From positions 1 through 64,000 of the forward strand of contig JAOBWK010000036.1 in assembly GCA_025463305.1 (NCBI GenBank): a DNA stretch of 64,000 nucleotides, read 5' to 3'. Position 1 is the stretch's first letter, and every line of letters begins with the position of its first letter. The translations under genes were made by a program, and so were the position numbers. Below, piece by piece: positions 1 through 64,000 of the stretch. The notes beneath the pieces were generated by a model. That model did not search any database. It was not told the DNA's origin and saw only the letters and a list, made by a program, of their open reading frames with translations. This DNA comes from Ilumatobacteraceae bacterium. Lineage in GTDB: Bacteria; Actinomycetota; Acidimicrobiia; Acidimicrobiales; Ilumatobacteraceae.

Positions 1-2117
1 TCGCTGACAGGCAGCCGCTTCAGGTAACCCAGGCTCGAATAGCCGGTGCCGAAGTCGTCGACCGACAGCCGCACGCCGAGCGCACGCAGGCCGGTCATGA
101 CGGCGGCCGTGCTCACGGAGTCCTCCATCATCAGGCTCTCGGTGATCTCCAGCCAGAGGGCGTCGCCGGGGAGTCGGTAGCGGTCGAGTGCCTCGGCCAC
201 GGTGTCGACGATGTCGCTCTGACGCACCTGGCGTGGGGAGAGGTTCACCGACATCGTCAGCTGCTCGCCGCCGGGGATGGAGGCACGCCACCAGGCGAGC
301 TGCTTGCACGCATCGTCGAGCATGAACTTGCCGAGCGGGACGATGAGGCCGGACTCCTCGGCGATGGGGATGAACTCGGCGGGCGAGATCATCTGGCCGT
401 CGTCGGTCCAGCGGGCGAGCGCTTCGAAGCTGTGCACCCGGCCGCTCGGCAGGGCCACCAGCGGCTGGTAGTAGGCGGAGAAGTGGCCCTCGGTGAGCGC
501 GTGGCGCAGCCGGCGCTCGAGGCCCATCCGGCGAGCGACGCGCTCGCGCATCGAGGTGTCGAACATCGTGACGGTGTTGCGCCCGGCTTCCTTCGAGCGG
601 TACATCGCCGTGTCCGCCTCCTGGATCAGCGTCGACGCCGAGGTGGCGTTGGGCTGGCCGTGGGCGAGGGTGATGCCGATCGAGACCGAGATGAAGACCT
701 CGCCGGCGTCGAGGTAGAAGCCGTCGCCGAGGACCCGGCGGATGCGCTCGGCGAGGGCGAACGCCTGCGAGGCGTCGAGGCCGACGGCCACGAGGATGAA
801 CTCGTCGCCGGAGATGCGTCCGACCACGTCGTCGGGGCGGACGCAGCTGGTGATCCGCTGCGCCGCGAGGACGAGCAACTGATCGCCGACACCGTGACCC
901 ATCGAGTCGTTGACCAACTTGAACTGGTCGAGGTCGATGAACATCAGCGCGACCGGGTCGCCCGTGTCAGCGGAGGCCGCCATCATCTTGTCGGTGTGCT
1001 CGACGATGCGGACCCGGCTGGGCAGCCCGGTGAGCTCGTCGTGGGTGGCCTGGTGGGCGAGACGGGCCTCGGATGCGGCTTGCTGCTTCATCGCCGCGGC
1101 GAGCCGGGTGACGGCCGCGGTCGCGAGGACCAGGCACAGGCCGAGGGTGACGAGGCGTCCGGCGCTGAAGCCCTGGCGGGCGATCAGCACGATCGGGACG
1201 AGCAGGGCGCCGGCGACCGCGAACAGCCGGCCGCGTCCGAGCGACGAGCTCTTGCGGGTGGTCTTGCCGAGCGAGCGGATCGAGGGGTGCGTGACGGCCG
1301 TGCCGATGCAGGCAGGGACGAGGAGGTAGGGGATCTCCAGGATCGACTGCGACCACACGATGGTGCCGACCTCGCCGAGGGCGAAGACGACGTCGCCGAT
1401 CAGCAGCGACGTGGTGCCGGCGAGGAGGAGGTAGAACGCGGGGGAGCGATCGCCGCCGGCAAAGGCCAGGCGGGCTGCGATGACGAGCAGGCACATCGAG
1501 ATCGCCGGGTAGATGGCGACGGCGATGCGAGCCATCAGCCAGGTGCCCTTGATGTCGAGCGTGGGCTCGATCAGCAGCTCGTTGACGAGCAGCAAAGCGC
1601 CGACGCCCAGCATGATGCCGTCGAGCAGCGCCCCACGCTCGCCCGAGCCCCGGCGGGCACGCAGCAGCATGTAGAGCGCGGCGCCGAACATCAGGTAGCC
1701 GGGGATGGCCAGCAGGTCCGGGATCAGCGAGCGGTGAGTGCTGAAGTCACCGGTGGCATGGGTGGCCTGACGGGCCACCGCGGCAGCGGTCCACACCACG
1801 CCGGTGGCCATCATCACCCACCAGGGCCAGCGCAACGACGGAGCGTGGGCACGAAGACCCCAGGCGGCCACCAGGACACCGCCGATGGTGACGGCCGGAT
1901 AGGCGGCATCACCCAGCAGGCCGAAGCCGTGTGCGATGATGACGACGACGAAGACGACGAGGATGGTCCAGGTCGTGCGAGGCTTGATGTCGAACCGGGC
2001 TACCGGCTTGGCAGGAGGCGTCGGGGCAGCGGGCTCGAGCGCCGGGTGACGTCGTCGAAGGCGCGTTCCCTCGGGCTGCGTCGAGGGGGCAGGCGCCGCT
2101 GGCCAACGTTGGAGCAC
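1..2117 (-). CDS. Membrane-bound GGDEF-EAL c-di-GMP signalling protein (3' end outside window)
   Basis: The protein would make and/or degrade the second messenger cyclic di-GMP at the inner membrane. About 705 residues are visible, and the C-terminus is cut by the window edge. A proline/arginine-rich start is followed by a long hydrophobic region (roughly residues 50-340) with several membrane helices. The GGDEF domain comes next, with FIDLDQFK and the signature SGDEF near residue 435; the first glycine is Ser, a common active variant. The EAL domain follows, with FEALAR near 564, LEITES, and DDFGTGYSSLGYL at the edge, so the metal-binding residues look intact. The start is a GTG at 2117, the first possible start after an in-frame TAG at 2124-2126. 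Which activity dominates cannot be told from sequence. Confidence 0.88.
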   Translation of the reverse strand, partial: MLQRWPAAPAPSTQPEGTRLRRRHPALEPAAPTPPAKPVARFDIKPRTTWTILVVFVVVIIAHGFGLLGDAAYPAVTIGGVLVAAWGLRAHAPSLRWPWWVMMATGVVWTAAAVARQATHATGDFSTHRSLIPDLLAIPGYLMFGAALYMLLRARRGSGERGALLDGIMLGVGALLLVNELLIEPTLDIKGTWLMARIAVAIYPAISMCLLVIAARLAFAGGDRSPAFYLLLAGTTSLLIGDVVFALGEVGTIVWSQSILEIPYLLVPACIGTAVTHPSIRSLGKTTRKSSSLGRGRLFAVAGALLVPIVLIARQGFSAGRLVTLGLCLVLATAAVTRLAAAMKQQAASEARLAHQATHDELTGLPSRVRIVEHTDKMMAASADTGDPVALMFIDLDQFKLVNDSMGHGVGDQLLVLAAQRITSCVRPDDVVGRISGDEFILVAVGLDASQAFALAERIRRVLGDGFYLDAGEVFISVSIGITLAHGQPNATSASTLIQEADTAMYRSKEAGRNTVTMFDTSMRERVARRMGLERRLRHALTEGHFSAYYQPLVALPSGRVHSFEALARWTDDGQMISPAEFIPIAEESGLIVPLGKFMLDDACKQLAWWRASIPGGEQLTMSVNLSPRQVRQSDIVDTVAEALDRYRLPGDALWLEITESLMMEDSVSTAAVMTGLRALGVRLSVDDFGTGYSSLGYLKRLPVS

Positions 2118-2172
2118 CCACCTCTATCGACAAGGTTTCGACAAGACTTGAGCGAACGGCGTGCGTTCACGA

Positions 2173-2928
2173 TCACGCGCGCCTCGTCAGCCGCCTCCGG
2201 AGCATCCCGACGACCACTCCGAGGAGGAGCAGGCCGACCCAGAACAGCGGGTTGCCGAGGATCCGCAGGATCCATTCCGTGGGCTTCTTCAGCGAATGGA
2301 AGTGCCGTCCGACGACGGCCACGGTGGCGGCCAGCGCACCGATCGCCGCCACCAACGTGCCGCACAGCGTGGCACTCTGGACCACCGCCTTGGCATGCCG
2401 GCGGACGCCGACCTTGCCCGTCGCCATGATCTGGACGAGCGAGACGGCGGTGGTGCCGAGCCCGAAGACGAGCGCGCATCGGCCGATGGGTGTGAGGTGC
2501 GACCACTCACCGGGCGCGGTCTCGTTCTGGCCGCGCAGCCGCTGCCACGCGGCCTCCGCCGTGCGGTCGAAGATCGAGAACCCGGCGAGCGCGGTGAAGC
2601 CCGACGCGAGCTGCTGCAGCGTCGTGAAGCCGAACCCGATGGCTGCGGTGATCGGGATGGAGACGACCCCGTGGGTGTCCTTGATGATCTTCGCCAGCAG
2701 CCACGGCGTGACGGTCTCGTTGCCGGCGCCCCACTCGTAGAACAGCCAGCCGAGGACCGCGACGAGCGCGAGCCGACGGGCCCAGCTCGCCGCCCCGAAG
2801 TCGGCGAGGAACGCTCGTCGCAACCGCCTCCAGCTCTTCCCCGACCCGTTGCCCGCAGGCCGTGGATCGGCAACCTCGGGCATCACATCAGGCCCGCGGA
2901 GAGCCGTCGAGCCGAGCGCCGGGAGCAC
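2173..2928 (-). CDS. Uncharacterised integral membrane protein
   Basis: I do not recognise this family. The protein has 251 residues and about four to five hydrophobic segments (near residues 52-66, 90-115, 150-168, 185-208 and 228-244), separated by Arg/Lys-rich loops, and ends in an arginine-rich tail. It is transcribed in the same direction as the GGDEF-EAL gene, 55 bp upstream of it, so the two may be co-transcribed. The GTG start at 2928 lies 9 bases after a TAGATT box; an ATG at 2883 (MPEVADP) is an alternative. The frame has a coherent membrane-protein composition, unlike the long charged frame on the other strand. Confidence 0.7.
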   Translation of the reverse strand: MLPALGSTALRGPDVMPEVADPRPAGNGSGKSWRRLRRAFLADFGAASWARRLALVAVLGWLFYEWGAGNETVTPWLLAKIIKDTHGVVSIPITAAIGFGFTTLQQLASGFTALAGFSIFDRTAEAAWQRLRGQNETAPGEWSHLTPIGRCALVFGLGTTAVSLVQIMATGKVGVRRHAKAVVQSATLCGTLVAAIGALAATVAVVGRHFHSLKKPTEWILRILGNPLFWVGLLLLGVVVGMLRRRLTRRA

Positions 2929-2937
2929 ATGCGCCGC

Positions 2938-2943
2938 AATCTA
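2938..2943 (-). promoter_or_regulatory. Candidate -10 box TAGATT for the membrane protein at 2928
   Basis: TAGATT on the minus strand ends 9 bases before the GTG start. This fits the short-leader pattern seen through the window. No clear -35 box is visible. Confidence 0.4.
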
Positions 2944-3016
2944 GCGAACTGCGTTCGGAGAGTATGTGTTGATGGTCACACGGCGATGTGGCAATTCCCG
3001 CAACGATCGCCGACCG

Positions 3017-3022
3017 TATGAT
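3017..3022 (+). promoter_or_regulatory. Candidate -10 box TATGAT of ilvA (leaderless)
   Basis: TATGAT is separated from the GTG start at 3028 by only 5 bases (CGGGC), so transcription would begin at or within a base or two of the start codon. There is no Shine-Dalgarno sequence. Confidence 0.55.
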
Positions 3023-3027
3023 CGGGC

Positions 3028-4545
3028 GTGGCTCAGCCCCTCGATCTCTCGGCGTACCTGCAGCGGATCCTGACCGCGCGGGTCTACGACGTCGCCGAGG
3101 AGACGCCGCTCGACGACCTGCCGGCGCTGTCGCAACGGCTCGGTAACCGGGTGCTGCTGAAGCGCGAGGACACCCAGCCGGTGTTCAGCTTCAAGCTCCG
3201 CGGGGCGTACAACAAGATGGTCCACCTGACCGACGACGAGCGGGCGCGCGGCGTGATCTGCGCGTCGGCGGGCAACCATGCCCAGGGTGTTGCGCTCGCG
3301 GCGCGCCGCCTCGGATGCGATGCCACCGTCGTCATGCCGGTGACCACGCCGGCCGTGAAGGTGGACGCCGTTCGGGTGCTCGGGGCGACGATCGTGCTGC
3401 ACGGCGACAGCTACTCCGACGCCGCCCGGCGCGCCGCCGAGCTGCAGCGCGAGCGGGGCCTCACCTACGTGCACCCCTTCGACGATCCCGATGTGATCGC
3501 CGGGCAGGGCACGATCGCGATGGAGATCCTGCGCCAGCACCACGGTCCGCTCGACGCGGTGTTCGTGGCCGTCGGTGGGGGTGGGCTGGTGTCCGGTGTG
3601 GCCGCATACATCAAGGCGGTCCGCCCGGAGATCCGCGTGATCGGCGTGCAGGCAGCTGACTCCGACGCGATGGCGCAGTCGGTCGCGGCGGGTCGGCGCA
3701 TCGAGCTCGACGATGTCGGTCTGTTCAGCGACGGCACCGCGGTGAAGCTGGTGGGTGAGGAGACGTTCCGGCTCGCGAGGGAGCTGGTCGACGAGTTCGT
3801 GCTCGTCGACACCGACGCGATCTGCGCGGCGATCAAGGACGTGTACCAGGAGACCCGCACCGTGCTGGAGCCCGCGGGTGCGCTGGGCGTGGCGGGGATC
3901 AAGGCGTACGTCGGTGCGCGCGGCTCGACCGGCGAGACGTACGCCGCCATCGCCTGCGGTGCGAACATGAACTTCGACCGCCTCCGGTTCGTGGCCGAGC
4001 GGGCCGAGGAACGTGAGGCGCTGTTCGCGGTCACCATCCCCGAGGAGCGGGGCAGCTTCCGTCGCTTCGCCGACATCATCGGGCCTCGCTCGGTCACGGA
4101 GTTCAACTACCGGATCTCGGCCACCGACGCGGCCCACGTGTTCGTCGGCATCTCCACCGACGCCGCCAGCGAGCCGGCCGCGATCGTGCGCGCCTTCGAG
4201 GACGCCGGCTTCCCGACCATCGACCTCACCCACGACGATCTCGCCAAGGAGCACGTGCGCCACATGGTCGGCGGGCGCACCACCCTCGCCGAGGACGAGC
4301 GGCTGTACCGCTTCCTGTTCCCCGAGCGCCCGGGCGCGCTCGGCCGGTTCCTGGCCGCGATGCACCCGGACTGGAACATCAGCCTGTTCCACTACCGCAA
4401 CCAGGGTGCGGACTACGGGCGGGTGCTGGTGGGCATCCAGGTGCCGGCCGACGACAGCGAGGCGTTCGCCGAGTTCCTCGAATCCGTCGCGTACCCCTAC
4501 GACGACGAGACGTCGAACCCGGTCTACCGGTTGTTCCTGCGCTGA
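3028..4545 (+). CDS. ilvA: Threonine ammonia-lyase, biosynthetic type
   Basis: This PLP enzyme deaminates L-threonine to 2-oxobutanoate, the first step of isoleucine synthesis, in the cytosol. The 505 residues match the long biosynthetic form (E. coli IlvA has 514). The catalytic domain carries the PLP lysine in FSFKLRGAYNKM (K56), the substrate loop SAGNHAQG, and the glycine-rich phosphate loop GGGGLVSG. From about residue 325 onward, two ACT-like regulatory modules follow (EERGSFRRF and PERPGALGRF), so feedback control by isoleucine is likely. The gene starts at a GTG behind a leaderless-type promoter. Its last 22 bp overlap the end of the convergent oxidoreductase gene. Confidence 0.95.
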   Translation: MAQPLDLSAYLQRILTARVYDVAEETPLDDLPALSQRLGNRVLLKREDTQPVFSFKLRGAYNKMVHLTDDERARGVICASAGNHAQGVALAARRLGCDATVVMPVTTPAVKVDAVRVLGATIVLHGDSYSDAARRAAELQRERGLTYVHPFDDPDVIAGQGTIAMEILRQHHGPLDAVFVAVGGGGLVSGVAAYIKAVRPEIRVIGVQAADSDAMAQSVAAGRRIELDDVGLFSDGTAVKLVGEETFRLARELVDEFVLVDTDAICAAIKDVYQETRTVLEPAGALGVAGIKAYVGARGSTGETYAAIACGANMNFDRLRFVAERAEEREALFAVTIPEERGSFRRFADIIGPRSVTEFNYRISATDAAHVFVGISTDAASEPAAIVRAFEDAGFPTIDLTHDDLAKEHVRHMVGGRTTLAEDERLYRFLFPERPGALGRFLAAMHPDWNISLFHYRNQGADYGRVLVGIQVPADDSEAFAEFLESVAYPYDDETSNPVYRLFLR

Positions 4546-5492
4546 AGCGCAGCGCGCACCTTGGGCACGAACACCTCGCGGTGCAGCGCGATCTGTTCAT
4601 CGATGGTCTCGGCCGACAGCCCGCGTAGGTGGACGCGCACGTTCACGGTGTCGCAGTTGCTCTCCTCGAGCGTGGCGATGAGGCGATCGGCGGCCTCGTC
4701 GGCGTCGGCCCCGCTGATCAGCTGATCGGCCTGCCCCCATCCCTGGATGGCCTTCTCGCTGGCCGCCGCGTGGTAGCGCGCCATTTGCGCGGCCATTGCA
4801 TCCTCCGGCGGATCGCCGATCCAGACCCGACGGATCAGGATCTTCGGCGCGGTGCCACCGGCGGCGTCATAGATGTCGGACAGGCGCTTCGACGCTTCGT
4901 TGCGCTGCAGCGAGTCGTACAGCACGCCGATGCCGAGTGCGGCCGCGCGACGCACCGCCGGTGCGCTCTGCGCGGCGACGACCATGGGCACCGGGTCGGC
5001 GATGCAGCGCTGAAGGGCCCGATCGCGTCCGACCGGGGTCTCGTCCTGACCCCGCAGCGCGCCGACGATCTTCGGCAGCGAGGCCTTGAACCGCTCGATG
5101 ATCTCGGCGAACGGCACCTCGGCGAGATCGAAGTCGACCTGCAGCGCGCCGGCCGCGAACCCGGCGCCGACGCGGCCCGGGTACGTGGCGGCGACCCACG
5201 CGATCTGCTCGGCGAGCAGGCCGTACGGCTGCATCGGCAGCAGCAGCGGGCATGCCGCGGCCCACCCGCTCGGCATCGCCGAGAGCAGCGTCTGGGCGAG
5301 TTGGATGGGGTGCGGGAAGTAGCCGGGGAAGTCGGCGTGGTGCTCGCTCACCATCACGCCGTCGTAGCCGGAGGCGATCGCGAGCGCGGCCTGGCGGCGG
5401 ATGGCGTTGATCTGGGACACGGCGTCGACATCGTGCGGATACAGCCGCAGCGAGACCGATCCGATGGCGAGTGGCTCAGGGGATGCGGGCAC
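4524..5492 (-). CDS. Luciferase-like (LLM class) flavin/F420-dependent oxidoreductase
   Basis: The protein is predicted to be a TIM-barrel monooxygenase or reductase of the bacterial luciferase superfamily, using FMN or F420 on an unknown substrate. It has 322 residues from the chosen GTG (VPASPEPLAIGS). Visible family features are a strand-plus-helix start with DGVMVSEHH, the barrel segment GRVGAGFAAGALQVDF, and the late ADEAADRLIATLE helix. A longer frame reaches 5555, but the extra 21 residues are arginine-rich and would run through the divergent promoter. The GTG at 5492 lies exactly 6 bases after TACACT. It is divergent from the aldehyde dehydrogenase with only 26 bp between starts, which suggests shared control. 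Confidence 0.85.
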   Translation of the reverse strand: MPASPEPLAIGSVSLRLYPHDVDAVSQINAIRRQAALAIASGYDGVMVSEHHADFPGYFPHPIQLAQTLLSAMPSGWAAACPLLLPMQPYGLLAEQIAWVAATYPGRVGAGFAAGALQVDFDLAEVPFAEIIERFKASLPKIVGALRGQDETPVGRDRALQRCIADPVPMVVAAQSAPAVRRAAALGIGVLYDSLQRNEASKRLSDIYDAAGGTAPKILIRRVWIGDPPEDAMAAQMARYHAAASEKAIQGWGQADQLISGADADEAADRLIATLEESNCDTVNVRVHLRGLSAETIDEQIALHREVFVPKVRAALQRRNNR

Positions 5493-5498
5493 GGGTCG

Positions 5499-5504
5499 AG
5501 TGTA
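5499..5504 (-). promoter_or_regulatory. Candidate -10 box TACACT of the LLM oxidoreductase
   Basis: TACACT on the minus strand ends 6 bases before the GTG at 5492, predicting a leaderless mRNA. It overlaps by two bases the -10 box of the divergent gene. Confidence 0.5.
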
Positions 5505-5508
5505 GATT
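5503..5508 (+). promoter_or_regulatory. Candidate -10 box TAGATT of the aldehyde dehydrogenase
   Basis: TAGATT ends 10 bases before the ATG at 5519. It shares bases 5503-5504 with the opposing -10 box, so the two polymerases could not occupy both promoters together. Confidence 0.45.
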
Positions 5509-5518
5509 CGGCACCGCC

Positions 5519-6913
5519 ATGGCCTCCGAACCGACCCACGCCACCTCGACCTCACCGCACGATCCCACGGACGTGATCGTCGAGCACGCGTCGGCGTCGG
5601 CCGCCGATGTGGCCGCCGCGGCGGCGACCGCCCGCGAGGCGCAGCGGGTGTGGTGGTCGCAGGGTGCGGCCAAGCGCGCCGTGGCGCTCGACGGTGCGGC
5701 AGCAGCGCTCGAGCGCATCGCCGACCGCGCCGTCGAGCTCGTGATCCGGGAGGTCGGCAAGCCGCGGCTGGAGGCGGCCGGCGAGGTCGCCCGCACGTCG
5801 GCGATCCTGCGCTACTACGCGCAGGCGTCGTTCTCCGCCGACGGCGCCACCTATCCGCCGTCGCTCGGGGGCATGCTCGTCGCCCGCCGCCGCCCGCACG
5901 GTGTCGCCGGGTTGATCACGCCCTGGAACTTCCCACTGGCGATCCCGATCTGGAAGGCCGCGCCAGCGTTGGCGGCCGGCAACGCCGTGCTGATCAAGCC
6001 GTCGCCCGACGCGATGGCGGGCGCTGATCTGCTGGCCGAGTTGCTCGCGGAGTTCCTGCCCGCCGGGCTTTTCACCGCGGTGCACGGCGGGGCCGAGACC
6101 GGCGCAGCCGTCGTCGCCGAGAGCGATGTCGTTTCGTTCACCGGTTCGTCAGCCGTGGGTCGGGCAGTCGTGGTCGACGCCGCCGCGCACGGCGTGCCGG
6201 TACAGGCCGAGATGGGTGGGCAGAACGCGGCGATCGTGCTGCCCGACGCGGATGCCGCACGAGTGGCGGCGATGGTCGCGGGCGCGGCGATGGGCTACGC
6301 CGGCCAGAAGTGCACGGCCACCCGGCGGATCATCGTCGTCGGCGACGGCACCGATGTCGTCGATGCGCTGGCCGAGGCCGTCCAGGCGATGGCGCCCCGC
6401 GATCCGTCGGAGCCGGGCCATGCGGTCGGCCCGGTGATCAACGCCGCCAGCCGTGACCGCGTGCTCGCCGCCATCTGGGCGGGAGTCGCAGCGGGTGGCC
6501 GGGTGCTGGCCGGCGGCCCCGATGCGGCTGTGATGCCGTCGGACGGTTGGTACGTCCATCCCACGCTGCTCGACGGTGTGCCGACGGGTCACCCGCTGTC
6601 GTGCGAGGAGACGTTCGGCCCGCTCGCCGTCATCCAGCGCGTCGCCACGGTGGCCGAGGCCGTCGAGCTCGCCAACTCGGTGCGCTACGGCCTGGTCAGC
6701 TCCGTGCACGGACGCGACCTCGACTCGCTCCTCGCCTGTGCCGACGCGCTGCACACGGGACTGGTCAAGGTCAACGCGCCGACGACGGGTGTCGACTTCT
6801 ACGCGCCGTTCGGCGGCGACAAGGACTCGTCGTACGGCCAGCGCGAGCAGGGCACCGCTGGCATCGACTTCTACTCGACCACGCGCACGATCGCCATCGT
6901 CCCCCACGGCTGA
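5519..6913 (+). CDS. NAD(P)-dependent aldehyde dehydrogenase family protein
   Basis: The enzyme oxidises an aldehyde to the carboxylate with NAD(P)+; the substrate is unknown. It has 464 residues, slightly short for the family (about 480-500). Family marks in order are TPWNFPLAIPIWKAAPALA (cofactor-binding loop), KPSP, SFTGSSAVGR (Rossmann loop), the general base in AEMGGQNA, and the nucleophile in GQKCTA (Cys about 265). CEETFGPLAVIQ follows near the C-terminus. The ATG at 5519 is preferred over an in-frame upstream ATG at 5471, which lies inside the divergent gene and before the promoter. The 3' end is 19 bp from the convergent PPOX gene. Confidence 0.92.
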   Translation: MASEPTHATSTSPHDPTDVIVEHASASAADVAAAAATAREAQRVWWSQGAAKRAVALDGAAAALERIADRAVELVIREVGKPRLEAAGEVARTSAILRYYAQASFSADGATYPPSLGGMLVARRRPHGVAGLITPWNFPLAIPIWKAAPALAAGNAVLIKPSPDAMAGADLLAELLAEFLPAGLFTAVHGGAETGAAVVAESDVVSFTGSSAVGRAVVVDAAAHGVPVQAEMGGQNAAIVLPDADAARVAAMVAGAAMGYAGQKCTATRRIIVVGDGTDVVDALAEAVQAMAPRDPSEPGHAVGPVINAASRDRVLAAIWAGVAAGGRVLAGGPDAAVMPSDGWYVHPTLLDGVPTGHPLSCEETFGPLAVIQRVATVAEAVELANSVRYGLVSSVHGRDLDSLLACADALHTGLVKVNAPTTGVDFYAPFGGDKDSSYGQREQGTAGIDFYSTTRTIAIVPHG

Positions 6914-6932
6914 CCGGCGCCGGTCTGCGCGG

Positions 6933-7331
6933 TCATGGCTCGAGGGTGATGACGATGCCGACACTCGTGTCCTTGCGGCCCAGGCGCTTGGTGATCGCGG
7001 TCGTGGCGCCCATGATGCGCGCGACGAGCCCGTACTTGGTGTTGATCGCCTGACGGACCGTCGAGTACTCGCTGCCCTCGACGATGACGGCGGTGCCACG
7101 CACGATCGGCGCGCCGGGCTTGACCGTGCCGCGCATCGAGCACGCCTGCAGCGTGATCGCGCTGTTGTTGCGGATCCGCTTGACCTTGCCCGAGTCACCG
7201 TCGGTGACGAAGCCGGCCCGACCATCAGCGAGCGGAGCGATCCAGACCGGGCTCGGCACCGAGTCCCCTGAACGACGGAGGGTGCTGATCACGACGTACT
7301 TCTCGGCGGCGATGCCGGTGCTCGGTTCCAT
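6933..7331 (-). CDS. PPOX-class F420/FMN-dependent oxidoreductase
   Basis: This is a split-beta-barrel flavin or deazaflavin oxidoreductase of the pyridoxamine-phosphate-oxidase-like family, 132 residues, of the type often annotated as F420-dependent in actinobacteria. The core pattern is visible: a start with KYVVISTLRRSGD, then SPVWIAPLADGRAGFVTD, KRIRNNSAITLQAC (flavin-phosphate region) and RGTAVIVEG. The true start is the ATG at 7331, placed 6 bases after TACGCT. The frame remains open to 7505, but the extra residues are Thr/Ser/Arg-rich and not family-like. The substrate is unknown. Confidence 0.85.
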   Translation of the reverse strand: MEPSTGIAAEKYVVISTLRRSGDSVPSPVWIAPLADGRAGFVTDGDSGKVKRIRNNSAITLQACSMRGTVKPGAPIVRGTAVIVEGSEYSTVRQAINTKYGLVARIMGATTAITKRLGRKDTSVGIVITLEP

Positions 7332-7337
7332 CCACCG

Positions 7338-7343
7338 AGCGTA
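7338..7343 (-). promoter_or_regulatory. Candidate -10 box TACGCT of the PPOX gene (leaderless)
   Basis: TACGCT is followed by exactly 6 bases and then the ATG at 7331. There is no Shine-Dalgarno sequence in between. Confidence 0.5.
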
Positions 7344-7482
7344 GGTCTTCTTCAAGATCTCTTGACGTTTGGTAGAGCGGCTCGCCGTTGTTCCGAAATG
7401 GATCGTGACAGAGGTTTTCGCAATGGGCTCGCGAGCGGTGGCAGACGTCGCAGGGCCCCACGTCCAGGAAGTGGAGGTCCAC

Positions 7483-8916
7483 GTGTCGGGTGCACGCAGG
7501 AGCATTCGGGGCCCGCGCCTCGGCTCTCGGCGTCCGCGACGCGACAGTGGGTTCTCCTACGTCGAGGTCCTCGTGTCGGTGCTGCTCCTCGGTACGGCGG
7601 GCGTCGCGGTGCTCGGCGCGGCCGCCCAGACGGGCCGTGGAGCGACGGTGCTGCGCACCCAGTCCGACGTGCAGACCGCGCTCGCGGCCACCTCCGATGC
7701 ACTGAACGGCATCACGCCGGTGGCGTGCGCGACGGCGGCGAGCAGCTACCAGACCGCCGCCCGTACCCGCTTCGACACGCTCGGCCTGCAGCGCGGCTGG
7801 ACGAACGCCGCAGTCACCGTCACCAACGTGCAGTCCTTCAACCCGACGTCGCACGCCTTCGACTCCGGCTGCACGTCGGCCGGGGCGACCCAGAAGGTCA
7901 CCATCACGATCACCGCGCCCGACGGCTCCACGAAGAGCATCGACGTGCTGACCGGCTCGGCCACCGCGACCACACCGATCGGCAACCCGCTCGCGTTCGC
8001 CAACAGCCAGTTCTCGGTGATCGCCCAGGGCGACGTCACCATCGCCGGCACCCAGGTGTACGGCGCGCTCGCCGTCGGCGGGAACCTCACGTTCAACGGC
8101 CAGGGCCCGATCGCGGCCAACTCCACGGGCACCTTCGGGGCGGTGCTCGGCGCCAACAACAACATCGGGCTGATCGTCGACGGCTCGGTCAACTTCACCG
8201 CCAGCAGCAACGTGCTCTACGTGAACTCCGGTGCCGCGGCTGTCATCGGCGACATGACGAACGGCAAGTACATCGCCCCCGGCGGCACGAACTGCTTCGT
8301 CGCTTCCACGACGGCCACGCAGTGCGCGCCGAAGGAGATCGCGATGCAGAACGGCGGCAACGTCGTGACCGGTCATCCGTTCGACTTCGCCGCGGCGTTC
8401 GATGCGTACAAGAAGACGTCGACAGCGCTCGGTCAACTGCCCGGGACCTGCGTGAACGCGGCATCGGCCGTGCTGCGCGACCAGAACAACGCCGGGCCGT
8501 GGCCGGGCAGCGGCAACTTCACGCTCATCCTCACGTCCGGCAAGGCGAACACGCTGAACCTCACCGCCGCGCAGGTCAACTCGATGGCCGGCTCCTCGGC
8601 GGTCGGCAGCAGCAGCTCCGCCTCGAACAGCACACCGCTCATCATCAACGTCCTCGACGCCGGCTCGGTGTCGTTCAACGTGCCCAACTTCCCCCAGAAC
8701 TACCCCCGCTCGGTGATCTGGAACTTCCCCAACGCCACTGCGGTCACGTTCAACGGCGCACTGTGGGGATCGCTCTACGCGCCGCTCGCCGCCGTCACCC
8801 TCACCTCCGACGTGCGTGGCGTCGTCATCGGCGGCTCGGTGATCGGCAACGGGGGAGTGGCCGACTGGTCGAACCGGCCCGACATCGCCGACATCATCTG
8901 CGACCGGGCGGCATGA
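7483..8916 (+). CDS. Prepilin-like protein with choice-of-anchor-A-like surface domain (first of pair)
   Basis: This is a predicted exported surface protein of 477 residues. A short basic leader ends in RRDSG, followed by FSYVEVLVSVLLLGTAGVAV: the type III (prepilin peptidase) cleavage motif G|F with Glu at mature +5 and one hydrophobic helix. A pilin-sized segment with paired cysteines follows. From about residue 165 to the end comes a beta-rich domain that matches my recollection of the choice-of-anchor A family: an early IAGTQVYGALAVGGNLTF and a late VIWNFPNATAVTFNGALWG, then LYAPLAAV and VVIGGSVIGNGG. The GTG at 7483 has a perfect GGAGG 5 bases upstream (7473-7477); an ATG at 7423 with GAGG is an alternative. 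It is the first gene of a three-gene run. Confidence 0.8.
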   Translation: MSGARRSIRGPRLGSRRPRRDSGFSYVEVLVSVLLLGTAGVAVLGAAAQTGRGATVLRTQSDVQTALAATSDALNGITPVACATAASSYQTAARTRFDTLGLQRGWTNAAVTVTNVQSFNPTSHAFDSGCTSAGATQKVTITITAPDGSTKSIDVLTGSATATTPIGNPLAFANSQFSVIAQGDVTIAGTQVYGALAVGGNLTFNGQGPIAANSTGTFGAVLGANNNIGLIVDGSVNFTASSNVLYVNSGAAAVIGDMTNGKYIAPGGTNCFVASTTATQCAPKEIAMQNGGNVVTGHPFDFAAAFDAYKKTSTALGQLPGTCVNAASAVLRDQNNAGPWPGSGNFTLILTSGKANTLNLTAAQVNSMAGSSAVGSSSSASNSTPLIINVLDAGSVSFNVPNFPQNYPRSVIWNFPNATAVTFNGALWGSLYAPLAAVTLTSDVRGVVIGGSVIGNGGVADWSNRPDIADIICDRAA

Positions 8917-8917
8917 C

Positions 8918-10624
8918 GTGATCGACTCCTCGCGCTCCGCGCCGCGGGGTCACAGCGACCGCGGCTTCACGCTCATCGAGCTCGTCGTCGCCGTCACCAT
9001 CGTCGGCATGCTGTCGGTGGCCGTCCTCGGTGGCATCACCAGCATCCTGCGCACCGTGCCGTTGAACACCCGCAACATCGGCGAGTCGCACGATCAGCAG
9101 CAGCTGCTCAACTACTTCGTGCCCGACGTCCGCTCGACGGCGCCGGGCTCGGTCGACAGCACGCCCACGGCCGGCGGGTGCACGGGGGCCGACGCCGGCG
9201 TCAACGTCGCCCAGCTGACCTGGCTCAGCGGTGGCACCACCTCTCGGTCCAGCTACCGCGTCATCACCGTCGCCGGTGTGTCCCGCCTCGATCGTTACGT
9301 GTGCACCGGCACCAGCGCCACCACCCTCGGCGCGCCGACCATCATCAACATCCTCGACACCATCGATCCCGTGCCGACCAACTGGTCCGGCGGCACGGCA
9401 CCCGCGTACATCACCACGTCGGGCAACGTGGTGACCTTGAAGGTGACCCAGAGCGCCACGAAGCGCACGCTCTCGGTCGCGAGCACATTGCGCTCGGACG
9501 TCAGCACCCTGGTAGCACCGACGGGCACGACGACCGCGGCCACCACGACGACGGTGGCCGCGACCACGACGACCGCTGCGGCGACCACGACCACGGCTTC
9601 CCCGACGACCACGACGACAGCAGCAACGACCACGACCACAGCCGCCGCGACGACCACGACGGCGGCCGCGACGACCACCACGGTGGCCGCCAACTCCGGC
9701 ACTCCGCTGAATCCGGTGGCTGCGGCGCAGGGGTTCATGGTGATGACGTCGGGCAACGCGCTGATCCAGGTCAGCAGCCTCCAGGGCGGCGTCGCCGCAG
9801 GCGGCAACCTCTCGTTCAAGAACTACGAGAACATCGCCACGAGCGCGCCGTCGAGCTTCGCCGTGTCGGGCGAGTCAGCCGCCACGGGCCTGATGGTCGG
9901 TGGCACCGTCGACTGGACGAGCAGCAGCGGCTCGCAGCTCACCGTGGCGAACGGCCTCGCCCACACTGGCACGCTCACCAGCGGCAGCGTCCTCACGTTC
10001 GGTACGAACGTCCACATCGTCGCCCCGAACATCACCGACAACTACACGACGCCACGGATCGTCGTCTCGGCCGACCAATCGAACCAGACCACCAACGCGG
10101 TCCAACGCCCCGGTGCGTTCCTGTTCGCATCCGCCTTCACGACACTGCGGAACAGCTCGGCCAAGCTCGCTGCGCTGAACCCCACCACGTGCTCGGCGAT
10201 CGCCTACCCCTCTGTCACCCAGGCCTACGGCAACTACACGCTCACGCTCGTGGCCGGGAAGGTGAACGTCTGGAACGTCTCGGTCGCCGACCTCAATGCG
10301 ATGGCGAACCTCACCAGCCCGTCCAACCCCGACGCGACGACGAAGCTCGTCGTCAACGTCACCGATTACGGCAGCATCACCCTGCCCACCCGCTACTGGA
10401 GCACGCTCCAGAACGGGCAGAAGTCGAGCATCCTCTGGAACGTCCCGAACGCCACGGCGGTGTCGGTGAGCAACGCGATCTACGGCACGCTGTTCGCCCC
10501 GAACGCCGACGTCACCGCCAGCGGGATGCAGCTGTACGGCGACCTGATCGCCAAGACGCTCAGCACCAACGGCGGCGATTCCACCCTCGCCCACTTCGAC
10601 ACGAGCGTGCCATGCGTCGGGTGA
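8918..10624 (+). CDS. Prepilin-like protein with Thr/Ala linker and choice-of-anchor-A-like domain (second of pair)
   Basis: This 568-residue protein is built like its upstream neighbour. A basic leader ends in SDRG, then comes the textbook prepilin motif FTLIELVVAVTIVGMLSVAV with Glu+5. A pilin-like globular stretch (to about residue 200) leads into a low-complexity Thr/Ala linker (about residues 205-262). The C-terminal half has the choice-of-anchor-A-like pattern: SSLQGGVAAGGNLSF, YGNYTLTLVAGKVNVWN, LVVNVTDYGSITL, then SSILWNVPNATAVSVS, GTLFAPNADV and LYGDLIAK. It begins 1 bp after the stop of the first gene, so the two are translationally coupled. No pilus motor, platform or prepilin peptidase gene lies in the window. 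Confidence 0.85.
   Translation: MIDSSRSAPRGHSDRGFTLIELVVAVTIVGMLSVAVLGGITSILRTVPLNTRNIGESHDQQQLLNYFVPDVRSTAPGSVDSTPTAGGCTGADAGVNVAQLTWLSGGTTSRSSYRVITVAGVSRLDRYVCTGTSATTLGAPTIINILDTIDPVPTNWSGGTAPAYITTSGNVVTLKVTQSATKRTLSVASTLRSDVSTLVAPTGTTTAATTTTVAATTTTAAATTTTASPTTTTTAATTTTTAAATTTTAAATTTTVAANSGTPLNPVAAAQGFMVMTSGNALIQVSSLQGGVAAGGNLSFKNYENIATSAPSSFAVSGESAATGLMVGGTVDWTSSSGSQLTVANGLAHTGTLTSGSVLTFGTNVHIVAPNITDNYTTPRIVVSADQSNQTTNAVQRPGAFLFASAFTTLRNSSAKLAALNPTTCSAIAYPSVTQAYGNYTLTLVAGKVNVWNVSVADLNAMANLTSPSNPDATTKLVVNVTDYGSITLPTRYWSTLQNGQKSSILWNVPNATAVSVSNAIYGTLFAPNADVTASGMQLYGDLIAKTLSTNGGDSTLAHFDTSVPCVG
9529..9692 (+). repeat. Low-complexity ACG/ACC-GCG tract encoding Thr/Ala linker
   Basis: About 160 bp of imperfect repeats of ACGACCACG-type triplets encode blocks such as AATTTT and AAATTTT, about seven times over. 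It forms the hinge between the pilin module and the surface domain. Such tracts can change length by slippage, which would alter how far the distal domain reaches. Confidence 0.85.
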
Positions 10625-11085
10625 GCAACCGTCCGGCCGTGGCGAACCGAGCCGAAGTCGAGCCGCAACGCGACCAGGGGGCGATCCTGGTGCTGGTCCT
10701 CGTCCTGTGCCTGATCCTCGGCGTCGTCGTGGTCGGCGTGGCCAACTACGCGACGGCCGGACTGCGCGGCACTCGGGCCACCCAGGCCCGGAACCTGCGC
10801 ACGAGCTCGGTCGACGGCGGGCTGCGTCTCGGCGTCGAACTGATGAAGCAGGCGCCGTCGCAATGCTCGTCGAGCATGACGATCCCGGCCATCAACGGCC
10901 TCACGATCAGCCTCAGCTGCGCCGCGAACGGCACCGCGAACACGGCCTGGGTACCGTACCGGTTGATCGCCACGACGTCGGCCGGTGGACGCGCCATCGC
11001 CGACATCCAGGTGAGCACCGTCGGATCCACGCCGTGTACGGCGGCGTGCACGGTGACGATCAACTCGTGGTCGATCTCCACGTGA
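10621..11085 (+). CDS. PilX-like minor pilin / pseudopilin
   Basis: This is a small single-helix membrane-anchored protein of 154 residues. A charged N-terminus ending in RDQG precedes AILVLVLVLCLILGVVVVGV. It then runs RGTRATQARNLRTSSVDGG, like the PilX N-terminal family (helix, then an amphipathic segment with Arg and small residues). It lacks the Phe+1 and Glu+5 of classical pilins, as PilX-type minor pilins often do. Four cysteines in two pairs (C86 and C98; C141 and C145, counting from this start) could form disulfides. The GTG at 10621 overlaps the previous stop as GTGA; an ATG at 10612 is also in frame. It is the last gene of the prepilin operon. Confidence 0.72.
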   Translation: MSNRPAVANRAEVEPQRDQGAILVLVLVLCLILGVVVVGVANYATAGLRGTRATQARNLRTSSVDGGLRLGVELMKQAPSQCSSSMTIPAINGLTISLSCAANGTANTAWVPYRLIATTSAGGRAIADIQVSTVGSTPCTAACTVTINSWSIST

Positions 11086-11092
11086 CGCTCCG

Positions 11093-11109
11093 CGCGCCGC
11101 AGGGGCGCG
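11093..11109 (+). terminator. Possible weak hairpin after the prepilin operon
   Basis: CGCGCC and GGCGCG form a 6-bp stem around a 5-base loop, just after the last pilin gene and before the promoter of the next gene. There is no U-tract, so the terminator call is tentative. Confidence 0.28.
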
Positions 11110-11130
11110 GGACGGTGCAAGACTGAGCGC

Positions 11131-11679
11131 ATGTCGAACGCAACCTTCACGCGGATGGACGAGTCGACGGCCGAGGAGTGGGCCGAGATCGGCCGCCAGA
11201 CCTTCGAACACCAGCCCCGCGTCTCCGAGACGATCCTGACGATGCTGCGGTCGCTGGCCGACATCACCGACGGCTTCGCCACCGATCAGCTCACCCATGT
11301 CTTGCAGACGGCCACGCTCGCGGAGCAGGCCGGCGCCGACGACGAGGTCATCGTCGCCTCGCTGTGCCACGACATCGGCAAGGTCATCAGCGTCGCCAAC
11401 CACGGCGGCATCGCTGCGGAGATGCTGCGTCCGTACGTGCGCCCCGACGTCGTGTGGATGCTGCAGGTGCACCAGGACTTCCAGGGCAAGCACTACTACG
11501 CCCACTTCGGCGCCGACCCGAACAAGCGCGACGCGTTCGTCGACCATCCGGCCTACGCGCTCACCGCGCAGTTCACCGACGAGTGGGACCAGATCGCGTT
11601 CGACCCGAACGGCGAGACCCACCCGCTCGAGCATTTCGAGCCGCTGGTCCGCGAGATCTTCGGCAAGGTCCGCTACTAG
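11131..11679 (+). CDS. HD-domain protein resembling PhnZ-type mixed-valent diiron oxygenases
   Basis: This 182-residue protein belongs to the HD superfamily. Candidate metal ligands are His56 (QLTHVLQTA), His80-Asp81 (CHDIGK), His91 (NHGG), His114 (VHQDF) and Asp153 (EWDQIAFD). The set H...HD...H...H...D, with QLxHxLQ before the first His and a WD before the last Asp, resembles PhnZ and its relatives. Those enzymes cleave C-C or C-P bonds with O2 rather than hydrolysing phosphates. The spacing His56-His80 (24) equals what I recall for PhnZ, while later gaps are shorter. No phosphonate gene is nearby, so the substrate is open; an ordinary HD phosphohydrolase is the alternative. AAGACT lies 6 bases before the ATG. 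Confidence 0.8.
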   Translation: MSNATFTRMDESTAEEWAEIGRQTFEHQPRVSETILTMLRSLADITDGFATDQLTHVLQTATLAEQAGADDEVIVASLCHDIGKVISVANHGGIAAEMLRPYVRPDVVWMLQVHQDFQGKHYYAHFGADPNKRDAFVDHPAYALTAQFTDEWDQIAFDPNGETHPLEHFEPLVREIFGKVRY

Positions 11680-11683
11680 CGGC

Positions 11684-12724
11684 TCAGTCGCCGTGCCACA
11701 GCTGCAATGGCGTGCGATCCCGGGGCCCCGCGAACGGCACGGCCTCGGCTGCGCCGCCGTGTCCGGCTGACCAGTAGGCCGCGCAGACGATGTCGAGGAT
11801 CAGCCGTCCGAACGCGACGTCCATGAACGGCGTGCGGCCGTCGGCGACGTCTGCGGCGAAAGCCTGGAGCTGGCCGAGGTAGCCGAGGTCCTGGATGAAC
11901 GGGATGGGCGCGAAGCTCACCGGGAGGCGGACGGGATCGCCGTTGTGCTCGAGCGTGGGCGTCGGCCAGAAGTCGGCGCGCAGCACGCCGGTCGCGCTGC
12001 TCAACTGCACGTCCCAGACCTGGCCGGGCCCGGCCTGCCAGCTCGACACGACGTGGCCGACGAGGCCGTTGCGGAACGTGAGCCGCACGTCGGCGTGCTC
12101 GTCGCTGTTGTGCCCATCGCCGCCGCGCAGCGCCGCGGACACCGATGTCACCGGGCCGGCGCCGTTCGCTCCGGCGGCCAGGACGGCGAGCGCGAGCGGG
12201 TGCACGCCGAGGTCGAACAGCGCCCCACCGCCCCACGCATCGCTCGTGAAGTCGCCCCACGTGGGGAGGTCCTGCATCGTGCGGATCTCCATGTGGGTGA
12301 GCGGTCCGAGATCGGCCACCATCGCGAGCAGCCGCTGCACCATCGGGGCGTAGGCGAGGTTCTCGGCGTACAGCACCCGCTGGGCATGGCGCGCCGCGGC
12401 GTCGACCAGAGCGTCGGCGTCGGCCAGTGTGGTGCACAGCGGCTTCTCGACCACGACAGCGGCACCCGCCTCGAGCAGGCGGAGCGTGTCAGCGGCGTGC
12501 AGTTGTGGGGGAGTGGACACCACCACGATGTCGGCATCGCCGGGCAGATCGTGGTACGCGAGGGCCGGCACCGACAGGCGTTCGGCCTGTGTGGCCGCGC
12601 GCTCCGCCGACCGTGACGCGACCCCAACGATGGGCAGGTCGAGGAACTTCGCCGCGGCGCCGTGCGCGGACGAGATCATCCCCGCGCCCCACAGCCCGAC
12701 GCTCGGCAGTCGAGATCGTGCCAC
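11684..12724 (-). CDS. Gfo/Idh/MocA family NAD(P)-dependent oxidoreductase
   Basis: This 346-residue dehydrogenase is of the glucose-fructose-oxidoreductase/inositol-dehydrogenase type. The N-terminal Rossmann fold reads VGLWGAGMISSAHG and GVASRS. The family EKP motif is present in VVVEKPLCTT, with the usual hydride-transfer lysine. A C-terminal alpha/beta substrate domain follows (GGALFDLGVHPLALA). It starts at a GTG (12724) 9 bp downstream of the LLM oxidoreductase gene on the same strand, so the two are probably co-transcribed. It converges on the HD-domain gene with 4 bp between stops. The substrate, a sugar or polyol by family, cannot be named. Confidence 0.88.
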   Translation of the reverse strand: MARSRLPSVGLWGAGMISSAHGAAAKFLDLPIVGVASRSAERAATQAERLSVPALAYHDLPGDADIVVVSTPPQLHAADTLRLLEAGAAVVVEKPLCTTLADADALVDAAARHAQRVLYAENLAYAPMVQRLLAMVADLGPLTHMEIRTMQDLPTWGDFTSDAWGGGALFDLGVHPLALAVLAAGANGAGPVTSVSAALRGGDGHNSDEHADVRLTFRNGLVGHVVSSWQAGPGQVWDVQLSSATGVLRADFWPTPTLEHNGDPVRLPVSFAPIPFIQDLGYLGQLQAFAADVADGRTPFMDVAFGRLILDIVCAAYWSAGHGGAAEAVPFAGPRDRTPLQLWHGD

Positions 12725-12733
12725 GTCGGCCGA

Positions 12734-13681
12734 CTACTTGCCGGCGAGGGCGGCGACCACGGGCGCGAACGACTCGACGTCTTCCGCACCGACGATCGCG
12801 TAGCTGAAGCCCCAGCGCTCGCGGCGGGCGAGCAGGTCCTCGATCATCTGCTCGGGCGGACCGACGAGCGCGAACGGCGACTCGATCATGAAGCTCGCCG
12901 GCACACCGATCGCGCCGGAGAACGTGGTGATGAACTCGTCGCGCTGCTCGGTGGTCTCGGTCGATTTGACGATGAAGACGCGCACGTTCATCTCGATGTC
13001 GGCGAGGCGATCGCCGGCCGCGGCACGGACGATGTCGACCTTCTCGTCGACGGCCTCCGCCGTCATCGTCGAGATCGCGTCGGGCCCGACAACGCCGGCC
13101 GTCATCGTGCCGTTGATGCCGATGATGTCGGCCTCGCGGGCGGCGATGCCGAGCACGCGCTTGCCGCCGCCGCCGATCAGGATCGGCGGGCACGGACCCT
13201 GCACCGGCTTCGGCAGACCGTTGTGGTTCGTGATCGTGTAGTGCTCGCCGCTGTGCGAGAACGGTCCTGCGCCCATCGCCGCCTTGATGACGGCGAGGCC
13301 CTCGACGAAGCGGTCGATGCGCACCTTCGGCGAGTCGTAGGGCATGCCGGCCTCTTCGTAGTCGCTGATCATCCAGCCGGCGCCGATGCCGATCTCGAGC
13401 CGACCCTCGGACAGCACGTCCATCGTTGCCAGCTCCTTGGCGAGCACGATCGGGTGCTTGTAGTCGTTGTCCCACACGAGCGCGCCGATGCGCAGCGTCG
13501 TGGTGGCATCGGCGGCCGTCATCAGCGCGGGCACCGGTGCGAGCTGGTCGCCGAAGTGGTCCGGCATCGTCAGGACGTCGAAGCCGTTGGTCTCGGCTCG
13601 CTGGGCGAGGGAGACCCACGCCGCTCGGTCGGCCGCGCCGCTCGCCTGGATGCCGAATCGGAACGGTCGCGGAGTGCTCAT
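12734..13681 (-). CDS. LLM class F420-dependent oxidoreductase
   Basis: This 315-residue luciferase-like TIM-barrel protein is of the type usually annotated as F420-dependent in actinobacteria. Features are FRFGIQASG at the N-terminus, FDVLTMPDHFGDQLAP, the barrel strand GRLEIGIGAGWMISDYEEAG, PPILIGGGGKRVL, and a C-terminal helix region ending in VVAALAGK. The start is the ATG at 13681, 7 bases after TAAGGT; the frame extends to 13891 but the extension would cross the opposing PBP promoter. It probably leads an operon with the Gfo/Idh gene. The substrate is unknown. Confidence 0.88.
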   Translation of the reverse strand: MSTPRPFRFGIQASGAADRAAWVSLAQRAETNGFDVLTMPDHFGDQLAPVPALMTAADATTTLRIGALVWDNDYKHPIVLAKELATMDVLSEGRLEIGIGAGWMISDYEEAGMPYDSPKVRIDRFVEGLAVIKAAMGAGPFSHSGEHYTITNHNGLPKPVQGPCPPILIGGGGKRVLGIAAREADIIGINGTMTAGVVGPDAISTMTAEAVDEKVDIVRAAAGDRLADIEMNVRVFIVKSTETTEQRDEFITTFSGAIGVPASFMIESPFALVGPPEQMIEDLLARRERWGFSYAIVGAEDVESFAPVVAALAGK

Positions 13682-13688
13682 GCCCGGC

Positions 13689-13694
13689 ACCTTA
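13689..13694 (-). promoter_or_regulatory. Candidate -10 box TAAGGT of the LLM oxidoreductase operon
   Basis: TAAGGT ends 7 bases before the ATG at 13681, predicting a leaderless or near-leaderless mRNA for the LLM-Gfo/Idh pair. Confidence 0.5.
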
Positions 13695-13741
13695 CCGACG
13701 CTGCGGGCGGCCCCTGCCACCCACGCCGCGACCCGGCCAAC

Positions 13742-13747
13742 TAGCCT
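13742..13747 (+). promoter_or_regulatory. Candidate -10 box TAGCCT of the penicillin-binding protein operon
   Basis: TAGCCT ends 10 bases before the GTG at 13758, so the leader would be only about 3-4 bases. It is divergent from the LLM promoter at 13689. Confidence 0.45.
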
Positions 13748-13757
13748 CGGCACTGCT

Positions 13758-16025
13758 GTGCGTCGCGTCTCCTGGGTCTTCCGTCTTGTGGGCACCGTGC
13801 TCGCGTCCGCCCTCTTCATCACGGGCATCACGCTCGCGATCGCGCCCCGGCTGTGGGGCATCGCCAACTCCCACGACGAGCTGCCGACCAAGCTCCCGCC
13901 GTTCGAGCCGCTGGCCCAGCGCAGCTACGTCTACGACAACAGCGGCACCCAGATCGCGATCTTCCAGCAGGAGAACATCCAGCCGTTCACGCTCGACCAG
14001 GTGCCCCCGGACGTGATCAAGGACGTCCTCGCCGTCGAGGACAAGGAGTTCTACACCCACGACGGCGTCAACGTCCGCAGCCTCATCCGCGCCAGCCTGT
14101 CGAACTTCTCGTCGGGCGCGACGCGTCAGGGTGCGTCGACCATCACCCAGCAGGTGGTGAAGAACGAGTTCCTCGCCGGCTTGCCCCGCGATGGCCGCTA
14201 CAAGCTGCTCCAGGTGCACTACGCGTTGATGCTCGAGAAGGTGATGACGAAGGATCAGATCCTCGAGCGCTACCTCAACACGATCTTCTTCGGCAACAAC
14301 GCGTACGGGCTCGCCGCGGCGGCGGAGACGTACTTCGGCGAGACGCTGAGCCAGCTGACGCTCGTGCAGGGCGCGTTCCTGGCCGGTCTCATCCGGTCGC
14401 CGTCGGGTTACGACCCGTTCCGCGAGCCCGAGCGGGCCCGTGCCCGGTTCGAGCAGGTGCTGTCCCGGCTGGTCGACGAGCAGCTGATCACACCGGCGGA
14501 GAGCCAGAACTACCTGACGACCTGGCCGATCCCCGAGGTGGCCCAGACACTGCCCGGCCAGAACAACGATCCCACGTACTTCACCGAGGCGCTGCAGGAC
14601 TACCTGCTCAACAAGTCGAACATCCTCGGCACCGACGAGCAGCAGCGCCGCAGCACCCTGCTGCGCGGCGGGCTGCGGATCTACACGACGCTCGATCACG
14701 ATCTGCAGGCCAAGGCCGAGTACTCGCGCAACGCGCTGCCCGACAACGCTCAGGGCTTCGACGCCTCGATCGTCTCGCTCGACACCTCCACCGGCGCGAT
14801 ACGCGTGATGGTCGGCGGGAAGGGGTTCAAGCGCAACGTCAGCGAGGTCAACATGTCGCTCGTGCCCCGCCAGACGGGGTCGAGCATCAAGATCTTCGTC
14901 CTCGCCGCGGCCCTGGAGGCCGGCGTGCAGCCCGACGATCTCATCGACGGTGTCGCGCCGTGCACGCTGCCGAACCCCGACGACCCGAAGAACCCGTTCG
15001 TCATCAGCACCGGCGAGAGCGAAGCCGTCGCGCCGCTGGTCACGATGACGGCGCTGTCGATCAACTGCGCGTACAGCCGGTTGGCCCAGATCGTCGGCTT
15101 GCACCGCGTCGTCGACACCACATACCGGATGGCGAAGTCCGACTACCTCTACGCCGGCCAGACCGCCGCGCAGCGAGGCGCCGACTACATCCACCCCTAC
15201 GCCAGCTTCGCGACGGGTGCGAACGAGATGAGCCCGCTCGACATGGCCTCGGGCGCGCAGACCATCGCGAACGTCGGCCTGCACCACGAGCCGTACTACG
15301 TCGAGCACATCGACAAGGCCGACGGCTCGTCCTTCTACGTGCACAGCGACCCCGGTGTCCAGGTCCTCGATCCGGGGGTGGCCCTGACCGAGATCAACAC
15401 CTTGAAGAGCGTGCTGAAGAGCGGCACGGGTCGTCATTACCCACTCGCCGACGGCCGTCCCGCGGCCGGCAAGACGGGCACCCAGGAGGACAACACCAAT
15501 GCCTGGTTCGTCGGCTTCACGCCACAGCTGACGACGTCGGTGTGGGTCGGCAACCCGAACGGCTACATCAAGATGAACAACGTCCCGGAGTTCGTGCGCG
15601 ACGGCGTCGCCAAGGTGCAGGGCGGCACCTACCCGGACAAGATCTGGAAGCTCTACATGGACGCCGCGCTCAACGGTCAGCCAGCCGAGGACTGGGCCGC
15701 GCCACCACCCGACGCCCGCGCGGCGGCGCGCCTGTACCTCCCCGGCAACGAATGCCTTGGCAAGCTCGTCAGCGGCACCATCACCGACCCGAACGCGCCG
15801 CCCACCACGCCGCCGCCGCCGGTCACGCTGCCCGACGGCACCCCCGACCCGAACGCGCCACCCGTCACCGCCGCGCCGCTCGTGATCCAACCGATCGATC
15901 CGGGCACCACCATCTCGCCCGACGTGCTCGATCCCCACGCCCCGGTGCCGACCATCGCGATCGCCGGCACGGTGGTGTATGACTGTGCACGTGCCCCCGT
16001 CGGCGCGACGATCAGTGGGAAGTAG
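13758..16025 (+). CDS. Class A penicillin-binding protein (glycosyltransferase/transpeptidase)
   Basis: The protein polymerises lipid II and cross-links peptidoglycan outside the membrane. It has 755 residues with one N-terminal membrane anchor (about 10-32). The GT51 domain carries the catalytic glutamate in AVEDKEFYTHDG, plus GASTITQQVVKN and RYLNTIFFGNNAYG. The transpeptidase has the nucleophile in TGSSIK (Ser375), SIN (Ser434) and KTGT (Lys572). The C-terminal 60 residues are a Pro/Thr-rich tail with a final Cys. The GTG at 13758 gives a short basic cytoplasmic tail (RRVSWVFR). The next gene begins directly after this stop. Confidence 0.95.
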   Translation: MRRVSWVFRLVGTVLASALFITGITLAIAPRLWGIANSHDELPTKLPPFEPLAQRSYVYDNSGTQIAIFQQENIQPFTLDQVPPDVIKDVLAVEDKEFYTHDGVNVRSLIRASLSNFSSGATRQGASTITQQVVKNEFLAGLPRDGRYKLLQVHYALMLEKVMTKDQILERYLNTIFFGNNAYGLAAAAETYFGETLSQLTLVQGAFLAGLIRSPSGYDPFREPERARARFEQVLSRLVDEQLITPAESQNYLTTWPIPEVAQTLPGQNNDPTYFTEALQDYLLNKSNILGTDEQQRRSTLLRGGLRIYTTLDHDLQAKAEYSRNALPDNAQGFDASIVSLDTSTGAIRVMVGGKGFKRNVSEVNMSLVPRQTGSSIKIFVLAAALEAGVQPDDLIDGVAPCTLPNPDDPKNPFVISTGESEAVAPLVTMTALSINCAYSRLAQIVGLHRVVDTTYRMAKSDYLYAGQTAAQRGADYIHPYASFATGANEMSPLDMASGAQTIANVGLHHEPYYVEHIDKADGSSFYVHSDPGVQVLDPGVALTEINTLKSVLKSGTGRHYPLADGRPAAGKTGTQEDNTNAWFVGFTPQLTTSVWVGNPNGYIKMNNVPEFVRDGVAKVQGGTYPDKIWKLYMDAALNGQPAEDWAAPPPDARAAARLYLPGNECLGKLVSGTITDPNAPPTTPPPPVTLPDGTPDPNAPPVTAAPLVIQPIDPGTTISPDVLDPHAPVPTIAIAGTVVYDCARAPVGATISGK

Positions 16026-16730
16026 ATGACTCCAGAGAAGCTCCTCGAACTGCAGCTCACCGACTCGAACATCGACCTGCTGCGCACTCGCCTGCCGAAG
16101 CTGCCCGAGGTCGTGGCGTCCGCTGCCGCCGACGCTGCCGTCGCCGGATGGGAGCGTGAGCGCGCCGGCCTGATGGCTCGCACCGCCGAGCTCGAGGCCG
16201 CGATCGCTGCGTCCGAACACGCCAACGACGACATCGCCAAGAAGCGCACGCGTCTCGAGCAACAGCTGAAGACCGTCATCGCACCGCGTGAGGCGGAGGC
16301 GCTGATGCACGAGATCTCGCTGCTCAACGCCCAGCGCTCCGACCTCGACGACGCGGAGCTCGAAGCCATGGACGGTCTGAGCGACACCGAGAACGCGCTC
16401 GCCGAGCTCGGCAACCGTGAGCCGGCGCTGCGCGACGCAGCGGCAGCCGCTGCTGCCGACGCGGCCACCGCCCGTGCCGCCAGCGAGGCGGAGATCGCAT
16501 CGAGCCTGGTCGCGAGCAACGCGTTGCGCGCCGAGTTCGACACGGCCACGCTGTCGCGTTACGACTCCATGCGCCTCGCCCACAACGGCATCGCGGTCGC
16601 CAAGCTCAACGGGCTGCGCTGCGAGGGTTGCCACCTCGACCTCTCCCGAGGCGAGGTCGACGACATGAAGCGCCTACCCGCCGACGAATGGGTCGAGTGC
16701 TCGAACTGCGGACGACTGCTGGTCCGCTGA
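16026..16730 (+). CDS. Coiled-coil protein with C-terminal C4 zinc ribbon
   Basis: This 234-residue protein has a long alanine/glutamate-rich coiled coil (about residues 10-170) and a C-terminal zinc ribbon with two CxxC knuckles, CEGC and CSNC, near residues 200 and 225. This is the widespread zf-RING_7 / CT398-like family, whose function is poorly known, although links to nucleic-acid or envelope processes have been suggested. Its ATG abuts the TAG of the penicillin-binding protein gene (no gap), so the two are translated together. Confidence 0.88.
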   Translation: MTPEKLLELQLTDSNIDLLRTRLPKLPEVVASAAADAAVAGWERERAGLMARTAELEAAIAASEHANDDIAKKRTRLEQQLKTVIAPREAEALMHEISLLNAQRSDLDDAELEAMDGLSDTENALAELGNREPALRDAAAAAAADAATARAASEAEIASSLVASNALRAEFDTATLSRYDSMRLAHNGIAVAKLNGLRCEGCHLDLSRGEVDDMKRLPADEWVECSNCGRLLVR

Positions 16731-16734
16731 CACC

Positions 16735-17244
16735 GTGCTGCTCTGGTTCTGCGGCACGGCGATCGTGTCGGTGTGGTTCGTGTTCCGTGACCCGGCGTTC
16801 GACTACCGGCTGCTGTGCGTCGGCGCCCTGCTGCCCGACGCGATCGACGTGTGGTTCGGCGGCGCCCGCGCGTTCCACAGCGTCACGACGAGCATCGCGG
16901 TCCTGTTGGCCGTAGTGATCGCCAGTGCCGGCCGCAAGCGCTGGCGCAAGCGCGCCCTCGCGATCCCGATCGGGATGCTGCTGCACCTCGTGTTCGACGG
17001 TGCGTTCACCAAGGCGAAGCTGTTCTGGTGGCCGATCGGTGGGCTGCACTTCCGCGACGTGCCGCTGCCCACCGTCAGCCGCGGGCTGCTCGACATCCCG
17101 CTGGAGCTGATCGGCCTCGCCCTGCTGGCGTGGGTGTGGCGGGCGTTCGGACTCCGCTCACCGGCTCGGCGCCGATCGTTCCTGCGCACGGGTCGGCTCG
17201 AGATGGTCGTTGCGCCGGCTGCGCCCGTGCGGCGCCGGCGCTGA
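16735..17244 (+). CDS. Membrane-bound metal-dependent hydrolase-like protein
   Basis: This 169-residue integral membrane protein has about four helices. Acidic and His residues sit where the YdjM/DUF457 family places metal ligands: GALLPDAID, AFHSVTTS and LHLVFDGAFT. That assignment is by pattern only, and the family itself has little biochemistry. The start is a GTG at 16735, 4 bp after the zinc-ribbon gene, which makes it the third gene of the PBP operon. The tail is arginine-rich. Confidence 0.65.
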   Translation: MLLWFCGTAIVSVWFVFRDPAFDYRLLCVGALLPDAIDVWFGGARAFHSVTTSIAVLLAVVIASAGRKRWRKRALAIPIGMLLHLVFDGAFTKAKLFWWPIGGLHFRDVPLPTVSRGLLDIPLELIGLALLAWVWRAFGLRSPARRRSFLRTGRLEMVVAPAAPVRRRR

Positions 17245-17264
17245 CCCTGTGGTTCACTGACACC

Positions 17265-17831
17265 GTGCTGATCCTCGTCCGTCACGGCCGTACCGGTGGG
17301 AACGCTGCCGGGATGCTGCAGGGTCGGATCGACAACCCGCTCGACGAGGTCGGCAAGCGCCAGGCCGCGCAGGTCGCCGCCGCCATCGGCCCGGTCGATC
17401 ACGTGATCTCGAGCTCGCTGACCCGCGCCCGAGAGACCGCGGCGATGTTCGACGCGCCATCCACGATCGATGATCGCTGGATCGAGCTCGACTACGGCGA
17501 GCTCGACGGCCGACCGTTGGCCGACGTGCCGCGGGAGCTGTGGGCGACGTGGCGGACGGACACGACGTTCGCCCCGCCGGGCGGCGAGTCGATGCAGTCG
17601 CTCGACATCCGTGTCCGCGCCGCGGCGAGCGAGGCACTCGAGCTGGCCCGCACCGGCATCGTGGTGGTGGTCAGCCACGTCTCACCGATCAAGGCCGCGA
17701 TCGCCTGGTCGCTCGGCGGCGACATCGGCATGAGCTGGCGCTGCCACCTCGATCAGGCGGCCGTCAGCCGGATCACCGCCGGGCCGTCCGGGCCCGTGCT
17801 GAAGTCGTTCAACGAGCTGCTGTACCGCTGA
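17265..17831 (+). CDS. Histidine phosphatase (phosphoglycerate mutase-like) family protein
   Basis: This 188-residue phosphatase is of the branch 1 histidine phosphatase superfamily. The phospho-accepting His lies in LVRHGRT at the very N-terminus, followed by SSLTRARETA, the acid ELDYGELDGR, and the second catalytic His in VVSHVSPIK. Substrates in this family range from cobalamin intermediates to sugar phosphates, and nothing here decides among them. The GTG start at 17265 lies 20 bp after the upstream gene, so it may end the PBP operon. A strong hairpin follows the stop. Confidence 0.88.
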   Translation: MLILVRHGRTGGNAAGMLQGRIDNPLDEVGKRQAAQVAAAIGPVDHVISSSLTRARETAAMFDAPSTIDDRWIELDYGELDGRPLADVPRELWATWRTDTTFAPPGGESMQSLDIRVRAAASEALELARTGIVVVVSHVSPIKAAIAWSLGGDIGMSWRCHLDQAAVSRITAGPSGPVLKSFNELLYR

Positions 17832-17838
17832 GCGGACG

Positions 17839-17872
17839 CGACGACGCCCCCGCCGGAGCGGGGGCGTCGTCG
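17839..17872. terminator. Strong 15-bp perfect hairpin, bidirectional terminator
   Basis: A 15-base arm (CGACGACGCCCCCGC) is followed by the loop CGGA and its exact complement. It sits between convergent genes (histidine phosphatase and lipoprotein), just past the first stop. There is no U-run, as is usual in high-GC actinobacteria. It can serve both strands. Confidence 0.75.
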
Positions 17873-17904
17873 ACCACTTGGGTTGCGATCAGATGATCGG
17901 GTGA

Positions 17905-18282
17905 TCAGCTGGTGGCGGTGGAGACAGCCGTGGTGTCGCTGGTGGCCGTCGTGTCGACGGTGCTGCCACCGGCAACGGTCGTGTCGGCAGTGCCGGCACC
18001 ACCCGAGGTGTCCTGGTTCACCGTGACGTGGTTCTTCTTGTCGATGGTGGCGATGAAGCTGTAGGCGGTGCCGGCCGAATCGGTGCCGGAGCACGAGAAG
18101 GTCGTGCCGACGTCGGTCGAGTCCGGCTTGTCGCAGGTGGCGGAGGAGCCTTCACCCAGGCCGCTCGAACCCTTGATGGCCTTCTCGGCAGCTGCCTTGT
18201 AGTCGGTGGATCCGGCCGAGCAGGACGCGAGCACGAAGGTGCCCGCGGTGACTGCGGCGAGGATGATGCGGGGCTTGTTCAC
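17905..18282 (-). CDS. Small lipoprotein, DUF4333-like
   Basis: This 125-residue exported lipoprotein has a lipoprotein signal peptide with the lipobox LASC (Cys at 21), then a short folded region holding two cysteines and TFSCSGTDSAGTAYSF. That region resembles DUF4333 domains of actinobacterial lipoproteins. The last 35 residues are Thr/Ser/Ala-rich. The GTG at 18282 has a good GGAG ribosome site 9 bases upstream, so this gene has a normal leader, unlike most genes nearby. Function unknown. Confidence 0.78.
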   Translation of the reverse strand: MNKPRIILAAVTAGTFVLASCSAGSTDYKAAAEKAIKGSSGLGEGSSATCDKPDSTDVGTTFSCSGTDSAGTAYSFIATIDKKNHVTVNQDTSGGAGTADTTVAGGSTVDTTATSDTTAVSTATS

Positions 18283-18530
18283 GTGTTTTTCTCCAATTGG
18301 TTGCGTGTTGTCCGAAGACTTCGGCAAGTTTCTACTGAACTCAAGGACAACTTTGACGGCGGCTTCCATCGTCTGACCTGGCTGTGCGCATCTGACGTCG
18401 GCATCCGAGCCGAAATCGTCGTCTGTCGCCGCCGCCACGTCGAGTGATCTCTGCCAGTGTTTGCTCCGAAGAGCAGGGACGATTCCCGAACGTCCCCTGC
18501 GGTGTCCACATTGCACGAATGCAGACAGAT
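18283..18530. other. Intergenic region upstream of the lipoprotein
   Basis: These 248 bases carry no convincing gene. They should hold the lipoprotein promoter and 5' leader. A small perfect inverted repeat, CCGAAG-A-CTTCGG, lies at 18312-18324, about 30 bp upstream of the lipoprotein start, and could be an operator or a leader hairpin. I see no clear -35/-10 pair. Confidence 0.5.
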
Positions 18531-18974
18531 TCAACGTGGAGAATCTACTCGATCCGTGGGCGCCAATGGTGGATGCTCCAACTGGTCGGCGGTCGTTGCG
18601 TCGAACTCCGCCCAGATCACCTTGCCGTGGTCGCAGGGGATCACGCCCCAGGCATTGCTGAGCATGCCCACGAGCCCGAGCCCGGTGCGTCCGCGCTCGT
18701 TGGTGAATGCCGACGACATCGCCGGCATCGCCGAGCTGTAGTCCTCGACCTCGACCCGCACCGTCGGATGACCCTGCCACAGCCGGATCAGACCGCCCCC
18801 GCCCGTGTGGCACACGACGTTGCTCACCATCTCGCTCGCGGCGAGCTCGACGTCGTCACGCAGCGGGCAGTCCGGCATCGTCCGGTGCACCAGCGTCCGA
18901 GCCGAGCGTGGCGCCGTCGCGTCGTGGGCGAACTCGAATCCAGCATGGAGGCCTGTTCTGTCGTCGAGCTCCAT
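18531..18974 (-). CDS. RsbW-like ATP-binding protein (anti-sigma-factor kinase family)
   Basis: This 147-residue protein has a GHKL-type ATPase fold of the HATPase_c_2 group, found in actinobacterial anti-sigma-factor/serine kinases. Visible boxes are the N-box ELAASEMVSNVVCH, the G1-like VEDYSSAMP, and the G2-like RTGLGLVGMLSNAWG. No sigma factor or anti-anti-sigma partner is encoded alongside. It lies 53 bp downstream of the rnpB 3' end on the same strand, so part of its expression may come from read-through. The ATG at 18974 is the family-like start; the frame continues upstream into rnpB but is not protein-like there. Confidence 0.8.
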   Translation of the reverse strand: MELDDRTGLHAGFEFAHDATAPRSARTLVHRTMPDCPLRDDVELAASEMVSNVVCHTGGGGLIRLWQGHPTVRVEVEDYSSAMPAMSSAFTNERGRTGLGLVGMLSNAWGVIPCDHGKVIWAEFDATTADQLEHPPLAPTDRVDSPR

Positions 18975-19027
18975 GCATCCAACCGTTCCCGGTTCAGGCA
19001 ATCCGAGACATCCATCGGCCGTTGGTA

Positions 19028-19403
19028 GTAGCGAGTCGGCCTGTAAGCGGAATTCTGTACGCACGAATGCGCGGTGGCCATCCATCTGTGCGGCCTACCC
19101 GAGAGGTATCGGTACGACGAATCGTGGTCCGACGGACGAGCCGCCCATCCTCTCTGCTCGGCCTTGCTCCGAGTGGGGTTTACCGAGCCGTGCCGGTCGC
19201 CCGACACGCTGGTGCGCTCTTACCGCACCGTTGCACCCTTACCTGTGAACGGTTGCCCGTCCCATCGGCGGTCTCTCTCTGTTGCACTGTCCGTGAGGTC
19301 GCCCCCACCTGGCTCGCGCCAGCACTCTGCTCTGTGGAGTCCCGACTTTCCTCGACCACCGGCCCGAGGGCCGATCGCCGCGGCCACCCGGCCGACTCGC
19401 TAC
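19028..19403 (-). ncRNA. rnpB: RNase P RNA, bacterial type A
   Basis: This is the catalytic RNA of RNase P, which trims tRNA 5' leaders. Read on the minus strand, a 14-base 5' arm (GTAGCGAGTCGGCC, from 19403) pairs exactly with the 3' arm (19028-19041) as helix P1. Just inside lies the universal block GAGGAAAGTCGGGACTCC, then ACAGAGCAGAGTGCTGG. Near the 3' end is ACAGAATTCCGCTTACAG, the conserved partner region. The length of about 376 nt suits the actinobacterial A type. The ends are set by P1 and could differ by a few bases. Confidence 0.95.
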
Positions 19404-19411
19404 CGCCGCAC

Positions 19412-19417
19412 AGTGTA
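19412..19417 (-). promoter_or_regulatory. Candidate -10 box TACACT of rnpB
   Basis: TACACT on the minus strand ends 8 bases before the predicted 5' end of the RNA, as expected for direct initiation of a mature 5' end. Any -35 element would fall inside the last codons of the ferritin-like gene. Confidence 0.5.
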
Positions 19418-19428
19418 GGAGCAGGTGC

Positions 19429-20412
19429 TCAGCAGTCGGTCATGTAGTCGTAGATGAACGAGTTGAGGCTCGGGGTCTCGATGTTCAGGGTGAACTGCTG
19501 GCCGGACGGGAAGGCGCCGACGGCGAACTGCACCGCGGACAGGATGCCGAACTGGCTCGGGATCGCGTAGTACTGCTGGAGCTCGCCGCTCGAGGGCGCC
19601 GTCGTGGTGGTGGCGCCGCCACCGGACGACTGCGCGATGTTCTGGATCGTGGTGGTCGTTGCCGGCGCGGTCGTGGTGGTGACGTTGACGTTGGCGTTCT
19701 CGAGCGTCGTCGGGTTGACGATGTTGTCCGGGTTGATGATGTGCGCGATGGCCGCGGCACGGCGGGCGGCCGTGTTGCCGTGGGGGATGATCGCGGCGCG
19801 GTACGTGGGCAGTGAGAACTGCGGGACCAGCGACTGGTGCATCGCACACGTGAGCGCCTCGAGCTCGTGGACGAGTGCCACGGCATCGCGGTTCGGGTCG
19901 TCGCTGGGGGCGACGTCGGTCTCCTCGCTGCCCTGCTTCGGACGGCCGGTGATGCGGTCCTTGATGATCTGCAGGTAGATGCGGTCGAAGCGCGGGTTCG
20001 AGCAGGTCCACGGCTTCGAGCCGGCCTTGGTGCTCCACGCCTGCAGGTCCTTGATGGCGGCCTGGTGAGCGGTGATGTAGTCGTCGACGATCTTGGTCTG
20101 GTCGGCGGTGAGCTTGCCGAGCTTCTTGCTGATGTCGTTGTACCCGCTGATGATGCTGTAGTGCACCGATGTGGCGGTGCGGAACAGCACGCCGTCGGTG
20201 ACGACGCCGTCGGGCAGCTTCGGGACCGTGGGTGCCGTGCCGATGCGGGCCGGGTGCTTGTCGGACGCCAGGTCGTCGCCGCAAGCCGCGACGAGCGCGG
20301 CGAACGCCACCGTCATCCCGCCGACGCGGAGGAGCCCGCGGCGGCTCATCTGGTGCTCGGCGATGGCGGGGAGCATGTCAGCGGAGGGGGAGTTGAGCTC
20401 GGAAGGGTTCAT
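19429..20412 (-). CDS. Exported Tat-signal ferritin-like protein (second of pair)
   Basis: This 327-residue predicted exported protein has a twin-arginine motif, SRRGLLRVGG, before a hydrophobic stretch ending in LVAACGDD, so it looks like a Tat lipoprotein. The body has helical segments with Glu/His pairs (VHELEALTCAMHQ, RAAAIAHIIN) that suggest a ferritin-like four-helix bundle. A Thr/Ser/Gly-rich insertion interrupts it around residue 245-270. The gene starts 4 bp after the stop of its upstream neighbour, so the two form one operon. The iron or oxygen chemistry is unproven; the metal residues are less regular than in true ferritins. Confidence 0.68.
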   Translation of the reverse strand: MNPSELNSPSADMLPAIAEHQMSRRGLLRVGGMTVAFAALVAACGDDLASDKHPARIGTAPTVPKLPDGVVTDGVLFRTATSVHYSIISGYNDISKKLGKLTADQTKIVDDYITAHQAAIKDLQAWSTKAGSKPWTCSNPRFDRIYLQIIKDRITGRPKQGSEETDVAPSDDPNRDAVALVHELEALTCAMHQSLVPQFSLPTYRAAIIPHGNTAARRAAAIAHIINPDNIVNPTTLENANVNVTTTTAPATTTTIQNIAQSSGGGATTTTAPSSGELQQYYAIPSQFGILSAVQFAVGAFPSGQQFTLNIETPSLNSFIYDYMTDC

Positions 20413-20416
20413 CACG

Positions 20417-21352
20417 TCACTTCGTGTAATCGGAGGCTGACAGGGCCTTGCCATCGTCGGCGAGCTGGTCGTCGAGGTCGGCGACACCGGCGAAGTTGGC
20501 GAGGACGGTGGCGTGGCGGGCTTCGACGACCAGGATCGAGGCGATGATCGAGGTGGCGTCGACGCCGACGAGCGTGCCGAGGACCTCGGTGTGCGTCGCG
20601 GCAGCGTCGTTCTCGAGCGTGCGGGCGGCCTTCAGCATGGCGTCGGCGCTGCCGCTGAAGTCGGCCTTGAGCTTGCTGACCAGGTCGGCGAGCGGCGCGT
20701 TCGGCGCACTGCGGCCGAGCAGACCGGAGATCGACTGGGCGTAGGCCGCGTGATCGTCGCGGATGGCGTTGATGGTCTCGCCCTGTGCGCCGGAGAACGT
20801 GCCGAGGTCGATGGCCAGGTCGTACAGGTCGCGGATGGCCAGCTCCATCGACTGGACGAACGACAGGGTGGTGACGTCGGCGTCGGTGGGGCGCTTCGGC
20901 GGCGCCGTCGTGGTGGTGGCGGCCTCGGTGTCGCCAGTCGTGTCGGCGGTGGACCCGGCCGAGCCGCCGATGGTGATGTCGGACGACGCGTTGGTGGAGT
21001 CACCGGTGCCGTTGAAGCCGCCGTCGGAACCGGGCGTGGCGCCGGAGCCGGAGCCCGTGCTCGCCCCGCTCCCGCTCGTGGAGGCTGCCGTCGAGGCGCC
21101 GGTGGGGTCGTTGTTCAACGAGTCCGTGGAGTTGTTCGTGAACGTGTTCCCGCTCGATGACGACGATGTCGCAGCCACGTTCCTACCCGATGCGCCGGCG
21201 CGGCGGGTCAGGAACGGAACCACCGAGAGCGCCGCGGCGGACAGGCCACCGACAACGACGCGGCGGCGTGCCGTGGAACCGCTGCCGTCGGCGGCGATGT
21301 CGCCGTCGGATTGTTCAGCAGCATCGATCTGTGCCGCTTCCTTGATGTCCAC
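20417..21352 (-). CDS. Exported ferritin-like domain protein (first of pair)
   Basis: This 311-residue protein has an N-terminal ARRRVVVGGLSAAALSVVPF export signal of Tat type, then about 110 residues rich in Ser, Gly, Thr and Asn. The C-terminal 150 residues form a helical ferritin-like domain: SMELAIRDLYDLA, IRDDHAAYA, then DAAATHTEVLG and VVEARHATVLANF (the ExxH-type pair). The start is a GTG at 21352 with AAAGGA upstream. It is co-transcribed with the second ferritin-like gene. A role in envelope iron storage or peroxide handling is inference. Confidence 0.75.
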   Translation of the reverse strand: MDIKEAAQIDAAEQSDGDIAADGSGSTARRRVVVGGLSAAALSVVPFLTRRAGASGRNVAATSSSSSGNTFTNNSTDSLNNDPTGASTAASTSGSGASTGSGSGATPGSDGGFNGTGDSTNASSDITIGGSAGSTADTTGDTEAATTTTAPPKRPTDADVTTLSFVQSMELAIRDLYDLAIDLGTFSGAQGETINAIRDDHAAYAQSISGLLGRSAPNAPLADLVSKLKADFSGSADAMLKAARTLENDAAATHTEVLGTLVGVDATSIIASILVVEARHATVLANFAGVADLDDQLADDGKALSASDYTK

Positions 21353-21415
21353 GAAGACTGGGTCCTTTCGAGATGTTCTCCCTAGCCTTCCCGGCCGGGG
21401 GTCTGCGCTCCAACT

Positions 21416-22873
21416 TTAGAAGTCGAGGGCGGACAGGTCGGGTATCCAACGCGATGAGCGCTCGATGGCCTGGCGCCAGCGATCGCGGTCGAACGATCCA
21501 TTCGGTTCGACCACGGTGGCGGGCTTCCATGAGTCTGCCACTTCGTCGAGCGTCGACCACGTACCTACGGTGAGCCCGGCGAGGTAACCGGCCCCGAGCG
21601 TGGTGGCCTCGGTCACGGGGGACACCTCGACGGCCTTGCCGGTGGCGTTGGCGAGGGCCTGGACGAAGGTCGGGTTCTCGGTCATGCCGCCGTCGACACG
21701 CAGCGACGGGATCGCCAGTCCGGTGTCGGCCTCGGCCGCCTCGACCAGGTCGGCGCCGCGTTGGGCGACGCCCTCGAGCACGGCGCGCACGATCTGTGGC
21801 CGGCCGGTGCCGCGCGTGATGCCGAGCAGCGTGCCGCGTGCGCCGTAGTCCCACTTCGGCGTGCCGAGGCCGAGCAGCGCCGGCACGTACGAGACGCCGT
21901 CGGTGGTGTCGCACATCGCCGCGACGTCGTGGCTGGCCGCCGCGGTGTCGATGATTCCGAGGTCGTCACGGAGCCACTCGACGTTGGTGCCGGCCGAGAG
22001 CATGATCGCCTCCACGCCCCAGTTGGCCAGACCGGCCCTGGTCCACGCGACGATCGGGAACGTACCCTGTGAGCTGCGGTGATGATCGACCGGAGCGTCG
22101 GTTCCCGTGCACAGATCGAGCATCCCACCGGTGCCGAACGTGATCTTCGCCATGCCCGGGCGGACGCAGCCCTGGCCGACGAGCGACGCCTGTTGATCGC
22201 CGGCGAGGCCACCGATCAGTGGCGCGCCGGGCAGTGCCGAGGCGATGCCGAGATCGCCGGAGGAGTCGACGATGGTGGGCAGCATGCGCATCGGCACACC
22301 GAGCGCGGCACACGCCTGCTCGGACCAGACCCGCCTGCCCATGTCGTACAGGCCGGTGACGGCGGCGTTGGTGTGATCCGTGACGTGCAGTGCGCCACCG
22401 GAGACGACCCACGAGATCCACGTGTCGACGGTGCCGAACAGCAGGTCGCGCGAGCGGTCGGCGTCGAAGGTGTTCAACAGCCAGGCCACCTTGGTGGCGG
22501 ACTGGTTCGGGGCGAGGGCCAGACCGTGATCGGCCTTGGCCATGATGCACTCGAACACGGTGCGCAGGTCCTGCCAGCCGAGCGCGGGGCCGATCGGCTC
22601 CCCGGTGGCCCGGTCCCACACGATCGTCGATGCCCGCTGGGCGGTGATGCCGAGCGCGTCGACCGTGTGGCCGGCGGCCGCCGACTGCTCGATGGTTGCG
22701 TTCGTCACCTCGAGCACGGCAGCACCCATCGCCATGGCGTCGAACTCAACCAGGCCAGGCGACGGCGACGACGGGGCGAACATCCGATGGTTCACGTGCG
22801 CGACGTCGCCCTGGGCATCGACCGTCGCGGCCCGCAGCCCGCTGGTGCCGACGTCGATGACGAGGATGCTCAT
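21416..22873 (-). CDS. FGGY-family carbohydrate kinase, glycerol-kinase-like
   Basis: This 485-residue kinase phosphorylates a polyol or sugar with ATP. The N-terminal phosphate loop is VIDVGTSGLRAATVD, followed by ALGWQDLRT, matching the glycerol-kinase signature WQDxRT. The C-terminal lobe has GLAGDQQASLVGQG, ITFGTGGML and RVDGGMTENPTFVQALA. It differs from the second kinase in this window (47632-49155), which is the closer match to classical GlpK. It is the last gene of a four-gene run with glpD and overlaps the membrane-protein gene by 4 bp. Glycerol or a glycerol-like triol or ketose is the likely substrate by context. Confidence 0.85.
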   Translation of the reverse strand: MSILVIDVGTSGLRAATVDAQGDVAHVNHRMFAPSSPSPGLVEFDAMAMGAAVLEVTNATIEQSAAAGHTVDALGITAQRASTIVWDRATGEPIGPALGWQDLRTVFECIMAKADHGLALAPNQSATKVAWLLNTFDADRSRDLLFGTVDTWISWVVSGGALHVTDHTNAAVTGLYDMGRRVWSEQACAALGVPMRMLPTIVDSSGDLGIASALPGAPLIGGLAGDQQASLVGQGCVRPGMAKITFGTGGMLDLCTGTDAPVDHHRSSQGTFPIVAWTRAGLANWGVEAIMLSAGTNVEWLRDDLGIIDTAAASHDVAAMCDTTDGVSYVPALLGLGTPKWDYGARGTLLGITRGTGRPQIVRAVLEGVAQRGADLVEAAEADTGLAIPSLRVDGGMTENPTFVQALANATGKAVEVSPVTEATTLGAGYLAGLTVGTWSTLDEVADSWKPATVVEPNGSFDRDRWRQAIERSSRWIPDLSALDF

Positions 22874-23304
22874 CGCTTCGGCTCGAATCCGCTCTTCTGC
22901 AGGCGCAGTCCGAGCAGGCCGCCGACGAGCCCGGCGACGATGGTGACGGTCAGCGTGAAGAAGATGCTGAACCAGTGGATGTCGGCGCCGCGGATGAGGT
23001 TGACGATGATGAACACGCCCTGGACGACGATGAACACGCCGGCGGAGGTGACGATGCCGTGGGAGAGCGGCGACCGGCAGCGCTGCCGCCACGCGGCCAC
23101 GCCGCCGCCGAGGATGAAGCCGACGACCGCGATCAGGATCAGCGGCACGGCCCATGGGCTGTGCTTGTCGCCGTCGGCGAGGATGCGCGCGATGACGAGG
23201 AACGGCGCGGCGAAGACGACGGTGACGCTCGCACCCGCCTTCAGCGCCTCGGCATCCCACTTGGCTTCGATGGGCGCCCGTGGATCGGACGAGGGAGCGG
23301 TCAT
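22870..23304 (-). CDS. Small membrane protein of the glpD operon
   Basis: This 144-residue protein has four predicted helices (about residues 24-43, 50-69, 83-103 and 110-133) and a short cytoplasmic tail. I do not recognise a family. It sits between the flavoprotein and the FGGY kinase genes with 4-bp overlaps on both sides, so it is made in step with them. A role in membrane association or uptake of the pathway substrate is possible but not shown by sequence. Confidence 0.72.
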   Translation of the reverse strand: MTAPSSDPRAPIEAKWDAEALKAGASVTVVFAAPFLVIARILADGDKHSPWAVPLILIAVVGFILGGGVAAWRQRCRSPLSHGIVTSAGVFIVVQGVFIIVNLIRGADIHWFSIFFTLTVTIVAGLVGGLLGLRLQKSGFEPKR

Positions 23305-24812
23305 GCCGGCTTTCCTGGGTCGGTCGGCCACGCGACGCGGCCGAAGGGGGAGTCGAGGCCGAGCTTGCCCGGGTTGAGGATCCCGTGGGGATCGAGCGCG
23401 GCCTTGAGCGAGGCGAGCACCTCGTGCGCCGGACCGAGCGCCTCGGCCATGAACCGGCCGCGGTTGAGGCCGACCCCGTGGTGGTGCGACAGATTGCCGC
23501 CATGGCGCAGCACGGAGCGCTGCCCGGCATCCCACAGCGCGACGTACGTCGCCTCGACCTCGTCGGGCGCCGGTGTGGCGGCGAACGTGAAGTACAGGCA
23601 GGCCCCGTCGACGTAGCTGTGGCTGAGGTGGCACGTCGCCGTGCGAGCGTGCGGCACGGCCAGCATCGCCGCGCGGACCGCCGTGAACACGTCGCCGAGG
23701 GCCGACCACGGTGCCGCGATCTCCATCGTGTCGACGACGAAGCCCTTGCGCGTCAAGGCCTGCAGCGCACTCGTGTCGTTGCGGTGGTGCATCCAGGCCT
23801 CGACCCGGTCGGGTCCGACGTCGGTGGCGCCGAGGTCGACCGCGACCTCGGCGACGATGGCCATCACGGCGTCGATCAGCAGCGGGTCGCCTTCGTCGAG
23901 CACGAGCAGGATGCACTCCGTGCCGTCGCCGGCCTGACCGCGCTTGGACTCCTCGGCGTCGTAGAGCCGGAGCACGGCGGGGGTGGCACCGCGCCGGATG
24001 ATGCGCCGACAGGCCTCGAACCCGGCGGTGATGTCGGGAAAGCTGTACGCCGCGCGGCGTTCGGCGGCCGGCGTGGGATGGGCGCGCAGCCAGACCCGGG
24101 TGATGATGCCGAGCGTGCCTTCGGAGCCGAGGAACAGCTCGTCGAGGTCCGGGCCGACCGACGCGGCGGGGCTGCCGCCGGTGGTGATGACCCGCCCGTC
24201 GGCAAGCACCACCTCGAGGCCCACCACCATCTCGTCGATCTTGCCGTAGCGGGTGCTGTACTGGCCCGCGCCGCGGCAGGCCACCCAGCCGCCGACCGTG
24301 GCGATGTCGAAGCTCTGCGGGAAGTGCCCGACGCTGAGGCCGTGATCGGCGACGAGCACGGCCTCGAGATCGGGACCGAACGTGCCGGCGAGGACCTCGA
24401 CGATGCCGGACACCTCGTCGACGGACACGGCACCCTGCATCGCGGTGATGTCGAGCACGACGCCGCCGAAGACGGGGAGGCTGGCGCCACAGACGCCGGA
24501 CCGTCCGCCGGCGACGGTGAGCGGCACGTGGGCCGTGTTGCAGAGCGTTGCGACGGCAGCCACCTGCTCGGTGGTGGTCGGCCGGGCGACGACGCCGGCG
24601 CGGCGAGGGACCTCGCCGGCGAGCGCCCAGTGCATCGTCAGCGGCCACCAGTCGCGGCTGACCTCGGCCGTGGCATCGACGTCGGTGGCGGTCTCGCACA
24701 CGCCGGCCAGCTCGGCGAGGAACGCTGGATCGAGCGCGACCCCGGAGCCGGCCAAGTGGTCGGCGCGGTGGTCGGCGGTGCCGGCGAGCTCGATCGGTGG
24801 TGTCGCGTTCAC
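23301..24812 (-). CDS. FAD-binding oxidase, alkyldihydroxyacetonephosphate synthase-like
   Basis: This 503-residue VAO/PCMH-type flavoprotein has the FAD-binding half VVARPTTTEQVAAV, VAGGRSGVCGAS, and the strongly conserved GHFPQSFDIATVGGWVA followed by RGAGQYSTRYGKIDEMV and LFLGSEGTLGIIT. The C-terminal half has a run of histidines in LSHHHGVGLNRGRF and ends ILNPGKL. These blocks match alkyl-DHAP synthase (AGPS), the enzyme that makes the ether bond of ether lipids. D-lactate/glycolate oxidases of the same fold are the alternative. The neighbours (glpD, GlpC-like, glycerol-like kinase) point to glycerol-phosphate chemistry. The GTG start overlaps the glpD stop by 4 bp. Confidence 0.85.
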   Translation of the reverse strand: MNATPPIELAGTADHRADHLAGSGVALDPAFLAELAGVCETATDVDATAEVSRDWWPLTMHWALAGEVPRRAGVVARPTTTEQVAAVATLCNTAHVPLTVAGGRSGVCGASLPVFGGVVLDITAMQGAVSVDEVSGIVEVLAGTFGPDLEAVLVADHGLSVGHFPQSFDIATVGGWVACRGAGQYSTRYGKIDEMVVGLEVVLADGRVITTGGSPAASVGPDLDELFLGSEGTLGIITRVWLRAHPTPAAERRAAYSFPDITAGFEACRRIIRRGATPAVLRLYDAEESKRGQAGDGTECILLVLDEGDPLLIDAVMAIVAEVAVDLGATDVGPDRVEAWMHHRNDTSALQALTRKGFVVDTMEIAAPWSALGDVFTAVRAAMLAVPHARTATCHLSHSYVDGACLYFTFAATPAPDEVEATYVALWDAGQRSVLRHGGNLSHHHGVGLNRGRFMAEALGPAHEVLASLKAALDPHGILNPGKLGLDSPFGRVAWPTDPGKPA

Positions 24813-26470
24813 GCAGGCGTCGATGCTGCGTGGGTGCGGCCGGCCTCGGCCTCTCGCGCGCACGACGAGCGGTAGGCCGCGACCTGCGCGGCGGTCTCGT
24901 CGGGCGTCCAGCCGAGCTCGGGCGCGATCAACCCGGCGACGTCGGCGGCCGCAGCCACCGATGCAGCGCGGTCGAACAGCCGGGCTCGGGTGCGGCGGGT
25001 GAGGACGTCGTCGAGGCTGCGAGCCATCTCCTCGCGCACCGCATAGACGGCCTCGGCGCGCAAGTAGGGCAGGCCGGGCACGAGCGGCTCGCCGAGCGTC
25101 GGATCGGCAGCGATCAGCTCGCGGACGCGGGTGAGCGCCGTGCCATGACGCCGGGCGAGGTGGGCGTCGGGTGCCCCGGCAGCCGGATCGCGGAAGCCCT
25201 CGGCGCCGAACAGCGGCAGGTTGCGGGTGCGGCACTTCGCGGACCGCCCGAGCCGCTCGAGCGCGGCGTCGACCGTGTCCTCGGCCATCTCCCGGTACGT
25301 GGTCAGCTTGCCGCCCGTGACGCTGATGACGCCAGCGGGGTCGGTGGTGATGCTGTGCCGGCGCGACAGGTCGGCGGTGCGCGCGGAGGCGCCCGTCTTC
25401 ACGAGCGGGCGCAGGCCGGCCCACACGCCGGTGATGTCGTCGGGCGTGATGCCCGTCGTGACCGATGCGTTCAGGGCGCGCAGCACGTAGTCGATGTCGT
25501 CGGCGGTGCACTGCGGATCGTCGACCGAGCCGTCGTAGTCGGTGTCGGTGGTGCCGACGTAAGTGTGCTGGAACGTGCCGTCCGGCTTGGGCCCCCACGG
25601 CACGACGAACAGGCTGCGCTTGTCCTTCGGCACGGGGATGACGACCGCGATGTCGTTGCGGACCTTCTCCCACGGCACCGTGATGTGGACGCCCTTCGCC
25701 GGACGGATCGAGTCCGGATGGGTGGCCTCGGCAAGGGCGCGGACGTCGTCGGACCAGACGCCGGCGGCGTTCACGACGACAGCCGCGCGGACGTCGATCG
25801 GCGTGCCGTCGGCGTCGATCACGACCCCGGTGGCCCGGCCGGCGGCGTCGCGCGAGATGGCGGTGACCGGGCAACCGTTGACGACCGCGGCGCCGTGCTC
25901 GGCCGCGGTGCGGGCGACCGTGAGGCACAGCCGGGCGTCGTCGGCCGTGGCGTCGTAGTAGAGGTAGGCCGAGGCGAGGCGCTCCTCGGGCATCGTCGGC
26001 AGGTGGGCGAACGCGGCCTGCTTCTTCAACCGGCGGTGCAGCTTGCCGATCCGCCAGCCACCGGTGAGGTCGTACATCCACATCGACGTGCCGAGCACCC
26101 GGGCGATCTTGCGTGACACCACGCCGTCGCGGGTGAGGATCGGGATCATGAATGGGAGCACGGTGACGAGGTGCGGTGCGTTGCGGCGCAGGCGCTGGCG
26201 CTCGTGGAGGGCCTCGTACACCAGCCGGACCTCGCCCTGCTGCAGGTAGCGCAGACCGCCGTGGACCAGCTTGGAGCTCTTCGACGACGTGCCCGAGGCG
26301 AAGTCGTCGCGCTCGATCAGCGCGGTGCGCAGGCCACGGCTGGCGGCGTCGAGGGCGACGCCGACACCGGTGATGCCACCGCCGACCACCACGATGTCGA
26401 ACGTCTCGTCGGCCAGCCGCCGCAGCATCGTCGCTCGATCGAGCGTCGGCAGGGGAGCGGGGCTCGTCAT
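24809..26470 (-). CDS. glpD: Aerobic glycerol-3-phosphate dehydrogenase
   Basis: This membrane-associated FAD enzyme oxidises sn-glycerol-3-phosphate to DHAP and passes electrons to quinone. It has 553 residues, typical for GlpD. The N-terminal dinucleotide fold reads VVVGGGITGVGVALDAASRG, then ERDDFASGTSSKSSKLVHGG and RYLQQGEVRLVYEAL, a GlpD hallmark. Later come VNAAGVWSDDVR, RPAKGVHI and SVTGGKLTTYREMAEDTVD, with a C-terminal helical cap. The ATG at 26470 lies 8 bases after TACACT. It is the first of four overlapping genes and divergent from the GlpC-like gene. Confidence 0.95.
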   Translation of the reverse strand: MTSPAPLPTLDRATMLRRLADETFDIVVVGGGITGVGVALDAASRGLRTALIERDDFASGTSSKSSKLVHGGLRYLQQGEVRLVYEALHERQRLRRNAPHLVTVLPFMIPILTRDGVVSRKIARVLGTSMWMYDLTGGWRIGKLHRRLKKQAAFAHLPTMPEERLASAYLYYDATADDARLCLTVARTAAEHGAAVVNGCPVTAISRDAAGRATGVVIDADGTPIDVRAAVVVNAAGVWSDDVRALAEATHPDSIRPAKGVHITVPWEKVRNDIAVVIPVPKDKRSLFVVPWGPKPDGTFQHTYVGTTDTDYDGSVDDPQCTADDIDYVLRALNASVTTGITPDDITGVWAGLRPLVKTGASARTADLSRRHSITTDPAGVISVTGGKLTTYREMAEDTVDAALERLGRSAKCRTRNLPLFGAEGFRDPAAGAPDAHLARRHGTALTRVRELIAADPTLGEPLVPGLPYLRAEAVYAVREEMARSLDDVLTRRTRARLFDRAASVAAAADVAGLIAPELGWTPDETAAQVAAYRSSCAREAEAGRTHAASTPA

Positions 26471-26478
26471 CGACCGGG

Positions 26479-26484
26479 AGTGTA
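26479..26484 (-). promoter_or_regulatory. Candidate -10 box TACACT of the glpD operon
   Basis: TACACT ends 8 bases before the glpD ATG, so the leader would be about 1-2 bases. The 206-bp divergent region up to 26677 is otherwise without a gene and likely holds control sites for both directions. Confidence 0.5.
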
Positions 26485-26676
26485 GTGGGCCACCTGGCCG
26501 GGCACGGAGTGGCCGGGTGCGCGCCGACCCATCGCACGTCCGACCGTGGATCTCGTCGTCCGGGGCGCGAGGATTTTCATGCGTCATCGACGGTAGACAT
26601 GCCGTGACGACGCGACGCCAGGGCTGGGGCGTCGCCGTGGATTCGTCGCGGCTCGACCAGAGGAACCCCCCACACG

Positions 26677-27996
26677 ATGACGATCACGTACGATCCGCAC
26701 CACCCCCAGTACCTGGACGAGGCCGACGTCCGCAACGAGATGGCACGAGTGTCCGACGTCTGCCACGGCTGCCGGCGTTGCGTGTCGCTGTGCACGTCGT
26801 TCCCGACGCTGTTCGAGATGATCGACCGCCACGACGACCACGACGCCGGTCGGCTCACCCCTGCCCAGCAGGACCAGGTGGTCGACGCCTGCTTCCAGTG
26901 CAAGCTCTGCGCAGTCAACTGCCCGTACGTGCCCGATCGGGACGAGCTCGCGATCGACTTCCCGCGACTCGTGCTGCGCTCGCTCGCGATGCGCACCGAC
27001 ACCGCTCAGGTGAGCGTGCGCCAACGCTCGGCGGCGCAGGTGATCTCGCGCACCGACACGGTCGGCGCGATCGCGAGTGCCACCGCCAACACCACGAACA
27101 AGGTGCTCGCCGCCAAGCCCGGTGGCATCGTGCGCAACGTGCTGGAGAAGACGACCGGCGTGTCGAGCGTCCGGTTGCTGCCGCCGTTCGCCCGCCAGCG
27201 GTTCTCCACGTGGTTCGAGCGCCGGCCGAAGGTGCGGATCGGCAAGCGCCAGGGCAGCGTCGCGCTGTTCCCGACCTGCCTCGTCGAGTACCAGCAGCCG
27301 GCCATCGGCCACGATCTCGTGCGCGTGTACGAGCGGAACGGCGTCGAGGTGTCGTTGGTCGACGCCGGTTGCTGCGGTGCGCCGTGGTTGCACAGCGGTG
27401 ACCGCGACCGCTTCATCAAGGCCGCGAAGAAGAACGTCGCGGCCCTCGCCGAGGAGGTCCGCGCCGGCAGCACCGTCGTCGTGCCCCAGCCGACGTGCGG
27501 CTACGTGATCAAGCGCGACTACACCGCGTACGTGCCCGGGGCCGACGCCGCCTTGGTGGCCGCGAACACGTTCGACGCCGCCGAGTACCTGATGAAGATC
27601 CATCGCGATCCGGACACCGCGCTCGACGTCGACTTCGATGGCGACATCCCCACCACCATCACCTACCACGCGCCGTCGCACCTGCGCGCCCAGAACATCG
27701 GCCTGCGCAGCCGCGACCTGATGAAGCTGACGGGCGCGCAGATCCGCCTCGTCCAGCAGGCGAGCGCGATGGACGCGATGTGGGGTCTGCGCGCCGAGAA
27801 CGCCGAGCTCGCGCTCGACGTCGCGCGCGCCCTCGGGGCCGAGATCACCCGCGGCGGGGGCGAGGTGGTTGCGGGCGACTGCCACCTCGCCAACACTGCC
27901 ATCACCGAGCAGACCGGGCGCACACCCGTGCACCCCATCCAGGTCGTCGCGCGGGCCTACGGGATCCCCGCCGAGGAGTTCGACCGGGGCCTGTGA
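26677..27996 (+). CDS. Fe-S oxidoreductase, GlpC / heterodisulfide-reductase-like
   Basis: This 439-residue iron-sulphur protein has two [4Fe-4S] ferredoxin motifs near the N-terminus (CHGCRRCVSLC and CFQCKLCAVNCP). Two cysteine-rich domains follow; the first has DAGCCGAPW, the second a reduced form around VAGDCHLAN. This is the layout of GlpC, the membrane-linked electron carrier of anaerobic glycerol-3-phosphate dehydrogenase, and of related Fe-S subunits. Facing glpD and an AGPS-like flavoprotein, it may carry electrons from one of them to quinone. An AGAGGAA ribosome site precedes the ATG, so it has a normal leader. The N-terminus YDPHHPQYLDE is unusual but in frame. Confidence 0.87.
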   Translation: MTITYDPHHPQYLDEADVRNEMARVSDVCHGCRRCVSLCTSFPTLFEMIDRHDDHDAGRLTPAQQDQVVDACFQCKLCAVNCPYVPDRDELAIDFPRLVLRSLAMRTDTAQVSVRQRSAAQVISRTDTVGAIASATANTTNKVLAAKPGGIVRNVLEKTTGVSSVRLLPPFARQRFSTWFERRPKVRIGKRQGSVALFPTCLVEYQQPAIGHDLVRVYERNGVEVSLVDAGCCGAPWLHSGDRDRFIKAAKKNVAALAEEVRAGSTVVVPQPTCGYVIKRDYTAYVPGADAALVAANTFDAAEYLMKIHRDPDTALDVDFDGDIPTTITYHAPSHLRAQNIGLRSRDLMKLTGAQIRLVQQASAMDAMWGLRAENAELALDVARALGAEITRGGGEVVAGDCHLANTAITEQTGRTPVHPIQVVARAYGIPAEEFDRGL

Positions 27997-28058
27997 CGGG
28001 CCCGGTTGGGAGCACTCGAATTCTTCATTTGCCTCTGGAATTGGCCGGAGGCAGGACC

Positions 28059-28064
28059 TATGTT
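28059..28064 (+). promoter_or_regulatory. Candidate -10 box TATGTT of the WhiB gene
   Basis: TATGTT lies in an unusually A/T-rich patch after the GlpC-like gene. It predicts a transcript beginning near 28071 with a leader of about 70 nt before the GTG at 28141. An in-frame ATG at 28060 falls inside this box and so would not be transcribed. Confidence 0.4.
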
Positions 28065-28140
28065 ACGAGGGTTGTCGCAGGGGGGTCTGCGCCGACGAAC
28101 TGCGGTTTTCAGCCAGACGAACGGGAAGGACTGGGTCGAC

Positions 28141-28380
28141 GTGTCACCCAAAGTGATTGTGTGGCGGGAGCTCGGAGCGTGCCGGGGGCTCGATCCGAGC
28201 ATGTTCTACCCGGACGAGGAAGACGACGCCGCAACCGCCAAGGCCGTCTGCCAACAATGCGACGTGCGGATCGCGTGCCTCGAGCACGCACTCGCGTCGC
28301 GCGAGAAGCAGGGCGTGTGGGGTGGTGCCACCGAGCGCGAGCGTCGGCGCATCATCCGTCAGCGGCGGCGCACCGCCTGA
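28141..28380 (+). CDS. WhiB-family iron-sulphur transcription regulator
   Basis: This 79-residue WhiB-like protein is found only in actinobacteria. It has the four cluster-binding cysteines (ACRG, then CQQC and C in IACLEHAL), the turn GVWGG, and the basic tail ERERRRIIRQRRR that contacts DNA or sigma factor. The chosen GTG at 28141 has GGAAGGA 10 bases upstream and gives a family-typical length. Longer in-frame starts exist (ATG at 28060 and 28006) but add non-family sequence. Which WhiB subgroup it belongs to is not clear by eye. Confidence 0.9.
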   Translation: MSPKVIVWRELGACRGLDPSMFYPDEEDDAATAKAVCQQCDVRIACLEHALASREKQGVWGGATERERRRIIRQRRRTA

Positions 28381-28426
28381 GCGGATCCGTCCGGATATCG
28401 CAAGGCTCGCGGCGCGGGCGCCCCAC

Positions 28427-28432
28427 TAGGCT
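28427..28432 (+). promoter_or_regulatory. Candidate -10 box TAGGCT of trpD (leaderless)
   Basis: TAGGCT is followed by 6 bases and then the GTG at 28439. There is no Shine-Dalgarno sequence. Confidence 0.55.
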
Positions 28433-28438
28433 CGCCGC

Positions 28439-29491
28439 GTGTCGCACTTCGACGAACTCGGTGGATGGCCGACGCTGCTGACCCAGCTGCTCGATCGCCA
28501 GGACCTGCCCGCTGCGAGCGCCCGTGAGGCGATGTCCACGATCCTGGCCGGCGACGCCACGCCGGCTCAGCTGATCGCCTTCGCCGTCGCGCTGAAGGCC
28601 AAGGGTGAGACCGGCGAGGAGCTGTCCGGGCTGCTCGACGCAGTGCTGACCGCGGCAACGCTCGTGCCGCTCGGCGACGACCTGCGCGACCGCGCCCTCG
28701 ACATCGTCGGCACCGGGGGCGACCGCAGCCACTCGATCAACGTGTCCACCATGTCGGCCATCGTGGTCGCCGGCGCCGGCGTGCCGATCTGCAAGCACGG
28801 GGCGCGGGCGGCGTCGTCCCAGTGCGGCACAGCCGACGTGCTCGAGGCGCTGGGCGTCGCCATCGACCTCGGCCCCGACGGCGTCCGTCGCTGCGTGGAG
28901 GAGGCCGGCATCGGCTTCTGCCTCGCCACCACGTTCCACCCCGCGTTCCGCTTCGCCGGCCCGTCTCGGCGCGAGATCGGGATCCCCACGGTGTTCAACC
29001 TGCTCGGGCCGATGGCCAACCCGGGCCGGGTGCGCCGCCAGCTGATCGGCGTCGCCAACCCAGCGGTGGCCGAGCGGATGCTCGCGTCGCTGCGGATCCA
29101 CGGTGCGACCAAGGCGTGGATCGTGCACGGCAACGGTCTCGACGAGCTCACCACGACCGGGACGTCGACCGTGCTCGCGCTGGAGCACGGCGAGGTCACC
29201 AGCTTCGAGGTCGATCCCGTGCAGCTCGGCCTCGCACCGGCGATCGCCGAGGAACTGGTCGGCGGCAACCCCGCGCACAACGCCGAGGTCGTCCATCGCG
29301 TGATGGGCGGCGATCACGGCGCGCACCGCGACATCGTGCTGCTCAACTCGGGCGCGGGTCTCGTGGTGGCCGGCGTGGCGAGCGACCTCGAGCAGGGCAT
29401 CGCGCTCGCGGCGCACTCGATCGACTCCGGCGCGGCGGCGGCGTCGCTGCGGCGCTTCGTCGAGGTGTCCCAGGCCGCTGCCGCCAGATGA
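28439..29491 (+). CDS. trpD: Anthranilate phosphoribosyltransferase
   Basis: The enzyme transfers phosphoribose from PRPP to anthranilate in tryptophan synthesis. It has 350 residues. The PRPP loop is DIVGTGGDRSHSINVST, and the substrate loop reads KHGARAASSQCGTADVLEALG-like. The Asn usual in the KHGN motif is Ala here, a change worth noting because that residue lines the active site. VHGNGLDELT and the late segment VMGGDHGAHRDIVLLNSGA follow the family. No other trp gene lies nearby; instead the stop overlaps thrB by 4 bp. In mycobacteria trpD also stands apart from other trp genes. Confidence 0.92.
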   Translation: MSHFDELGGWPTLLTQLLDRQDLPAASAREAMSTILAGDATPAQLIAFAVALKAKGETGEELSGLLDAVLTAATLVPLGDDLRDRALDIVGTGGDRSHSINVSTMSAIVVAGAGVPICKHGARAASSQCGTADVLEALGVAIDLGPDGVRRCVEEAGIGFCLATTFHPAFRFAGPSRREIGIPTVFNLLGPMANPGRVRRQLIGVANPAVAERMLASLRIHGATKAWIVHGNGLDELTTTGTSTVLALEHGEVTSFEVDPVQLGLAPAIAEELVGGNPAHNAEVVHRVMGGDHGAHRDIVLLNSGAGLVVAGVASDLEQGIALAAHSIDSGAAAASLRRFVEVSQAAAAR

Positions 29492-30336
29492 TCGTGTCCG
29501 TGCCGGCGACGTCGGCGAACATGGGACCCGGCTTCGACTCGCTCGGCGTGGCGCTCACGCTGCGCGCCGAGCTCGGGCTCGTCCTCGACGGAGAGGTGCC
29601 CGAGGGCGCCCGCGTCGCCGACGAGCATCACCTCGCCACGCTCGCGTTCCTGCAGTTCGGTGGCACGGGCGAGATCTGGACGCGCTCACCGATTCCGATG
29701 GGACGCGGTCTCGGCTTCAGCGCGGTCGTGCGGGTGGGCGGGTTGCTGCTTGCTCGGGCCCAGGCGGCGACGCCGGGCAGCGACGTGCTCGCGGCTTCGG
29801 CGGCCGACGTGCTGGCGGCGGCGAGCGCGCTCGAAGGCCACGCCGACAACGCCGCGCCGGCCGTGCTCGGCGGCGTCGTGGCCACCACCGGCGAGCGCTC
29901 GATCCAGGTCCCGCTCCAGCTCGACCCCGCCGTGGTCGTCTGGGTGCCGTCGTTCACCACGCGCACCGACCACAGCCGCAGCAAGCTCGCCGCCGAGGTG
30001 CCGCTCGCCGACGTGGTGTTCAACATCGGCCGCACCGCGTACCTCGTTGCCGCGCTCGCGGCCGGCGATGTCGACGCGCTCCGTCACGCGATGGAGGACC
30101 GGATCCATCAGCCGTCGAGGTTCGCGGCATCGCCGGCGTCGGCTGCGGCGCACGAGGCAGCGCTCGGTGCCGGTGCATGGTGCTCGTGGCTCTCTGGCTC
30201 GGGTCCGACGGTTGCCGCGATGTGCGCGGTCGACGCGGCTGCCGCAGTCGCCGCTGCGATGGCCGGCGTCGCCGACCGGGTCGGCCACACCAAGGTGCTC
30301 CGGATCGACCACGAGGGCGCCGCCGTCGAGTGGTGA
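29488..30336 (+). CDS. thrB: Homoserine kinase (GHMP family)
   Basis: This 282-residue kinase phosphorylates homoserine, the step before threonine synthase. The N-terminus VSVPATSANMGPGFDSLGVAL is the classic ThrB signature. The glycine-rich ATP loop reads PMGRGLGFSAVV, where the usual GLGSSA has Phe in place of the first Ser, an atypical residue in this motif. The C-terminal GHMP motif is WLSGSGPTVAAM. It overlaps trpD (ATGA), so a threonine and a tryptophan gene are translationally coupled. With ilvA at 3 kb, two steps around threonine lie in this window but are not linked. Confidence 0.87.
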   Translation: MIVSVPATSANMGPGFDSLGVALTLRAELGLVLDGEVPEGARVADEHHLATLAFLQFGGTGEIWTRSPIPMGRGLGFSAVVRVGGLLLARAQAATPGSDVLAASAADVLAAASALEGHADNAAPAVLGGVVATTGERSIQVPLQLDPAVVVWVPSFTTRTDHSRSKLAAEVPLADVVFNIGRTAYLVAALAAGDVDALRHAMEDRIHQPSRFAASPASAAAHEAALGAGAWCSWLSGSGPTVAAMCAVDAAAAVAAAMAGVADRVGHTKVLRIDHEGAAVEW

Positions 30337-30359
30337 TGGCGAGTGGTGATGGCGGGTGG

Positions 30360-31097
30360 CTACTTGGCGAGGAACCCGCCGTCGATGATCAGCTCGGTGC
30401 CGGTGACGAACACGGCGTCGTCGGAGGCGAGGAACGCGATCGCGCCGGAGATCTCGCTGACGTGGGCCCGCCGACCGAGCGGGGTCTGCGGGACGACACC
30501 GCCCTCGGGCTCGTTCTCGTTCATCGGCGTGCTGACGCCGCCGGGGCAGATCGAGTTGACCCGGATCTTGTCCTTGGCGAGCTCGAGCGCCGCGGTCTTC
30601 GACATCGCGATGATGGCGCCCTTGCTCGCGGTGTAGGCGATGTAGCCGTCGGCGCCGACGGCACCGAAGATCGAGGCGACGTTGATGATCGAGCCGCCAC
30701 CGGTCTCGCGCATCAATGGGATCGCCGCCTGCATGCCGAGGAGGGCACCGGTCGCGTTGACAGCGAGGGTGAGGTTCCAGTCGGCGAGCGTCTCGTCCTC
30801 CAACGGGTTGACGTGGATGATGCCCGCGTTGTTGACGAGCACGTCGAGCCGGCCGCGCTCGCGACACCAGGAGATCGCGGTGGACCAGTCGGCCGGCGAC
30901 GTGACGTCGAGGTGCTGGTAGCTGACCATCAGCCCCTTGGCCTGCAGGGCGGCAACGGTGTCGGCGCCGACGTCGTCGAGCACGTCGCCGCACAGCACAT
31001 CGGCGCCCTCGCTCGCCAGCCGCTCGGCGTGCGAGGCGCCCTGGCCGCGTGCGCCGCCGGTGATGACCACGACCTTGCCATCGAAGCGGCCGCTCAT
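30360..31097 (-). CDS. Short-chain dehydrogenase/reductase (SDR)
   Basis: This 245-residue classical SDR is NAD(P)-dependent. It has the cofactor loop TGGARGQG, the NNAG motif (VLVNNAGIIH), the catalytic Ser in NVASIFG, YTASK (Tyr/Lys pair) and CPGGVSTPM after it. It probably oxidises or reduces a hydroxyl or keto group on an unknown substrate. Its ATG overlaps the stop of the FMO-like gene by 4 bp, so the flavin monooxygenase and SDR would act in one pathway, for example oxygenation and alcohol oxidation of a steroid or terpenoid-like compound (inference). Confidence 0.9.
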   Translation of the reverse strand: MSGRFDGKVVVITGGARGQGASHAERLASEGADVLCGDVLDDVGADTVAALQAKGLMVSYQHLDVTSPADWSTAISWCRERGRLDVLVNNAGIIHVNPLEDETLADWNLTLAVNATGALLGMQAAIPLMRETGGGSIINVASIFGAVGADGYIAYTASKGAIIAMSKTAALELAKDKIRVNSICPGGVSTPMNENEPEGGVVPQTPLGRRAHVSEISGAIAFLASDDAVFVTGTELIIDGGFLAK

Positions 31098-32428
31098 GCC
31101 GGCACCCCGGCGGCGATCGGCGCGGCGGAGTCGGTCGAGGCGCCGGCCGACGTGTCGGGCGGTGATGCCGGCAGCGACTGCTCGAGCCGGTCGAGGGTCT
31201 TGCCGGCGGCCTCCATCTGGCGCATCCAGAACTTGCGGATGATGTCGATGCGGGCCTCGGCGGGCTCGATCGCGGCGAAGTGCGCCGCCAGCAGCGGGCC
31301 GCCCCGCTCGCGGATGCGGAGCATGCGCACGAGCATCTTCGACTGCAGCGAGTAGATCGGCAGCTGCGGGCCGCGAGCCGCGGCGAGTCCGATGAAGTAC
31401 AGGTTCTCGACGCCGACGGGCAGCACCATGCCGGCGGTGCGGATCGGTGCGCCGTCACGCCACGTGAACAGCGAGTCGTCGAGGAACGGGAACGTCACGT
31501 TGAAGCCGGTGGCGAGCAGCACCGTGTCGAACTCGCGGCTGGTGCCGTCGGTGAACTGGACGGTCTTGCCCTCGAACCGGGTCACGCCGGGCACCACCGT
31601 GATCCGGCCGTGGTGGATCCAGTACAGGAGCAGGTTGTTGACGACGGGCGGCTGCTTGTTGAGGTTGCGGGTCGCCGGCTCGGGCAGCCCGCGATACGAC
31701 GACGTCTTGCCGACGACCACGTCGACGAGGAAGCGGGACACCCGCTCGTTCACCGCGACGGGCAGCTTGCCGAGCCACTTCAGCTCCGCCCTGGGCTTGC
31801 CGAACATGGCCTTGGGCTGGAACGTCTGACCGCGGCGCACCGAGATGAAGGAGTCCAGGCGGGCGTTGGCGACGTCGACGGCGAGGTCGCAACCGGAGTT
31901 GCCGGCACCGATCACGAGCACCCGGCGGCCCTCGATGTCGCCGACGTTCTGGTAGGCCGACGAGTGGATGACGGGGCCGTCGAACTCGCCGGGAACGTCC
32001 GGCAGCCGTGGGTCCCACAGGTGCCCGTTGGCGACGATGACGGCGTCGTAGGTGTTGATCTGCCCGTCGGAGGTCGTCACCGTCCAACCGGCGTCACCAC
32101 GGTCGCCGCGCGGTTCCACGCTCGTCACCGACACGCCGAACTGGATCGTGTCGAGGAGGCCGCGCTCGGTCGCGAACGCGAGCAGGTACTCGCGCATCTG
32201 GTCGCGGCTCGGGTACACGGGGTAGCTCGCCGGCATCGGGTAGCCGACGAAGCCGGAGATGTCGCGAGACGTGATGAGGTGCAGCGACTCGTAGTCCGTC
32301 TGCCAGTGCCCACCGACGCTCTGGTTGCGCTCGAAGCAGTCCACGTCGAAGCCGTCGCGGACGAGGGTGTCGAGCGTGGCGAGGCCGGCGGCCCCGGCAC
32401 CGATGATGCAGTAGCGATGTGAACCCAT
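31094..32428 (-). CDS. Flavin-containing monooxygenase-like NAD(P)/FAD protein
   Basis: This 444-residue two-dinucleotide-fold flavoprotein has an FAD loop IIGAGAAGLAT near residue 7 and an NADPH loop VIGAGNSGCDLAVD near 170. Just before it lies FDGPVIHSSAY, which fits the FMO/Baeyer-Villiger fingerprint FxGxxxH. A late LATGFNVTFPF closes the FAD domain. It may insert one oxygen from O2 into N-, S- or keto groups; the substrate is unknown. CAGGCT lies 6 bases before the ATG. A LysR gene lies directly upstream on the same strand and may control it. Confidence 0.87.
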   Translation of the reverse strand: MGSHRYCIIGAGAAGLATLDTLVRDGFDVDCFERNQSVGGHWQTDYESLHLITSRDISGFVGYPMPASYPVYPSRDQMREYLLAFATERGLLDTIQFGVSVTSVEPRGDRGDAGWTVTTSDGQINTYDAVIVANGHLWDPRLPDVPGEFDGPVIHSSAYQNVGDIEGRRVLVIGAGNSGCDLAVDVANARLDSFISVRRGQTFQPKAMFGKPRAELKWLGKLPVAVNERVSRFLVDVVVGKTSSYRGLPEPATRNLNKQPPVVNNLLLYWIHHGRITVVPGVTRFEGKTVQFTDGTSREFDTVLLATGFNVTFPFLDDSLFTWRDGAPIRTAGMVLPVGVENLYFIGLAAARGPQLPIYSLQSKMLVRMLRIRERGGPLLAAHFAAIEPAEARIDIIRKFWMRQMEAAGKTLDRLEQSLPASPPDTSAGASTDSAAPIAAGVPA

Positions 32429-32501
32429 GCGAGCAGCCTGACCGACGGCCGATGGCCTGTCCAGCCTTGATTGACGACAGATGCCGAAGGCAGAGCCTTG
32501 A

Positions 32502-33407
32502 TCAGTCCTGCAGCTCCGCGAGGCGATTCTGGGCCAGTTCGATCAAGGCCGCGGTGGCCGGCGAGGTGTTCGCCGCCCGGGGCGTGATGAACGCGAACGA
32601 CTCGAGCAATGGGGGATCCAGCGAGACGCAGCCCAACCGGTCCGCGAGCTGCAGCAGCGACACCAGCGTGCGCGACACCACCGTGTCGCCGACGCCACGC
32701 GCGGCGAGGTCGAGGGCCGCCGCAGGGGACTCGACCTCGACGATCGGCTCGATGGCGAGGCCGGCGCGTTGGGCCCGTTCGACGAGTTGGCGACGGGTGG
32801 GATCGTCGTTGCCCCACTGCGCCTCGGGCAGGATCAGCGGCGCCGCGCTGAGCTGCTCGATGGTGACGGGTGAGCGCAGGCGCGACGGATGAGCGCTCAC
32901 GTACACCGCCTCGCTCGTCCAGATCGTCGTGCCGACGTCGAGCCCCCGATCGTCGACCGGCAACGCGACGAGCCCGGCCTCCAGCTGTCCGTTGCGCACC
33001 GCGTCGGCGACGCCGACCGAGTTGTGGCCGACGATGCGCATCCGCACGCCTGGGTAGCGCTGGCGGAACTCGGCCACGACGTCGCCGAGGATGTAGTGGT
33101 GGGCGCTGCTGAACGTGCCGAGCGACACCGTGCCGCCGATCAGCGTGCGCACCTCGGTGACGGTGTCCTCGGCCTCACGGACCGCCGCGACGGCCCGCTC
33201 GGCGCTGGGCACGAGACGCCGCCCGGCCTCGGTGAGCACCAGTCCACGGTTCGTGCGCAGGAACAGGTCGACGCCGAGATCGCGCTCCAGCCGGCGGACC
33301 TGTTCGCTCAGGCTCGGCTGGGCGATGAAGCACGCGCTCGCCGCCGCCGACAGCGATCCGTGCTCGGCCGCGGCGAGGAAGTAGACGAGCTGCTGCACCG
33401 TGACCAT
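32502..33407 (-). CDS. LysR-family transcriptional regulator
   Basis: This 301-residue LTTR has an N-terminal winged helix: LVYFLAAAEHGSLSAAASAC, then QPSLSEQVRRLERDLG. The C-terminal periplasmic-binding-like effector domain begins near residue 90 with GTVSLGTFSSAHHYIL. Unlike the usual divergent layout, its FMO and SDR candidates lie 73 bp downstream on the same strand. The ATG at 33407 lies 6 bases after TATCCT, so its mRNA is probably leaderless; a GTG two codons later is possible. Confidence 0.92.
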   Translation of the reverse strand: MVTVQQLVYFLAAAEHGSLSAAASACFIAQPSLSEQVRRLERDLGVDLFLRTNRGLVLTEAGRRLVPSAERAVAAVREAEDTVTEVRTLIGGTVSLGTFSSAHHYILGDVVAEFRQRYPGVRMRIVGHNSVGVADAVRNGQLEAGLVALPVDDRGLDVGTTIWTSEAVYVSAHPSRLRSPVTIEQLSAAPLILPEAQWGNDDPTRRQLVERAQRAGLAIEPIVEVESPAAALDLAARGVGDTVVSRTLVSLLQLADRLGCVSLDPPLLESFAFITPRAANTSPATAALIELAQNRLAELQD

Positions 33408-33413
33408 CCGGCG

Positions 33414-33419
33414 AGGATA
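33414..33419 (-). promoter_or_regulatory. Candidate -10 box TATCCT of the LysR gene (leaderless)
   Basis: TATCCT is followed by 6 bases and the ATG at 33407, without a ribosome-binding sequence. Confidence 0.5.
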
Positions 33420-33450
33420 CGACCGGCTCGCGCCACGGGCCGGATGGCGG

Positions 33451-35097
33451 TCAGGCGGCGGCGCGCTTGGGGTCGAAGGTGGGGAGGCGGTGCACGGGCT
33501 GGGTCCACTCGCCCGAGCAGCGCAGCAGGCGGACCCGCTGGCTGTTCGCCTCCAGGTAGCGGGCGATGCAGAGGGTCTCGTCGACGCCGTGGCGGGTCAG
33601 CGGCGCGTGGAGCGGAGCGATCGCCGGCGGCGGCAGGTCGAGGCCGAGCGACAGCGTGCCGTCGACGCCGCTGTGGAGCAGGCGGCCGTGGTCGAACTCG
33701 AACCGGATGTCGCCGATCTGCAGCTCGAGCTGCTGGGCGTGGCGGAGGTGGTCGATCATCCGCTGGCGACGGATCGCCCCGGCGAGGGCCTGGGCGCGGT
33801 CGCGGACCGAGGCGGCTTCTTCGAACCGCTGGGCGCGGGCGAGCGTGAGCATGCGTTCACGCAGCGGTGCGAGGAGCACGTCGGGCTCGCCGTCGAGGCC
33901 GCGCCGGACCATCTCGACGGCATCGGCGTAGCGGACGGGATCGGCGGTGCCCGAGCAGGGGCACTCGGCGATGCCGAGCTGGGCGGCGGTGCACTGTGGG
34001 GCACCCACCGGTGCGACGTAGCGGCGGCCGAGCCTGGCCGTGCACCGGCGCAGGGGCACGACGGACTGGATCGCCTCGATCACCAGGTTGGCCATCGTGC
34101 GTGATGGCAGGGGGCCGATGTGGAGGCCGTCGGGCTTGGCGTCCTTGACGATGGCCAGCCGCGGCCACGCCTCCTCGGTGGACAGCCGCACGTAGCAGTA
34201 CCGGTCCCACGTGGTGCCCTGCTTGTTGTAGCGCGGTGAGAGCTGGTGGAGGTAGCGCAGCTCGAGCACGCCGGCGGTGAGCGGATCCGGGGTCTCGACG
34301 TGGCTGACCCGCTGGGCCTCGCGCAACATCGGGCCGATCTTGCGCCGGTCCTCGCTGCCGAAGTAGCTGCGCACCCGCTGGCGCAGGTTGGTGGCCTTGC
34401 CGACGTAGAGCACCTCGCCTCGGGCGTCGTGGAACAGGTACACGCCCGGCGTGCGGGGCAGCTGGTTGGTGAGCTTCAGCTTGGCCACCTGCGGATGCCC
34501 GCCGATCTTGGGCAGCAGTTGGAGGTCGTCGAGGCCGAGCACGCCGAACGCTGACGCGCGTTCGAGCAGGAGGTGGAGGAGATCGGCGGTGGCGAGCGCG
34601 TCGTCGAGGGCGCGGTGGCTCGGCTGGTGATCGAGTCGGAACCGGCTGGACAGCGTGCCCAGCCGGCAGTCGGGCACCTCGTCACGCACCAACCGACGGG
34701 CGAGCGCGAGCGTGTCGATCGCGATGTTGGGCAGCACCGGCCGGTGCGCGCGCTGCAGCGCGGCGTTGATGAAGCCGACGTCGAAGCGCACGTTGTGGCC
34801 GACCACGACCGAATCGCGGCAGAACTCGAGCAGCGACGGCAGCACCTGCTCGATGCGCGGCGCGGGGATGACCATCGCGTCGGAGATGCCGGTGAGCACG
34901 GTGATCGAGGGCGGGATCGCGCGCCCGGGGTTGACCAGCGTCTGGAACGTGCCGAGGCACTCGCCGCCGCGCACCTTGATGGCCCCGATCTCGGTGATGT
35001 AATCGCCGTTGCGGTCGCCGCCGGTGGTCTCGAGGTCCAGCACGCAGAACGTGACGTCGCAGAGCGGTGTGCCGAGATCATCGAACGTACGTTGCAT
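33451..35097 (-). CDS. DEDD exonuclease fused to GIY-YIG (UvrC/Cho-like) nuclease
   Basis: This 548-residue DNA-repair-type protein has an N-terminal DnaQ-like 3'-5' exonuclease: VLDLETTGG, GHNVRFDVGF, and the late HRALDDALAT, giving all DEDDh acids and the His. A GIY-YIG endonuclease domain follows from about residue 225: PGVYLFHDARGEVLYVGKAT, then NLRQRVRSYF. A UVR-like helix pair (RFEEAASVRDRAQAL) lies near 430. Mycobacteria carry the same fusion (Rv2191-type). It lacks the UvrC C-terminal RNase H-like nuclease. The ATG at 35097 was chosen because upstream residues cross into the NYN promoter region. Confidence 0.9.
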   Translation of the reverse strand: MQRTFDDLGTPLCDVTFCVLDLETTGGDRNGDYITEIGAIKVRGGECLGTFQTLVNPGRAIPPSITVLTGISDAMVIPAPRIEQVLPSLLEFCRDSVVVGHNVRFDVGFINAALQRAHRPVLPNIAIDTLALARRLVRDEVPDCRLGTLSSRFRLDHQPSHRALDDALATADLLHLLLERASAFGVLGLDDLQLLPKIGGHPQVAKLKLTNQLPRTPGVYLFHDARGEVLYVGKATNLRQRVRSYFGSEDRRKIGPMLREAQRVSHVETPDPLTAGVLELRYLHQLSPRYNKQGTTWDRYCYVRLSTEEAWPRLAIVKDAKPDGLHIGPLPSRTMANLVIEAIQSVVPLRRCTARLGRRYVAPVGAPQCTAAQLGIAECPCSGTADPVRYADAVEMVRRGLDGEPDVLLAPLRERMLTLARAQRFEEAASVRDRAQALAGAIRRQRMIDHLRHAQQLELQIGDIRFEFDHGRLLHSGVDGTLSLGLDLPPPAIAPLHAPLTRHGVDETLCIARYLEANSQRVRLLRCSGEWTQPVHRLPTFDPKRAAA

Positions 35098-35156
35098 CGT
35101 GACCACCAGAGCAGAACACCCGTTCGCTGTCAAGGGCCGCCGCGAGACGGCACCGG

Positions 35157-35162
35157 TACGCT
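35157..35162 (+). promoter_or_regulatory. Candidate -10 box TACGCT of the NYN nuclease gene
   Basis: TACGCT ends 7 bases before the GTG at 35170, with no Shine-Dalgarno sequence. Confidence 0.5.
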
Positions 35163-35169
35163 GGGCATC

Positions 35170-36609
35170 GTGACGATCGACGACCAGAACAGCGTCGAGA
35201 CGGTCGTGCCGGTCGACGTGCCGGTCGACGTCCCGGTCGACGTCCCGGTCGACGTCCAGGGTCTGCCCGACTCGGCGTTGCGCTCGGCGATGGAGTTCGC
35301 GGTCGGCATCGTCGCGGCCGGGCAGAAGCTCCGTCCGCCCCTCGCGCATCCTGCTGGGATGAAGCCGCACCTGCGGACGGCTCGGCTCGATCGCCCCGGG
35401 CTGGCTGCGGTGCGTCGCGCGATCGTCGGCGATCCGCCGTTCCGGGCCCGGCTCGGCGAGGCGGCCACCGACGAGCTCGTCGATCCGCTCGGCATCGCCT
35501 GGCTGCAGCGCGGTGACGGATGGGTCGAGACCGTCCGCGCCCTGCACCTCGCGGCGAAGGAGGAGGAAGCCAACGCCTCCACCGAGGCCGCGCTGCGCAA
35601 GGCCGAGCGGCGGCGCGAGGCGGCCGAGCAGGTGGCCGCGCGAGCCAATGCCGAGCTGATCAGCCATCACGATGCGGTGGCCCGCGAGCAGCTCCGCCGC
35701 GAGCGCGCCGAACAGGCGGCCACCGCGGCATCCGTGGAGAGCGGGTCGCTGCGCAACGAGATCGCCGGTCTGCGCCGCGAGGTCGAACGGTTGCGCAGCC
35801 GGCTCGATCAGGAGGGTGCGCGGGCCGATCGAGCCGAGGCCGCGACGGCTGCGGCCGGCGAGCAGCTGCGGATCGTCGAAGCCCTCCGCGACGAGATGCT
35901 GGCGTCTCGCGCGGCCGAGGCCGGGCGGTTGCGTGACCACGACGCGGCGGTCACCGTGACGAACGCCGAAGGCGAGCAGAACGCGCGGATCGCCGCTCGC
36001 GCCCTGCAGCAGGCCGCGGCGGCGACTCGCGATCTCGCCTCGGCACTCGCCACGGCCAGCGAGGCCCTCGCCGTGCCGGCGACGGTGATGCGCAACGAGC
36101 GTCCGGAACGCCACGTTCCACCCGATCGGCAACCCCGTGCGCGTGGCAGCCAGCGCCGACCGATCGCCATTCCTGGCGGGGTCTACGGCGATTCGCTCGC
36201 CGCGGCGAGCCACCTGCTGCGCACGCCGAGGGTGGTGCTCGTCGTCGACGGCTACAACGTCGCCAAGCTCGCCTGGCCGACGCTCGAGCTCGCGGATCAA
36301 CGCGACCGCTGCATCGATCTCCTGGAGGACGTCGCCCGCCGCCACGGCACCGAGATCCACGTGGTCTTCGACGGCGCCGACGTGGTGGGCGCGTCATCGC
36401 GCCGGCGGATGATCCGCGTGCAGTTCTCGCCGTCGGGGGTCTCGGCCGACGACGTGATCCGCGGCGAGGTGCGCGCTCTGCCGGCCTCGACGCCCGTCGT
36501 GGTCGCCACCAACGATCAGGCCATCGTCACCGATGTCCGCGGCGACGGCGCGAACGTCATCACTTCCGACATGCTGCTCACCGTCGCCGGTCGCACGCCC
36601 CAGCGCTGA
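35170..36609 (+). CDS. NYN-domain (YacP-like) ribonuclease with coiled-coil arm
   Basis: The protein has 479 residues. After a VPVD tandem repeat (residues 13-28), a helical Arg-rich region and a long Ala/Glu/Arg coiled coil (about 130-300) precede a C-terminal NYN domain. That domain has the acidic metal-binding residues in VVLVVDGYNVAKLAWP, VVFDGADVVG, VSADDVIRGEV and VVATNDQAIVTDV. This domain is the Rae1/YacP kind of PIN-like endoribonuclease. The coiled coil suggests an oligomer or a partner. It is divergent from the exonuclease/GIY-YIG gene and convergent with the secreted peptidase gene. Confidence 0.87.
   Translation: MTIDDQNSVETVVPVDVPVDVPVDVPVDVQGLPDSALRSAMEFAVGIVAAGQKLRPPLAHPAGMKPHLRTARLDRPGLAAVRRAIVGDPPFRARLGEAATDELVDPLGIAWLQRGDGWVETVRALHLAAKEEEANASTEAALRKAERRREAAEQVAARANAELISHHDAVAREQLRRERAEQAATAASVESGSLRNEIAGLRREVERLRSRLDQEGARADRAEAATAAAGEQLRIVEALRDEMLASRAAEAGRLRDHDAAVTVTNAEGEQNARIAARALQQAAAATRDLASALATASEALAVPATVMRNERPERHVPPDRQPRARGSQRRPIAIPGGVYGDSLAAASHLLRTPRVVLVVDGYNVAKLAWPTLELADQRDRCIDLLEDVARRHGTEIHVVFDGADVVGASSRRRMIRVQFSPSGVSADDVIRGEVRALPASTPVVVATNDQAIVTDVRGDGANVITSDMLLTVAGRTPQR
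35206..35253 (+). repeat. Four 12-bp tandem repeats encoding VPVD
   Basis: Four copies of GTSCCGGTCGAC (S = G or C) are in frame and encode VPVD four times near the N-terminus of the NYN protein. Copies 1-2 have GTG and copies 3-4 GTC as first codon. In-frame 12-bp units can gain or lose copies without a frameshift. Confidence 0.9.
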
Positions 36610-36630
36610 CGCTGCGGTGGCGGCGCCCGC

Positions 36631-38616
36631 CTACTGGGGCAGGTACAGCAGCGCGATCAGGGTCTTGCCCGTGGGGACGAGGCTCGCCGCCGACTCCAGG
36701 TCCGGCGAGGCGAACGCGTCCTTCCCGAGGGCGAGGACGCTGAAGATGTTGCCGTTGGGCGCGCGGTAGACGGCCTGGTCGCTGCCGGTGATCGGCTGCT
36801 GGTTCGCGACGTACGTGAACCCCGCAGCCGTGAGCTCGGGCTTGTACGCGGCGAGCACGTCCTCCACGCCGAGGTCGCTGGTGTGCAGCTCACCGTAGAC
36901 CTGCGTGCTGCCGAGGCCGAGCGCGGCAGTGAGCTCGGGGGAGTCGAGCACCGCGTCGATGCCGGCCGGTCGGGGGATCGTCTTCCACCACGACGGTTCC
37001 GCGATGTCGGGGTCGGGGTCGCACGTCGTGCCCTGCTTGGGCGACGTCAGCTCGGTGAGCAGCGCGGCCTCGATCTTGGTCACGCACGTCGACGCCAGCA
37101 GCTGCCCGTGGCCCTCGCCGGTGTAGGTGACGAGCGTGGCGCTGGGTCCGAGGTCCTTCGTCATCTCCTGCGCCCAGCGGAACGGCGTCGCGGGATCGTT
37201 GGTGCCGCCGATGATGACGATGGGCACCTTGCCGGAGTAGCTGAGCGTGTTGATCGGCTGCGCGGGCATCATCACCAGGCACTGGGCCTCGGCGTCGAAG
37301 TCGTCGGCGCTCAGGGTGGCTGCGAACCGGGGCGCTGCGGCCTTCAACTTCGCGGCGAGCGCTGCCGGGTCCGGCGGCGTCTGGCCCTCGATGCCGCTCG
37401 CGCAGTCGATCACCGTGAAGGACTGCTGGATCGTGTCGTAGTGGCCTTTGTCGTCGCGCCCGGAGTAGCCGTCGGCGAGGCGGAACAAGCCGGCGGGGTC
37501 ACCCTTGGTGGCGTCCTGCAGGGCGTTGCCGAGCACCGGCCAGTCGCTCTTGCTGTAGAGCGCTGCAAGCGTTGCGGCCCGCACCACGGTCTGGTTGGCC
37601 ATCCGGCCGTCGCTGTTCGTGATCGGGTTCGCATCGAGCTTCGCCACCAACGCATCCCATGCCGTCGGGACGTCGGCCGAGGTGAACGCGCACTCGGTGT
37701 GCGATTGGCACCACGTCGCCCAATCGTCGAACGCGTGCTCGAACCCGACGAGCTGGGTCTCGTACTGCTGCTCGATGGTGTCGCCGCTCGGCTCGAACGC
37801 GGAGTCGAGGACCAGAGCGCGGATGTGGTGGGGGAACGTCGTCGCGTAGACGGCGCCGAGGTACGTGCCATACGAGATGCCCAGGTAGCTGATGGTGCTG
37901 TCGCCCATCGCGACGCGGATCGCGTCCATGTCCTTGGCGGTGTTCGTGGTGGAGAGGAACTGCAGCGTGTCGCCGTACTTGGCCTTGCAGGCCGAGCTGA
38001 ACGCCGTCTCGGAGTCGTCGAGCGCCTGCTGCTCGGCCGGGGTGTCCGGCGTGTCGTCGAGGTACGCCGATGCGTCCTGCTGGGCGTCGGTGAGGCAGCG
38101 GACGCCGTCGGAGCGATCCACGCCGCGCGGGTCGAAGCCGACCAGGTCGAAGTTCGTCAGCCCGAGTGAGCTGGAGATGGTGGAGCCACCCTGGGCGATG
38201 GAGTCGAACCCGGATCCGCCGGGACCACCGGGGTTGAACAGCACGGCGCCGGTTCGTTTGCCGGTGGCCGGGACCCGCACGAGCGCGAGGTCGATCGTGG
38301 TGCCCGACGGGGAGCCGTAGTCGAGCGGCACCTTCAGCGTGGCGCACTGCAGGACCGCGTCGGTGGCCTTCGGGTCGGTGCACGTTGCCCAGTGGAGCGA
38401 TCCGGCGTCGCCCGTGGCGCTGTTGCCGCCGCTGCCAGGGTTGCCCGTGCCGGCCGTCGAGTCGCTCGTGACCGGGCCGGAGCCCGTGGTGGTGGAGCCG
38501 TCGGCGTGCGACTGGGTCGTGGCGACACCGGACGAGCTGGCGCAACCGGCGGCTCCCAGCGCGGCGGCGAGCAGGACGCCGCCAGCGAGCCGGCGACGAG
38601 TTCTGGGGGCGGGCAC
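36631..38616 (-). CDS. Secreted lipoprotein alpha/beta-hydrolase, tripeptidyl-aminopeptidase-like
   Basis: This 661-residue exported hydrolase has a lipoprotein signal with lipobox AAGC (Cys about 25) and a Ser/Gly/Thr-rich linker. The alpha/beta-hydrolase fold has the oxyanion stretch FNPGGPGGSG, the nucleophile elbow GISYGTYLG, the acid in IGGTNDPATP and the His in GEGHGQLL. This order matches the Streptomyces SlpD/SlpE and tripeptidyl aminopeptidase group with its C-terminal TAP-like part. About 130 extra residues follow the catalytic His and may be a separate domain. The start is a GTG 6 bases after CAGAGT. It likely trims peptides outside the cell. Confidence 0.87.
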   Translation of the reverse strand: MPAPRTRRRLAGGVLLAAALGAAGCASSSGVATTQSHADGSTTTGSGPVTSDSTAGTGNPGSGGNSATGDAGSLHWATCTDPKATDAVLQCATLKVPLDYGSPSGTTIDLALVRVPATGKRTGAVLFNPGGPGGSGFDSIAQGGSTISSSLGLTNFDLVGFDPRGVDRSDGVRCLTDAQQDASAYLDDTPDTPAEQQALDDSETAFSSACKAKYGDTLQFLSTTNTAKDMDAIRVAMGDSTISYLGISYGTYLGAVYATTFPHHIRALVLDSAFEPSGDTIEQQYETQLVGFEHAFDDWATWCQSHTECAFTSADVPTAWDALVAKLDANPITNSDGRMANQTVVRAATLAALYSKSDWPVLGNALQDATKGDPAGLFRLADGYSGRDDKGHYDTIQQSFTVIDCASGIEGQTPPDPAALAAKLKAAAPRFAATLSADDFDAEAQCLVMMPAQPINTLSYSGKVPIVIIGGTNDPATPFRWAQEMTKDLGPSATLVTYTGEGHGQLLASTCVTKIEAALLTELTSPKQGTTCDPDPDIAEPSWWKTIPRPAGIDAVLDSPELTAALGLGSTQVYGELHTSDLGVEDVLAAYKPELTAAGFTYVANQQPITGSDQAVYRAPNGNIFSVLALGKDAFASPDLESAASLVPTGKTLIALLYLPQ

Positions 38617-38654
38617 GCCGAAACTCTGTCACAGCCCCCTGCGATGGTGGCGGC

Positions 38655-38864
38655 ATGAACAGCATCATCATCGACTGCGACGACTGCATCATGCGGGCCA
38701 CCCCGGCATGCGCCGACTGCCTCGTCACCCACCTGTGCGATCGTGAAGAACCGTCTGCGAACACGGCGGTCGTGTTCGACATCGCCGAGCAGCGCGCCGT
38801 GCGTTGGTTTGCGGATGCCGGAATGGTGCCTACGCTTCGGCACCGTGCCGCCGCGAACGCCTGA
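38655..38864 (+). CDS. Small cysteine-rich protein
   Basis: I do not recognise a family. This 69-residue protein has five cysteines in the first 28 residues (CDDC, CADC, then LCDRE), a layout that could bind zinc or a small Fe-S cluster. A short helix (AEQRAVRWFADAG) and a basic end follow. GATGGT lies 6 bases before the ATG, the same promoter spacing as neighbouring genes. It overlaps the queG start by 20 bp in another frame, so the two are expressed together. Confidence 0.6.
   Translation: MNSIIIDCDDCIMRATPACADCLVTHLCDREEPSANTAVVFDIAEQRAVRWFADAGMVPTLRHRAAANA
38831..38836 (+). promoter_or_regulatory. Candidate internal -10 box TACGCT of queG
   Basis: TACGCT lies within the end of the small cysteine-rich gene and ends 8 bases before the queG GTG at 38845. 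It could give queG its own short-leader transcript. Confidence 0.4.
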
Positions 38865-40056
38865 GATCGATGCGCATCCGATCGACGCAGCGTCGCTCGA
38901 CGCTGCGTACCTCGACGGCGCGTACCTCGACACGCTGCGCGAGATCGGCCGGCGCCATGGGATCGATCACCTGGGTGTCGCCCCCGCCGGGGTGATGCAC
39001 CGGGCTCGCGCCGCGCTGCAGACCCGCAAGGCCGCCGGACTGAGCGACTCGATGGAGTTCACCTACCGCAACCCCGAGCGCTCCACCGACCCCGGCGCGG
39101 CCGTCGCTGGAGCGCGGTCGATGCTCGTCGCGGCCCGCAGCTACGCCCTCGACGCCCCACCTGCGCCGGCCGGTCCGTACGCCAGCGTCGCCCGCTACGC
39201 CTGGGTCGATCACTACGCGCCGCTGCGCGCCGGCCTCCAGGAGATCGTGCGGACCCTGCGCAGCGACGGCTACAAGGCGGTCGCGTTCGCCGACGACAAC
39301 TCCGTGGTGGACCGCGAGGCGGCGTGGCTCGGTGGCCTCGGTTGGTTCGGCAAGAACGCCAACATCCTCCTGCCCGGTGCCGGCAGCTTCTTCGTGCTCG
39401 GCTCCGTCATCACGACCGCGCCGTTGCCGCTCGCCGATGGGCCGGTGGCCGACGGCTGCGGCACGTGCCGGCGCTGCATCGACGGTTGCCCGACGGGCGC
39501 CATCGTCGCGCCCGGTGTCGTCGATGCCGGGCGCTGCCTGGCCTGGCTGCTGCAGCGGCCAGGCGTGTTCCCGCGCGAGCACCGTGCCGCGCTCGGCAAC
39601 CGCATCTACGGCTGCGACGAATGCCAGACGGTGTGCCCGCCCACCGTGCGCTTCGGCCGCCGAACGTCGGGCACGACCGAGCAGCCGGTGCAGGCGTGGG
39701 TGCCGCTCGTCGAGCTGCTCGAGACCGACGACGACACCGTGCTCGCGCTGTACGGACGCTGGTACATCGCCGATCGCAACCCGATCTGGCTGCGCCGGAA
39801 CGCCTTGATCGCGCTCGCCAACCAGATCGTCGGGAATCGGGTTGTCGCGAGCCGGGTCATCGGGCATCGGGTCGTCGGGAGTGACGACGTGCCCGAGGCC
39901 GTCGTCCGCGTCCTCGTCCGCTGCCTCGCCCACCCCGACCCGATGCTGCGCGCCCACGCGGTGTGGGCCGCGATCGAGGTGGGCCGCGCCGACCTCGTGC
40001 CCACCGACGACACCGATCCGCTGGTGCTCGACGAGCTCGCCGCCGCCCGCCGATGA
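38845..40056 (+). CDS. queG: Epoxyqueuosine reductase
   Basis: This cobalamin-dependent Fe-S enzyme performs the last step of queuosine synthesis, reducing epoxyqueuosine in tRNA. It has 403 residues. The N-terminal catalytic part contains the DREAAWLGGLGWFGKN block and LGSVITT. Two [4Fe-4S] motifs follow, CGTCRRCIDGCPTGA and CDECQTVCPP. The C-terminus is helical with HEAT-like features (DPMLRAHAVWAAIEVG), interrupted by a four-copy pentapeptide repeat. The GTG at 38845 is chosen for its position after TACGCT. It overlaps the next gene by 4 bp. No other queuosine gene is in the window, so the precursor may be salvaged. Confidence 0.92.
   Translation: MPPRTPEIDAHPIDAASLDAAYLDGAYLDTLREIGRRHGIDHLGVAPAGVMHRARAALQTRKAAGLSDSMEFTYRNPERSTDPGAAVAGARSMLVAARSYALDAPPAPAGPYASVARYAWVDHYAPLRAGLQEIVRTLRSDGYKAVAFADDNSVVDREAAWLGGLGWFGKNANILLPGAGSFFVLGSVITTAPLPLADGPVADGCGTCRRCIDGCPTGAIVAPGVVDAGRCLAWLLQRPGVFPREHRAALGNRIYGCDECQTVCPPTVRFGRRTSGTTEQPVQAWVPLVELLETDDDTVLALYGRWYIADRNPIWLRRNALIALANQIVGNRVVASRVIGHRVVGSDDVPEAVVRVLVRCLAHPDPMLRAHAVWAAIEVGRADLVPTDDTDPLVLDELAAARR
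39826..39885 (+). repeat. Four imperfect 15-bp tandem repeats inside queG
   Basis: Four 15-bp units, consensus near GTCRTCGGGNATCGG, encode IVGNR, VVASR, VIGHR and VVGSD in frame, between two helices of the C-terminal region. It looks like a recent in-frame expansion. Confidence 0.8.
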
Positions 40057-41174
40057 AGCACCTGCTCGTCACCAACGACTTCCCGCCCAAGATCGGCGGC
40101 ATCCAGTCCCTGCTGTGGGAGTGGTGGCGCCGGCTGCCGCCCGAGTCCTTCGCGGTGCTCACCAGCCCGTACGACGGCGCGGCCGAGTTCGACGCAGCCC
40201 AACCGTTCCGCATCGAGCGCACACGCGAGCCCGTGCTGCTGCCGCATCCGCTGATGGTGCGCCGGATCGACGCGATGGCCCGCGACGTCGGGGCCGATCT
40301 CGTCGTGCTCGACCCCGCCCTGCCGCTCGGGCTCGTCGGTCCGTCGCTGCAGCTGCCGTACGACCTCGTCCTGCACGGCGCCGAGGTGACGGTGCCCGGC
40401 CGGTTGCCGGGCAGCAAGCAGACGCTCTCGTGGGTGCTCCGCCACGCCCGGCACATCGTCGCCGCCGGCGGCTACCCGGCGGCCGAGGCCGAGCACGCCG
40501 CCGGACGCGCCCTGCCGATCACCGTCGTGCCACCGGGCGTCGACACGGTCAGGTTCCACCCACTCACCGACGAGGAACGGTTGCAGGCACGCGCCGACTT
40601 CGGTCTGTCAGCGCACGCCGAGGTGATCGTCAGCGTGAGCCGACTCGTGCCGCGCAAGGGCTTCGACACCGCCATCCGCGCGGCCGCCGCGCTGCGCCGG
40701 ACGCGCCCCGATCTCGTGCTCGTCATCGCCGGCGGCGGCCGCGATCTGGAGCGCCTGCAGCACCTGGCCGCCGAGCTCGACGCACCCGTCAGGTTCCTCG
40801 GCCGGGTCAGCAACGACGACCTGCCGCGGCTCTACGGATGCGCCGACGTGTACACGATGGCGTGCCGCAACCGCTGGGGCGGCCTCGAGCAGGAGGGCTT
40901 CGGCATCGTGTTCGTCGAGGCCGCGGCGTGCGGTGTGCCCCAGGTCGCCGGGCAGTCCGGTGGGGCGGCCGAGGCCGTTGCCGACGGTGAGACCGGGCTG
41001 GTCGTCCAGCACCCCGACGACCATCGCGAGGTGGCCAGGGCGTTCGAGGCGCTGCTCGACGATCCGGCCCGTCGGCTGGCGATGGGTGCGGCCGCGCGCG
41101 AGCGCGCCGTGGCCATGTTCTCGTACGACGCGCTGGCCGAGCGGCTGGGCAAATCGCTGGGTGCGCTGGCATGA
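40053..41174 (+). CDS. GT4-family glycosyltransferase, PimB-like mannosyltransferase
   Basis: This 373-residue GT-B retaining glycosyltransferase has the N-terminal acceptor loop NDFPPKIGGIQSLLWE and the C-terminal nucleotide-sugar site VSRLVPRKGFD (Arg/Lys pair). The E-x7-E motif reads EQEGFGIVFVEA. The nearest known type by eye is PimB', which adds the second mannose to phosphatidylinositol in mycobacteria. A Ppm-like synthase lies at 53.7 kb, so mannosylated lipids are plausible. It overlaps queG and the next membrane gene by 4 bp each. Confidence 0.87.
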   Translation: MKHLLVTNDFPPKIGGIQSLLWEWWRRLPPESFAVLTSPYDGAAEFDAAQPFRIERTREPVLLPHPLMVRRIDAMARDVGADLVVLDPALPLGLVGPSLQLPYDLVLHGAEVTVPGRLPGSKQTLSWVLRHARHIVAAGGYPAAEAEHAAGRALPITVVPPGVDTVRFHPLTDEERLQARADFGLSAHAEVIVSVSRLVPRKGFDTAIRAAAALRRTRPDLVLVIAGGGRDLERLQHLAAELDAPVRFLGRVSNDDLPRLYGCADVYTMACRNRWGGLEQEGFGIVFVEAAACGVPQVAGQSGGAAEAVADGETGLVVQHPDDHREVARAFEALLDDPARRLAMGAAARERAVAMFSYDALAERLGKSLGALA

Positions 41175-41734
41175 TGGGCGACATGGAGCCCGGCGAGCGC
41201 ATCGTGCGCACGAACCTGATCGGCACGGCCCTGTTCACCATCTCGGCTGTGCTCGCGGCTGCAGTGTTCACCAACGGCTTCCGGGTCGTCGGCGTGGTCG
41301 TGGCCCTCGTGCTGTTCGCGATCGGCATCTTCGGCTTCATCTGGAGCTACATCACCGCCGTCAGCCGCAGCCGCACCGACAACATCGCGGTCGCTCAGCT
41401 CTACTTCCTGGTCAGCGGCTCGTCGCCCAAGCGGGTGCAGCGGTTGATGCTCAGCGCGTTCTTCGTCCAGGTCGTCGTCGCCCTGGCCACCGCCATCGCC
41501 CGCAACCGCACCGACGGCCGGGCCGGGTCCACCTTGGCCTTCGGCATCCTCGTGCCGATGTTCGGCCTCGGACTGAACGGCCTGTGGTGCTCCAAGCACG
41601 GCAGCTTCGGCGCCCGGCTCGTTCCGGGCGAGCGGATCCCCAACGATCCAGCGGCCGATCCCGACGAGATGGGCCCCGACGAGACCGTCCCACCTTCCGA
41701 CGACGAGATGGAGCAGAATTCACGCCATGGCTGA
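41171..41734 (+). CDS. Actinobacterial four-helix membrane protein
   Basis: This 187-residue protein of unknown function has four predicted helices (about residues 17-36, 39-61, 92-113 and 122-142) and an acidic, proline-rich C-terminal tail. It overlaps both neighbours by a few bp, between the PimB-like and SRPBCC genes, where a conserved membrane protein also occurs in other actinobacteria. The ATG at 41171 couples to the upstream stop; a second ATG at 41183 is possible. Confidence 0.75.
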   Translation: MMGDMEPGERIVRTNLIGTALFTISAVLAAAVFTNGFRVVGVVVALVLFAIGIFGFIWSYITAVSRSRTDNIAVAQLYFLVSGSSPKRVQRLMLSAFFVQVVVALATAIARNRTDGRAGSTLAFGILVPMFGLGLNGLWCSKHGSFGARLVPGERIPNDPAADPDEMGPDETVPPSDDEMEQNSRHG

Positions 41735-42161
41735 GACCGCTTTCCAGACCATCAACATTGCCGCGCCGATGGACAAGGTCTACGCCGTTGCCCTCGATGT
41801 CGAGCGCTACCCCGAATGGGCCAAGGACGTCAAGGAAGCCACGGTGCGCTCGCGCGACGCCGAGGGTCGCCCGGTCGAGGTCGAGTTCCGCGCGTCGGCT
41901 CTCGGTCGCAGCACGCACTACACGCTGGCGTACGACTACTCCGAGGCGCCGAAGGTGCTCGGCTGGAAGATGCTCCGCGGCGACATCATGCGCTCGATCG
42001 ACGGCGCGTACACGTTCGCCGAGAACGCCGATGGCACGGTGGAGGTGCGCTACGACCTCGCCATCGAGCTCGTCGTGCCGTTGCCCGGGTTCGTCAAGCG
42101 CCGGGCCGAGCAGCGCATCGTCAACACCGTGCGCGAGCTGAAGGTCCGCTCCGAGTCATGA
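41727..42161 (+). CDS. SRPBCC-family (polyketide cyclase/START-like) protein
   Basis: This 144-residue single-domain hydrophobic-pocket protein has the typical start INIAAPMDKVYAVALDVERY, followed by PEWAKDVKEA, and a long C-terminal helix (FVKRRAEQRIVNTVRELK). Similar small SRPBCC proteins lie next to pimB in mycobacteria (Rv2185c type), where they are thought to bind a lipid. Ligand unknown. It overlaps the membrane-protein gene by 8 bp, and CAGAAT lies 7 bases before its ATG, so it may also have a separate start of transcription. Confidence 0.88.
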   Translation: MAETAFQTINIAAPMDKVYAVALDVERYPEWAKDVKEATVRSRDAEGRPVEVEFRASALGRSTHYTLAYDYSEAPKVLGWKMLRGDIMRSIDGAYTFAENADGTVEVRYDLAIELVVPLPGFVKRRAEQRIVNTVRELKVRSES

Positions 42162-42191
42162 CCTCGATCCGCCCATGGGCCTGACCCACGC

Positions 42192-43064
42192 ATGACACGG
42201 GCCGCTGGCATCGATGTCGGCGGTACGAAGTTCCTCGGGGTGGTGCTCGACGACGCCGGCGAGATCGTCGTCACCAAGCGGCGGCCCACCCCCGCCGGCG
42301 GCGATGCGGTGGTGCGTGAACTGGCCGAGTTCGCGCGCGAGCTCGGCGACTACGACACCCTCGGCGTCGGTGTGCCGGGTCTGGTCACCCGCGACGGCGT
42401 GCTGCGCGCCGCACCCAACCTGGTCGGTGCCGACGAGGTGGCCGTCGGCGCACGTCTCACCGCCCTGCTCGGCCATCCGGTGGCGGTCGACAACGACGCC
42501 ACGTGCGCGATGGTGGCGGAGTGGCTGCACGGCGCGGCGCGCGGGTTCGACGATGTCGTGCTGGTCACGCTCGGCACCGGCATCGGTGGCGGGCTGGTGA
42601 TGGGTGGTCGGCTGCAACGCGGCGCGAACGGGTTCGCCGGCGAGTTCGGCCACGTCGTCGTCGAGCCGAACGGCATCGCCTGCGTGTGCGGGCGCCGTGG
42701 GTGCTGGGAGCGCTACGCCTCGGGCAGTGGCCTGGCGATGCTGGCCGGTGGGCGAACGGGCGAGGACGTCGTCGCCGCCGCCGAGGCCGGCGACCGGGAG
42801 AGCCTCGCCGTCATCGACCTCTTCGCCCACTGGGTGGCGCTCGGTCTGGCGAACCTCACCAACGTCCTCGATCCGGCCTGCATCGTCCTCGGCGGTGGCC
42901 TGGCCGCCGCGCCCGGCGTGTTCCTCGGCCCGATCGAGCGCGAGTTCGTCGCGCTGCTCTACTCGTCGGAGAACCGGCCGCGCCCGCAGCTCGCGTTCGC
43001 CGCGCTCGGCGAACGGGCCGGCGCGATCGGTGCGGCGCTGCTGCCGTCGCTGCCCGACCTCTGA
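42192..43064 (+). CDS. ROK-family sugar kinase, glucokinase-like
   Basis: This 290-residue ROK kinase has the ATP loop GIDVGGTKFLGVVLDD and the catalytic Asp in VDNDATCAMVAEW. The zinc site is GHVVVEPNG plus CVCGRRGCWERYASG, the CxCGxxGCxE signature. It probably phosphorylates glucose, as glkA-type actinobacterial glucokinases do; N-acetylglucosamine or N-acetylmannosamine are alternatives. It ends the trailing part of the queG-PimB-SRPBCC run (30 bp gap). There is no N-terminal DNA-binding domain, so it is an enzyme rather than a repressor. Confidence 0.9.
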   Translation: MTRAAGIDVGGTKFLGVVLDDAGEIVVTKRRPTPAGGDAVVRELAEFARELGDYDTLGVGVPGLVTRDGVLRAAPNLVGADEVAVGARLTALLGHPVAVDNDATCAMVAEWLHGAARGFDDVVLVTLGTGIGGGLVMGGRLQRGANGFAGEFGHVVVEPNGIACVCGRRGCWERYASGSGLAMLAGGRTGEDVVAAAEAGDRESLAVIDLFAHWVALGLANLTNVLDPACIVLGGGLAAAPGVFLGPIEREFVALLYSSENRPRPQLAFAALGERAGAIGAALLPSLPDL

Positions 43065-43068
43065 CCCG

Positions 43069-44010
43069 TCACGCCCGCAGCGGTTCCGGCTCGATCGTGA
43101 AGCCGGCGTCGGCGAGGCTGGCGCGCAGCCAGTCCCAGCCGCGCCGGAACGCGGCCTGCTCCTGCGCCACCGCATCGGCGGGCGGCAGGTCGCGCGCGTC
43201 GAGGCGCGGGTGCTGGTCGTCGAGGACGAACGCCGGCGTCCCCGGCAGCCGGTCCGGATCGGTGAGCAGGGGAGCGACGTAACCCCACACGTTCTCGAAG
43301 CAGAACCGGCGCACGCCCGCGGCGTGCAGGCGACGGGTCTGCTCGATGATCGGCAGCCGGCCGTCGCCGACGGCGACGCCCTGCACCCAATGGCGATCCG
43401 CGTCGACGATCATCACGTGGTCCTTGAGGTGCACCCGCGAGATGTGCGCGGCCATCGCCGCCAACGCCACGAACGGATCCTCGCCGACCATCTGCGAGTT
43501 GCCGTAGTCGTACAGGGCTCGCACCCACGGGCTGTCGACCCGCTCCAGGATCCGCGCGATCGCGGCGCCCTGGAAGTCCTCGTGGTTCTCGAACACCACC
43601 AGCACCCCGTGCCGCTCGGCGACGGGCGCGATGGCGGTGAGGTCGCTCACGCTGCGGTCGATGAGGTCGTCGATCGTGCCCGCGTACTTCGTGTAGACCC
43701 GCAACGTGTCGGCGCCGCACGCCGCGGCGACACCGAGCATCGTCGTCAGGTGCTCGACGCGGGTGTCGCTGGTGTCGAGCTCGAGGCGCAGGCCGCTGCC
43801 GGCGACGTGGTGACGCACGCGGTCGAAGTGGTCGGGTGTGGTACCCCTGAGGTCGCGGTGGCCCGGGCCGTTGGCCGACACGTTGACGCCGGTGAAGCCC
43901 TCGCGCCGGGCCAGGTCGACGAAGTCGAAGACGTCGAAGTCGGGCTGCTGGAAGTGGAAGCGCATCCCGAACGAGTGGATGTGCATGCCGATCGGCAGCG
44001 GTGCGTTCAC
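43069..44010 (-). CDS. Sugar phosphate isomerase/epimerase-like TIM-barrel protein
   Basis: This 313-residue protein is of the xylose-isomerase-like / AP endonuclease 2 superfamily. Likely metal ligands are VVFENHEDF (Glu), ALYDYGN (Asp), RVHLKDHV (His) and RFCFENVWG (Glu). Members isomerise or epimerise sugars and inositols; the substrate is unknown. The GTG at 44010 overlaps the upstream kinase stop by 4 bp. The 3' end is 4 bp from the convergent ROK kinase gene. Confidence 0.85.
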   Translation of the reverse strand: MNAPLPIGMHIHSFGMRFHFQQPDFDVFDFVDLARREGFTGVNVSANGPGHRDLRGTTPDHFDRVRHHVAGSGLRLELDTSDTRVEHLTTMLGVAAACGADTLRVYTKYAGTIDDLIDRSVSDLTAIAPVAERHGVLVVFENHEDFQGAAIARILERVDSPWVRALYDYGNSQMVGEDPFVALAAMAAHISRVHLKDHVMIVDADRHWVQGVAVGDGRLPIIEQTRRLHAAGVRRFCFENVWGYVAPLLTDPDRLPGTPAFVLDDQHPRLDARDLPPADAVAQEQAAFRRGWDWLRASLADAGFTIEPEPLRA

Positions 44011-44891
44011 GGTCTGGTCTCCAGCAGGTCGAGCTCGGCGTCGAGTGCCACGCCGTACAGCGCAGCGATGTCGGGCTGACTCGTGGCGAGCTCGTGCCGA
44101 CGATGGGCGCAGTACGCCGCGAGCCGCACGTGGTACGGCCAACGCTCGGCGGCGAACCGCTCGGTCGCCTCGCCGGAACCGTGCGCGTCGAGCAGGTCGT
44201 GCGTGCCCGCTGCGTCGAGCGGCGGACGGGCGTAGAGGACCTGGATCGCCGGCGATGCGAAGTTGGCGAGGTCCTCGACCGGATCACCGATGCCCGGGCA
44301 CTGCCAGTCGATCAGGCACGGACCAGCAGGGGTGACCACGATGTTGCCCGGCCCGCAGTCGGTGTGCACGAGCGTGACGGTCGGAGCACCGAGCGACGGC
44401 GGCGGCTCGATGCCGAGTTGGCGGACGAGTCGCTGTGGTGCCTCGACGCCCGCGAGCATCGCCCGTGCCTGGGCCACGACGGCGGACCCGACCGCCGGCA
44501 GCGCGCGGAACCCGTCGGTGATGCCGAGCGCGTGCAGACGGCCGAGCATCGCGCCGACCTCGCGCACACCGTGGGGAACGTCCCACATCGGGCCGTCGAC
44601 GTACCCGTAGACGAGCAGTGCTCGGCCACTCGCGTCGGGCAGGAAGGCGACGGGGAGCGGGGCCAGCCCCGTGCCGCGCAACCGTTCGAGCGCTGCGGCC
44701 TCGTCGCGCGGTCGCTGCGGATACAGCGGGTTGCCCGAGTCGGCGACGAAGTGCTTCACGACCACGTCGGTGTCGTCGCCGCGCACCCGGAACACGTCGT
44801 TGTGGTAGCCCCCGGTGAGGCGCTCCCATGTCATCGACGTTCCCGCAGGGAACACGTCGAGCTCGCGCAGCGCGGCCTCGAGCGCCCCCAT
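44007..44891 (-). CDS. Aminoglycoside-phosphotransferase-family small-molecule kinase
   Basis: This 294-residue protein has the kinase-like fold of the APH/choline kinase group. The catalytic loop reads LVHTDCGPGNIVV (HxDxxxxN) and the metal site LIDWQCPGIGDP. The N-terminal lobe has TGGYHNDVFRVRG and the Lys in VVVKHF. It probably phosphorylates a small alcohol or sugar rather than an antibiotic. It lies 4 bp after ppa and overlaps the isomerase, so ppa, kinase and isomerase form an operon. Confidence 0.86.
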   Translation of the reverse strand: MGALEAALRELDVFPAGTSMTWERLTGGYHNDVFRVRGDDTDVVVKHFVADSGNPLYPQRPRDEAAALERLRGTGLAPLPVAFLPDASGRALLVYGYVDGPMWDVPHGVREVGAMLGRLHALGITDGFRALPAVGSAVVAQARAMLAGVEAPQRLVRQLGIEPPPSLGAPTVTLVHTDCGPGNIVVTPAGPCLIDWQCPGIGDPVEDLANFASPAIQVLYARPPLDAAGTHDLLDAHGSGEATERFAAERWPYHVRLAAYCAHRRHELATSQPDIAALYGVALDAELDLLETRP

Positions 44892-44895
44892 GAGG

Positions 44896-45411
44896 TCAGT
44901 GCGCGGTGCGGTGGCCGGGGAAGTTGGCCCGGGCCTTGTGGATCTCGTCCCACGCTGCCTCGCGGCCGGCGATGCCGGACGTGGACGAGGTCTTGCCGGG
45001 CTCGAGCGCCTTGTAGACCTCGAAGAAGTGCTGGATCTCGTCGACCAGCTGCGGGGTCAGGTCGGCGAGGTCCTCGACGCCGTTCCAGCGCGGCTCACGC
45101 GGGGGGACGCAGATGATCTTGGCGTCCTCGCCGGCTTCGTCCTGCATGTACAGCACGCCGAGCGGACGGGCCTGGACCCAGACGCCCGGGTACACGGGGT
45201 CCTCGAGCAGCACCAGCGCGTCGAGCGGGTCGCCGTCGCCGCCGAGCGTCTCGGGGATGAACCCGTAGTCCGCCGGATAGGTGGTGGCGGTGAACAGCCG
45301 GCGGTCGAGGAAGACCCGGCCGGTCTCGTGATCGATCTCGTACTTGTTCCTGCTGCCACGAGGGATCTCGATGACGACATGGATGCATCCGTCGCTGAGC
45401 GGGTTGGCCAT
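44896..45411 (-). CDS. ppa: Inorganic pyrophosphatase, family I
   Basis: The enzyme hydrolyses pyrophosphate to phosphate and pulls biosynthesis forward in the cytosol. It has 171 residues, typical size. Family blocks are VVIEIPRGSRNKYEID, TTYPADYGFIPETLGGDGDP, the signature DGDPLDALVL, and VPPREPRWN. The acidic metal ligands are all present. The ATG at 45411 is chosen because TACGCT lies exactly 6 bases upstream; a GTG two codons earlier would leave only 0 bases. Confidence 0.96.
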   Translation of the reverse strand: MANPLSDGCIHVVIEIPRGSRNKYEIDHETGRVFLDRRLFTATTYPADYGFIPETLGGDGDPLDALVLLEDPVYPGVWVQARPLGVLYMQDEAGEDAKIICVPPREPRWNGVEDLADLTPQLVDEIQHFFEVYKALEPGKTSSTSGIAGREAAWDEIHKARANFPGHRTAH

Positions 45412-45417
45412 CGACAC

Positions 45418-45423
45418 AGCGTA
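45418..45423 (-). promoter_or_regulatory. Candidate -10 box TACGCT of ppa (leaderless)
   Basis: TACGCT is followed by 6 bases and the ATG at 45411. The mRNA is predicted to start at the A of the start codon. Confidence 0.55.
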
Positions 45424-45499
45424 GGGCGGGTGCCGGGCTGTTCGCCGGGAGGCGTCGCGTGACGCGCGTCAAGCCGCGACGGGTGGACCTCGGCCGCGG

Positions 45500-45691
45500 T
45501 CAGTCCTGCTGCAGCGTGTACCACATCACCGTGCCGCCGCTGTCGGGGTCGTCGCCGGGGAGCGGCTGCACGATCTCGAGGTTCGCGGCGACGATTCGGT
45601 ACCCCGCGTCGACCATCGTCGAGAGGGTCTTGTTGCTCTCGGCGCGCTTGGCCGCCGACACGTCGAGCACGATGATCCGGATGTCTGCCAC
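45500..45691 (-). CDS. Conserved-looking 63-residue protein
   Basis: I do not recognise this family. The product (VADIRIIVLDVSAAK onward) alternates strands and helix: a strand, a Lys/Glu-rich helix, MVDAGYRIVAANLEIVQ, and a last strand VMWYTLQQ. It resembles small ferredoxin-like folds. It has its own leaderless-type promoter (TATCCT then 6 bases) and is divergent from the aminotransferase. Longer in-frame starts run across that gene. Confidence 0.62.
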   Translation of the reverse strand: MADIRIIVLDVSAAKRAESNKTLSTMVDAGYRIVAANLEIVQPLPGDDPDSGGTVMWYTLQQD

Positions 45692-45697
45692 GGCGAG

Positions 45698-45703
45698 AGG
45701 ATA
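45698..45703 (-). promoter_or_regulatory. Candidate -10 box TATCCT of the 63-residue gene
   Basis: TATCCT is followed by 6 bases and the GTG at 45691. It faces the aminotransferase promoter 54 bp away. Confidence 0.5.
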
Positions 45704-45756
45704 ACCATCCAGGTCACCGACGTGGAACTGCCTGCGACCACGCGAGGTGCAACCAC

Positions 45757-45762
45757 TAGCGT
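45757..45762 (+). promoter_or_regulatory. Candidate -10 box TAGCGT of the aminotransferase
   Basis: TAGCGT ends 8 bases before the GTG at 45771, with no ribosome-binding sequence. Confidence 0.45.
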
Positions 45763-45770
45763 TGGTCGAC

Positions 45771-46976
45771 GTGGAATTCCGTCGCATCACCAACCTGCCC
45801 CCGTACGTCTTCGCCATCATCAACGGCTTGAAGATCGAGGCACGGCGAGCAGGCGTCGACGTGATCGACCTCGGCTTCGGCAACCCTGACATCCCGTCCC
45901 CGCAGATCGCCGTCGACAAGCTGGCCGAGGCTGCGCAGAACCCGAAGAACCACCGTTACTCGCTGAGCCGGGGCCTGCCCAAGCTGCGCGAGGCCGTCGC
46001 CGCGCTGTACGAGCGCAAGTGGAACGTGACGCTCGATCCCGAGCTGGAGATCACCAACACCATCGGCTCCAAGGAGGGCTTCAGCCACCTGATGTGGGTG
46101 CTGCTCGACCGTGGCGACGCAGCCATCGTGCCGAGCCCGAGCTACCCGATCCACATCTACGGCCCGCTGTTCGCCGGCGCCGACCTCCGTCAGGTGCCGA
46201 TGCGCCACCTCGCCGACCCGCGGGTGCAGGGCGACTTCGCCGGCGACTTCTTCGACAGCCTCACCACCGCCTACGACGTCGGCTGGCCGAAGCCCCGCGT
46301 GCTCGTCATCTCGTTCCCCCACAACCCCACCGGCGCGGTGGTCGACCTGCCGTTCATGCAGCAGGTCGTCGACTTCTGCCGCGAGCGGGAGATGATCGTG
46401 GTCCACGACTTCGCCTACGCCGACATGGGCTTCGACGGCTACAAGCCGCCGTCCATCCTCCAGGCCGAGGGTGCGAAGGAGTGCGCGGTCGAGCTGTACA
46501 GCATGACCAAGAGCTTCTCGATGGCCGGCTGGCGCAGCGCCTTCCTCGTCGGCAACGCCGAGGTCGTCCAGGCGCTCGTCAAGCTGAAGAGCTACCTCGA
46601 CTACGGCATGTTCCAGCCGGTGCAGATCGCCGCCACCGTCACGATGAACGAGGCCCAGGACTACCCCGAGGAGATCTGCGCGATCTACGAGGGCCGCCGC
46701 GACGCGCTCATCGACGGCCTGGCCCGGATCGGCTGGGACATCCCCAAGCCGAAGGGCTCGATGTTCGTCTGGGCCCCGATCCCGGAGCCGTACAAGGACA
46801 TGGACTCGATCGAGTTCTGCTCGCACATCGTGCGCGAGTGCGAGGTCGCGCTCTCGCCCGGCGCCGGCTTCGGCCCCGGCGGCGAGGGCTTCGTCCGCTT
46901 TGCCCTCATCGAGAACGAGCAGCGCATCGCCCAGGGCCTGCGCAACCTGAAGCGCGGCCTCACCAAGCTCGGTTGA
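45771..46976 (+). CDS. alaC: Class I/II PLP aminotransferase, AlaC-like
   Basis: This 401-residue fold-type I aminotransferase has YSLSRGLPKLREAVAALYE, SPSYPIHIYG, and the PLP-contacting VISFPHNPTGAVVD and HDFAYADMGFDG. The Schiff-base lysine is in SMTKSFSMAGWRSAF, and the late Arg in GFVRFALIEN. Length and the pattern LPPYVFAIINGLK at the N-terminus match E. coli AlaC, the glutamate-pyruvate aminotransferase that makes alanine. LL-diaminopimelate or aspartate aminotransferases are less likely alternatives. The GTG at 45771 is the start. Confidence 0.87.
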   Translation: MEFRRITNLPPYVFAIINGLKIEARRAGVDVIDLGFGNPDIPSPQIAVDKLAEAAQNPKNHRYSLSRGLPKLREAVAALYERKWNVTLDPELEITNTIGSKEGFSHLMWVLLDRGDAAIVPSPSYPIHIYGPLFAGADLRQVPMRHLADPRVQGDFAGDFFDSLTTAYDVGWPKPRVLVISFPHNPTGAVVDLPFMQQVVDFCREREMIVVHDFAYADMGFDGYKPPSILQAEGAKECAVELYSMTKSFSMAGWRSAFLVGNAEVVQALVKLKSYLDYGMFQPVQIAATVTMNEAQDYPEEICAIYEGRRDALIDGLARIGWDIPKPKGSMFVWAPIPEPYKDMDSIEFCSHIVRECEVALSPGAGFGPGGEGFVRFALIENEQRIAQGLRNLKRGLTKLG

Positions 46977-47037
46977 TCGGGCTCCTTCGTTCATGGTTCG
47001 TTCACACTGTTGGCACAGTGCGCGAATCAGGGTTCGT

Positions 47038-47043
47038 TAGCTT
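47038..47043 (+). promoter_or_regulatory. Candidate -10 box TAGCTT of the ACT-domain gene (leaderless)
   Basis: TAGCTT is followed by 6 bases and the GTG at 47050. A TTGGCA at 47011-47016 lies 21 bases upstream, too far to be a normal -35 for this box. Confidence 0.5.
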
Positions 47044-47049
47044 GCCGGG

Positions 47050-47697
47050 GTGAGCTCCTACGTCGTGCGAGTGTGGCTGCCGGACCGACCCGGCGCGCTC
47101 GGTCAGGTGGCCAGCCGGATCGGTGCGGTGCGCGGCGACGTCGTCGGCATCGAGATCCTCGAGCGTGGTGGTGGGAGCGCCATCGACGAGCTCGTCGTCG
47201 CGTTGCCCGACGACGTCAGCCGTGAGCTGCTGATCGCCGAGATCGCCCAGGTCGACGGTGTCGCCGTGGAGGACGTGCGCCCGATCGACGCGCTCCGCCC
47301 CGACGCGGGCATGCTCGCGCTCGAGATCACCGCCGCACTGGTCGAGACCGAGACGGAGAAGCGCCTCGACGTGTTCTGTGATCGCCTGCAGTACCTCGTC
47401 GACGGCTCGTGGGCGCTGGCGATGCGCACCAGCGACGGGGCGACGTTGGTCGAGCGCGGCGTCGCTCCCGATCGGGGATGGCTCGCCGCGTTCTTCGCCG
47501 GCAGCCGCCACATCCCGGCCACCGGGTTCGGCGCGTCAGCGCCGGGCGATGTGGTGTGGGTGCACCTCGAACGCGCGGGCGTCTCCGTGGCTGCCGGGCG
47601 CGACGACCGCCCGTTCCACACCCGCGAGCGGCTACAGGTCGGGCTGCTCGGCCGGGTCGTCGACGGCCTGATCCCGGCTGCGCTCGACGGCCCGTAG
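47050..47697 (+). CDS. ACT-domain protein
   Basis: The protein has 215 residues. The first 75 form an ACT small-molecule-binding domain: VVRVWLPDRPGALGQVASRIGA-like, with GDVVGIEILERGGG and VDELVV-type strands. The remaining 140 residues (LEITAALVETETEKRLDVFC onward, then SDGATLVERG) may be a second ligand-binding module; I do not recognise it. ACT domains usually sense amino acids. The last 66 bp lie antisense to the end of glpK. Confidence 0.8.
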   Translation: MSSYVVRVWLPDRPGALGQVASRIGAVRGDVVGIEILERGGGSAIDELVVALPDDVSRELLIAEIAQVDGVAVEDVRPIDALRPDAGMLALEITAALVETETEKRLDVFCDRLQYLVDGSWALAMRTSDGATLVERGVAPDRGWLAAFFAGSRHIPATGFGASAPGDVVWVHLERAGVSVAAGRDDRPFHTRERLQVGLLGRVVDGLIPAALDGP

Positions 47698-49155
47698 CCA
47701 TTGCGCGTGGAAGAGGTCGGTGAACGTCCGGTCCTCGGCCGGCACGAACTCGGCGTCGAGCACCCACTGCGCGGTGATCGAGTCGAGTGACGGCCACACC
47801 CCCTCGGCGAGACCGGCGAGGAACGCCGCGCCGAGCGCGGTGGTCTCCTGATCGACGGGACGCCGCACGGTCACGCCCAGCTGATCCGCTTGCATCTGCA
47901 ACATCGTGTCCATCGCCGATGCACCGCCGTCGACGCGTAGGTCGCGCAGCGGCGTCCCCGATGCGCTGGTCATCGCATCGACGGCGTCGCGCACCTGGTA
48001 CGCCATCGACTCGATGACCGCCCGGGCGAGCTGCCCCCGGCCGGTGCCCCGGGTGATGCCGACGATGGTGCCGCGCGCGTACGGATCCCACCATGGGCTG
48101 CCGAGCCCGGTGAACGCCGGCACGACGAAGACACCGCCGCTGTCCGCCACCGTCGCCGCCAGCGGCTCGAGATCGCTCGCCGTGTCGATGATCTGCAGCC
48201 CGTCGCGCAGCCACTGCACGGCAGCGCCGGTGACGAAGATCGCGCCCTCGAGCGCGTACGTGGTGGTGCCGTCGGCGAGCGTCCATGCGACGGTGGTGAG
48301 CATGCCCTCCGTGGGCTCCGGGCACGCCCGGCCGACGTTGAGGAGCACGAAGCTGCCCGTGCCGTAGGTGTTCTTGGCCATCCCCGGCTCGAAGCACGCC
48401 TGGCCGAACAGCGCGCTCTGCTGATCGCCGGCGATCCCCGAGATCGGGATGCCGGCCGGCACGTCGCCCAGTTCGCCATCGAGTTGGACCGTGACCCCGA
48501 AGCGACCGCTCGACGGCAGGACGGCGGGCAGTGCGGCCATCGGTACGCCGATGAGGTCGCAGAGCTCCGGGTCCCAGGCGAGCCGGCGGATGTCGAACAG
48601 CATCGTCCGGCTCGCGTTCGACGGGTCGGTGGCGTGGACGGCTCCTCCGGTGAGCTTCCACAGCAGCCACGAGTCGACGGTGCCGAGGGCCAGGTCGGGC
48701 GAGTCCTCGACCCCGCCGTCGGTGAGCATCCAGGCGAACTTGGTGCCGCTGAAGTAGGGATCGAGCACCAGCCCCGTGCGCTCGCGGACCAACGGCAGCG
48801 CGCCGGCGGCGGCAAGCGCGTCGCAGCGCGCCGCAGTGCGGCGGTCCTGCCAGACGATGGCCCGGTGCAACGGCTCGCCCGTCGTGCGGCTCCAGGCGAC
48901 GACGGTCTCGCGCTGGTTGGTGATCCCGATCGCCCGTGGCGTCGACGGCAGCTGACCGATCACCTCGGTCAGCGTCGCCGTCACGGCCGACCAGATCTCC
49001 GCGGCATCGTGCTCGACCCACCCGGGCGCCGGGAAGTGCTGGGTGAACTCGCGGTACGCGGCAACGGGCGGGCGGCCATCGGCGAACACCGCTCGGCTGC
49101 GCACGCCCGTGGTGCCGGCGTCGATGGCCAGCACGCAGTCGTCGGACGCGGCCAT
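47632..49155 (-). CDS. glpK: Glycerol kinase
   Basis: The enzyme phosphorylates glycerol to sn-glycerol-3-phosphate with ATP. It has 507 residues, the usual GlpK length. Blocks are LAIDAGTTGVRSRAVF, QHFPAPGWVEHDAAEIW, NQRETVVAWSRTTGEPLHRA, IVWQDRRTA, SGTKFAWML, GIAGDQQSALFGQACFEPG and RVDGGASAMDTMLQMQAD. The product feeds glpD (24.8 kb), although the two genes are over 20 kb apart. The ATG at 49155 lies 4 bp after the stop of a small membrane-protein gene, which should be co-transcribed. The 3' end overlaps the ACT gene by 66 bp. Confidence 0.95.
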   Translation of the reverse strand: MAASDDCVLAIDAGTTGVRSRAVFADGRPPVAAYREFTQHFPAPGWVEHDAAEIWSAVTATLTEVIGQLPSTPRAIGITNQRETVVAWSRTTGEPLHRAIVWQDRRTAARCDALAAAGALPLVRERTGLVLDPYFSGTKFAWMLTDGGVEDSPDLALGTVDSWLLWKLTGGAVHATDPSNASRTMLFDIRRLAWDPELCDLIGVPMAALPAVLPSSGRFGVTVQLDGELGDVPAGIPISGIAGDQQSALFGQACFEPGMAKNTYGTGSFVLLNVGRACPEPTEGMLTTVAWTLADGTTTYALEGAIFVTGAAVQWLRDGLQIIDTASDLEPLAATVADSGGVFVVPAFTGLGSPWWDPYARGTIVGITRGTGRGQLARAVIESMAYQVRDAVDAMTSASGTPLRDLRVDGGASAMDTMLQMQADQLGVTVRRPVDQETTALGAAFLAGLAEGVWPSLDSITAQWVLDAEFVPAEDRTFTDLFHAQWLRAVERSRDQAVDDPAEQPDL

Positions 49156-49159
49156 CAGC

Positions 49160-49549
49160 TCAGCGTCGTTTGGGCTTGTTGTTCTTGCGGTACTGCGACG
49201 GGCCGGTGGAGGTGCGCTTCGTCGGCGCCGGGCGGTTGCGCACGTTCTCGGCGCTCGCACCGCTGCTGCCCCGGCCCGAACCGCGGCCGGCCGGCACCAT
49301 CGGCCGCTCCGCGCGCTCGGCGCGGAGGTCCTTCATCGTCTTGCGCTGGTACCCGAACTTGGCCAGCACGCCGCCGAACAGCAGGTACATCGGGCCGCTC
49401 GACATCAGCCCGACGAACAGCCCGATCTGGATCTTCTTGCCCTGGGCGAGGTAGTAGATGACGAACGCGACCGAGGCGATGCCGACGTAGATCAGCCACT
49501 CGCGCACCAGCCGCTTCCACGGCACCGGTCGTGATGAGTCCCAAGCCAT
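49160..49549 (-). CDS. Small two-helix membrane protein
   Basis: This 129-residue protein of unknown function has two hydrophobic helices (about residues 18-35 and 42-62) and a long basic, Gly/Arg/Ser-rich C-terminal tail that should lie in the cytoplasm, ending in KNNKPKRR. It lies directly upstream of glpK. TAGGAA lies 6 bases before its ATG, close to the leaderless pattern but with A in the last position. Confidence 0.7.
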   Translation of the reverse strand: MAWDSSRPVPWKRLVREWLIYVGIASVAFVIYYLAQGKKIQIGLFVGLMSSGPMYLLFGGVLAKFGYQRKTMKDLRAERAERPMVPAGRGSGRGSSGASAENVRNRPAPTKRTSTGPSQYRKNNKPKRR

Positions 49550-49620
49550 CCGCAGTTCCTACCACGCGCCGCGGAGCGTCGGGAAGTCCCTGCCCACCGG
49601 ACAGTCGTTCGGACCCGTAC

Positions 49621-50247
49621 CTAGGCCTGAGGGGACGGCACAGCGGGGAACGCGGGCTGGGTGCTCTCGATGAAGCCCGGGTAGTCGTACACGGTGAGCG
49701 CACCCGTCTGCAGCTCGCCGTCGCCGGCCGGCCATTGGCGGGCCTTGCCGTCGACGAGGAGGTCGATGCGCTGCACGTCGTGGAGCTCCGCCGCAGTGAA
49801 CACGATCTGGGCAACGGCGTCGACGAGGTTCGTGCTCGTCAGGTCGAGCAGCTGATCCGACACGTCGACCACCAACGTGCCGCCCGGCGACTGGAGCACC
49901 GCCGAGTTGAGGGTGAGGCCCTCGGGGATGGCCGTGCGCAGGCGGGCGGCGATGTCGATGGATGTGAGCGGACCGAACAGCGACTGCAACCGTTGCGTCG
50001 CGGTGTCGCCGACGTTGCGCTGCGCGGGCCGGAGCTGCTGCACGTCGCTGGGGGACTCGGGGGCCAGCAGGTAGATGCGGTCCGTGCCGCTCGACGCACC
50101 CGCCGTCTGGCCTTCGCTGCTGGCGAGCTTGGGCTGGTTGGCCTCACTGATGACCTGTGGCGAGGTGTCGTCGTTGATCCCGCACGAGGCGAGCAGCAAC
50201 AACAGCCCGGCCGCGGCGAGGCCGCGGATGGTGGAGGACACGCTCAC
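49621..50247 (-). CDS. GerMN-domain lipoprotein, short LpqB-like
   Basis: This 208-residue lipoprotein has lipobox LASC (Cys about 22), followed by a GerMN domain (about residues 55-175: DRIYLLAPES, RLQSLFGP, LRTAIPEGLTLNSAVL, LVVDVSDQLLDL). It is the third gene after a response regulator and a histidine kinase, as in the actinobacterial mtrA-mtrB-lpqB operon. Mycobacterial LpqB is near 580 residues and also has a beta-propeller; that part is missing here. It probably tunes the kinase from outside the membrane. The GTG start overlaps the kinase stop by 4 bp. Confidence 0.83.
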   Translation of the reverse strand: MSVSSTIRGLAAAGLLLLLASCGINDDTSPQVISEANQPKLASSEGQTAGASSGTDRIYLLAPESPSDVQQLRPAQRNVGDTATQRLQSLFGPLTSIDIAARLRTAIPEGLTLNSAVLQSPGGTLVVDVSDQLLDLTSTNLVDAVAQIVFTAAELHDVQRIDLLVDGKARQWPAGDGELQTGALTVYDYPGFIESTQPAFPAVPSPQA

Positions 50248-51734
50248 ACGCCCACCTCCTCGGCCGGCAGCTCGATCACGAACCGTGCGCCCGGCTCGCC
50301 GTCGCGACGGTCCTCGACGCGCACGTTGCCACCGTGCAGGCGCACGTGCTCGTCGACGAGCGCGAGCCCGAGTCCGGCTCCGTCGCTCGAGCTGCGTCGC
50401 CCGGCGACCGCGCCCCGGGCGAAGCGCTCGAAGATCAGATGGCGTTCGTCCTGCGGCACACCGGCGCCGTGGTCCTCGACCGCGATCCAGACGTGGCCGA
50501 GCGGCTCGCCCTCGTTCTCCGCCTCCGTGACCGTCACCTCCGGCTCGCCGCCGCCGTGCAGGCGAGCGTTGTCGATCAGGTTGGCGATGACGCGCGCCAG
50601 CCGGCGCCGGTCGACCTGCATGATCAGTCCTTCGGCCCGTTCGCTGACCTCGATCGGTGTGCCGGGCAAGCTGCTGACCCCGATCGCTTGCCGCACGAAC
50701 TCCGCGACGAGGAGGTCCTCGAGGTGCAAGCGGATCGCGCCGGCGTCGAAGCGGGAGATCTCGAGCAGGTCCTCGACGAGGCCTTGGAAGCGCGACACGT
50801 CGGCCACCAGCAGATCGAGCGCGGCCTGGGCACGTTCGGGCATCTCGTCGCGTCGGGCCTGCATCACCTGCACGGACGCGGCGAGCGTCATCAACGGCGA
50901 GCGCAGCTCGTGGCTGACGTCGCTGGCGAAGCGGGCGTCGCGCTCGACGCGCAGCTGCAGCGCCGAGGCCATGTCGTTGAACGAGTTGGCGAGCAGGCGC
51001 AGATCGTGATCGTCGCTGGTCTCCAGGCGGGTGTCGAGCCGGCCACCGGCGATGGCCTTCGCGGCCTGCGCCGCATCGCCGAGCGGCCGCACCGCCCGTC
51101 GCGACGCCACCGATCCGAGCACCACGCCGAACAGGGTGGTGATGAAGCCGGCGAACAGCAGCGACAGCGCAACGCTGCGCAGCGTGTCGTTGATCTCGGT
51201 GAGGCTGAAGAACTCGAAGTACGAGGCATCGACCTCGGGCAGCGGCACGCCGACGACGAGCACCTTGTTGCCGTCGACCGTGATCACCATCCGCGCCGGC
51301 GTCTGGCCGTTGATGACCTTCGTCTTGAGCGCTGCCGGCACGACATCGTCGCCGAAGCCTGCCGCGCTGCCGATCCACGAATCGCGGTAGTTCAGCAGCG
51401 GCCGGGCGATGCCGTAGGACGTGAGCGTGTTGATCACACCCTGGCCGCCGGCCGGTGCGCTGTTCAGCTCGTTGAGCGCCACGCTGGCGTCGTGGTAGGT
51501 CTGCTCGACGCTCGCCTTCTCGCGCTGCTTGATCAGCGTGCTCTTGGTGAAGCTGAACGTGATCGCGGCGAGGAAGATCGACAGGGCGAGGAAGCCGAGG
51601 CTGAACGTGAGCAGGATGCGGGTGCGCAGCCCGAGGCGCTGCACGCGGAAGCGCACCACCGCGCGATAGGCCCGCTGCCAGACAGACGCCCGCTCGTCGG
51701 GTTCGACGAGCCCCGGATCCCGTGCGTCGGTCAC
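50244..51734 (-). CDS. mtrB: Sensor histidine kinase, MtrB-like
   Basis: This 496-residue membrane kinase has two transmembrane helices (about residues 41-63 and 190-212) that flank an extracellular sensor region of about 125 residues. A HAMP segment (RRAVRPLGDAAQAAKAIAGG) follows, then the H-box FASDVSHELRSPLMTL (phospho-His), N-box RVIANLIDNARLHGGG, G1 VEDHGAGVPQ, F-box FERFARG and G2 GAGLGLALV. Operon context with an OmpR-type regulator and a GerMN lipoprotein supports the MtrB assignment, which governs cell wall and division in mycobacteria. It overlaps both neighbours by 4 bp. Confidence 0.87.
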   Translation of the reverse strand: MTDARDPGLVEPDERASVWQRAYRAVVRFRVQRLGLRTRILLTFSLGFLALSIFLAAITFSFTKSTLIKQREKASVEQTYHDASVALNELNSAPAGGQGVINTLTSYGIARPLLNYRDSWIGSAAGFGDDVVPAALKTKVINGQTPARMVITVDGNKVLVVGVPLPEVDASYFEFFSLTEINDTLRSVALSLLFAGFITTLFGVVLGSVASRRAVRPLGDAAQAAKAIAGGRLDTRLETSDDHDLRLLANSFNDMASALQLRVERDARFASDVSHELRSPLMTLAASVQVMQARRDEMPERAQAALDLLVADVSRFQGLVEDLLEISRFDAGAIRLHLEDLLVAEFVRQAIGVSSLPGTPIEVSERAEGLIMQVDRRRLARVIANLIDNARLHGGGEPEVTVTEAENEGEPLGHVWIAVEDHGAGVPQDERHLIFERFARGAVAGRRSSSDGAGLGLALVDEHVRLHGGNVRVEDRRDGEPGARFVIELPAEEVGV

Positions 51735-52411
51735 GACTGGAGTCGGTAGCCCAACCCTCGCACCGTCACGACGTGACGCGGGTTCGCCGCGTCGGACTCG
51801 ACCTTGGTGCGCAGCCGGCGGATGTGCACGTCGACCAGCCGGCCGTCGCCGAAGTAGTCGTAGCCCCACACCTTGTCGAGCAGCGTCTCGCGGCTGAAGA
51901 CCCGACCGGGGTTCTGGCCCAGCTCGACGAGCAGCCGGAACTCGGTCTTGGTGAGGTGCAGCTCGACGCCACCGCGCAGGACCTTGCCCTCGTCGGGGAT
52001 GATCTCCAGATCGCCGAACACGAGGCGGGCGTGACCCGGGCTCATCGGCCGGATCCGGCGGAGCAGGGCGCGGATGCGCGCCGAGAGCTCCTTCGGTGCG
52101 AACGGCTTGGTGAGGTAGTCGTCGGCGCCCGCCTCGAGCCCGGCCACCACGTCGTGGGTGTCGGCGCGGGCGGTGACCATGACGATGGGGACGTCGCTCG
52201 TCTTGCGCAGGTGCCGGCACAGCTCGAAGCCGTCGATGCCGGGCAGCATGATGTCGATCAGCACGACGTCGGGCTGGTTGCGCTGGAACAGCTCGATCGC
52301 TTCCTCACCGCTGCCGGCCTCGTCGACCGTCCAGCCCTCGTCCTCGAGGGCCAGCTTCACCGCCGTCCGGATGCGCTCGTCGTCCTCGACGGTCAAGATT
52401 CGTGTTCCCAC
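51731..52411 (-). CDS. mtrA: OmpR-family response regulator, MtrA-like
   Basis: This 226-residue two-domain regulator has a receiver with the acidic pair VEDDE, the phospho-accepting Asp in VVLIDIMLPGIDG, Thr in VTARAD and Lys in TKPFAPKEL. The C-terminal winged helix has LTKTEFRLLVELGQNPGRVF and VDVHIRRLRTKVE. Length and sequence are close to MtrA. It is the first gene of a regulator-kinase-lipoprotein operon, starting at a GTG 6 bases after TATGCT. Confidence 0.9.
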   Translation of the reverse strand: MGTRILTVEDDERIRTAVKLALEDEGWTVDEAGSGEEAIELFQRNQPDVVLIDIMLPGIDGFELCRHLRKTSDVPIVMVTARADTHDVVAGLEAGADDYLTKPFAPKELSARIRALLRRIRPMSPGHARLVFGDLEIIPDEGKVLRGGVELHLTKTEFRLLVELGQNPGRVFSRETLLDKVWGYDYFGDGRLVDVHIRRLRTKVESDAANPRHVVTVRGLGYRLQS

Positions 52412-52417
52412 GCCCGA

Positions 52418-52423
52418 AGCATA
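52418..52423 (-). promoter_or_regulatory. Candidate -10 box TATGCT of the mtrAB operon (leaderless)
   Basis: TATGCT is followed by 6 bases and the GTG at 52411. No -35 box is evident. Confidence 0.5.
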
Positions 52424-52495
52424 CGACCGGCGGGCGGGCCCGGCGGGGAGCGGCGTCGGGCGGGTGTGGGACCGGCCCTCAGGTCCGGTCGGCGG

Positions 52496-53323
52496 TCAGG
52501 GCCGAGTGGCGGCGTTGATCAGGTCGCGGAGCGGCTCGAAGATCGCCGGGTTGGCGACGAGGACCTGCTCGGGTCGGATCGGCCCGCCGGCGTAGTCGCC
52601 GGTGATGCAACCGGCCTCGGTGGCGATGAGCGCGCCGGCCGCGATGTCCCACGGCCCGAGCCCCTCCTCGAAGTAGGCGTCGACCCGGCCGGCGGCGACC
52701 GAGCACAGGTCGTGCGACGCGGCGCCCATCCGGCGGATGTCGCGGATCTCGCCGATCATGTGCACCAGTCGCTCGGCCTGCATGATCCGCCGCTCGCGGC
52801 GGTAGTTGAAGCCGGTGGCGACGAGCGTGGTGGACAGCTCGGCCGTGGTGGAGCAGGCGATGGGGGAGCCGTCGAGCGTGGCGCCCTGGCCGCGTGCAGC
52901 ACTGAACAGCTCGCCGGTGGCCGGCACGTAGACGGCGCCGGCCAGCGCGCCGCGGGCGTCGGCGGCGGCGATCGAGACGGCGTATCCGGGCAGCCCGTAG
53001 AAGAAGTTGGTGGTGCCGTCGATGGGATCGATCAGCCAGTGCACACCGCTCGTGCCCTCGTCGGCCGTGCCCTCCTCACCGATGATGCCGTCGTCGGGAC
53101 GCGCAGCACGGATCGCGCCGACGATCAGTGCCTCCGAGGCACGGTCGTGCTCGGTGACCATGTCGGTGGGCGTCGACTTCGTGGTGACGTCGCCGGTGCC
53201 CGCGCGACGCGCCTCGAACACGGACTTCCCGGCACGGACGGCGAGCTGCTCGGCGAGGGTGCGCAGTTCGGCCCCGAGCGCGGCGGTGCCGGGCGTGTCG
53301 GTGGTGTCCGCGGCGCCGGTCAC
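52496..53323 (-). CDS. Inositol monophosphatase family protein
   Basis: This 275-residue magnesium-dependent phosphatase of the IMPase/SuhB group has the metal site GEEG, then the signature HWLIDPIDGTTNFFYGLP, and the second motif GLGPWDIAAGALIATEAG. It probably dephosphorylates myo-inositol-1-phosphate or a related sugar or nucleotide phosphate. Free inositol would suit the PimB-like enzyme elsewhere in the window, but this is inference. The GTG at 53323 overlaps the small membrane-protein gene by 4 bp. Confidence 0.92.
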   Translation of the reverse strand: MTGAADTTDTPGTAALGAELRTLAEQLAVRAGKSVFEARRAGTGDVTTKSTPTDMVTEHDRASEALIVGAIRAARPDDGIIGEEGTADEGTSGVHWLIDPIDGTTNFFYGLPGYAVSIAAADARGALAGAVYVPATGELFSAARGQGATLDGSPIACSTTAELSTTLVATGFNYRRERRIMQAERLVHMIGEIRDIRRMGAASHDLCSVAAGRVDAYFEEGLGPWDIAAGALIATEAGCITGDYAGGPIRPEQVLVANPAIFEPLRDLINAATRP

Positions 53324-53616
53324 GGGCGCCCGCCACCGTCGGAGTGGCGGCGGTCCTCGATGGTCTTCCACTCGCCGACCGCGCGGAGCACGAGGATCGC
53401 GACGATGCTCATCCCGATCGCGGCCGCAACCGCGCCCACGAGCGCGCCGAGGCCCTTGCCGACGCCGCACTCGCCGCTGCACTGCACCCGCACGAGGCTG
53501 TAGCCGATCAGCCCGCCGGCGAGCCCGCCGAGCAGGATCGCTGCGAACGCCGCCGCCCGTGCGGCGGGCGAGGGGAGGGCCGACAGGGGACGTTCGCTGG
53601 ATGGTTCCTCGGGCAC
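53320..53616 (-). CDS. Small membrane protein upstream of the inositol phosphatase
   Basis: This 98-residue protein of unknown function has two helices, about residues 20-40 and 56-80, with two cysteines in the loop between them (VQCSGECG). It has a leaderless-type promoter and overlaps the next gene by 4 bp. Confidence 0.68.
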   Translation of the reverse strand: MPEEPSSERPLSALPSPAARAAAFAAILLGGLAGGLIGYSLVRVQCSGECGVGKGLGALVGAVAAAIGMSIVAILVLRAVGEWKTIEDRRHSDGGGRP

Positions 53617-53622
53617 GCCACA

Positions 53623-53628
53623 AATCTA
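53623..53628 (-). promoter_or_regulatory. Candidate -10 box TAGATT of the small membrane protein/IMPase pair
   Basis: TAGATT is followed by 6 bases and the GTG at 53616. Confidence 0.5.
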
Positions 53629-53692
53629 CGGCGGCCCGATCTCTGCCGTTGCGGGCCGGAGCGACGTTTGCGATGGCGATCGGCCAGAACCG

Positions 53693-53698
53693 TAGGCT
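53693..53698 (+). promoter_or_regulatory. Candidate -10 box TAGGCT of the Ppm-like gene
   Basis: TAGGCT ends 7 bases before the GTG at 53706. This spacing favours that start over an in-frame ATG at 53670, which lies upstream of the box. Confidence 0.5.
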
Positions 53699-53705
53699 GA
53701 CCGCC

Positions 53706-54461
53706 GTGCGAGCCGTGGTCATCGTCCCCACCTACAACGAGGCGGAGAACATCGAGGCGCTGATCCGGTCGATCCGGGCCAGTGCGCCCGACGCAGGCAT
53801 CATCGTGGTCGACGACACGAGCCCCGACGGCACGGCCGAGGTGGTCGAGCGGCTCACCGACCCGACGTCGGACGACCGGTTCGACGACCTGCGCCTGATC
53901 CGGCGCACGGTGAAGACGGGCCTCGGTGGCGCGTACCGCGCCGGCATGCGCGCGGCGATCGATGCCGGCGCCGAGATCTGCATCCAGATCGATGCCGACT
54001 TCTCCCACGATCCGGCGATGATCCCGGCGCTGGTGTCGGCTGTGGAGCACGGCGCCGACCTCGCGCTCGGCAGCCGCTACGTGCCCGGCGGCGTCACCGA
54101 GAACTGGCCGCGCAAGCGCCGCGAGCTGTCGCGCTGGAGCAACCGCTATGCCACCGGCGTGCTCGGTCTTGCCGTCAACGACGCCACGGCGGGCTACCGC
54201 GCCTACCGCAGCTCGGCGCTCGTCGACCTGATGGACTTCGAGTCGGTGAAGGCCGAGGGCTACGGGTTCCAGGTCGAGATGACGCACCGCCTCGTGCGCG
54301 CCGGCGGCCGCATCGTCGAGATCCCGATCACCTTCCGCGACCGCACCAAGGGCGAGTCGAAGATGTCGAAGAGCATCATCCGCGAGGGCTTCGTGATGGT
54401 GCTCGCGCTGTGGGTCAAGGACCGCTCCGGTCGCCGGGAGCGTCGTCACCTCGGGCGCTGA
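53706..54461 (+). CDS. Polyprenol monophosphomannose synthase (GT2)
   Basis: This 251-residue GT2 enzyme transfers mannose from GDP-mannose to polyprenyl phosphate, making the lipid-linked donor for outer mannosylations. Its fold marks are VVIVPTYNEAENIEALI, IIVVDDTSPDGTAE, the metal site IQIDADFSHDP, LGSRYVPGG and TAGYRAYR. The C-terminal FRDRTKGESKMSKSI is typical of the Ppm/DPM1 catalytic domain. There is no attached acyltransferase or membrane domain, so it is the single-domain form. Confidence 0.9.
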   Translation: MRAVVIVPTYNEAENIEALIRSIRASAPDAGIIVVDDTSPDGTAEVVERLTDPTSDDRFDDLRLIRRTVKTGLGGAYRAGMRAAIDAGAEICIQIDADFSHDPAMIPALVSAVEHGADLALGSRYVPGGVTENWPRKRRELSRWSNRYATGVLGLAVNDATAGYRAYRSSALVDLMDFESVKAEGYGFQVEMTHRLVRAGGRIVEIPITFRDRTKGESKMSKSIIREGFVMVLALWVKDRSGRRERRHLGR

Positions 54462-54481
54462 TTTGCTGCGAGACTGCGATC

Positions 54482-54973
54482 ATGCGTTCGTTCCTGGTCG
54501 GCGGTGGTCTCGTCGTGGTCGACGGGCAGCTGCTGATGGCGGCCAACCGCCGGCGTCAGGGCACGCTCGAGTGGACCCCGCCGGGCGGCGTGATCGATCC
54601 CGGCGAGTCCGTCACCGAGGGCATCTCGCGCGAGGTGCGTGAGGAGACCGGCCTGCACGTACCGCAGTGGGAGGCCCAGCACTACACCGTCACCGTGCAC
54701 GCCCCCGACATGGGCTGGGAGATGACGGTCGAGTCCTGGTTCGCCACCGCGGCACACGGCTCGATCGCCCTGAACGACCCCGATCGCATCGTCGAGCAGG
54801 CCGAGTTCGTCGACCTCCGACACGTCGAGGCGCTCCTCGCCGACTCGCCGCCCTGGGTGCGGTTGCCGATCACGGCGTGGCTCGGTGGCGGCCTGCAGCC
54901 GATGGACGCGTACGAGTTCCACGTGTACGGCGCCGATCGCTCCACGGCGCGGATCGAGCAGTGCTCCCCATGA
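54482..54973 (+). CDS. Nudix hydrolase
   Basis: This 163-residue Nudix enzyme cleaves a nucleoside diphosphate linked to another group. The full Nudix box is GGVIDPGESVTEGISREV followed by REETGLHV (GX5EX7REUXEEXGU), with metal-binding glutamates intact. Substrates may be damaged nucleotides, given that a translesion polymerase gene overlaps its end by 4 bp. GAGACT lies 6 bases before the ATG, consistent with the leaderless pattern. Confidence 0.92.
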   Translation: MRSFLVGGGLVVVDGQLLMAANRRRQGTLEWTPPGGVIDPGESVTEGISREVREETGLHVPQWEAQHYTVTVHAPDMGWEMTVESWFATAAHGSIALNDPDRIVEQAEFVDLRHVEALLADSPPWVRLPITAWLGGGLQPMDAYEFHVYGADRSTARIEQCSP

Positions 54974-56358
54974 GCGTGCCCACGACCACGACCACGACCA
55001 CGCCCACGACGAACGTCCTCGAGGCCCGCCAGCGGACGATCCTGCACGTCGACATGGACGCCTTCTTCGTCTCGGTCGAGCTGCGCCGCCGCCCCGAGCT
55101 GCGTGGCAAGCCGGTCGTGGTCGGTGGCACCGGACCGAGGGGCGTCGTCGCGGCCGCGTCGTACGAGGCCCGGCGCTACGGCGTGTTCTCGGCGATGCCC
55201 GGGGCGATCGCCCGCCGGCTGTGCCCCGACGCCGTCTTCCTGCCCGGCGATCACGAGCTGTACGGCCGGGTCAGCAAGCAGGTCCACGAGATCTTCGACG
55301 AGGTCACCCCGTACGTCGAGCCGCTCGCGCTCGACGAGGCGTTCCTCGACGTGACCGGCAGCCTCCGCCTGCTCGGCGAGGGGACGGCCATCGGGCGGTA
55401 CCTGCGCGAGCGGGTGGCCAGCGAGCTCGACCTGTCGTGCTCGGTCGGGGTCGCGCCGAACAAGTTCCTGGCCAAGCTGGCCTCGGTGGCCGCCAAGCCG
55501 AAGGCCTTGCCCGAGGGTGTGGTCGCCGGGTTCGGGGTGTTCGAGGTCGAGCCCGGGCGGGAGCTCGAGTTCCTCCATCCGCTGCCCGTGCGCAAGCTGT
55601 GGGGCGTCGGCCCGGCCACGCTCGAACGCCTGCAGCGACTGGGGGTCGAGACCGTCGGCGACCTGCACGCGCTCGGCGAGCCCACGCTCGTCGCCGCGCT
55701 GGGGAAGGCGAGCGGCCGGCACCTCTTCGCGCTCTCGAACGCCGACGACGTGCGCCCGGTCGAGGTCGAACGCGCCGCCAAGTCCATCGGCCACGAGGAG
55801 ACCTTCGCCCGCGACCTGCACGACACCGCCGAGCTCACCACCGAGCTGGTGCGGCTCAGCGACGCCGTCGCTTCGCGCCTGCGGGCCGCCGGCACCGGGG
55901 CGAGGACGATCACCCTGAAGGTCCGCTTCGGAGGTTTCGTCACCATCACCCGCTCCACGACGCTGCCGTCGGCTGTGGCCACCGCCGACGCGATCCGCAT
56001 GGCGGCCGCGCCGATGCTCGCCCGGGTCGATCTCACGCCGGGCGTCCGCCTGCTCGGCGTGCACGCCAGCAACTTCGCCGAGCCGATGGAGCAGCTCCGC
56101 CTCGACGACCTGTTCGCCGCCGCGTCGAGACCGGCATCGACATCGGCCGGGCAGGAGGCGACGGCCGCCACGGCCACCACCGCGGCCGACTGGACCGATG
56201 CCTCGGCCGCCATCGATGCCATCCGCGAGCGGTTCGGCAGCACGGCGATCGGCCCTGCCAGCACCGTCAGCCGCGACGGGCTGCGCCTCGTACGGCGCGG
56301 CGCCCAGCAGTGGGGTCCCGATCATGATCGACCGACATCATCCACGACCGAGGGCTGA
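54970..56358 (+). CDS. dinB: DNA polymerase IV (Y-family translesion polymerase)
   Basis: This error-prone polymerase copies past damaged bases. It has 462 residues, longer than the usual 350-400 because of an N-terminal Thr tract and a C-terminal tail of about 90 residues. Catalytic carboxylates are in HVDMDAFFVSVE and LALDEAFLDV; the HhH region has KLWGVGPATLERLQRLGV, and the little finger LKVRFGGFVTITRS. There is no clear beta-clamp motif of the QLxLF type near the end; MEQLRLDDLF (near residue 375) is the best candidate. It is translationally coupled to the Nudix gene. Confidence 0.93.
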   Translation: MSVPTTTTTTTPTTNVLEARQRTILHVDMDAFFVSVELRRRPELRGKPVVVGGTGPRGVVAAASYEARRYGVFSAMPGAIARRLCPDAVFLPGDHELYGRVSKQVHEIFDEVTPYVEPLALDEAFLDVTGSLRLLGEGTAIGRYLRERVASELDLSCSVGVAPNKFLAKLASVAAKPKALPEGVVAGFGVFEVEPGRELEFLHPLPVRKLWGVGPATLERLQRLGVETVGDLHALGEPTLVAALGKASGRHLFALSNADDVRPVEVERAAKSIGHEETFARDLHDTAELTTELVRLSDAVASRLRAAGTGARTITLKVRFGGFVTITRSTTLPSAVATADAIRMAAAPMLARVDLTPGVRLLGVHASNFAEPMEQLRLDDLFAAASRPASTSAGQEATAATATTAADWTDASAAIDAIRERFGSTAIGPASTVSRDGLRLVRRGAQQWGPDHDRPTSSTTEG

Positions 56359-56408
56359 TGACTCCGCAGATCGGGAAACAGCCCTACACTCACGCGAACG
56401 GCGGCGCG

Positions 56409-56437
56409 TTGTCAGTCCGTGTGGAACGTGAGAAACT
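56409..56437 (+). promoter_or_regulatory. Classical promoter of the DUF3040 gene
   Basis: TTGTCA (56409-56414), a 17-base spacer and GAAACT (56432-56437) predict a start near 56444. The roughly 39-base leader ends in a strong AAGGAG ribosome site. This contrasts with the leaderless genes around it. Confidence 0.5.
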
Positions 56438-56482
56438 AGCGCTGGCTCGCATTCGTGGGTCGGCCCTGCAAGGAGATCTCTG

Positions 56483-56815
56483 ATGCCGCTCTCCGAAGAG
56501 GAACAACGAATCCTTCGGCAAATCGAAGAGCAACTGCAGGCCGATCCCGCTTTCGCGCTCAAGGTCAACACCCGCAGCCACCAGGGCGTCTCCCGCGGTC
56601 GGCTGGTGTGGTCCGTGATCGCCCTCGTCGTCACGCTCGCCGTCGCCATCGTGTCGCTCCAGATCAGTGCCTGGCTGTCGTTCGCGGCGTTCGTCGCGAT
56701 GGTCATCTCCGGCGTGGTACTCGAGCGCGAGCTCACCGCCCGCGGGCGGGATCAGCTCAGCCGCATCCCCGACGAGCTCCGGCGGCGTGCCGGCCGCTCC
56801 ACCGACAGCCACTGA
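56483..56815 (+). CDS. DUF3040 membrane protein
   Basis: This 110-residue actinobacterial protein begins MPLSEEEQRILRQIEEQL, the hallmark of DUF3040. Two membrane helices follow (about residues 42-60 and 65-84) and a basic tail. Members are conserved near cell-division (mraZ) genes and have no proven function. AAGGAG lies 7 bases before the ATG, one of the best ribosome sites in the window. It is convergent with the TgpA-like gene. Confidence 0.9.
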   Translation: MPLSEEEQRILRQIEEQLQADPAFALKVNTRSHQGVSRGRLVWSVIALVVTLAVAIVSLQISAWLSFAAFVAMVISGVVLERELTARGRDQLSRIPDELRRRAGRSTDSH

Positions 56816-56865
56816 CGCCCGCTTCGCTCCGGCGCCCGAGGCCACGTCCCTCGCTCAGCCCAGCC

Positions 56866-59181
56866 TCAGCTGGTGAGCAGCGCGCCCCGGCGGGGGTCGG
56901 CGAAGGTGGCCATCCGACCGCGCGGCCCGAGGCGGTTGCGGATCGAGCGGACGATGTCGTCGGCCGAGGCCGCGCAGTGGTCCGCCGTCGCGTCGTCGCC
57001 GACGCCACCGTAGATCGCGGCCGTCGCATCCAACGCCAGGCCCTCGAGCGTGCGCCGGTCGATGCCGGTCATCCGCTCCACCCGGCGGGCGTGCTCGATC
57101 GGGGTCTCGCCGACCGCTGGACCGAGCTCGATGAACGCGAATGCGCTGGCCGTCCGCTCCCAGCTCTGGGCGATCCGCTCGGCCGCTGACGCCGGTGCCC
57201 GGCGGCGGGCCATCCACGCCAAGATGCGGGGGAGGGCGAACGCCCACAACGCGGCGGCGACGAGGATGACGATGACGGCGAGGAGCCCGCCGGAGATCCC
57301 TCCGCCGGAGCCCTTCGGGGCGGGCAGCACGTTCGCCGGGGTCGTGGTGGACGGCGACACCGGGTTGGCGAGCGTGGTGGGTGTGGCGCCGGTGGCCGAG
57401 GCCGCCGTGGTCTGGGTCACGCTCGTGTCGGCGGTGCCGTCCGAGGTGTCGTCGGTGGAGTCGGCGTTGGCCGTGGCCTGGGCCTCCTTGACGTTCGTGT
57501 ACGACTGCGTGCCCGGCTCTCCGCGGCCGGGCGTCGGCTCGAACGACACCCAGCCGAGGCCGTCGAACCACACTTCTGGCCAGGCGTGAGCGTCGCGGCC
57601 GTACACGTGGTAGAGGCCATCGGTGCCGAGCTCGCCGTACGTGAAGCCGACCGCGACCCGGGCGGGCACGCCGACGGATCGGGCCATCGAGGCGAACGCC
57701 GCCGAGAACTGCTCGCAGTAGCCGCGGCGGATGCGCAGGAAGTTCTCCAACGCATCGTCGCTGTGACCGCGCTGGATCGAGAGGTCGTAGGTGAAGTTGT
57801 CGCGGAACCAGGTCTGCAGCGCGATCGCCTTGTCGTACACGGTGGTCGCGCCGGCGGTGATCTGCTGGGCGGTCTGCACGACGGAGGTCGGGAAGCTGCT
57901 CGGCAGGTCGAGCATGCCCGCCGGGGCACCGGCGGAGCTGGCGGCGCGGAGCTCGTCGGGCGTGAGGTCGAGCACCGACGACACGACGTCGTAGGTGGTG
58001 CCGCGCTGGATGCCCGCATCGGGCTCGACGACGGTGTCGGTGAGCGGTACGTAGTAGGTGTTGCCGCCGCTGATCCGGGTCGGCGTGTACGCGACGGGCA
58101 GCAGGGGGCCGCCGAGACCGAGGATGTGGATGCTCTGCGGCAGGCTGCGTGAGCCCGCGACCGGCGCCTCGAAGTTGCCGGCCTTGGAGCCCTCGGGGAT
58201 GCCCCAGGTCGTGCCGTCGAACTTGGTCAGGCCGCTGGCCCGCCAGTAGTGCGGCTCCGACGAGGCCACGGTGAACAGCTCCACGTTCGACTCGTTGACG
58301 AGCTGCGAGCGGATGGTGACGAGGGGGCTGAGGACCTGGGTGACGCTGTTGCGGTCGCGGGTGTCGATGACGCCCTTCTCACCGGCGCCGGGGAGCCGTG
58401 GGCCCACCACGGCGCCGCTCAGCGCCGCGCCGGCGGCGAGGGCGATCGCCAATGGGAGCATGCTCAGCAGCACCCGGCTGCGCGACCCGATCCATGTGTG
58501 CTCGTTGGCGGCGTGGGTCATCCGCAGCACCGCGATCAGGGCGAGCGCTGCAGCGAGCCAGGCCGCGGTGAGCGTGACGCGGTGGTTGTCGATGCCGAGC
58601 GCGGCGGCGAACACGAACAGCACGGCGGTCGGCACGGCCGCCTCGGCCCGACCGAACGCACGGAACGCGAACGCGTCGCTGAGCATCGCCGCCACACCGG
58701 ACGCGGTGGCTGCGGCGACGGCGAACCCGCCGACGGCCGCGACGGGCGCCACCGCGCTCGGGAACTGGGCGCTGGCGAGGCGGATGTCGTCACTGAGGAA
58801 CTTCCACGTCTGCGAGGTCGGGAACGGGCCGGACAACGTGTCGGGGTAGTAGCGCCAGGCGATCAGCACGAACAGCACCAGGACGAGCACGGGGATCGCG
58901 ACGTAGCCCGGCGCGTCGATGACGCGGAGCGCGTACGACGCGGCGTGCACGCCGATGATGACCACCAGCAGCGGGGCGAGGAACTCCCAACCGGCGAAGA
59001 CCCGGCAGAACCCGATCGCGGTGACGATGCTGAGGGTGGTGAGCGCGAGCGTGGCCGGCAAGGTGGCCGAAGCGCGCTGGCCGGCGGAGAGCGCCGGTGC
59101 CTCGTCCTCGGGCGCTTCTGGTCGTTCGTCCATCGGTGCCGCGGCCGGCCGCGCCGGGCGGGGTGGCGCGATCGCGCTCAC
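56866..59181 (-). CDS. TgpA-like membrane transglutaminase
   Basis: This 771-residue membrane protein has about six N-terminal helices (to roughly residue 270), then an extracellular region with a transglutaminase-like catalytic core. The Cys is in RRGYCEQFSAAFASMARSVG, the His in GRDAHAWPEVWF, and the Asp/Glu-type third residue in WVSFEPTPG. A Thr/Ser-rich linker, one more helix (about 645-668) and a DUF4129-like cytosolic tail follow. With MoxR and DUF58 genes upstream it forms the widespread MoxR-DUF58-TgpA triad. The GTG at 59181 couples to a short upstream frame. Confidence 0.9.
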   Translation of the reverse strand: MSAIAPPRPARPAAAPMDERPEAPEDEAPALSAGQRASATLPATLALTTLSIVTAIGFCRVFAGWEFLAPLLVVIIGVHAASYALRVIDAPGYVAIPVLVLVLFVLIAWRYYPDTLSGPFPTSQTWKFLSDDIRLASAQFPSAVAPVAAVGGFAVAAATASGVAAMLSDAFAFRAFGRAEAAVPTAVLFVFAAALGIDNHRVTLTAAWLAAALALIAVLRMTHAANEHTWIGSRSRVLLSMLPLAIALAAGAALSGAVVGPRLPGAGEKGVIDTRDRNSVTQVLSPLVTIRSQLVNESNVELFTVASSEPHYWRASGLTKFDGTTWGIPEGSKAGNFEAPVAGSRSLPQSIHILGLGGPLLPVAYTPTRISGGNTYYVPLTDTVVEPDAGIQRGTTYDVVSSVLDLTPDELRAASSAGAPAGMLDLPSSFPTSVVQTAQQITAGATTVYDKAIALQTWFRDNFTYDLSIQRGHSDDALENFLRIRRGYCEQFSAAFASMARSVGVPARVAVGFTYGELGTDGLYHVYGRDAHAWPEVWFDGLGWVSFEPTPGRGEPGTQSYTNVKEAQATANADSTDDTSDGTADTSVTQTTAASATGATPTTLANPVSPSTTTPANVLPAPKGSGGGISGGLLAVIVILVAAALWAFALPRILAWMARRRAPASAAERIAQSWERTASAFAFIELGPAVGETPIEHARRVERMTGIDRRTLEGLALDATAAIYGGVGDDATADHCAASADDIVRSIRNRLGPRGRMATFADPRRGALLTS

Positions 59182-59218
59182 GAGGCAACTCCTGCGCTCA
59201 CGACTCCTGCGCTCACGA
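59174..59218 (-). repeat. Triplicated start-region repeat between DUF58 and tgpA genes
   Basis: TCGTGAGCGC occurs three times (59174-59183, 59194-59203, 59209-59218, minus strand). The outer copies at 59216 and 59201 create GTG starts of a 12-codon frame, MSAGVVSAGVAS, whose TGA overlaps the real tgpA GTG at 59181. The first decoy GTG overlaps the DUF58 stop in the same way. Confidence 0.8.
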
Positions 59219-60364
59219 GGCGACTCTCGTGGTGGCGGCGCGTCCGCCGGTCATCGCGAGCCACGAGGCGGCAAACTCGCTCTCGTCGGTGCAGTCGATG
59301 ACGAAGCCGGCGGACGTCGACGTCAGCGACGTGCAGGCGATGACGACGAGCACGTCGTTCGGGCTGGTGGTGCGGCGGGCCTCGGCCACCGCGGCCGACT
59401 GGGGGCTGCCGGTGACGATGATGAACAGACCGAGCCCCTCGCCGGCCGGTGCGCCGAAGGGCATCGCCCGCTCGTCGTCGGTGACGTCGCAGTCCGCGAG
59501 CGCGTGGAGCGCGGCCAGCGGGTTGGTGTTGCGCAGGTCCTGCGCGGATCCGACGACGAGGCGGATCGACAGCGCCGACCGGGAGGCGGACGCGATCGCA
59601 CTGGCGGCCGCCGACACGGCACGCTCGAACGATTCGGGCGTGTACTCCGACGCCGACGTGTCGAGCGCGACCGTGCAGCGACGCAGGCCCTCCGGCTCCA
59701 CCTCGCGCACCTTGAGGGTCTCGCTGCGGGCCGAGGCCCGCCAGTGGATCCGGCGCAGGTCGTCGCCGTCGGCGTAGTCGCGCAGCGAGTGGAACTCCGA
59801 GCCGTCGCGACCCAACGTCCGCATCCGCAGGTGCCGGCCGATGGGACCGCTGCTGCCGTTGCCGCTCGGCAGGGTGAGCGCGAGGTGCGATGGCAGCACG
59901 ACGATCTCGTGGGTGCCGGCCACCTCGTGCCGCATCGTGCACAGCCCGAACGGATCGCGCCGCTCCGCGAGCAATGGCCCGAACACCAACGTGCCGCGGC
60001 GTGTGGCCGGCAGGCGGTAGTTGGCCGAGATGGTCTCACCACCGCGCATCGGCGCGAGCCGCAGCGTCGCTCCGCCCATGCCGCTGACCGGCTCCCACAG
60101 GTGCAGCGGCGAGGTGGAGGTTCGGTTGCGGTTGGTGATCCGCAGCTCGACCCGGCCGACCTCGCCGACCTGGAGCGTGCTCGGCACCACGTGCCGCTGG
60201 ACCTCGAGCTGGATCCGCCGGGCGCGCACCCAGACGAGCGTCGCGACGACGAGCGTGAAGATGCCGGCCCCGAGCACGAACAGCTCGAGCACCCCGAAGA
60301 ACCGCCCGATGATGGCGGTGACGAACGCCAGGACGATCGCACCCCACCCGTGCCGGGTCAGCAC
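59213..60364 (-). CDS. DUF58-domain protein
   Basis: The protein has 383 residues. Two membrane helices at the N-terminus (about 10-25 and 28-46) precede a beta-rich region, then the DUF58 core with SEFHSLRDYADGDDLRRIHW and RASARSETLKVRE. The C-terminal half resembles a von Willebrand A fold (VALDTSASEYTPESFERAV) in which the MIDAS reads DTSAS. Partner of MoxR ATPase and TgpA in the triad. It starts 3 bp after the MoxR stop. Confidence 0.9.
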   Translation of the reverse strand: MLTRHGWGAIVLAFVTAIIGRFFGVLELFVLGAGIFTLVVATLVWVRARRIQLEVQRHVVPSTLQVGEVGRVELRITNRNRTSTSPLHLWEPVSGMGGATLRLAPMRGGETISANYRLPATRRGTLVFGPLLAERRDPFGLCTMRHEVAGTHEIVVLPSHLALTLPSGNGSSGPIGRHLRMRTLGRDGSEFHSLRDYADGDDLRRIHWRASARSETLKVREVEPEGLRRCTVALDTSASEYTPESFERAVSAAASAIASASRSALSIRLVVGSAQDLRNTNPLAALHALADCDVTDDERAMPFGAPAGEGLGLFIIVTGSPQSAAVAEARRTTSPNDVLVVIACTSLTSTSAGFVIDCTDESEFAASWLAMTGGRAATTRVAS

Positions 60365-60367
60365 GGT

Positions 60368-61336
60368 TCAGTGACCTCGACTGATGGGGACGGAGGCGAG
60401 CAGCTCGGCGACCGCGCGCTGTGGCGTGAGTCCGCGCGCGGCGGCATCGGCGCGCAGCACCAGGCGGTGGCACAGCACCGCGGCGGCGACGGCCTTCACG
60501 TCGTCGGGCGTGCCGTACTGGCGACCGGACGAGGCGGCGTGGGCGCGGGTGGCCCGGGCGAGCTGCAACGTGGCCCGCGGCGACATCCCGAGGTTGATCC
60601 CCGGGTGCTTGCGGCTGGCCTCGGCGAGATCGACGAGGTACGCCTTCAGCGGATCGGCGAGGTGCACGCTGCGCACCGCATCGATCAGCGCGATGACCTC
60701 GGCGGTGGACACGACGGGGCGGAGGTCGACCAGTGCATCGGTGTTGTCGCCCTGGGCGTCGAGGATCGACAGCTCGGCATCGCGGCCGGGGTAGCCGAGC
60801 GAGAGGCGCATCAGGAACCGGTCGAGCTGGCTCTCCGGCAGGCGGTACGTGCCCTCCTGCTCGACCGGGTTCTGGGTGGCGATCACCATGAACGGCGGGC
60901 TGAGCGGATGGGTGCGGCCCTCGACCGAGACCTGGCGCTCCTCCATCGCCTCGAGCAGGGCCGACTGGGTCTTCGGTGAGGCGCGGTTGATCTCGTCGGC
61001 GAGCACGATGTTCGCGAACAGCGGACCGGGACGGAAGTCGAACGTCTCCGTCGAGCGCTGGTAGATGCTGACGCCGACGAGATCGGTCGGCAGCAGGTCG
61101 GGGGTGAACTGGACCCGCTTCCACGTGCATTCGAGCGATGCGGCGAGTGCCTTGGCGAGGCTGGTCTTGCCGACGCCCGGGACGTCTTCGATGAGCAGGT
61201 GACCCTCGGCGAGCAAGCAGACGACAGCGAGCTGGATCTCCCTCGGCTTGCCGTGCACCACCCGCCCGACGTTGTCGGTGATCGACCCGAAGAGCGATGC
61301 AAACGTGGGGATCTGTGTCGTGGGAGCGGCCGTCAC
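60368..61336 (-). CDS. MoxR-family AAA+ ATPase
   Basis: This 322-residue chaperone-like ATPase has Walker A in IEDVPGVGKTSLAKALA, Walker B in IVLADEINRA, then SPKTQSALLEAMEERQVSVE, and sensor 1 in FMVIATQNPVEQEGTYRLPE. MoxR proteins help assemble or activate partners with vWA/DUF58 domains, here encoded directly downstream. The GTG at 61336 lies 7 bases after TACCCT. It is the first gene of the MoxR-DUF58-TgpA operon. Confidence 0.94.
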   Translation of the reverse strand: MTAAPTTQIPTFASLFGSITDNVGRVVHGKPREIQLAVVCLLAEGHLLIEDVPGVGKTSLAKALAASLECTWKRVQFTPDLLPTDLVGVSIYQRSTETFDFRPGPLFANIVLADEINRASPKTQSALLEAMEERQVSVEGRTHPLSPPFMVIATQNPVEQEGTYRLPESQLDRFLMRLSLGYPGRDAELSILDAQGDNTDALVDLRPVVSTAEVIALIDAVRSVHLADPLKAYLVDLAEASRKHPGINLGMSPRATLQLARATRAHAASSGRQYGTPDDVKAVAAAVLCHRLVLRADAAARGLTPQRAVAELLASVPISRGH

Positions 61337-61343
61337 GGCTGCA

Positions 61344-61349
61344 AGGGTA
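61344..61349 (-). promoter_or_regulatory. Candidate -10 box TACCCT of the MoxR operon
   Basis: TACCCT ends 7 bases before the GTG at 61336. It is divergent from the ROK promoter 35 bp away. Confidence 0.5.
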
Positions 61350-61383
61350 GACGGCTGCGCAGGCCAACGAGTGTCAGTGGCGA

Positions 61384-61389
61384 TACGGT
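61384..61389 (+). promoter_or_regulatory. Candidate -10 box TACGGT of the second ROK gene (leaderless)
   Basis: TACGGT is followed by 6 bases and the GTG at 61396. Confidence 0.5.
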
Positions 61390-61395
61390 GACCGC

Positions 61396-62253
61396 GTGGA
61401 CTCGATGTACCTCGCCGTCGACATCGGGGGCACCAAGCTCGCCGCCGCGGTGGTCGACGTCGATGGCCGAGTGGTCGTGCGCGACCGCGTCGCCACCCCG
61501 CAGCGCGACGTCTGGCCTGCGCTCGAGCGGTTGATCCTGCGCGTGATGGCCGCCGCGCCCGCCCCGCTCGTCGCCGTCGGCGCCGGCTGCGGTGGGCCGC
61601 ACGACATCGCTTCATCGACGGTGTCGCCACTGCACATCCCGTCGTTCGTCAACTTCGACCTGCAGACCGCGCTCGCCGAGACCACATCGCTGCCCTGCTT
61701 CATCGACAACGACGCCAAGGCCCTCACGCTCGGCGAGGCCTGGTGCGGGGCCGGCCGGGGCGAGATGAACATGGTCGGTGTCGTCGTCGGCACCGGTGTC
61801 GGCGGCGGCATCCTGTCCAACGGTCGCCTGCTCCAGGGCCGCCTCGGCAACGCCGGGCACATCGGCCACATCGTGGTCGAGCCCGACGGTCGCCCGTGCT
61901 CGTGCGGCGGCGTCGGCTGTCTCGAGGCGTACGCGTGCGGGCCGGCGATCGAGGCCGAGACCGGCCGGCCGCCCCAGCGCGCCCCCCACTCGATCATCGA
62001 GCGCACCGGGCTGCTCGTCGGCCGGGCGCTGTCGTCGCTCGCCGCGGTGGTCGACTTCAACCTGGCCGTCGTCGGCGGCTCGGTGGCGCTCGGCTTCGGC
62101 GAGCCGTTCTTCGCCGCCGCCCAGGCCGAGGTGTCGTCGCGGGCCAAGCTGTCGTTCACCGAGCACCTCGAGATCCGCCGTGCCGGGCTGGGCGAGCTGG
62201 CCCCGCTGGTCGGCGCCGCGGCCGTGGCCCGCCGTGGGCTCGGCAACGGCTGA
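61396..62253 (+). CDS. ROK-family kinase (second)
   Basis: This 285-residue ROK kinase has the ATP loop AVDIGGTKLAAAVVDVDG, the catalytic Asp in FIDNDAKALTLGEAW, VGTGVGGGILSNGRL, and the zinc site GHIGHIVVEPDG plus CSCGGVGCLEAYACG. It is a paralogue of the kinase at 42.2 kb but not a near copy. The substrate is probably glucose or another hexose. The GTG at 61396 is favoured by the promoter spacing; an ATG three codons later is possible. Confidence 0.9.
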   Translation: MDSMYLAVDIGGTKLAAAVVDVDGRVVVRDRVATPQRDVWPALERLILRVMAAAPAPLVAVGAGCGGPHDIASSTVSPLHIPSFVNFDLQTALAETTSLPCFIDNDAKALTLGEAWCGAGRGEMNMVGVVVGTGVGGGILSNGRLLQGRLGNAGHIGHIVVEPDGRPCSCGGVGCLEAYACGPAIEAETGRPPQRAPHSIIERTGLLVGRALSSLAAVVDFNLAVVGGSVALGFGEPFFAAAQAEVSSRAKLSFTEHLEIRRAGLGELAPLVGAAAVARRGLGNG

Positions 62254-62318
62254 CCACATCGGTCGATCACGCGGTCCGGGGACCCGAGTGCTCGACGGGA
62301 CCGGCCGCTACTGCGCGG

Positions 62319-62324
62319 TAACCT
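62319..62324 (+). promoter_or_regulatory. Candidate -10 box TAACCT of the acyl-CoA dehydrogenase (leaderless)
   Basis: TAACCT is followed by 6 bases and the ATG at 62331, with no ribosome-binding sequence. Confidence 0.55.
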
Positions 62325-62330
62325 GACGCC

Positions 62331-63545
62331 ATGCAGCCGACGTACACGCCTGAGGCCGAGGCCTACCGCGAGAAGGTCCAGGCGTTCCTGGCCGAGAAGC
62401 TCCCCACCAATTGGAAGGGCATCGGCCAGCTCGAGGGCGAGGCGATGCAGACGTTCGTCGCCGAGTGGCGGGCGGTGCTCAACGAGGCCCGCTACCTCGC
62501 ACCCGGCTGGCCGGCGGAGTACGGCGGCGGCGGCCTGAGCGCGCTCGAGCAGGTCATCGTCGGCGAGGAGTTCGCCAAGGCGGGCGTGCCGACGGGCGGC
62601 TACAACGACACGTTCGGCATCCAGATGCTCGGCAACACGCTCCTCCAGTGGGGCACTGACGAGCAGAAGGCGTACTACCTGCCGCGGATCCTCGCCAACG
62701 ACGACATCTGGTGCCAGGGCTACAGCGAGCCGAACGCCGGCTCGGACCTCTCCAACATCGGGTTGAAGGCCGAGCTCGACGGCGATCAGTGGGTGCTCAA
62801 CGGCCAGAAGATCTGGACCAGCGCCGGTCATCTCGCCGATCACATCTTCACGTTGGCCCGCACCGACCCGGATGCGCCGCGCCACAAGGGCATCTCGTTC
62901 CTGCTCGTCGACATGCGCCAGCCCGGCATCGAGGTCCGCCCGATCAAGATGATCTCCGGCGAGAGCGAGTTCAACGAGGTCTTCTACACCGACGCGGTGT
63001 GCCCGAAGGAGAACGTCATCGGCGGGCTCAACAACGGTTGGGCCGTGGCGATGACGCTGCTCGGCTACGAGCGCGGCGAGGCCGCGGCCACGTTCCCGAT
63101 CCGGTTCCGTGGCGAGCTCGACCGGCTGGTGGCGATGGCCAAAGAACGCGGTGTCGACCGCGATCCGGTGATCCGCCAGCGCCTGGCCGGCTGCTACGCC
63201 AAGGTCGAGATGATGCGCTACCTGGGCATGCGCACCCTCACCCAGTTCGTCATGGGCCATCACCCCGGCGCCGACGGCTCGATCTTCAAGCTCTACTGGA
63301 GCGAGTACCACCAGGTCGTCACCGAGCTGGCGATGGACATCATGGGTCCCGACGGCCTGGTGCCCACCGGCCGTCCGCCGAGCAGTGCGTTCCAGACCGA
63401 CGACGCCAGTGCGCCGAACAGCACCGCCTCGTGGGCCAACGTGTTCCTCAACGCCCGCGCCGGCACGATCTACGCGGGCTCGAGCCAGATCCAGAGGAAC
63501 ATCATCGGTGAGATGGTGCTCGGGCTGCCGAAGGAGCCGCGCTGA
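62331..63545 (+). CDS. Acyl-CoA dehydrogenase family protein
   Basis: This 404-residue FAD enzyme introduces a double bond next to the thioester of an acyl-CoA. Visible features are the N-terminal helical domain with GWPAEYGGGGLSALEQVIVG, the FAD segment CQGYSEPNAGSDLSNIGL, WVLNGQKIWTSAGHLADHIF, and the C-terminal YAGSSQIQRNIIGEMVLGLP. It resembles the FadE subgroup used on branched or steroid-type side chains in actinobacteria, but the chain length cannot be judged. It may be co-transcribed with the small gene 14 bp downstream. Confidence 0.93.
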   Translation: MQPTYTPEAEAYREKVQAFLAEKLPTNWKGIGQLEGEAMQTFVAEWRAVLNEARYLAPGWPAEYGGGGLSALEQVIVGEEFAKAGVPTGGYNDTFGIQMLGNTLLQWGTDEQKAYYLPRILANDDIWCQGYSEPNAGSDLSNIGLKAELDGDQWVLNGQKIWTSAGHLADHIFTLARTDPDAPRHKGISFLLVDMRQPGIEVRPIKMISGESEFNEVFYTDAVCPKENVIGGLNNGWAVAMTLLGYERGEAAATFPIRFRGELDRLVAMAKERGVDRDPVIRQRLAGCYAKVEMMRYLGMRTLTQFVMGHHPGADGSIFKLYWSEYHQVVTELAMDIMGPDGLVPTGRPPSSAFQTDDASAPNSTASWANVFLNARAGTIYAGSSQIQRNIIGEMVLGLPKEPR

Positions 63546-63559
63546 GCACGTCCCGCCCG

Positions 63560-63805
63560 GTGCAGTGGTTGCGCGTCGGTGTCGCGGTCGCCGCGCGCCC
63601 GGGCCTGTGGCGAACGGCTGCGCGCCAGGTGCGCCGCACCGCACCGCCCGGATGGTTCCGCCGGCCGCCGTTCCTGCCGGTGCCGACGGGGGAGTACCTC
63701 CGGTTCCGGCTGACCACCCAGTACGGCGACGTCGATCATCGACCGGAGCCCGTCGATGTGATCAACTACCTGTCGTGGTGCCGGGCGTGGGACAACAACG
63801 GATGA
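63560..63805 (+). CDS. Small basic protein downstream of the acyl-CoA dehydrogenase
   Basis: I do not recognise a domain. This 81-residue protein is Arg/Pro-rich (RRTAPPGWFRRPPFLPVP) in its first half and then has YLRFRLTTQYGD and DVINYLSWCRAW. The second half looks structured, and similar short proteins occur in actinobacteria. The GTG start is 14 bp after the dehydrogenase stop. Confidence 0.65.
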   Translation: MQWLRVGVAVAARPGLWRTAARQVRRTAPPGWFRRPPFLPVPTGEYLRFRLTTQYGDVDHRPEPVDVINYLSWCRAWDNNG

Positions 63806-63894
63806 GCAGCCTGCACCCGCGACCTCGTCGCGACCAGGACTGCCACGGAGCCGTTGCACCGGGAAACCGCGGCGCCGCCGCGAAGGCCGCTCGG

Positions 63895-63900
63895 TAAGGT
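63895..63900 (+). promoter_or_regulatory. Candidate -10 box TAAGGT of the HNH gene (leaderless)
   Basis: TAAGGT is followed by 6 bases and the ATG at 63907. Confidence 0.5.
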
Positions 63901-63906
63901 CGCCAC

Positions 63907-64000
63907 ATGCGCAGCGCTCTCGTCCTCAACGCGACATTTGAGCCGCTGAGCGTCGTGCCTGCCCGCCGTGCTGCCTGTCTGATCCTGGCCGACAAGGCCG
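63907..64000 (+). CDS. HNH endonuclease-family protein (5' end only)
   Basis: Only 31 residues are visible before the window ends. The start SALVLNATFEPLSVVPARRA is the conserved opening of an actinobacterial HNH endonuclease family; the HNH motif itself would lie beyond the edge. It has its own leaderless-type promoter. The call rests on this N-terminus alone. Confidence 0.7.
   Translation, partial: MRSALVLNATFEPLSVVPARRAACLILADKA

Follow-up and report, generated by a model that had tools for sequence, protein, structure and literature searches.

Candidate modular minor pilins carrying choice-of-anchor A domains in an Ilumatobacteraceae bacterium

To our knowledge, the mechanism by which type IV pili adhere is still poorly understood. 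Pilins with grafted binding heads are already known, and the closest described pair comes from Streptococcus sanguinis, in which PilB and PilC each join a pilin stem to a C-terminal binding module (vWA or concanavalin-like lectin) and are modelled with a third minor pilin in one tip complex (PMC8179133, PMC9934059). Thermus thermophilus ComZ (PMC6561018; PDB 6qvi) likewise combines a pilin with a beta-solenoid that resembles the ice-binding protein FfIBP, and is proposed to sit at the pilus tip, but it is a single protein rather than a pair and binds DNA. The actinobacterial pili studied by 2019 are described as another subtype, Tfpc (PMC6916266), and among the matches listed by our broad literature searches there was no study of pili in the relatives considered here.

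Here, we describe a gene cluster in a 64-kb stretch of an Ilumatobacteraceae genome (the window) whose products resemble the S. sanguinis pair in combining a pilin stem with a C-terminal module, and for which we propose a similar tip complex. The window pair differs in carrying the same module, a choice-of-anchor A domain, on both partners, and in being encoded by PilV/W/X-like genes. A first-pass annotation had suggested pilus adhesins of a kind with no described system; the adhesin reading is partly supported, while the claim of novelty was too strong in view of the S. sanguinis modular pilins and ComZ. What is new is choice-of-anchor A on a pilin, its presence on two partners at once and a switch of anchor inside one genome. 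Our literature searches found no description of this domain on a pilin, although the 264 modular pilin architectures of PMC8179133 may include one, and no work pairing modular pilins with ice-binding. A well-defined module on two adjacent minor pilins bears on how type IV pili adhere.

A cluster of three minor pilin-like genes

The cluster lies between an F420-dependent oxidoreductase gene on the opposite strand upstream and an HD-domain gene downstream, and comprises the following features:

7483..8916, + strand: PilV-like (I-type) modular minor pilin, 477 aa, GTG start at 7483, stop ending at 8916
8002..8865, + strand: choice-of-anchor A / pAdhesive_15 domain of the PilV-like protein (PF20597 over residues 174-459, TIGR04215 over 176-461)
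8918..10624, + strand: PilW-like (J-type) modular minor pilin, 568 aa, GTG start at 8918, stop ending at 10624
9518..9703, + strand: Thr/Ala-rich stalk of the PilW-like protein, residues 201-262
9713..10597, + strand: choice-of-anchor A / pAdhesive_15 domain of the PilW-like protein (PF20597 over residues 266-553, TIGR04215 over 272-560)
10612..11085, + strand: PilX-like (K-type) minor pilin, 157 aa

The PilV-like and PilW-like genes abut, and the PilX-like gene, which the first-pass annotation overlooked and which completes the cluster, shares 13 bases with the end of the PilW-like gene. A promoter scan returned 0 sites (0.3 in shuffled sequence) and a terminator scan 2 (1.5 in shuffled sequence).

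The name of the choice-of-anchor A family implies a C-terminal sorting signal or transmembrane anchor. Profile searches place both C-terminal halves in this family, as the first-pass annotation had proposed from their sequence pattern: the PilV-like and PilW-like proteins score 111.4 and 127.4 bits against TIGR04215 (cut-off 29; E-values 6.1e-32 and 7.7e-37) and 130.6 and 129.3 bits against PF20597 (cut-off 23.8; 1.2e-37 and 3.1e-37), the same domain that conventional members of the family carry over cut-off. In the two proteins, 16 and 8 residues follow the domain match and form no hydrophobic tail, and neither protein has a C-terminal sorting signal or transmembrane anchor. The stalk noticed earlier in one of them is likewise borne out, with 35 Thr and 18 Ala among the 62 residues of the PilW-like segment.

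Both proteins open instead with a prepilin motif that has the class III hallmarks of a basic leader, a Gly and a hydrophobic segment bearing Glu at +5. That of the PilW-like protein (HSDR-G followed by FTLIELVVAVTIVG, with the Gly at 8963) exceeds the cut-offs of PF07963 N_methyl (2e-7) and TIGR02532 (4.2e-7). That of the PilV-like protein (RRDS-G followed by FSYVEVLVSVLLLG, Gly at 7549) has no N_methyl match in Pfam or NCBIfam profile searches, and we accepted its class III signal on the combination of a TIGR02523 PilV match below that model's cut-off (6.4e-5) with conservation among relatives, since the complete motif occurs at the same position in 9 of 12 database relatives. The remaining three comprise P0023, which begins right after the Gly, P0026, which begins within the helix, and P0029, which lacks its N-terminus. 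When the whole window was scanned for prepilin motifs in six frames, just these two open reading frames were flagged, which rules out chance motifs. Both proteins would be cleaved by a prepilin peptidase.

The PilX-like protein has a hydrophobic stretch after its Gly (motif QGAILVLVLVL) without Glu at position 5, as is described for K-type subunits (PMC9934059). Its gene matches the PilX-like protein of Ilumatobacter fluminis by tblastn (7.5e-5 across 160 residues); the match to Pfam PilX_N is not significant (E 0.17), and NCBIfam gave none. The order PilV-, PilW-, PilX-like, with a K-type gene lacking Glu5 in last place, is kept in all seven clusters compared, a set drawn apart from the loci of genomes G770 and G772 and of the giant prepilins described below, and one in which some PilV-like partners are named by motif and position (L060 7147-7689 and L101 4470-5465, both without a Pfam match). 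As no member exceeds the cut-off of its PilV, PilW or PilX family model, all names are given as "-like"; for the PilW-like protein, the Pfam and NCBIfam PilW models gave no match at E up to 1.

A structural model of the PilV-like protein predicts a helix (residues 26-74), a pilin head up to about residue 156 and then a beta-solenoid with the ice-binding-protein fold. The solenoid follows three pilin strands, and its final strand stops at residue 461 of 477. The single N-terminal helix proposed earlier for each protein appears in this model, with pLDDT below 50 at residues 34-54; the PilW-like model was dropped because its confidence was too low. ComZ (PDB 6qvi) is among the structural matches. 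The fold raises the idea that the heads bind ice. Identity in the structural alignments is 10-18%, fold likeness proves no function, and no Pfam ice-binding family besides PF20597 matched at E up to 1, so that ice-binding pili seem highly improbable.

Recurrence of the pilin fusion

The fusion recurs in other genomes and in metagenome proteins. A search with the PilV-like protein returned 13 proteins including itself, with PF20597 in all 12 relatives. The PilW-like search returned 18 including itself; three of the other 17 combine N_methyl with PF20597, one has PF20597 with an LPQTG-type end and 13 lack PF20597. For P0002, P0027 and P0030, the automatic JGI names already give both domains. Within the family of I. 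fluminis (G034), PF20597 occurs at 16 places in 10 of 221 genomes. One G034 protein is identical to the I. fluminis protein P0013 across its 541 residues except for the start letter. Nine of these places lie in frame after a prepilin signal (three in G034, two in G766 and one each in G771, G864, G863 and G767), one (G770) is truncated by a contig end close to the expected helix, three have conventional ends (G034, G707, G769) and three are fragments (one in G772, two in G767).

A class-wide draw yielded PF20597 at 19 places in 15 of 395 genomes: five pilin fusions already counted in the family, one LPSTG copy and 13 others, none of which has a typical prepilin start. As this draw gave no further such start, the fusion is confined, in these samples, to the I. 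fluminis family together with the window and its metagenome relatives. The class-wide check was based on ORF lengths, a six-domain seed profile being too narrow for distant members. Among the 13, two weak pAdhesive_15 matches lie behind pilin-like starts, one PilX-like (L142 in G1033, 6.5e-6) and one TadG-like (L143 in G980, 2.6e-5), and might represent further pilus-type carriers or have arisen by chance. The remaining places begin with signal-peptide-like sequence or have an unclear start. Two motif matches in this draw were rejected because they fall at residues 234 and 243, too far from the N-terminus, and two candidates from a loose motif scan (L091, L094) because the stretches are not hydrophobic helices. 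A contig scan with the PilV-type alignment gave 27 loci, in which all tblastn matches begin at query residue 148 or later and cover no pilin stem.

A 46-domain tree unites the 13 PilV-fused rows in a single clade (100/99). In this tree, the PilW-type domain of the window clusters with P0002, P0004 and the giant prepilins (100/100), and seven I. fluminis-type PilW domains form a separate clade (98/97). The two window domains are 32% identical and fall in different well-supported clades, which lends no support to a recent duplication. Pilin versus conventional carrier requires three changes on this tree; because it is unrooted, gains and losses of the pilin carrier look alike. Its rows, partly hand-picked and partly retrieved with the window proteins as queries, are an uneven sample that leaves out P0003, L014 and L015 (shorter than 150 residues), G769 and G707 (no seed-profile match), 9 of the 27 PilV-alignment loci (L005, L006, L008-L010, L024-L027) and the new loci of the class-wide draw.

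Other modules on prepilins

In two clusters, the PilV-like partner carries a cellulose-binding CBM2 domain in place of choice-of-anchor A (L060 11739-12878, 9.8e-17; L101 9060-10190, 2.2e-18). A CBM2 match below cut-off also occurs on a PilX-like protein (L060 9171-10172) in a cluster with choice-of-anchor A pilins.

Three genomes encode giant prepilins of 1170 (truncated by the contig end), 1393 and 1453 residues:

L107 4758-8936: giant prepilin
L108 4980-8489: giant prepilin, open end
L109 3813-8171: giant prepilin

The two that were scanned (L107, L109) contain Ig-like repeats, pAdhesive_15 and PA14. All three have a pilB-like gene about 3 kb off and another elsewhere in the genome, and these loci perhaps encode a second dedicated pilus. 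A small major-type pilin lies near the giants.

We also found 24 prepilins of at least 320 residues in the phylum and order sample loci plus L060, L150 and L152. Six of the 20 scanned (three from L060 and one duplicate were set aside) have an extra domain over cut-off, namely VWA, fn3, cadherin-like/Big_9, ricin lectin, carboxypeptidase-regulatory or PKD, indicating that further modules are also grafted onto prepilins here. The other 14, some truncated at the locus end, have no recognised extra domain. The large module-bearing prepilins of the phylum and order samples lie in L040, L052, L069, L070, L071 and L077.

Pilus machinery and candidate tip function

We found no credible PilB, PilC, PilD or PilT-like gene in the window by tblastn with I. 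fluminis queries (best 0.021). In I. fluminis itself, one locus (L132) encodes PilD, PilC and PilB along with another T2SSE ATPase, whose position marks it as PilT-like. PilB-like matches were found in 5 of 6 genomes in one search and in all 6 in another (strong, E <1e-130, in 5 of 6 each time); for peptidase A24, the corresponding counts are 5 of 6 and 3 of 3. None of the PilB-like matches passed the TIGR02538 cut-off, nor did any of 14 control genomes. The nearest genome to the window by ilvA (G639, 79%) among 397 of the order has PilB and the peptidase. G766, which encodes two fusions in an assembly of more than 200 contigs, has neither a PilB-like nor a peptidase A24 match, which is either counter-evidence or an assembly gap.

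The absence of machinery next to the cluster and from the G766 matches suits a different reading, in which the proteins belong to a secretion-type filament as pseudopilins, or are surface proteins held in the membrane outside long pili, with the helix as just another anchor. Pilin and pseudopilin N-termini are similar, and the GspI, GspJ and GspG models weakly match the PilW-like protein (0.014, 0.02 and 0.1). This reading is improbable in our judgement: the PilT-like ATPase of I. fluminis besides PilB suits a retractable pilus, the Thr/Ala stalk and large heads suit display, and the S. sanguinis modular pilins are described as pilus subunits (PMC9934059).

We consider it likely that the PilV-like and PilW-like proteins are adhesive modular minor pilins positioned at a type IVa pilus tip. 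The three genes would encode the tip set, PilV-like (I), PilW-like (J) and PilX-like (K), probably co-produced from their abutting or overlapping genes. Prepilin peptidase would cut after the Gly, and the cleaved helices would use the standard pilin interface to join the filament. I and J would each end in a beta-solenoid of the ice-binding-protein fold, modelled for I and by homology for J, where it would stand on the stalk. By analogy with S. sanguinis PilABC and ComZ, the bulky heads would be best accommodated at the tip, the proposed site of filament initiation by K, I and J, giving a pilus with two adhesive tip heads. A PilT-type motor could then retract the pilus, drawing in whatever the heads hold. 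A possible alternative places the heads on the pilus shaft.

Such pili were probably built to grip something extracellular, perhaps polysaccharide. A polysaccharide ligand, of the cellulose or chitin kind, seems to us about an even call. MBP fusions of a choice-of-anchor A lectin from Acanthamoeba are reported to bind cellulose, GFP fusions to do so in part, and chitin binding to vary; that work used the whole lectin rather than the domain by itself, which, together with the possible shaft position, slightly lowers our confidence in tip adhesion and in the ligand. Further clues are the CBM2 domains in clusters with choice-of-anchor A pilins and the cellulose binding reported for Ruminococcus albus pili (PMC13234629) and for tapirins. 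The Caldicellulosiruptor tapirins (PDB 6n2c, 4wa0, 6n2b) differ in that the window proteins have no match to NF051896 at E up to 1.

The likeness to ComZ suggests another ligand, with the solenoid heads catching DNA at the tip for natural transformation. We regard such a DNA receptor as unlikely: the window proteins have no sequence match to ComZ, whose solenoid lies inside the pilin sheet, between the last two strands, whereas the PilV-like solenoid appears C-terminal in the model; the PilV-like partner in sister clusters has CBM2; and the one choice-of-anchor A protein tested for glycan binding in the literature consulted is reported to have bound cellulose. Returning to tip adhesion, we offer tentatively, with rather more doubt than conviction, a broader picture of a two-clawed retractable tip. 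The I and J solenoids would serve as polysaccharide grips, the module would move among sortase, membrane and pilin carriers and share pilin positions with CBM2, PA14 and lectin domains, and Acidimicrobiia would re-tool their pili for different particles.

A PilX-like N-terminus in L060 (14353-14868) resembles the N-terminus of the tapirin model NF051896 far below cut-off (E 0.024); tapirins might have a pilin-like start, or the match may be chance. In I. fluminis, an LPSTG-anchored choice-of-anchor A protein (L061 4740-6302) with a signal peptide and an LPxTG-like C-terminus, unlike the N-terminal pilin anchor of the window proteins, occurs beside three pilin-anchored ones. With the module on both pilins and a sortase-type anchor, this genome lends itself naturally to comparing the purposes that the two kinds of anchor serve.
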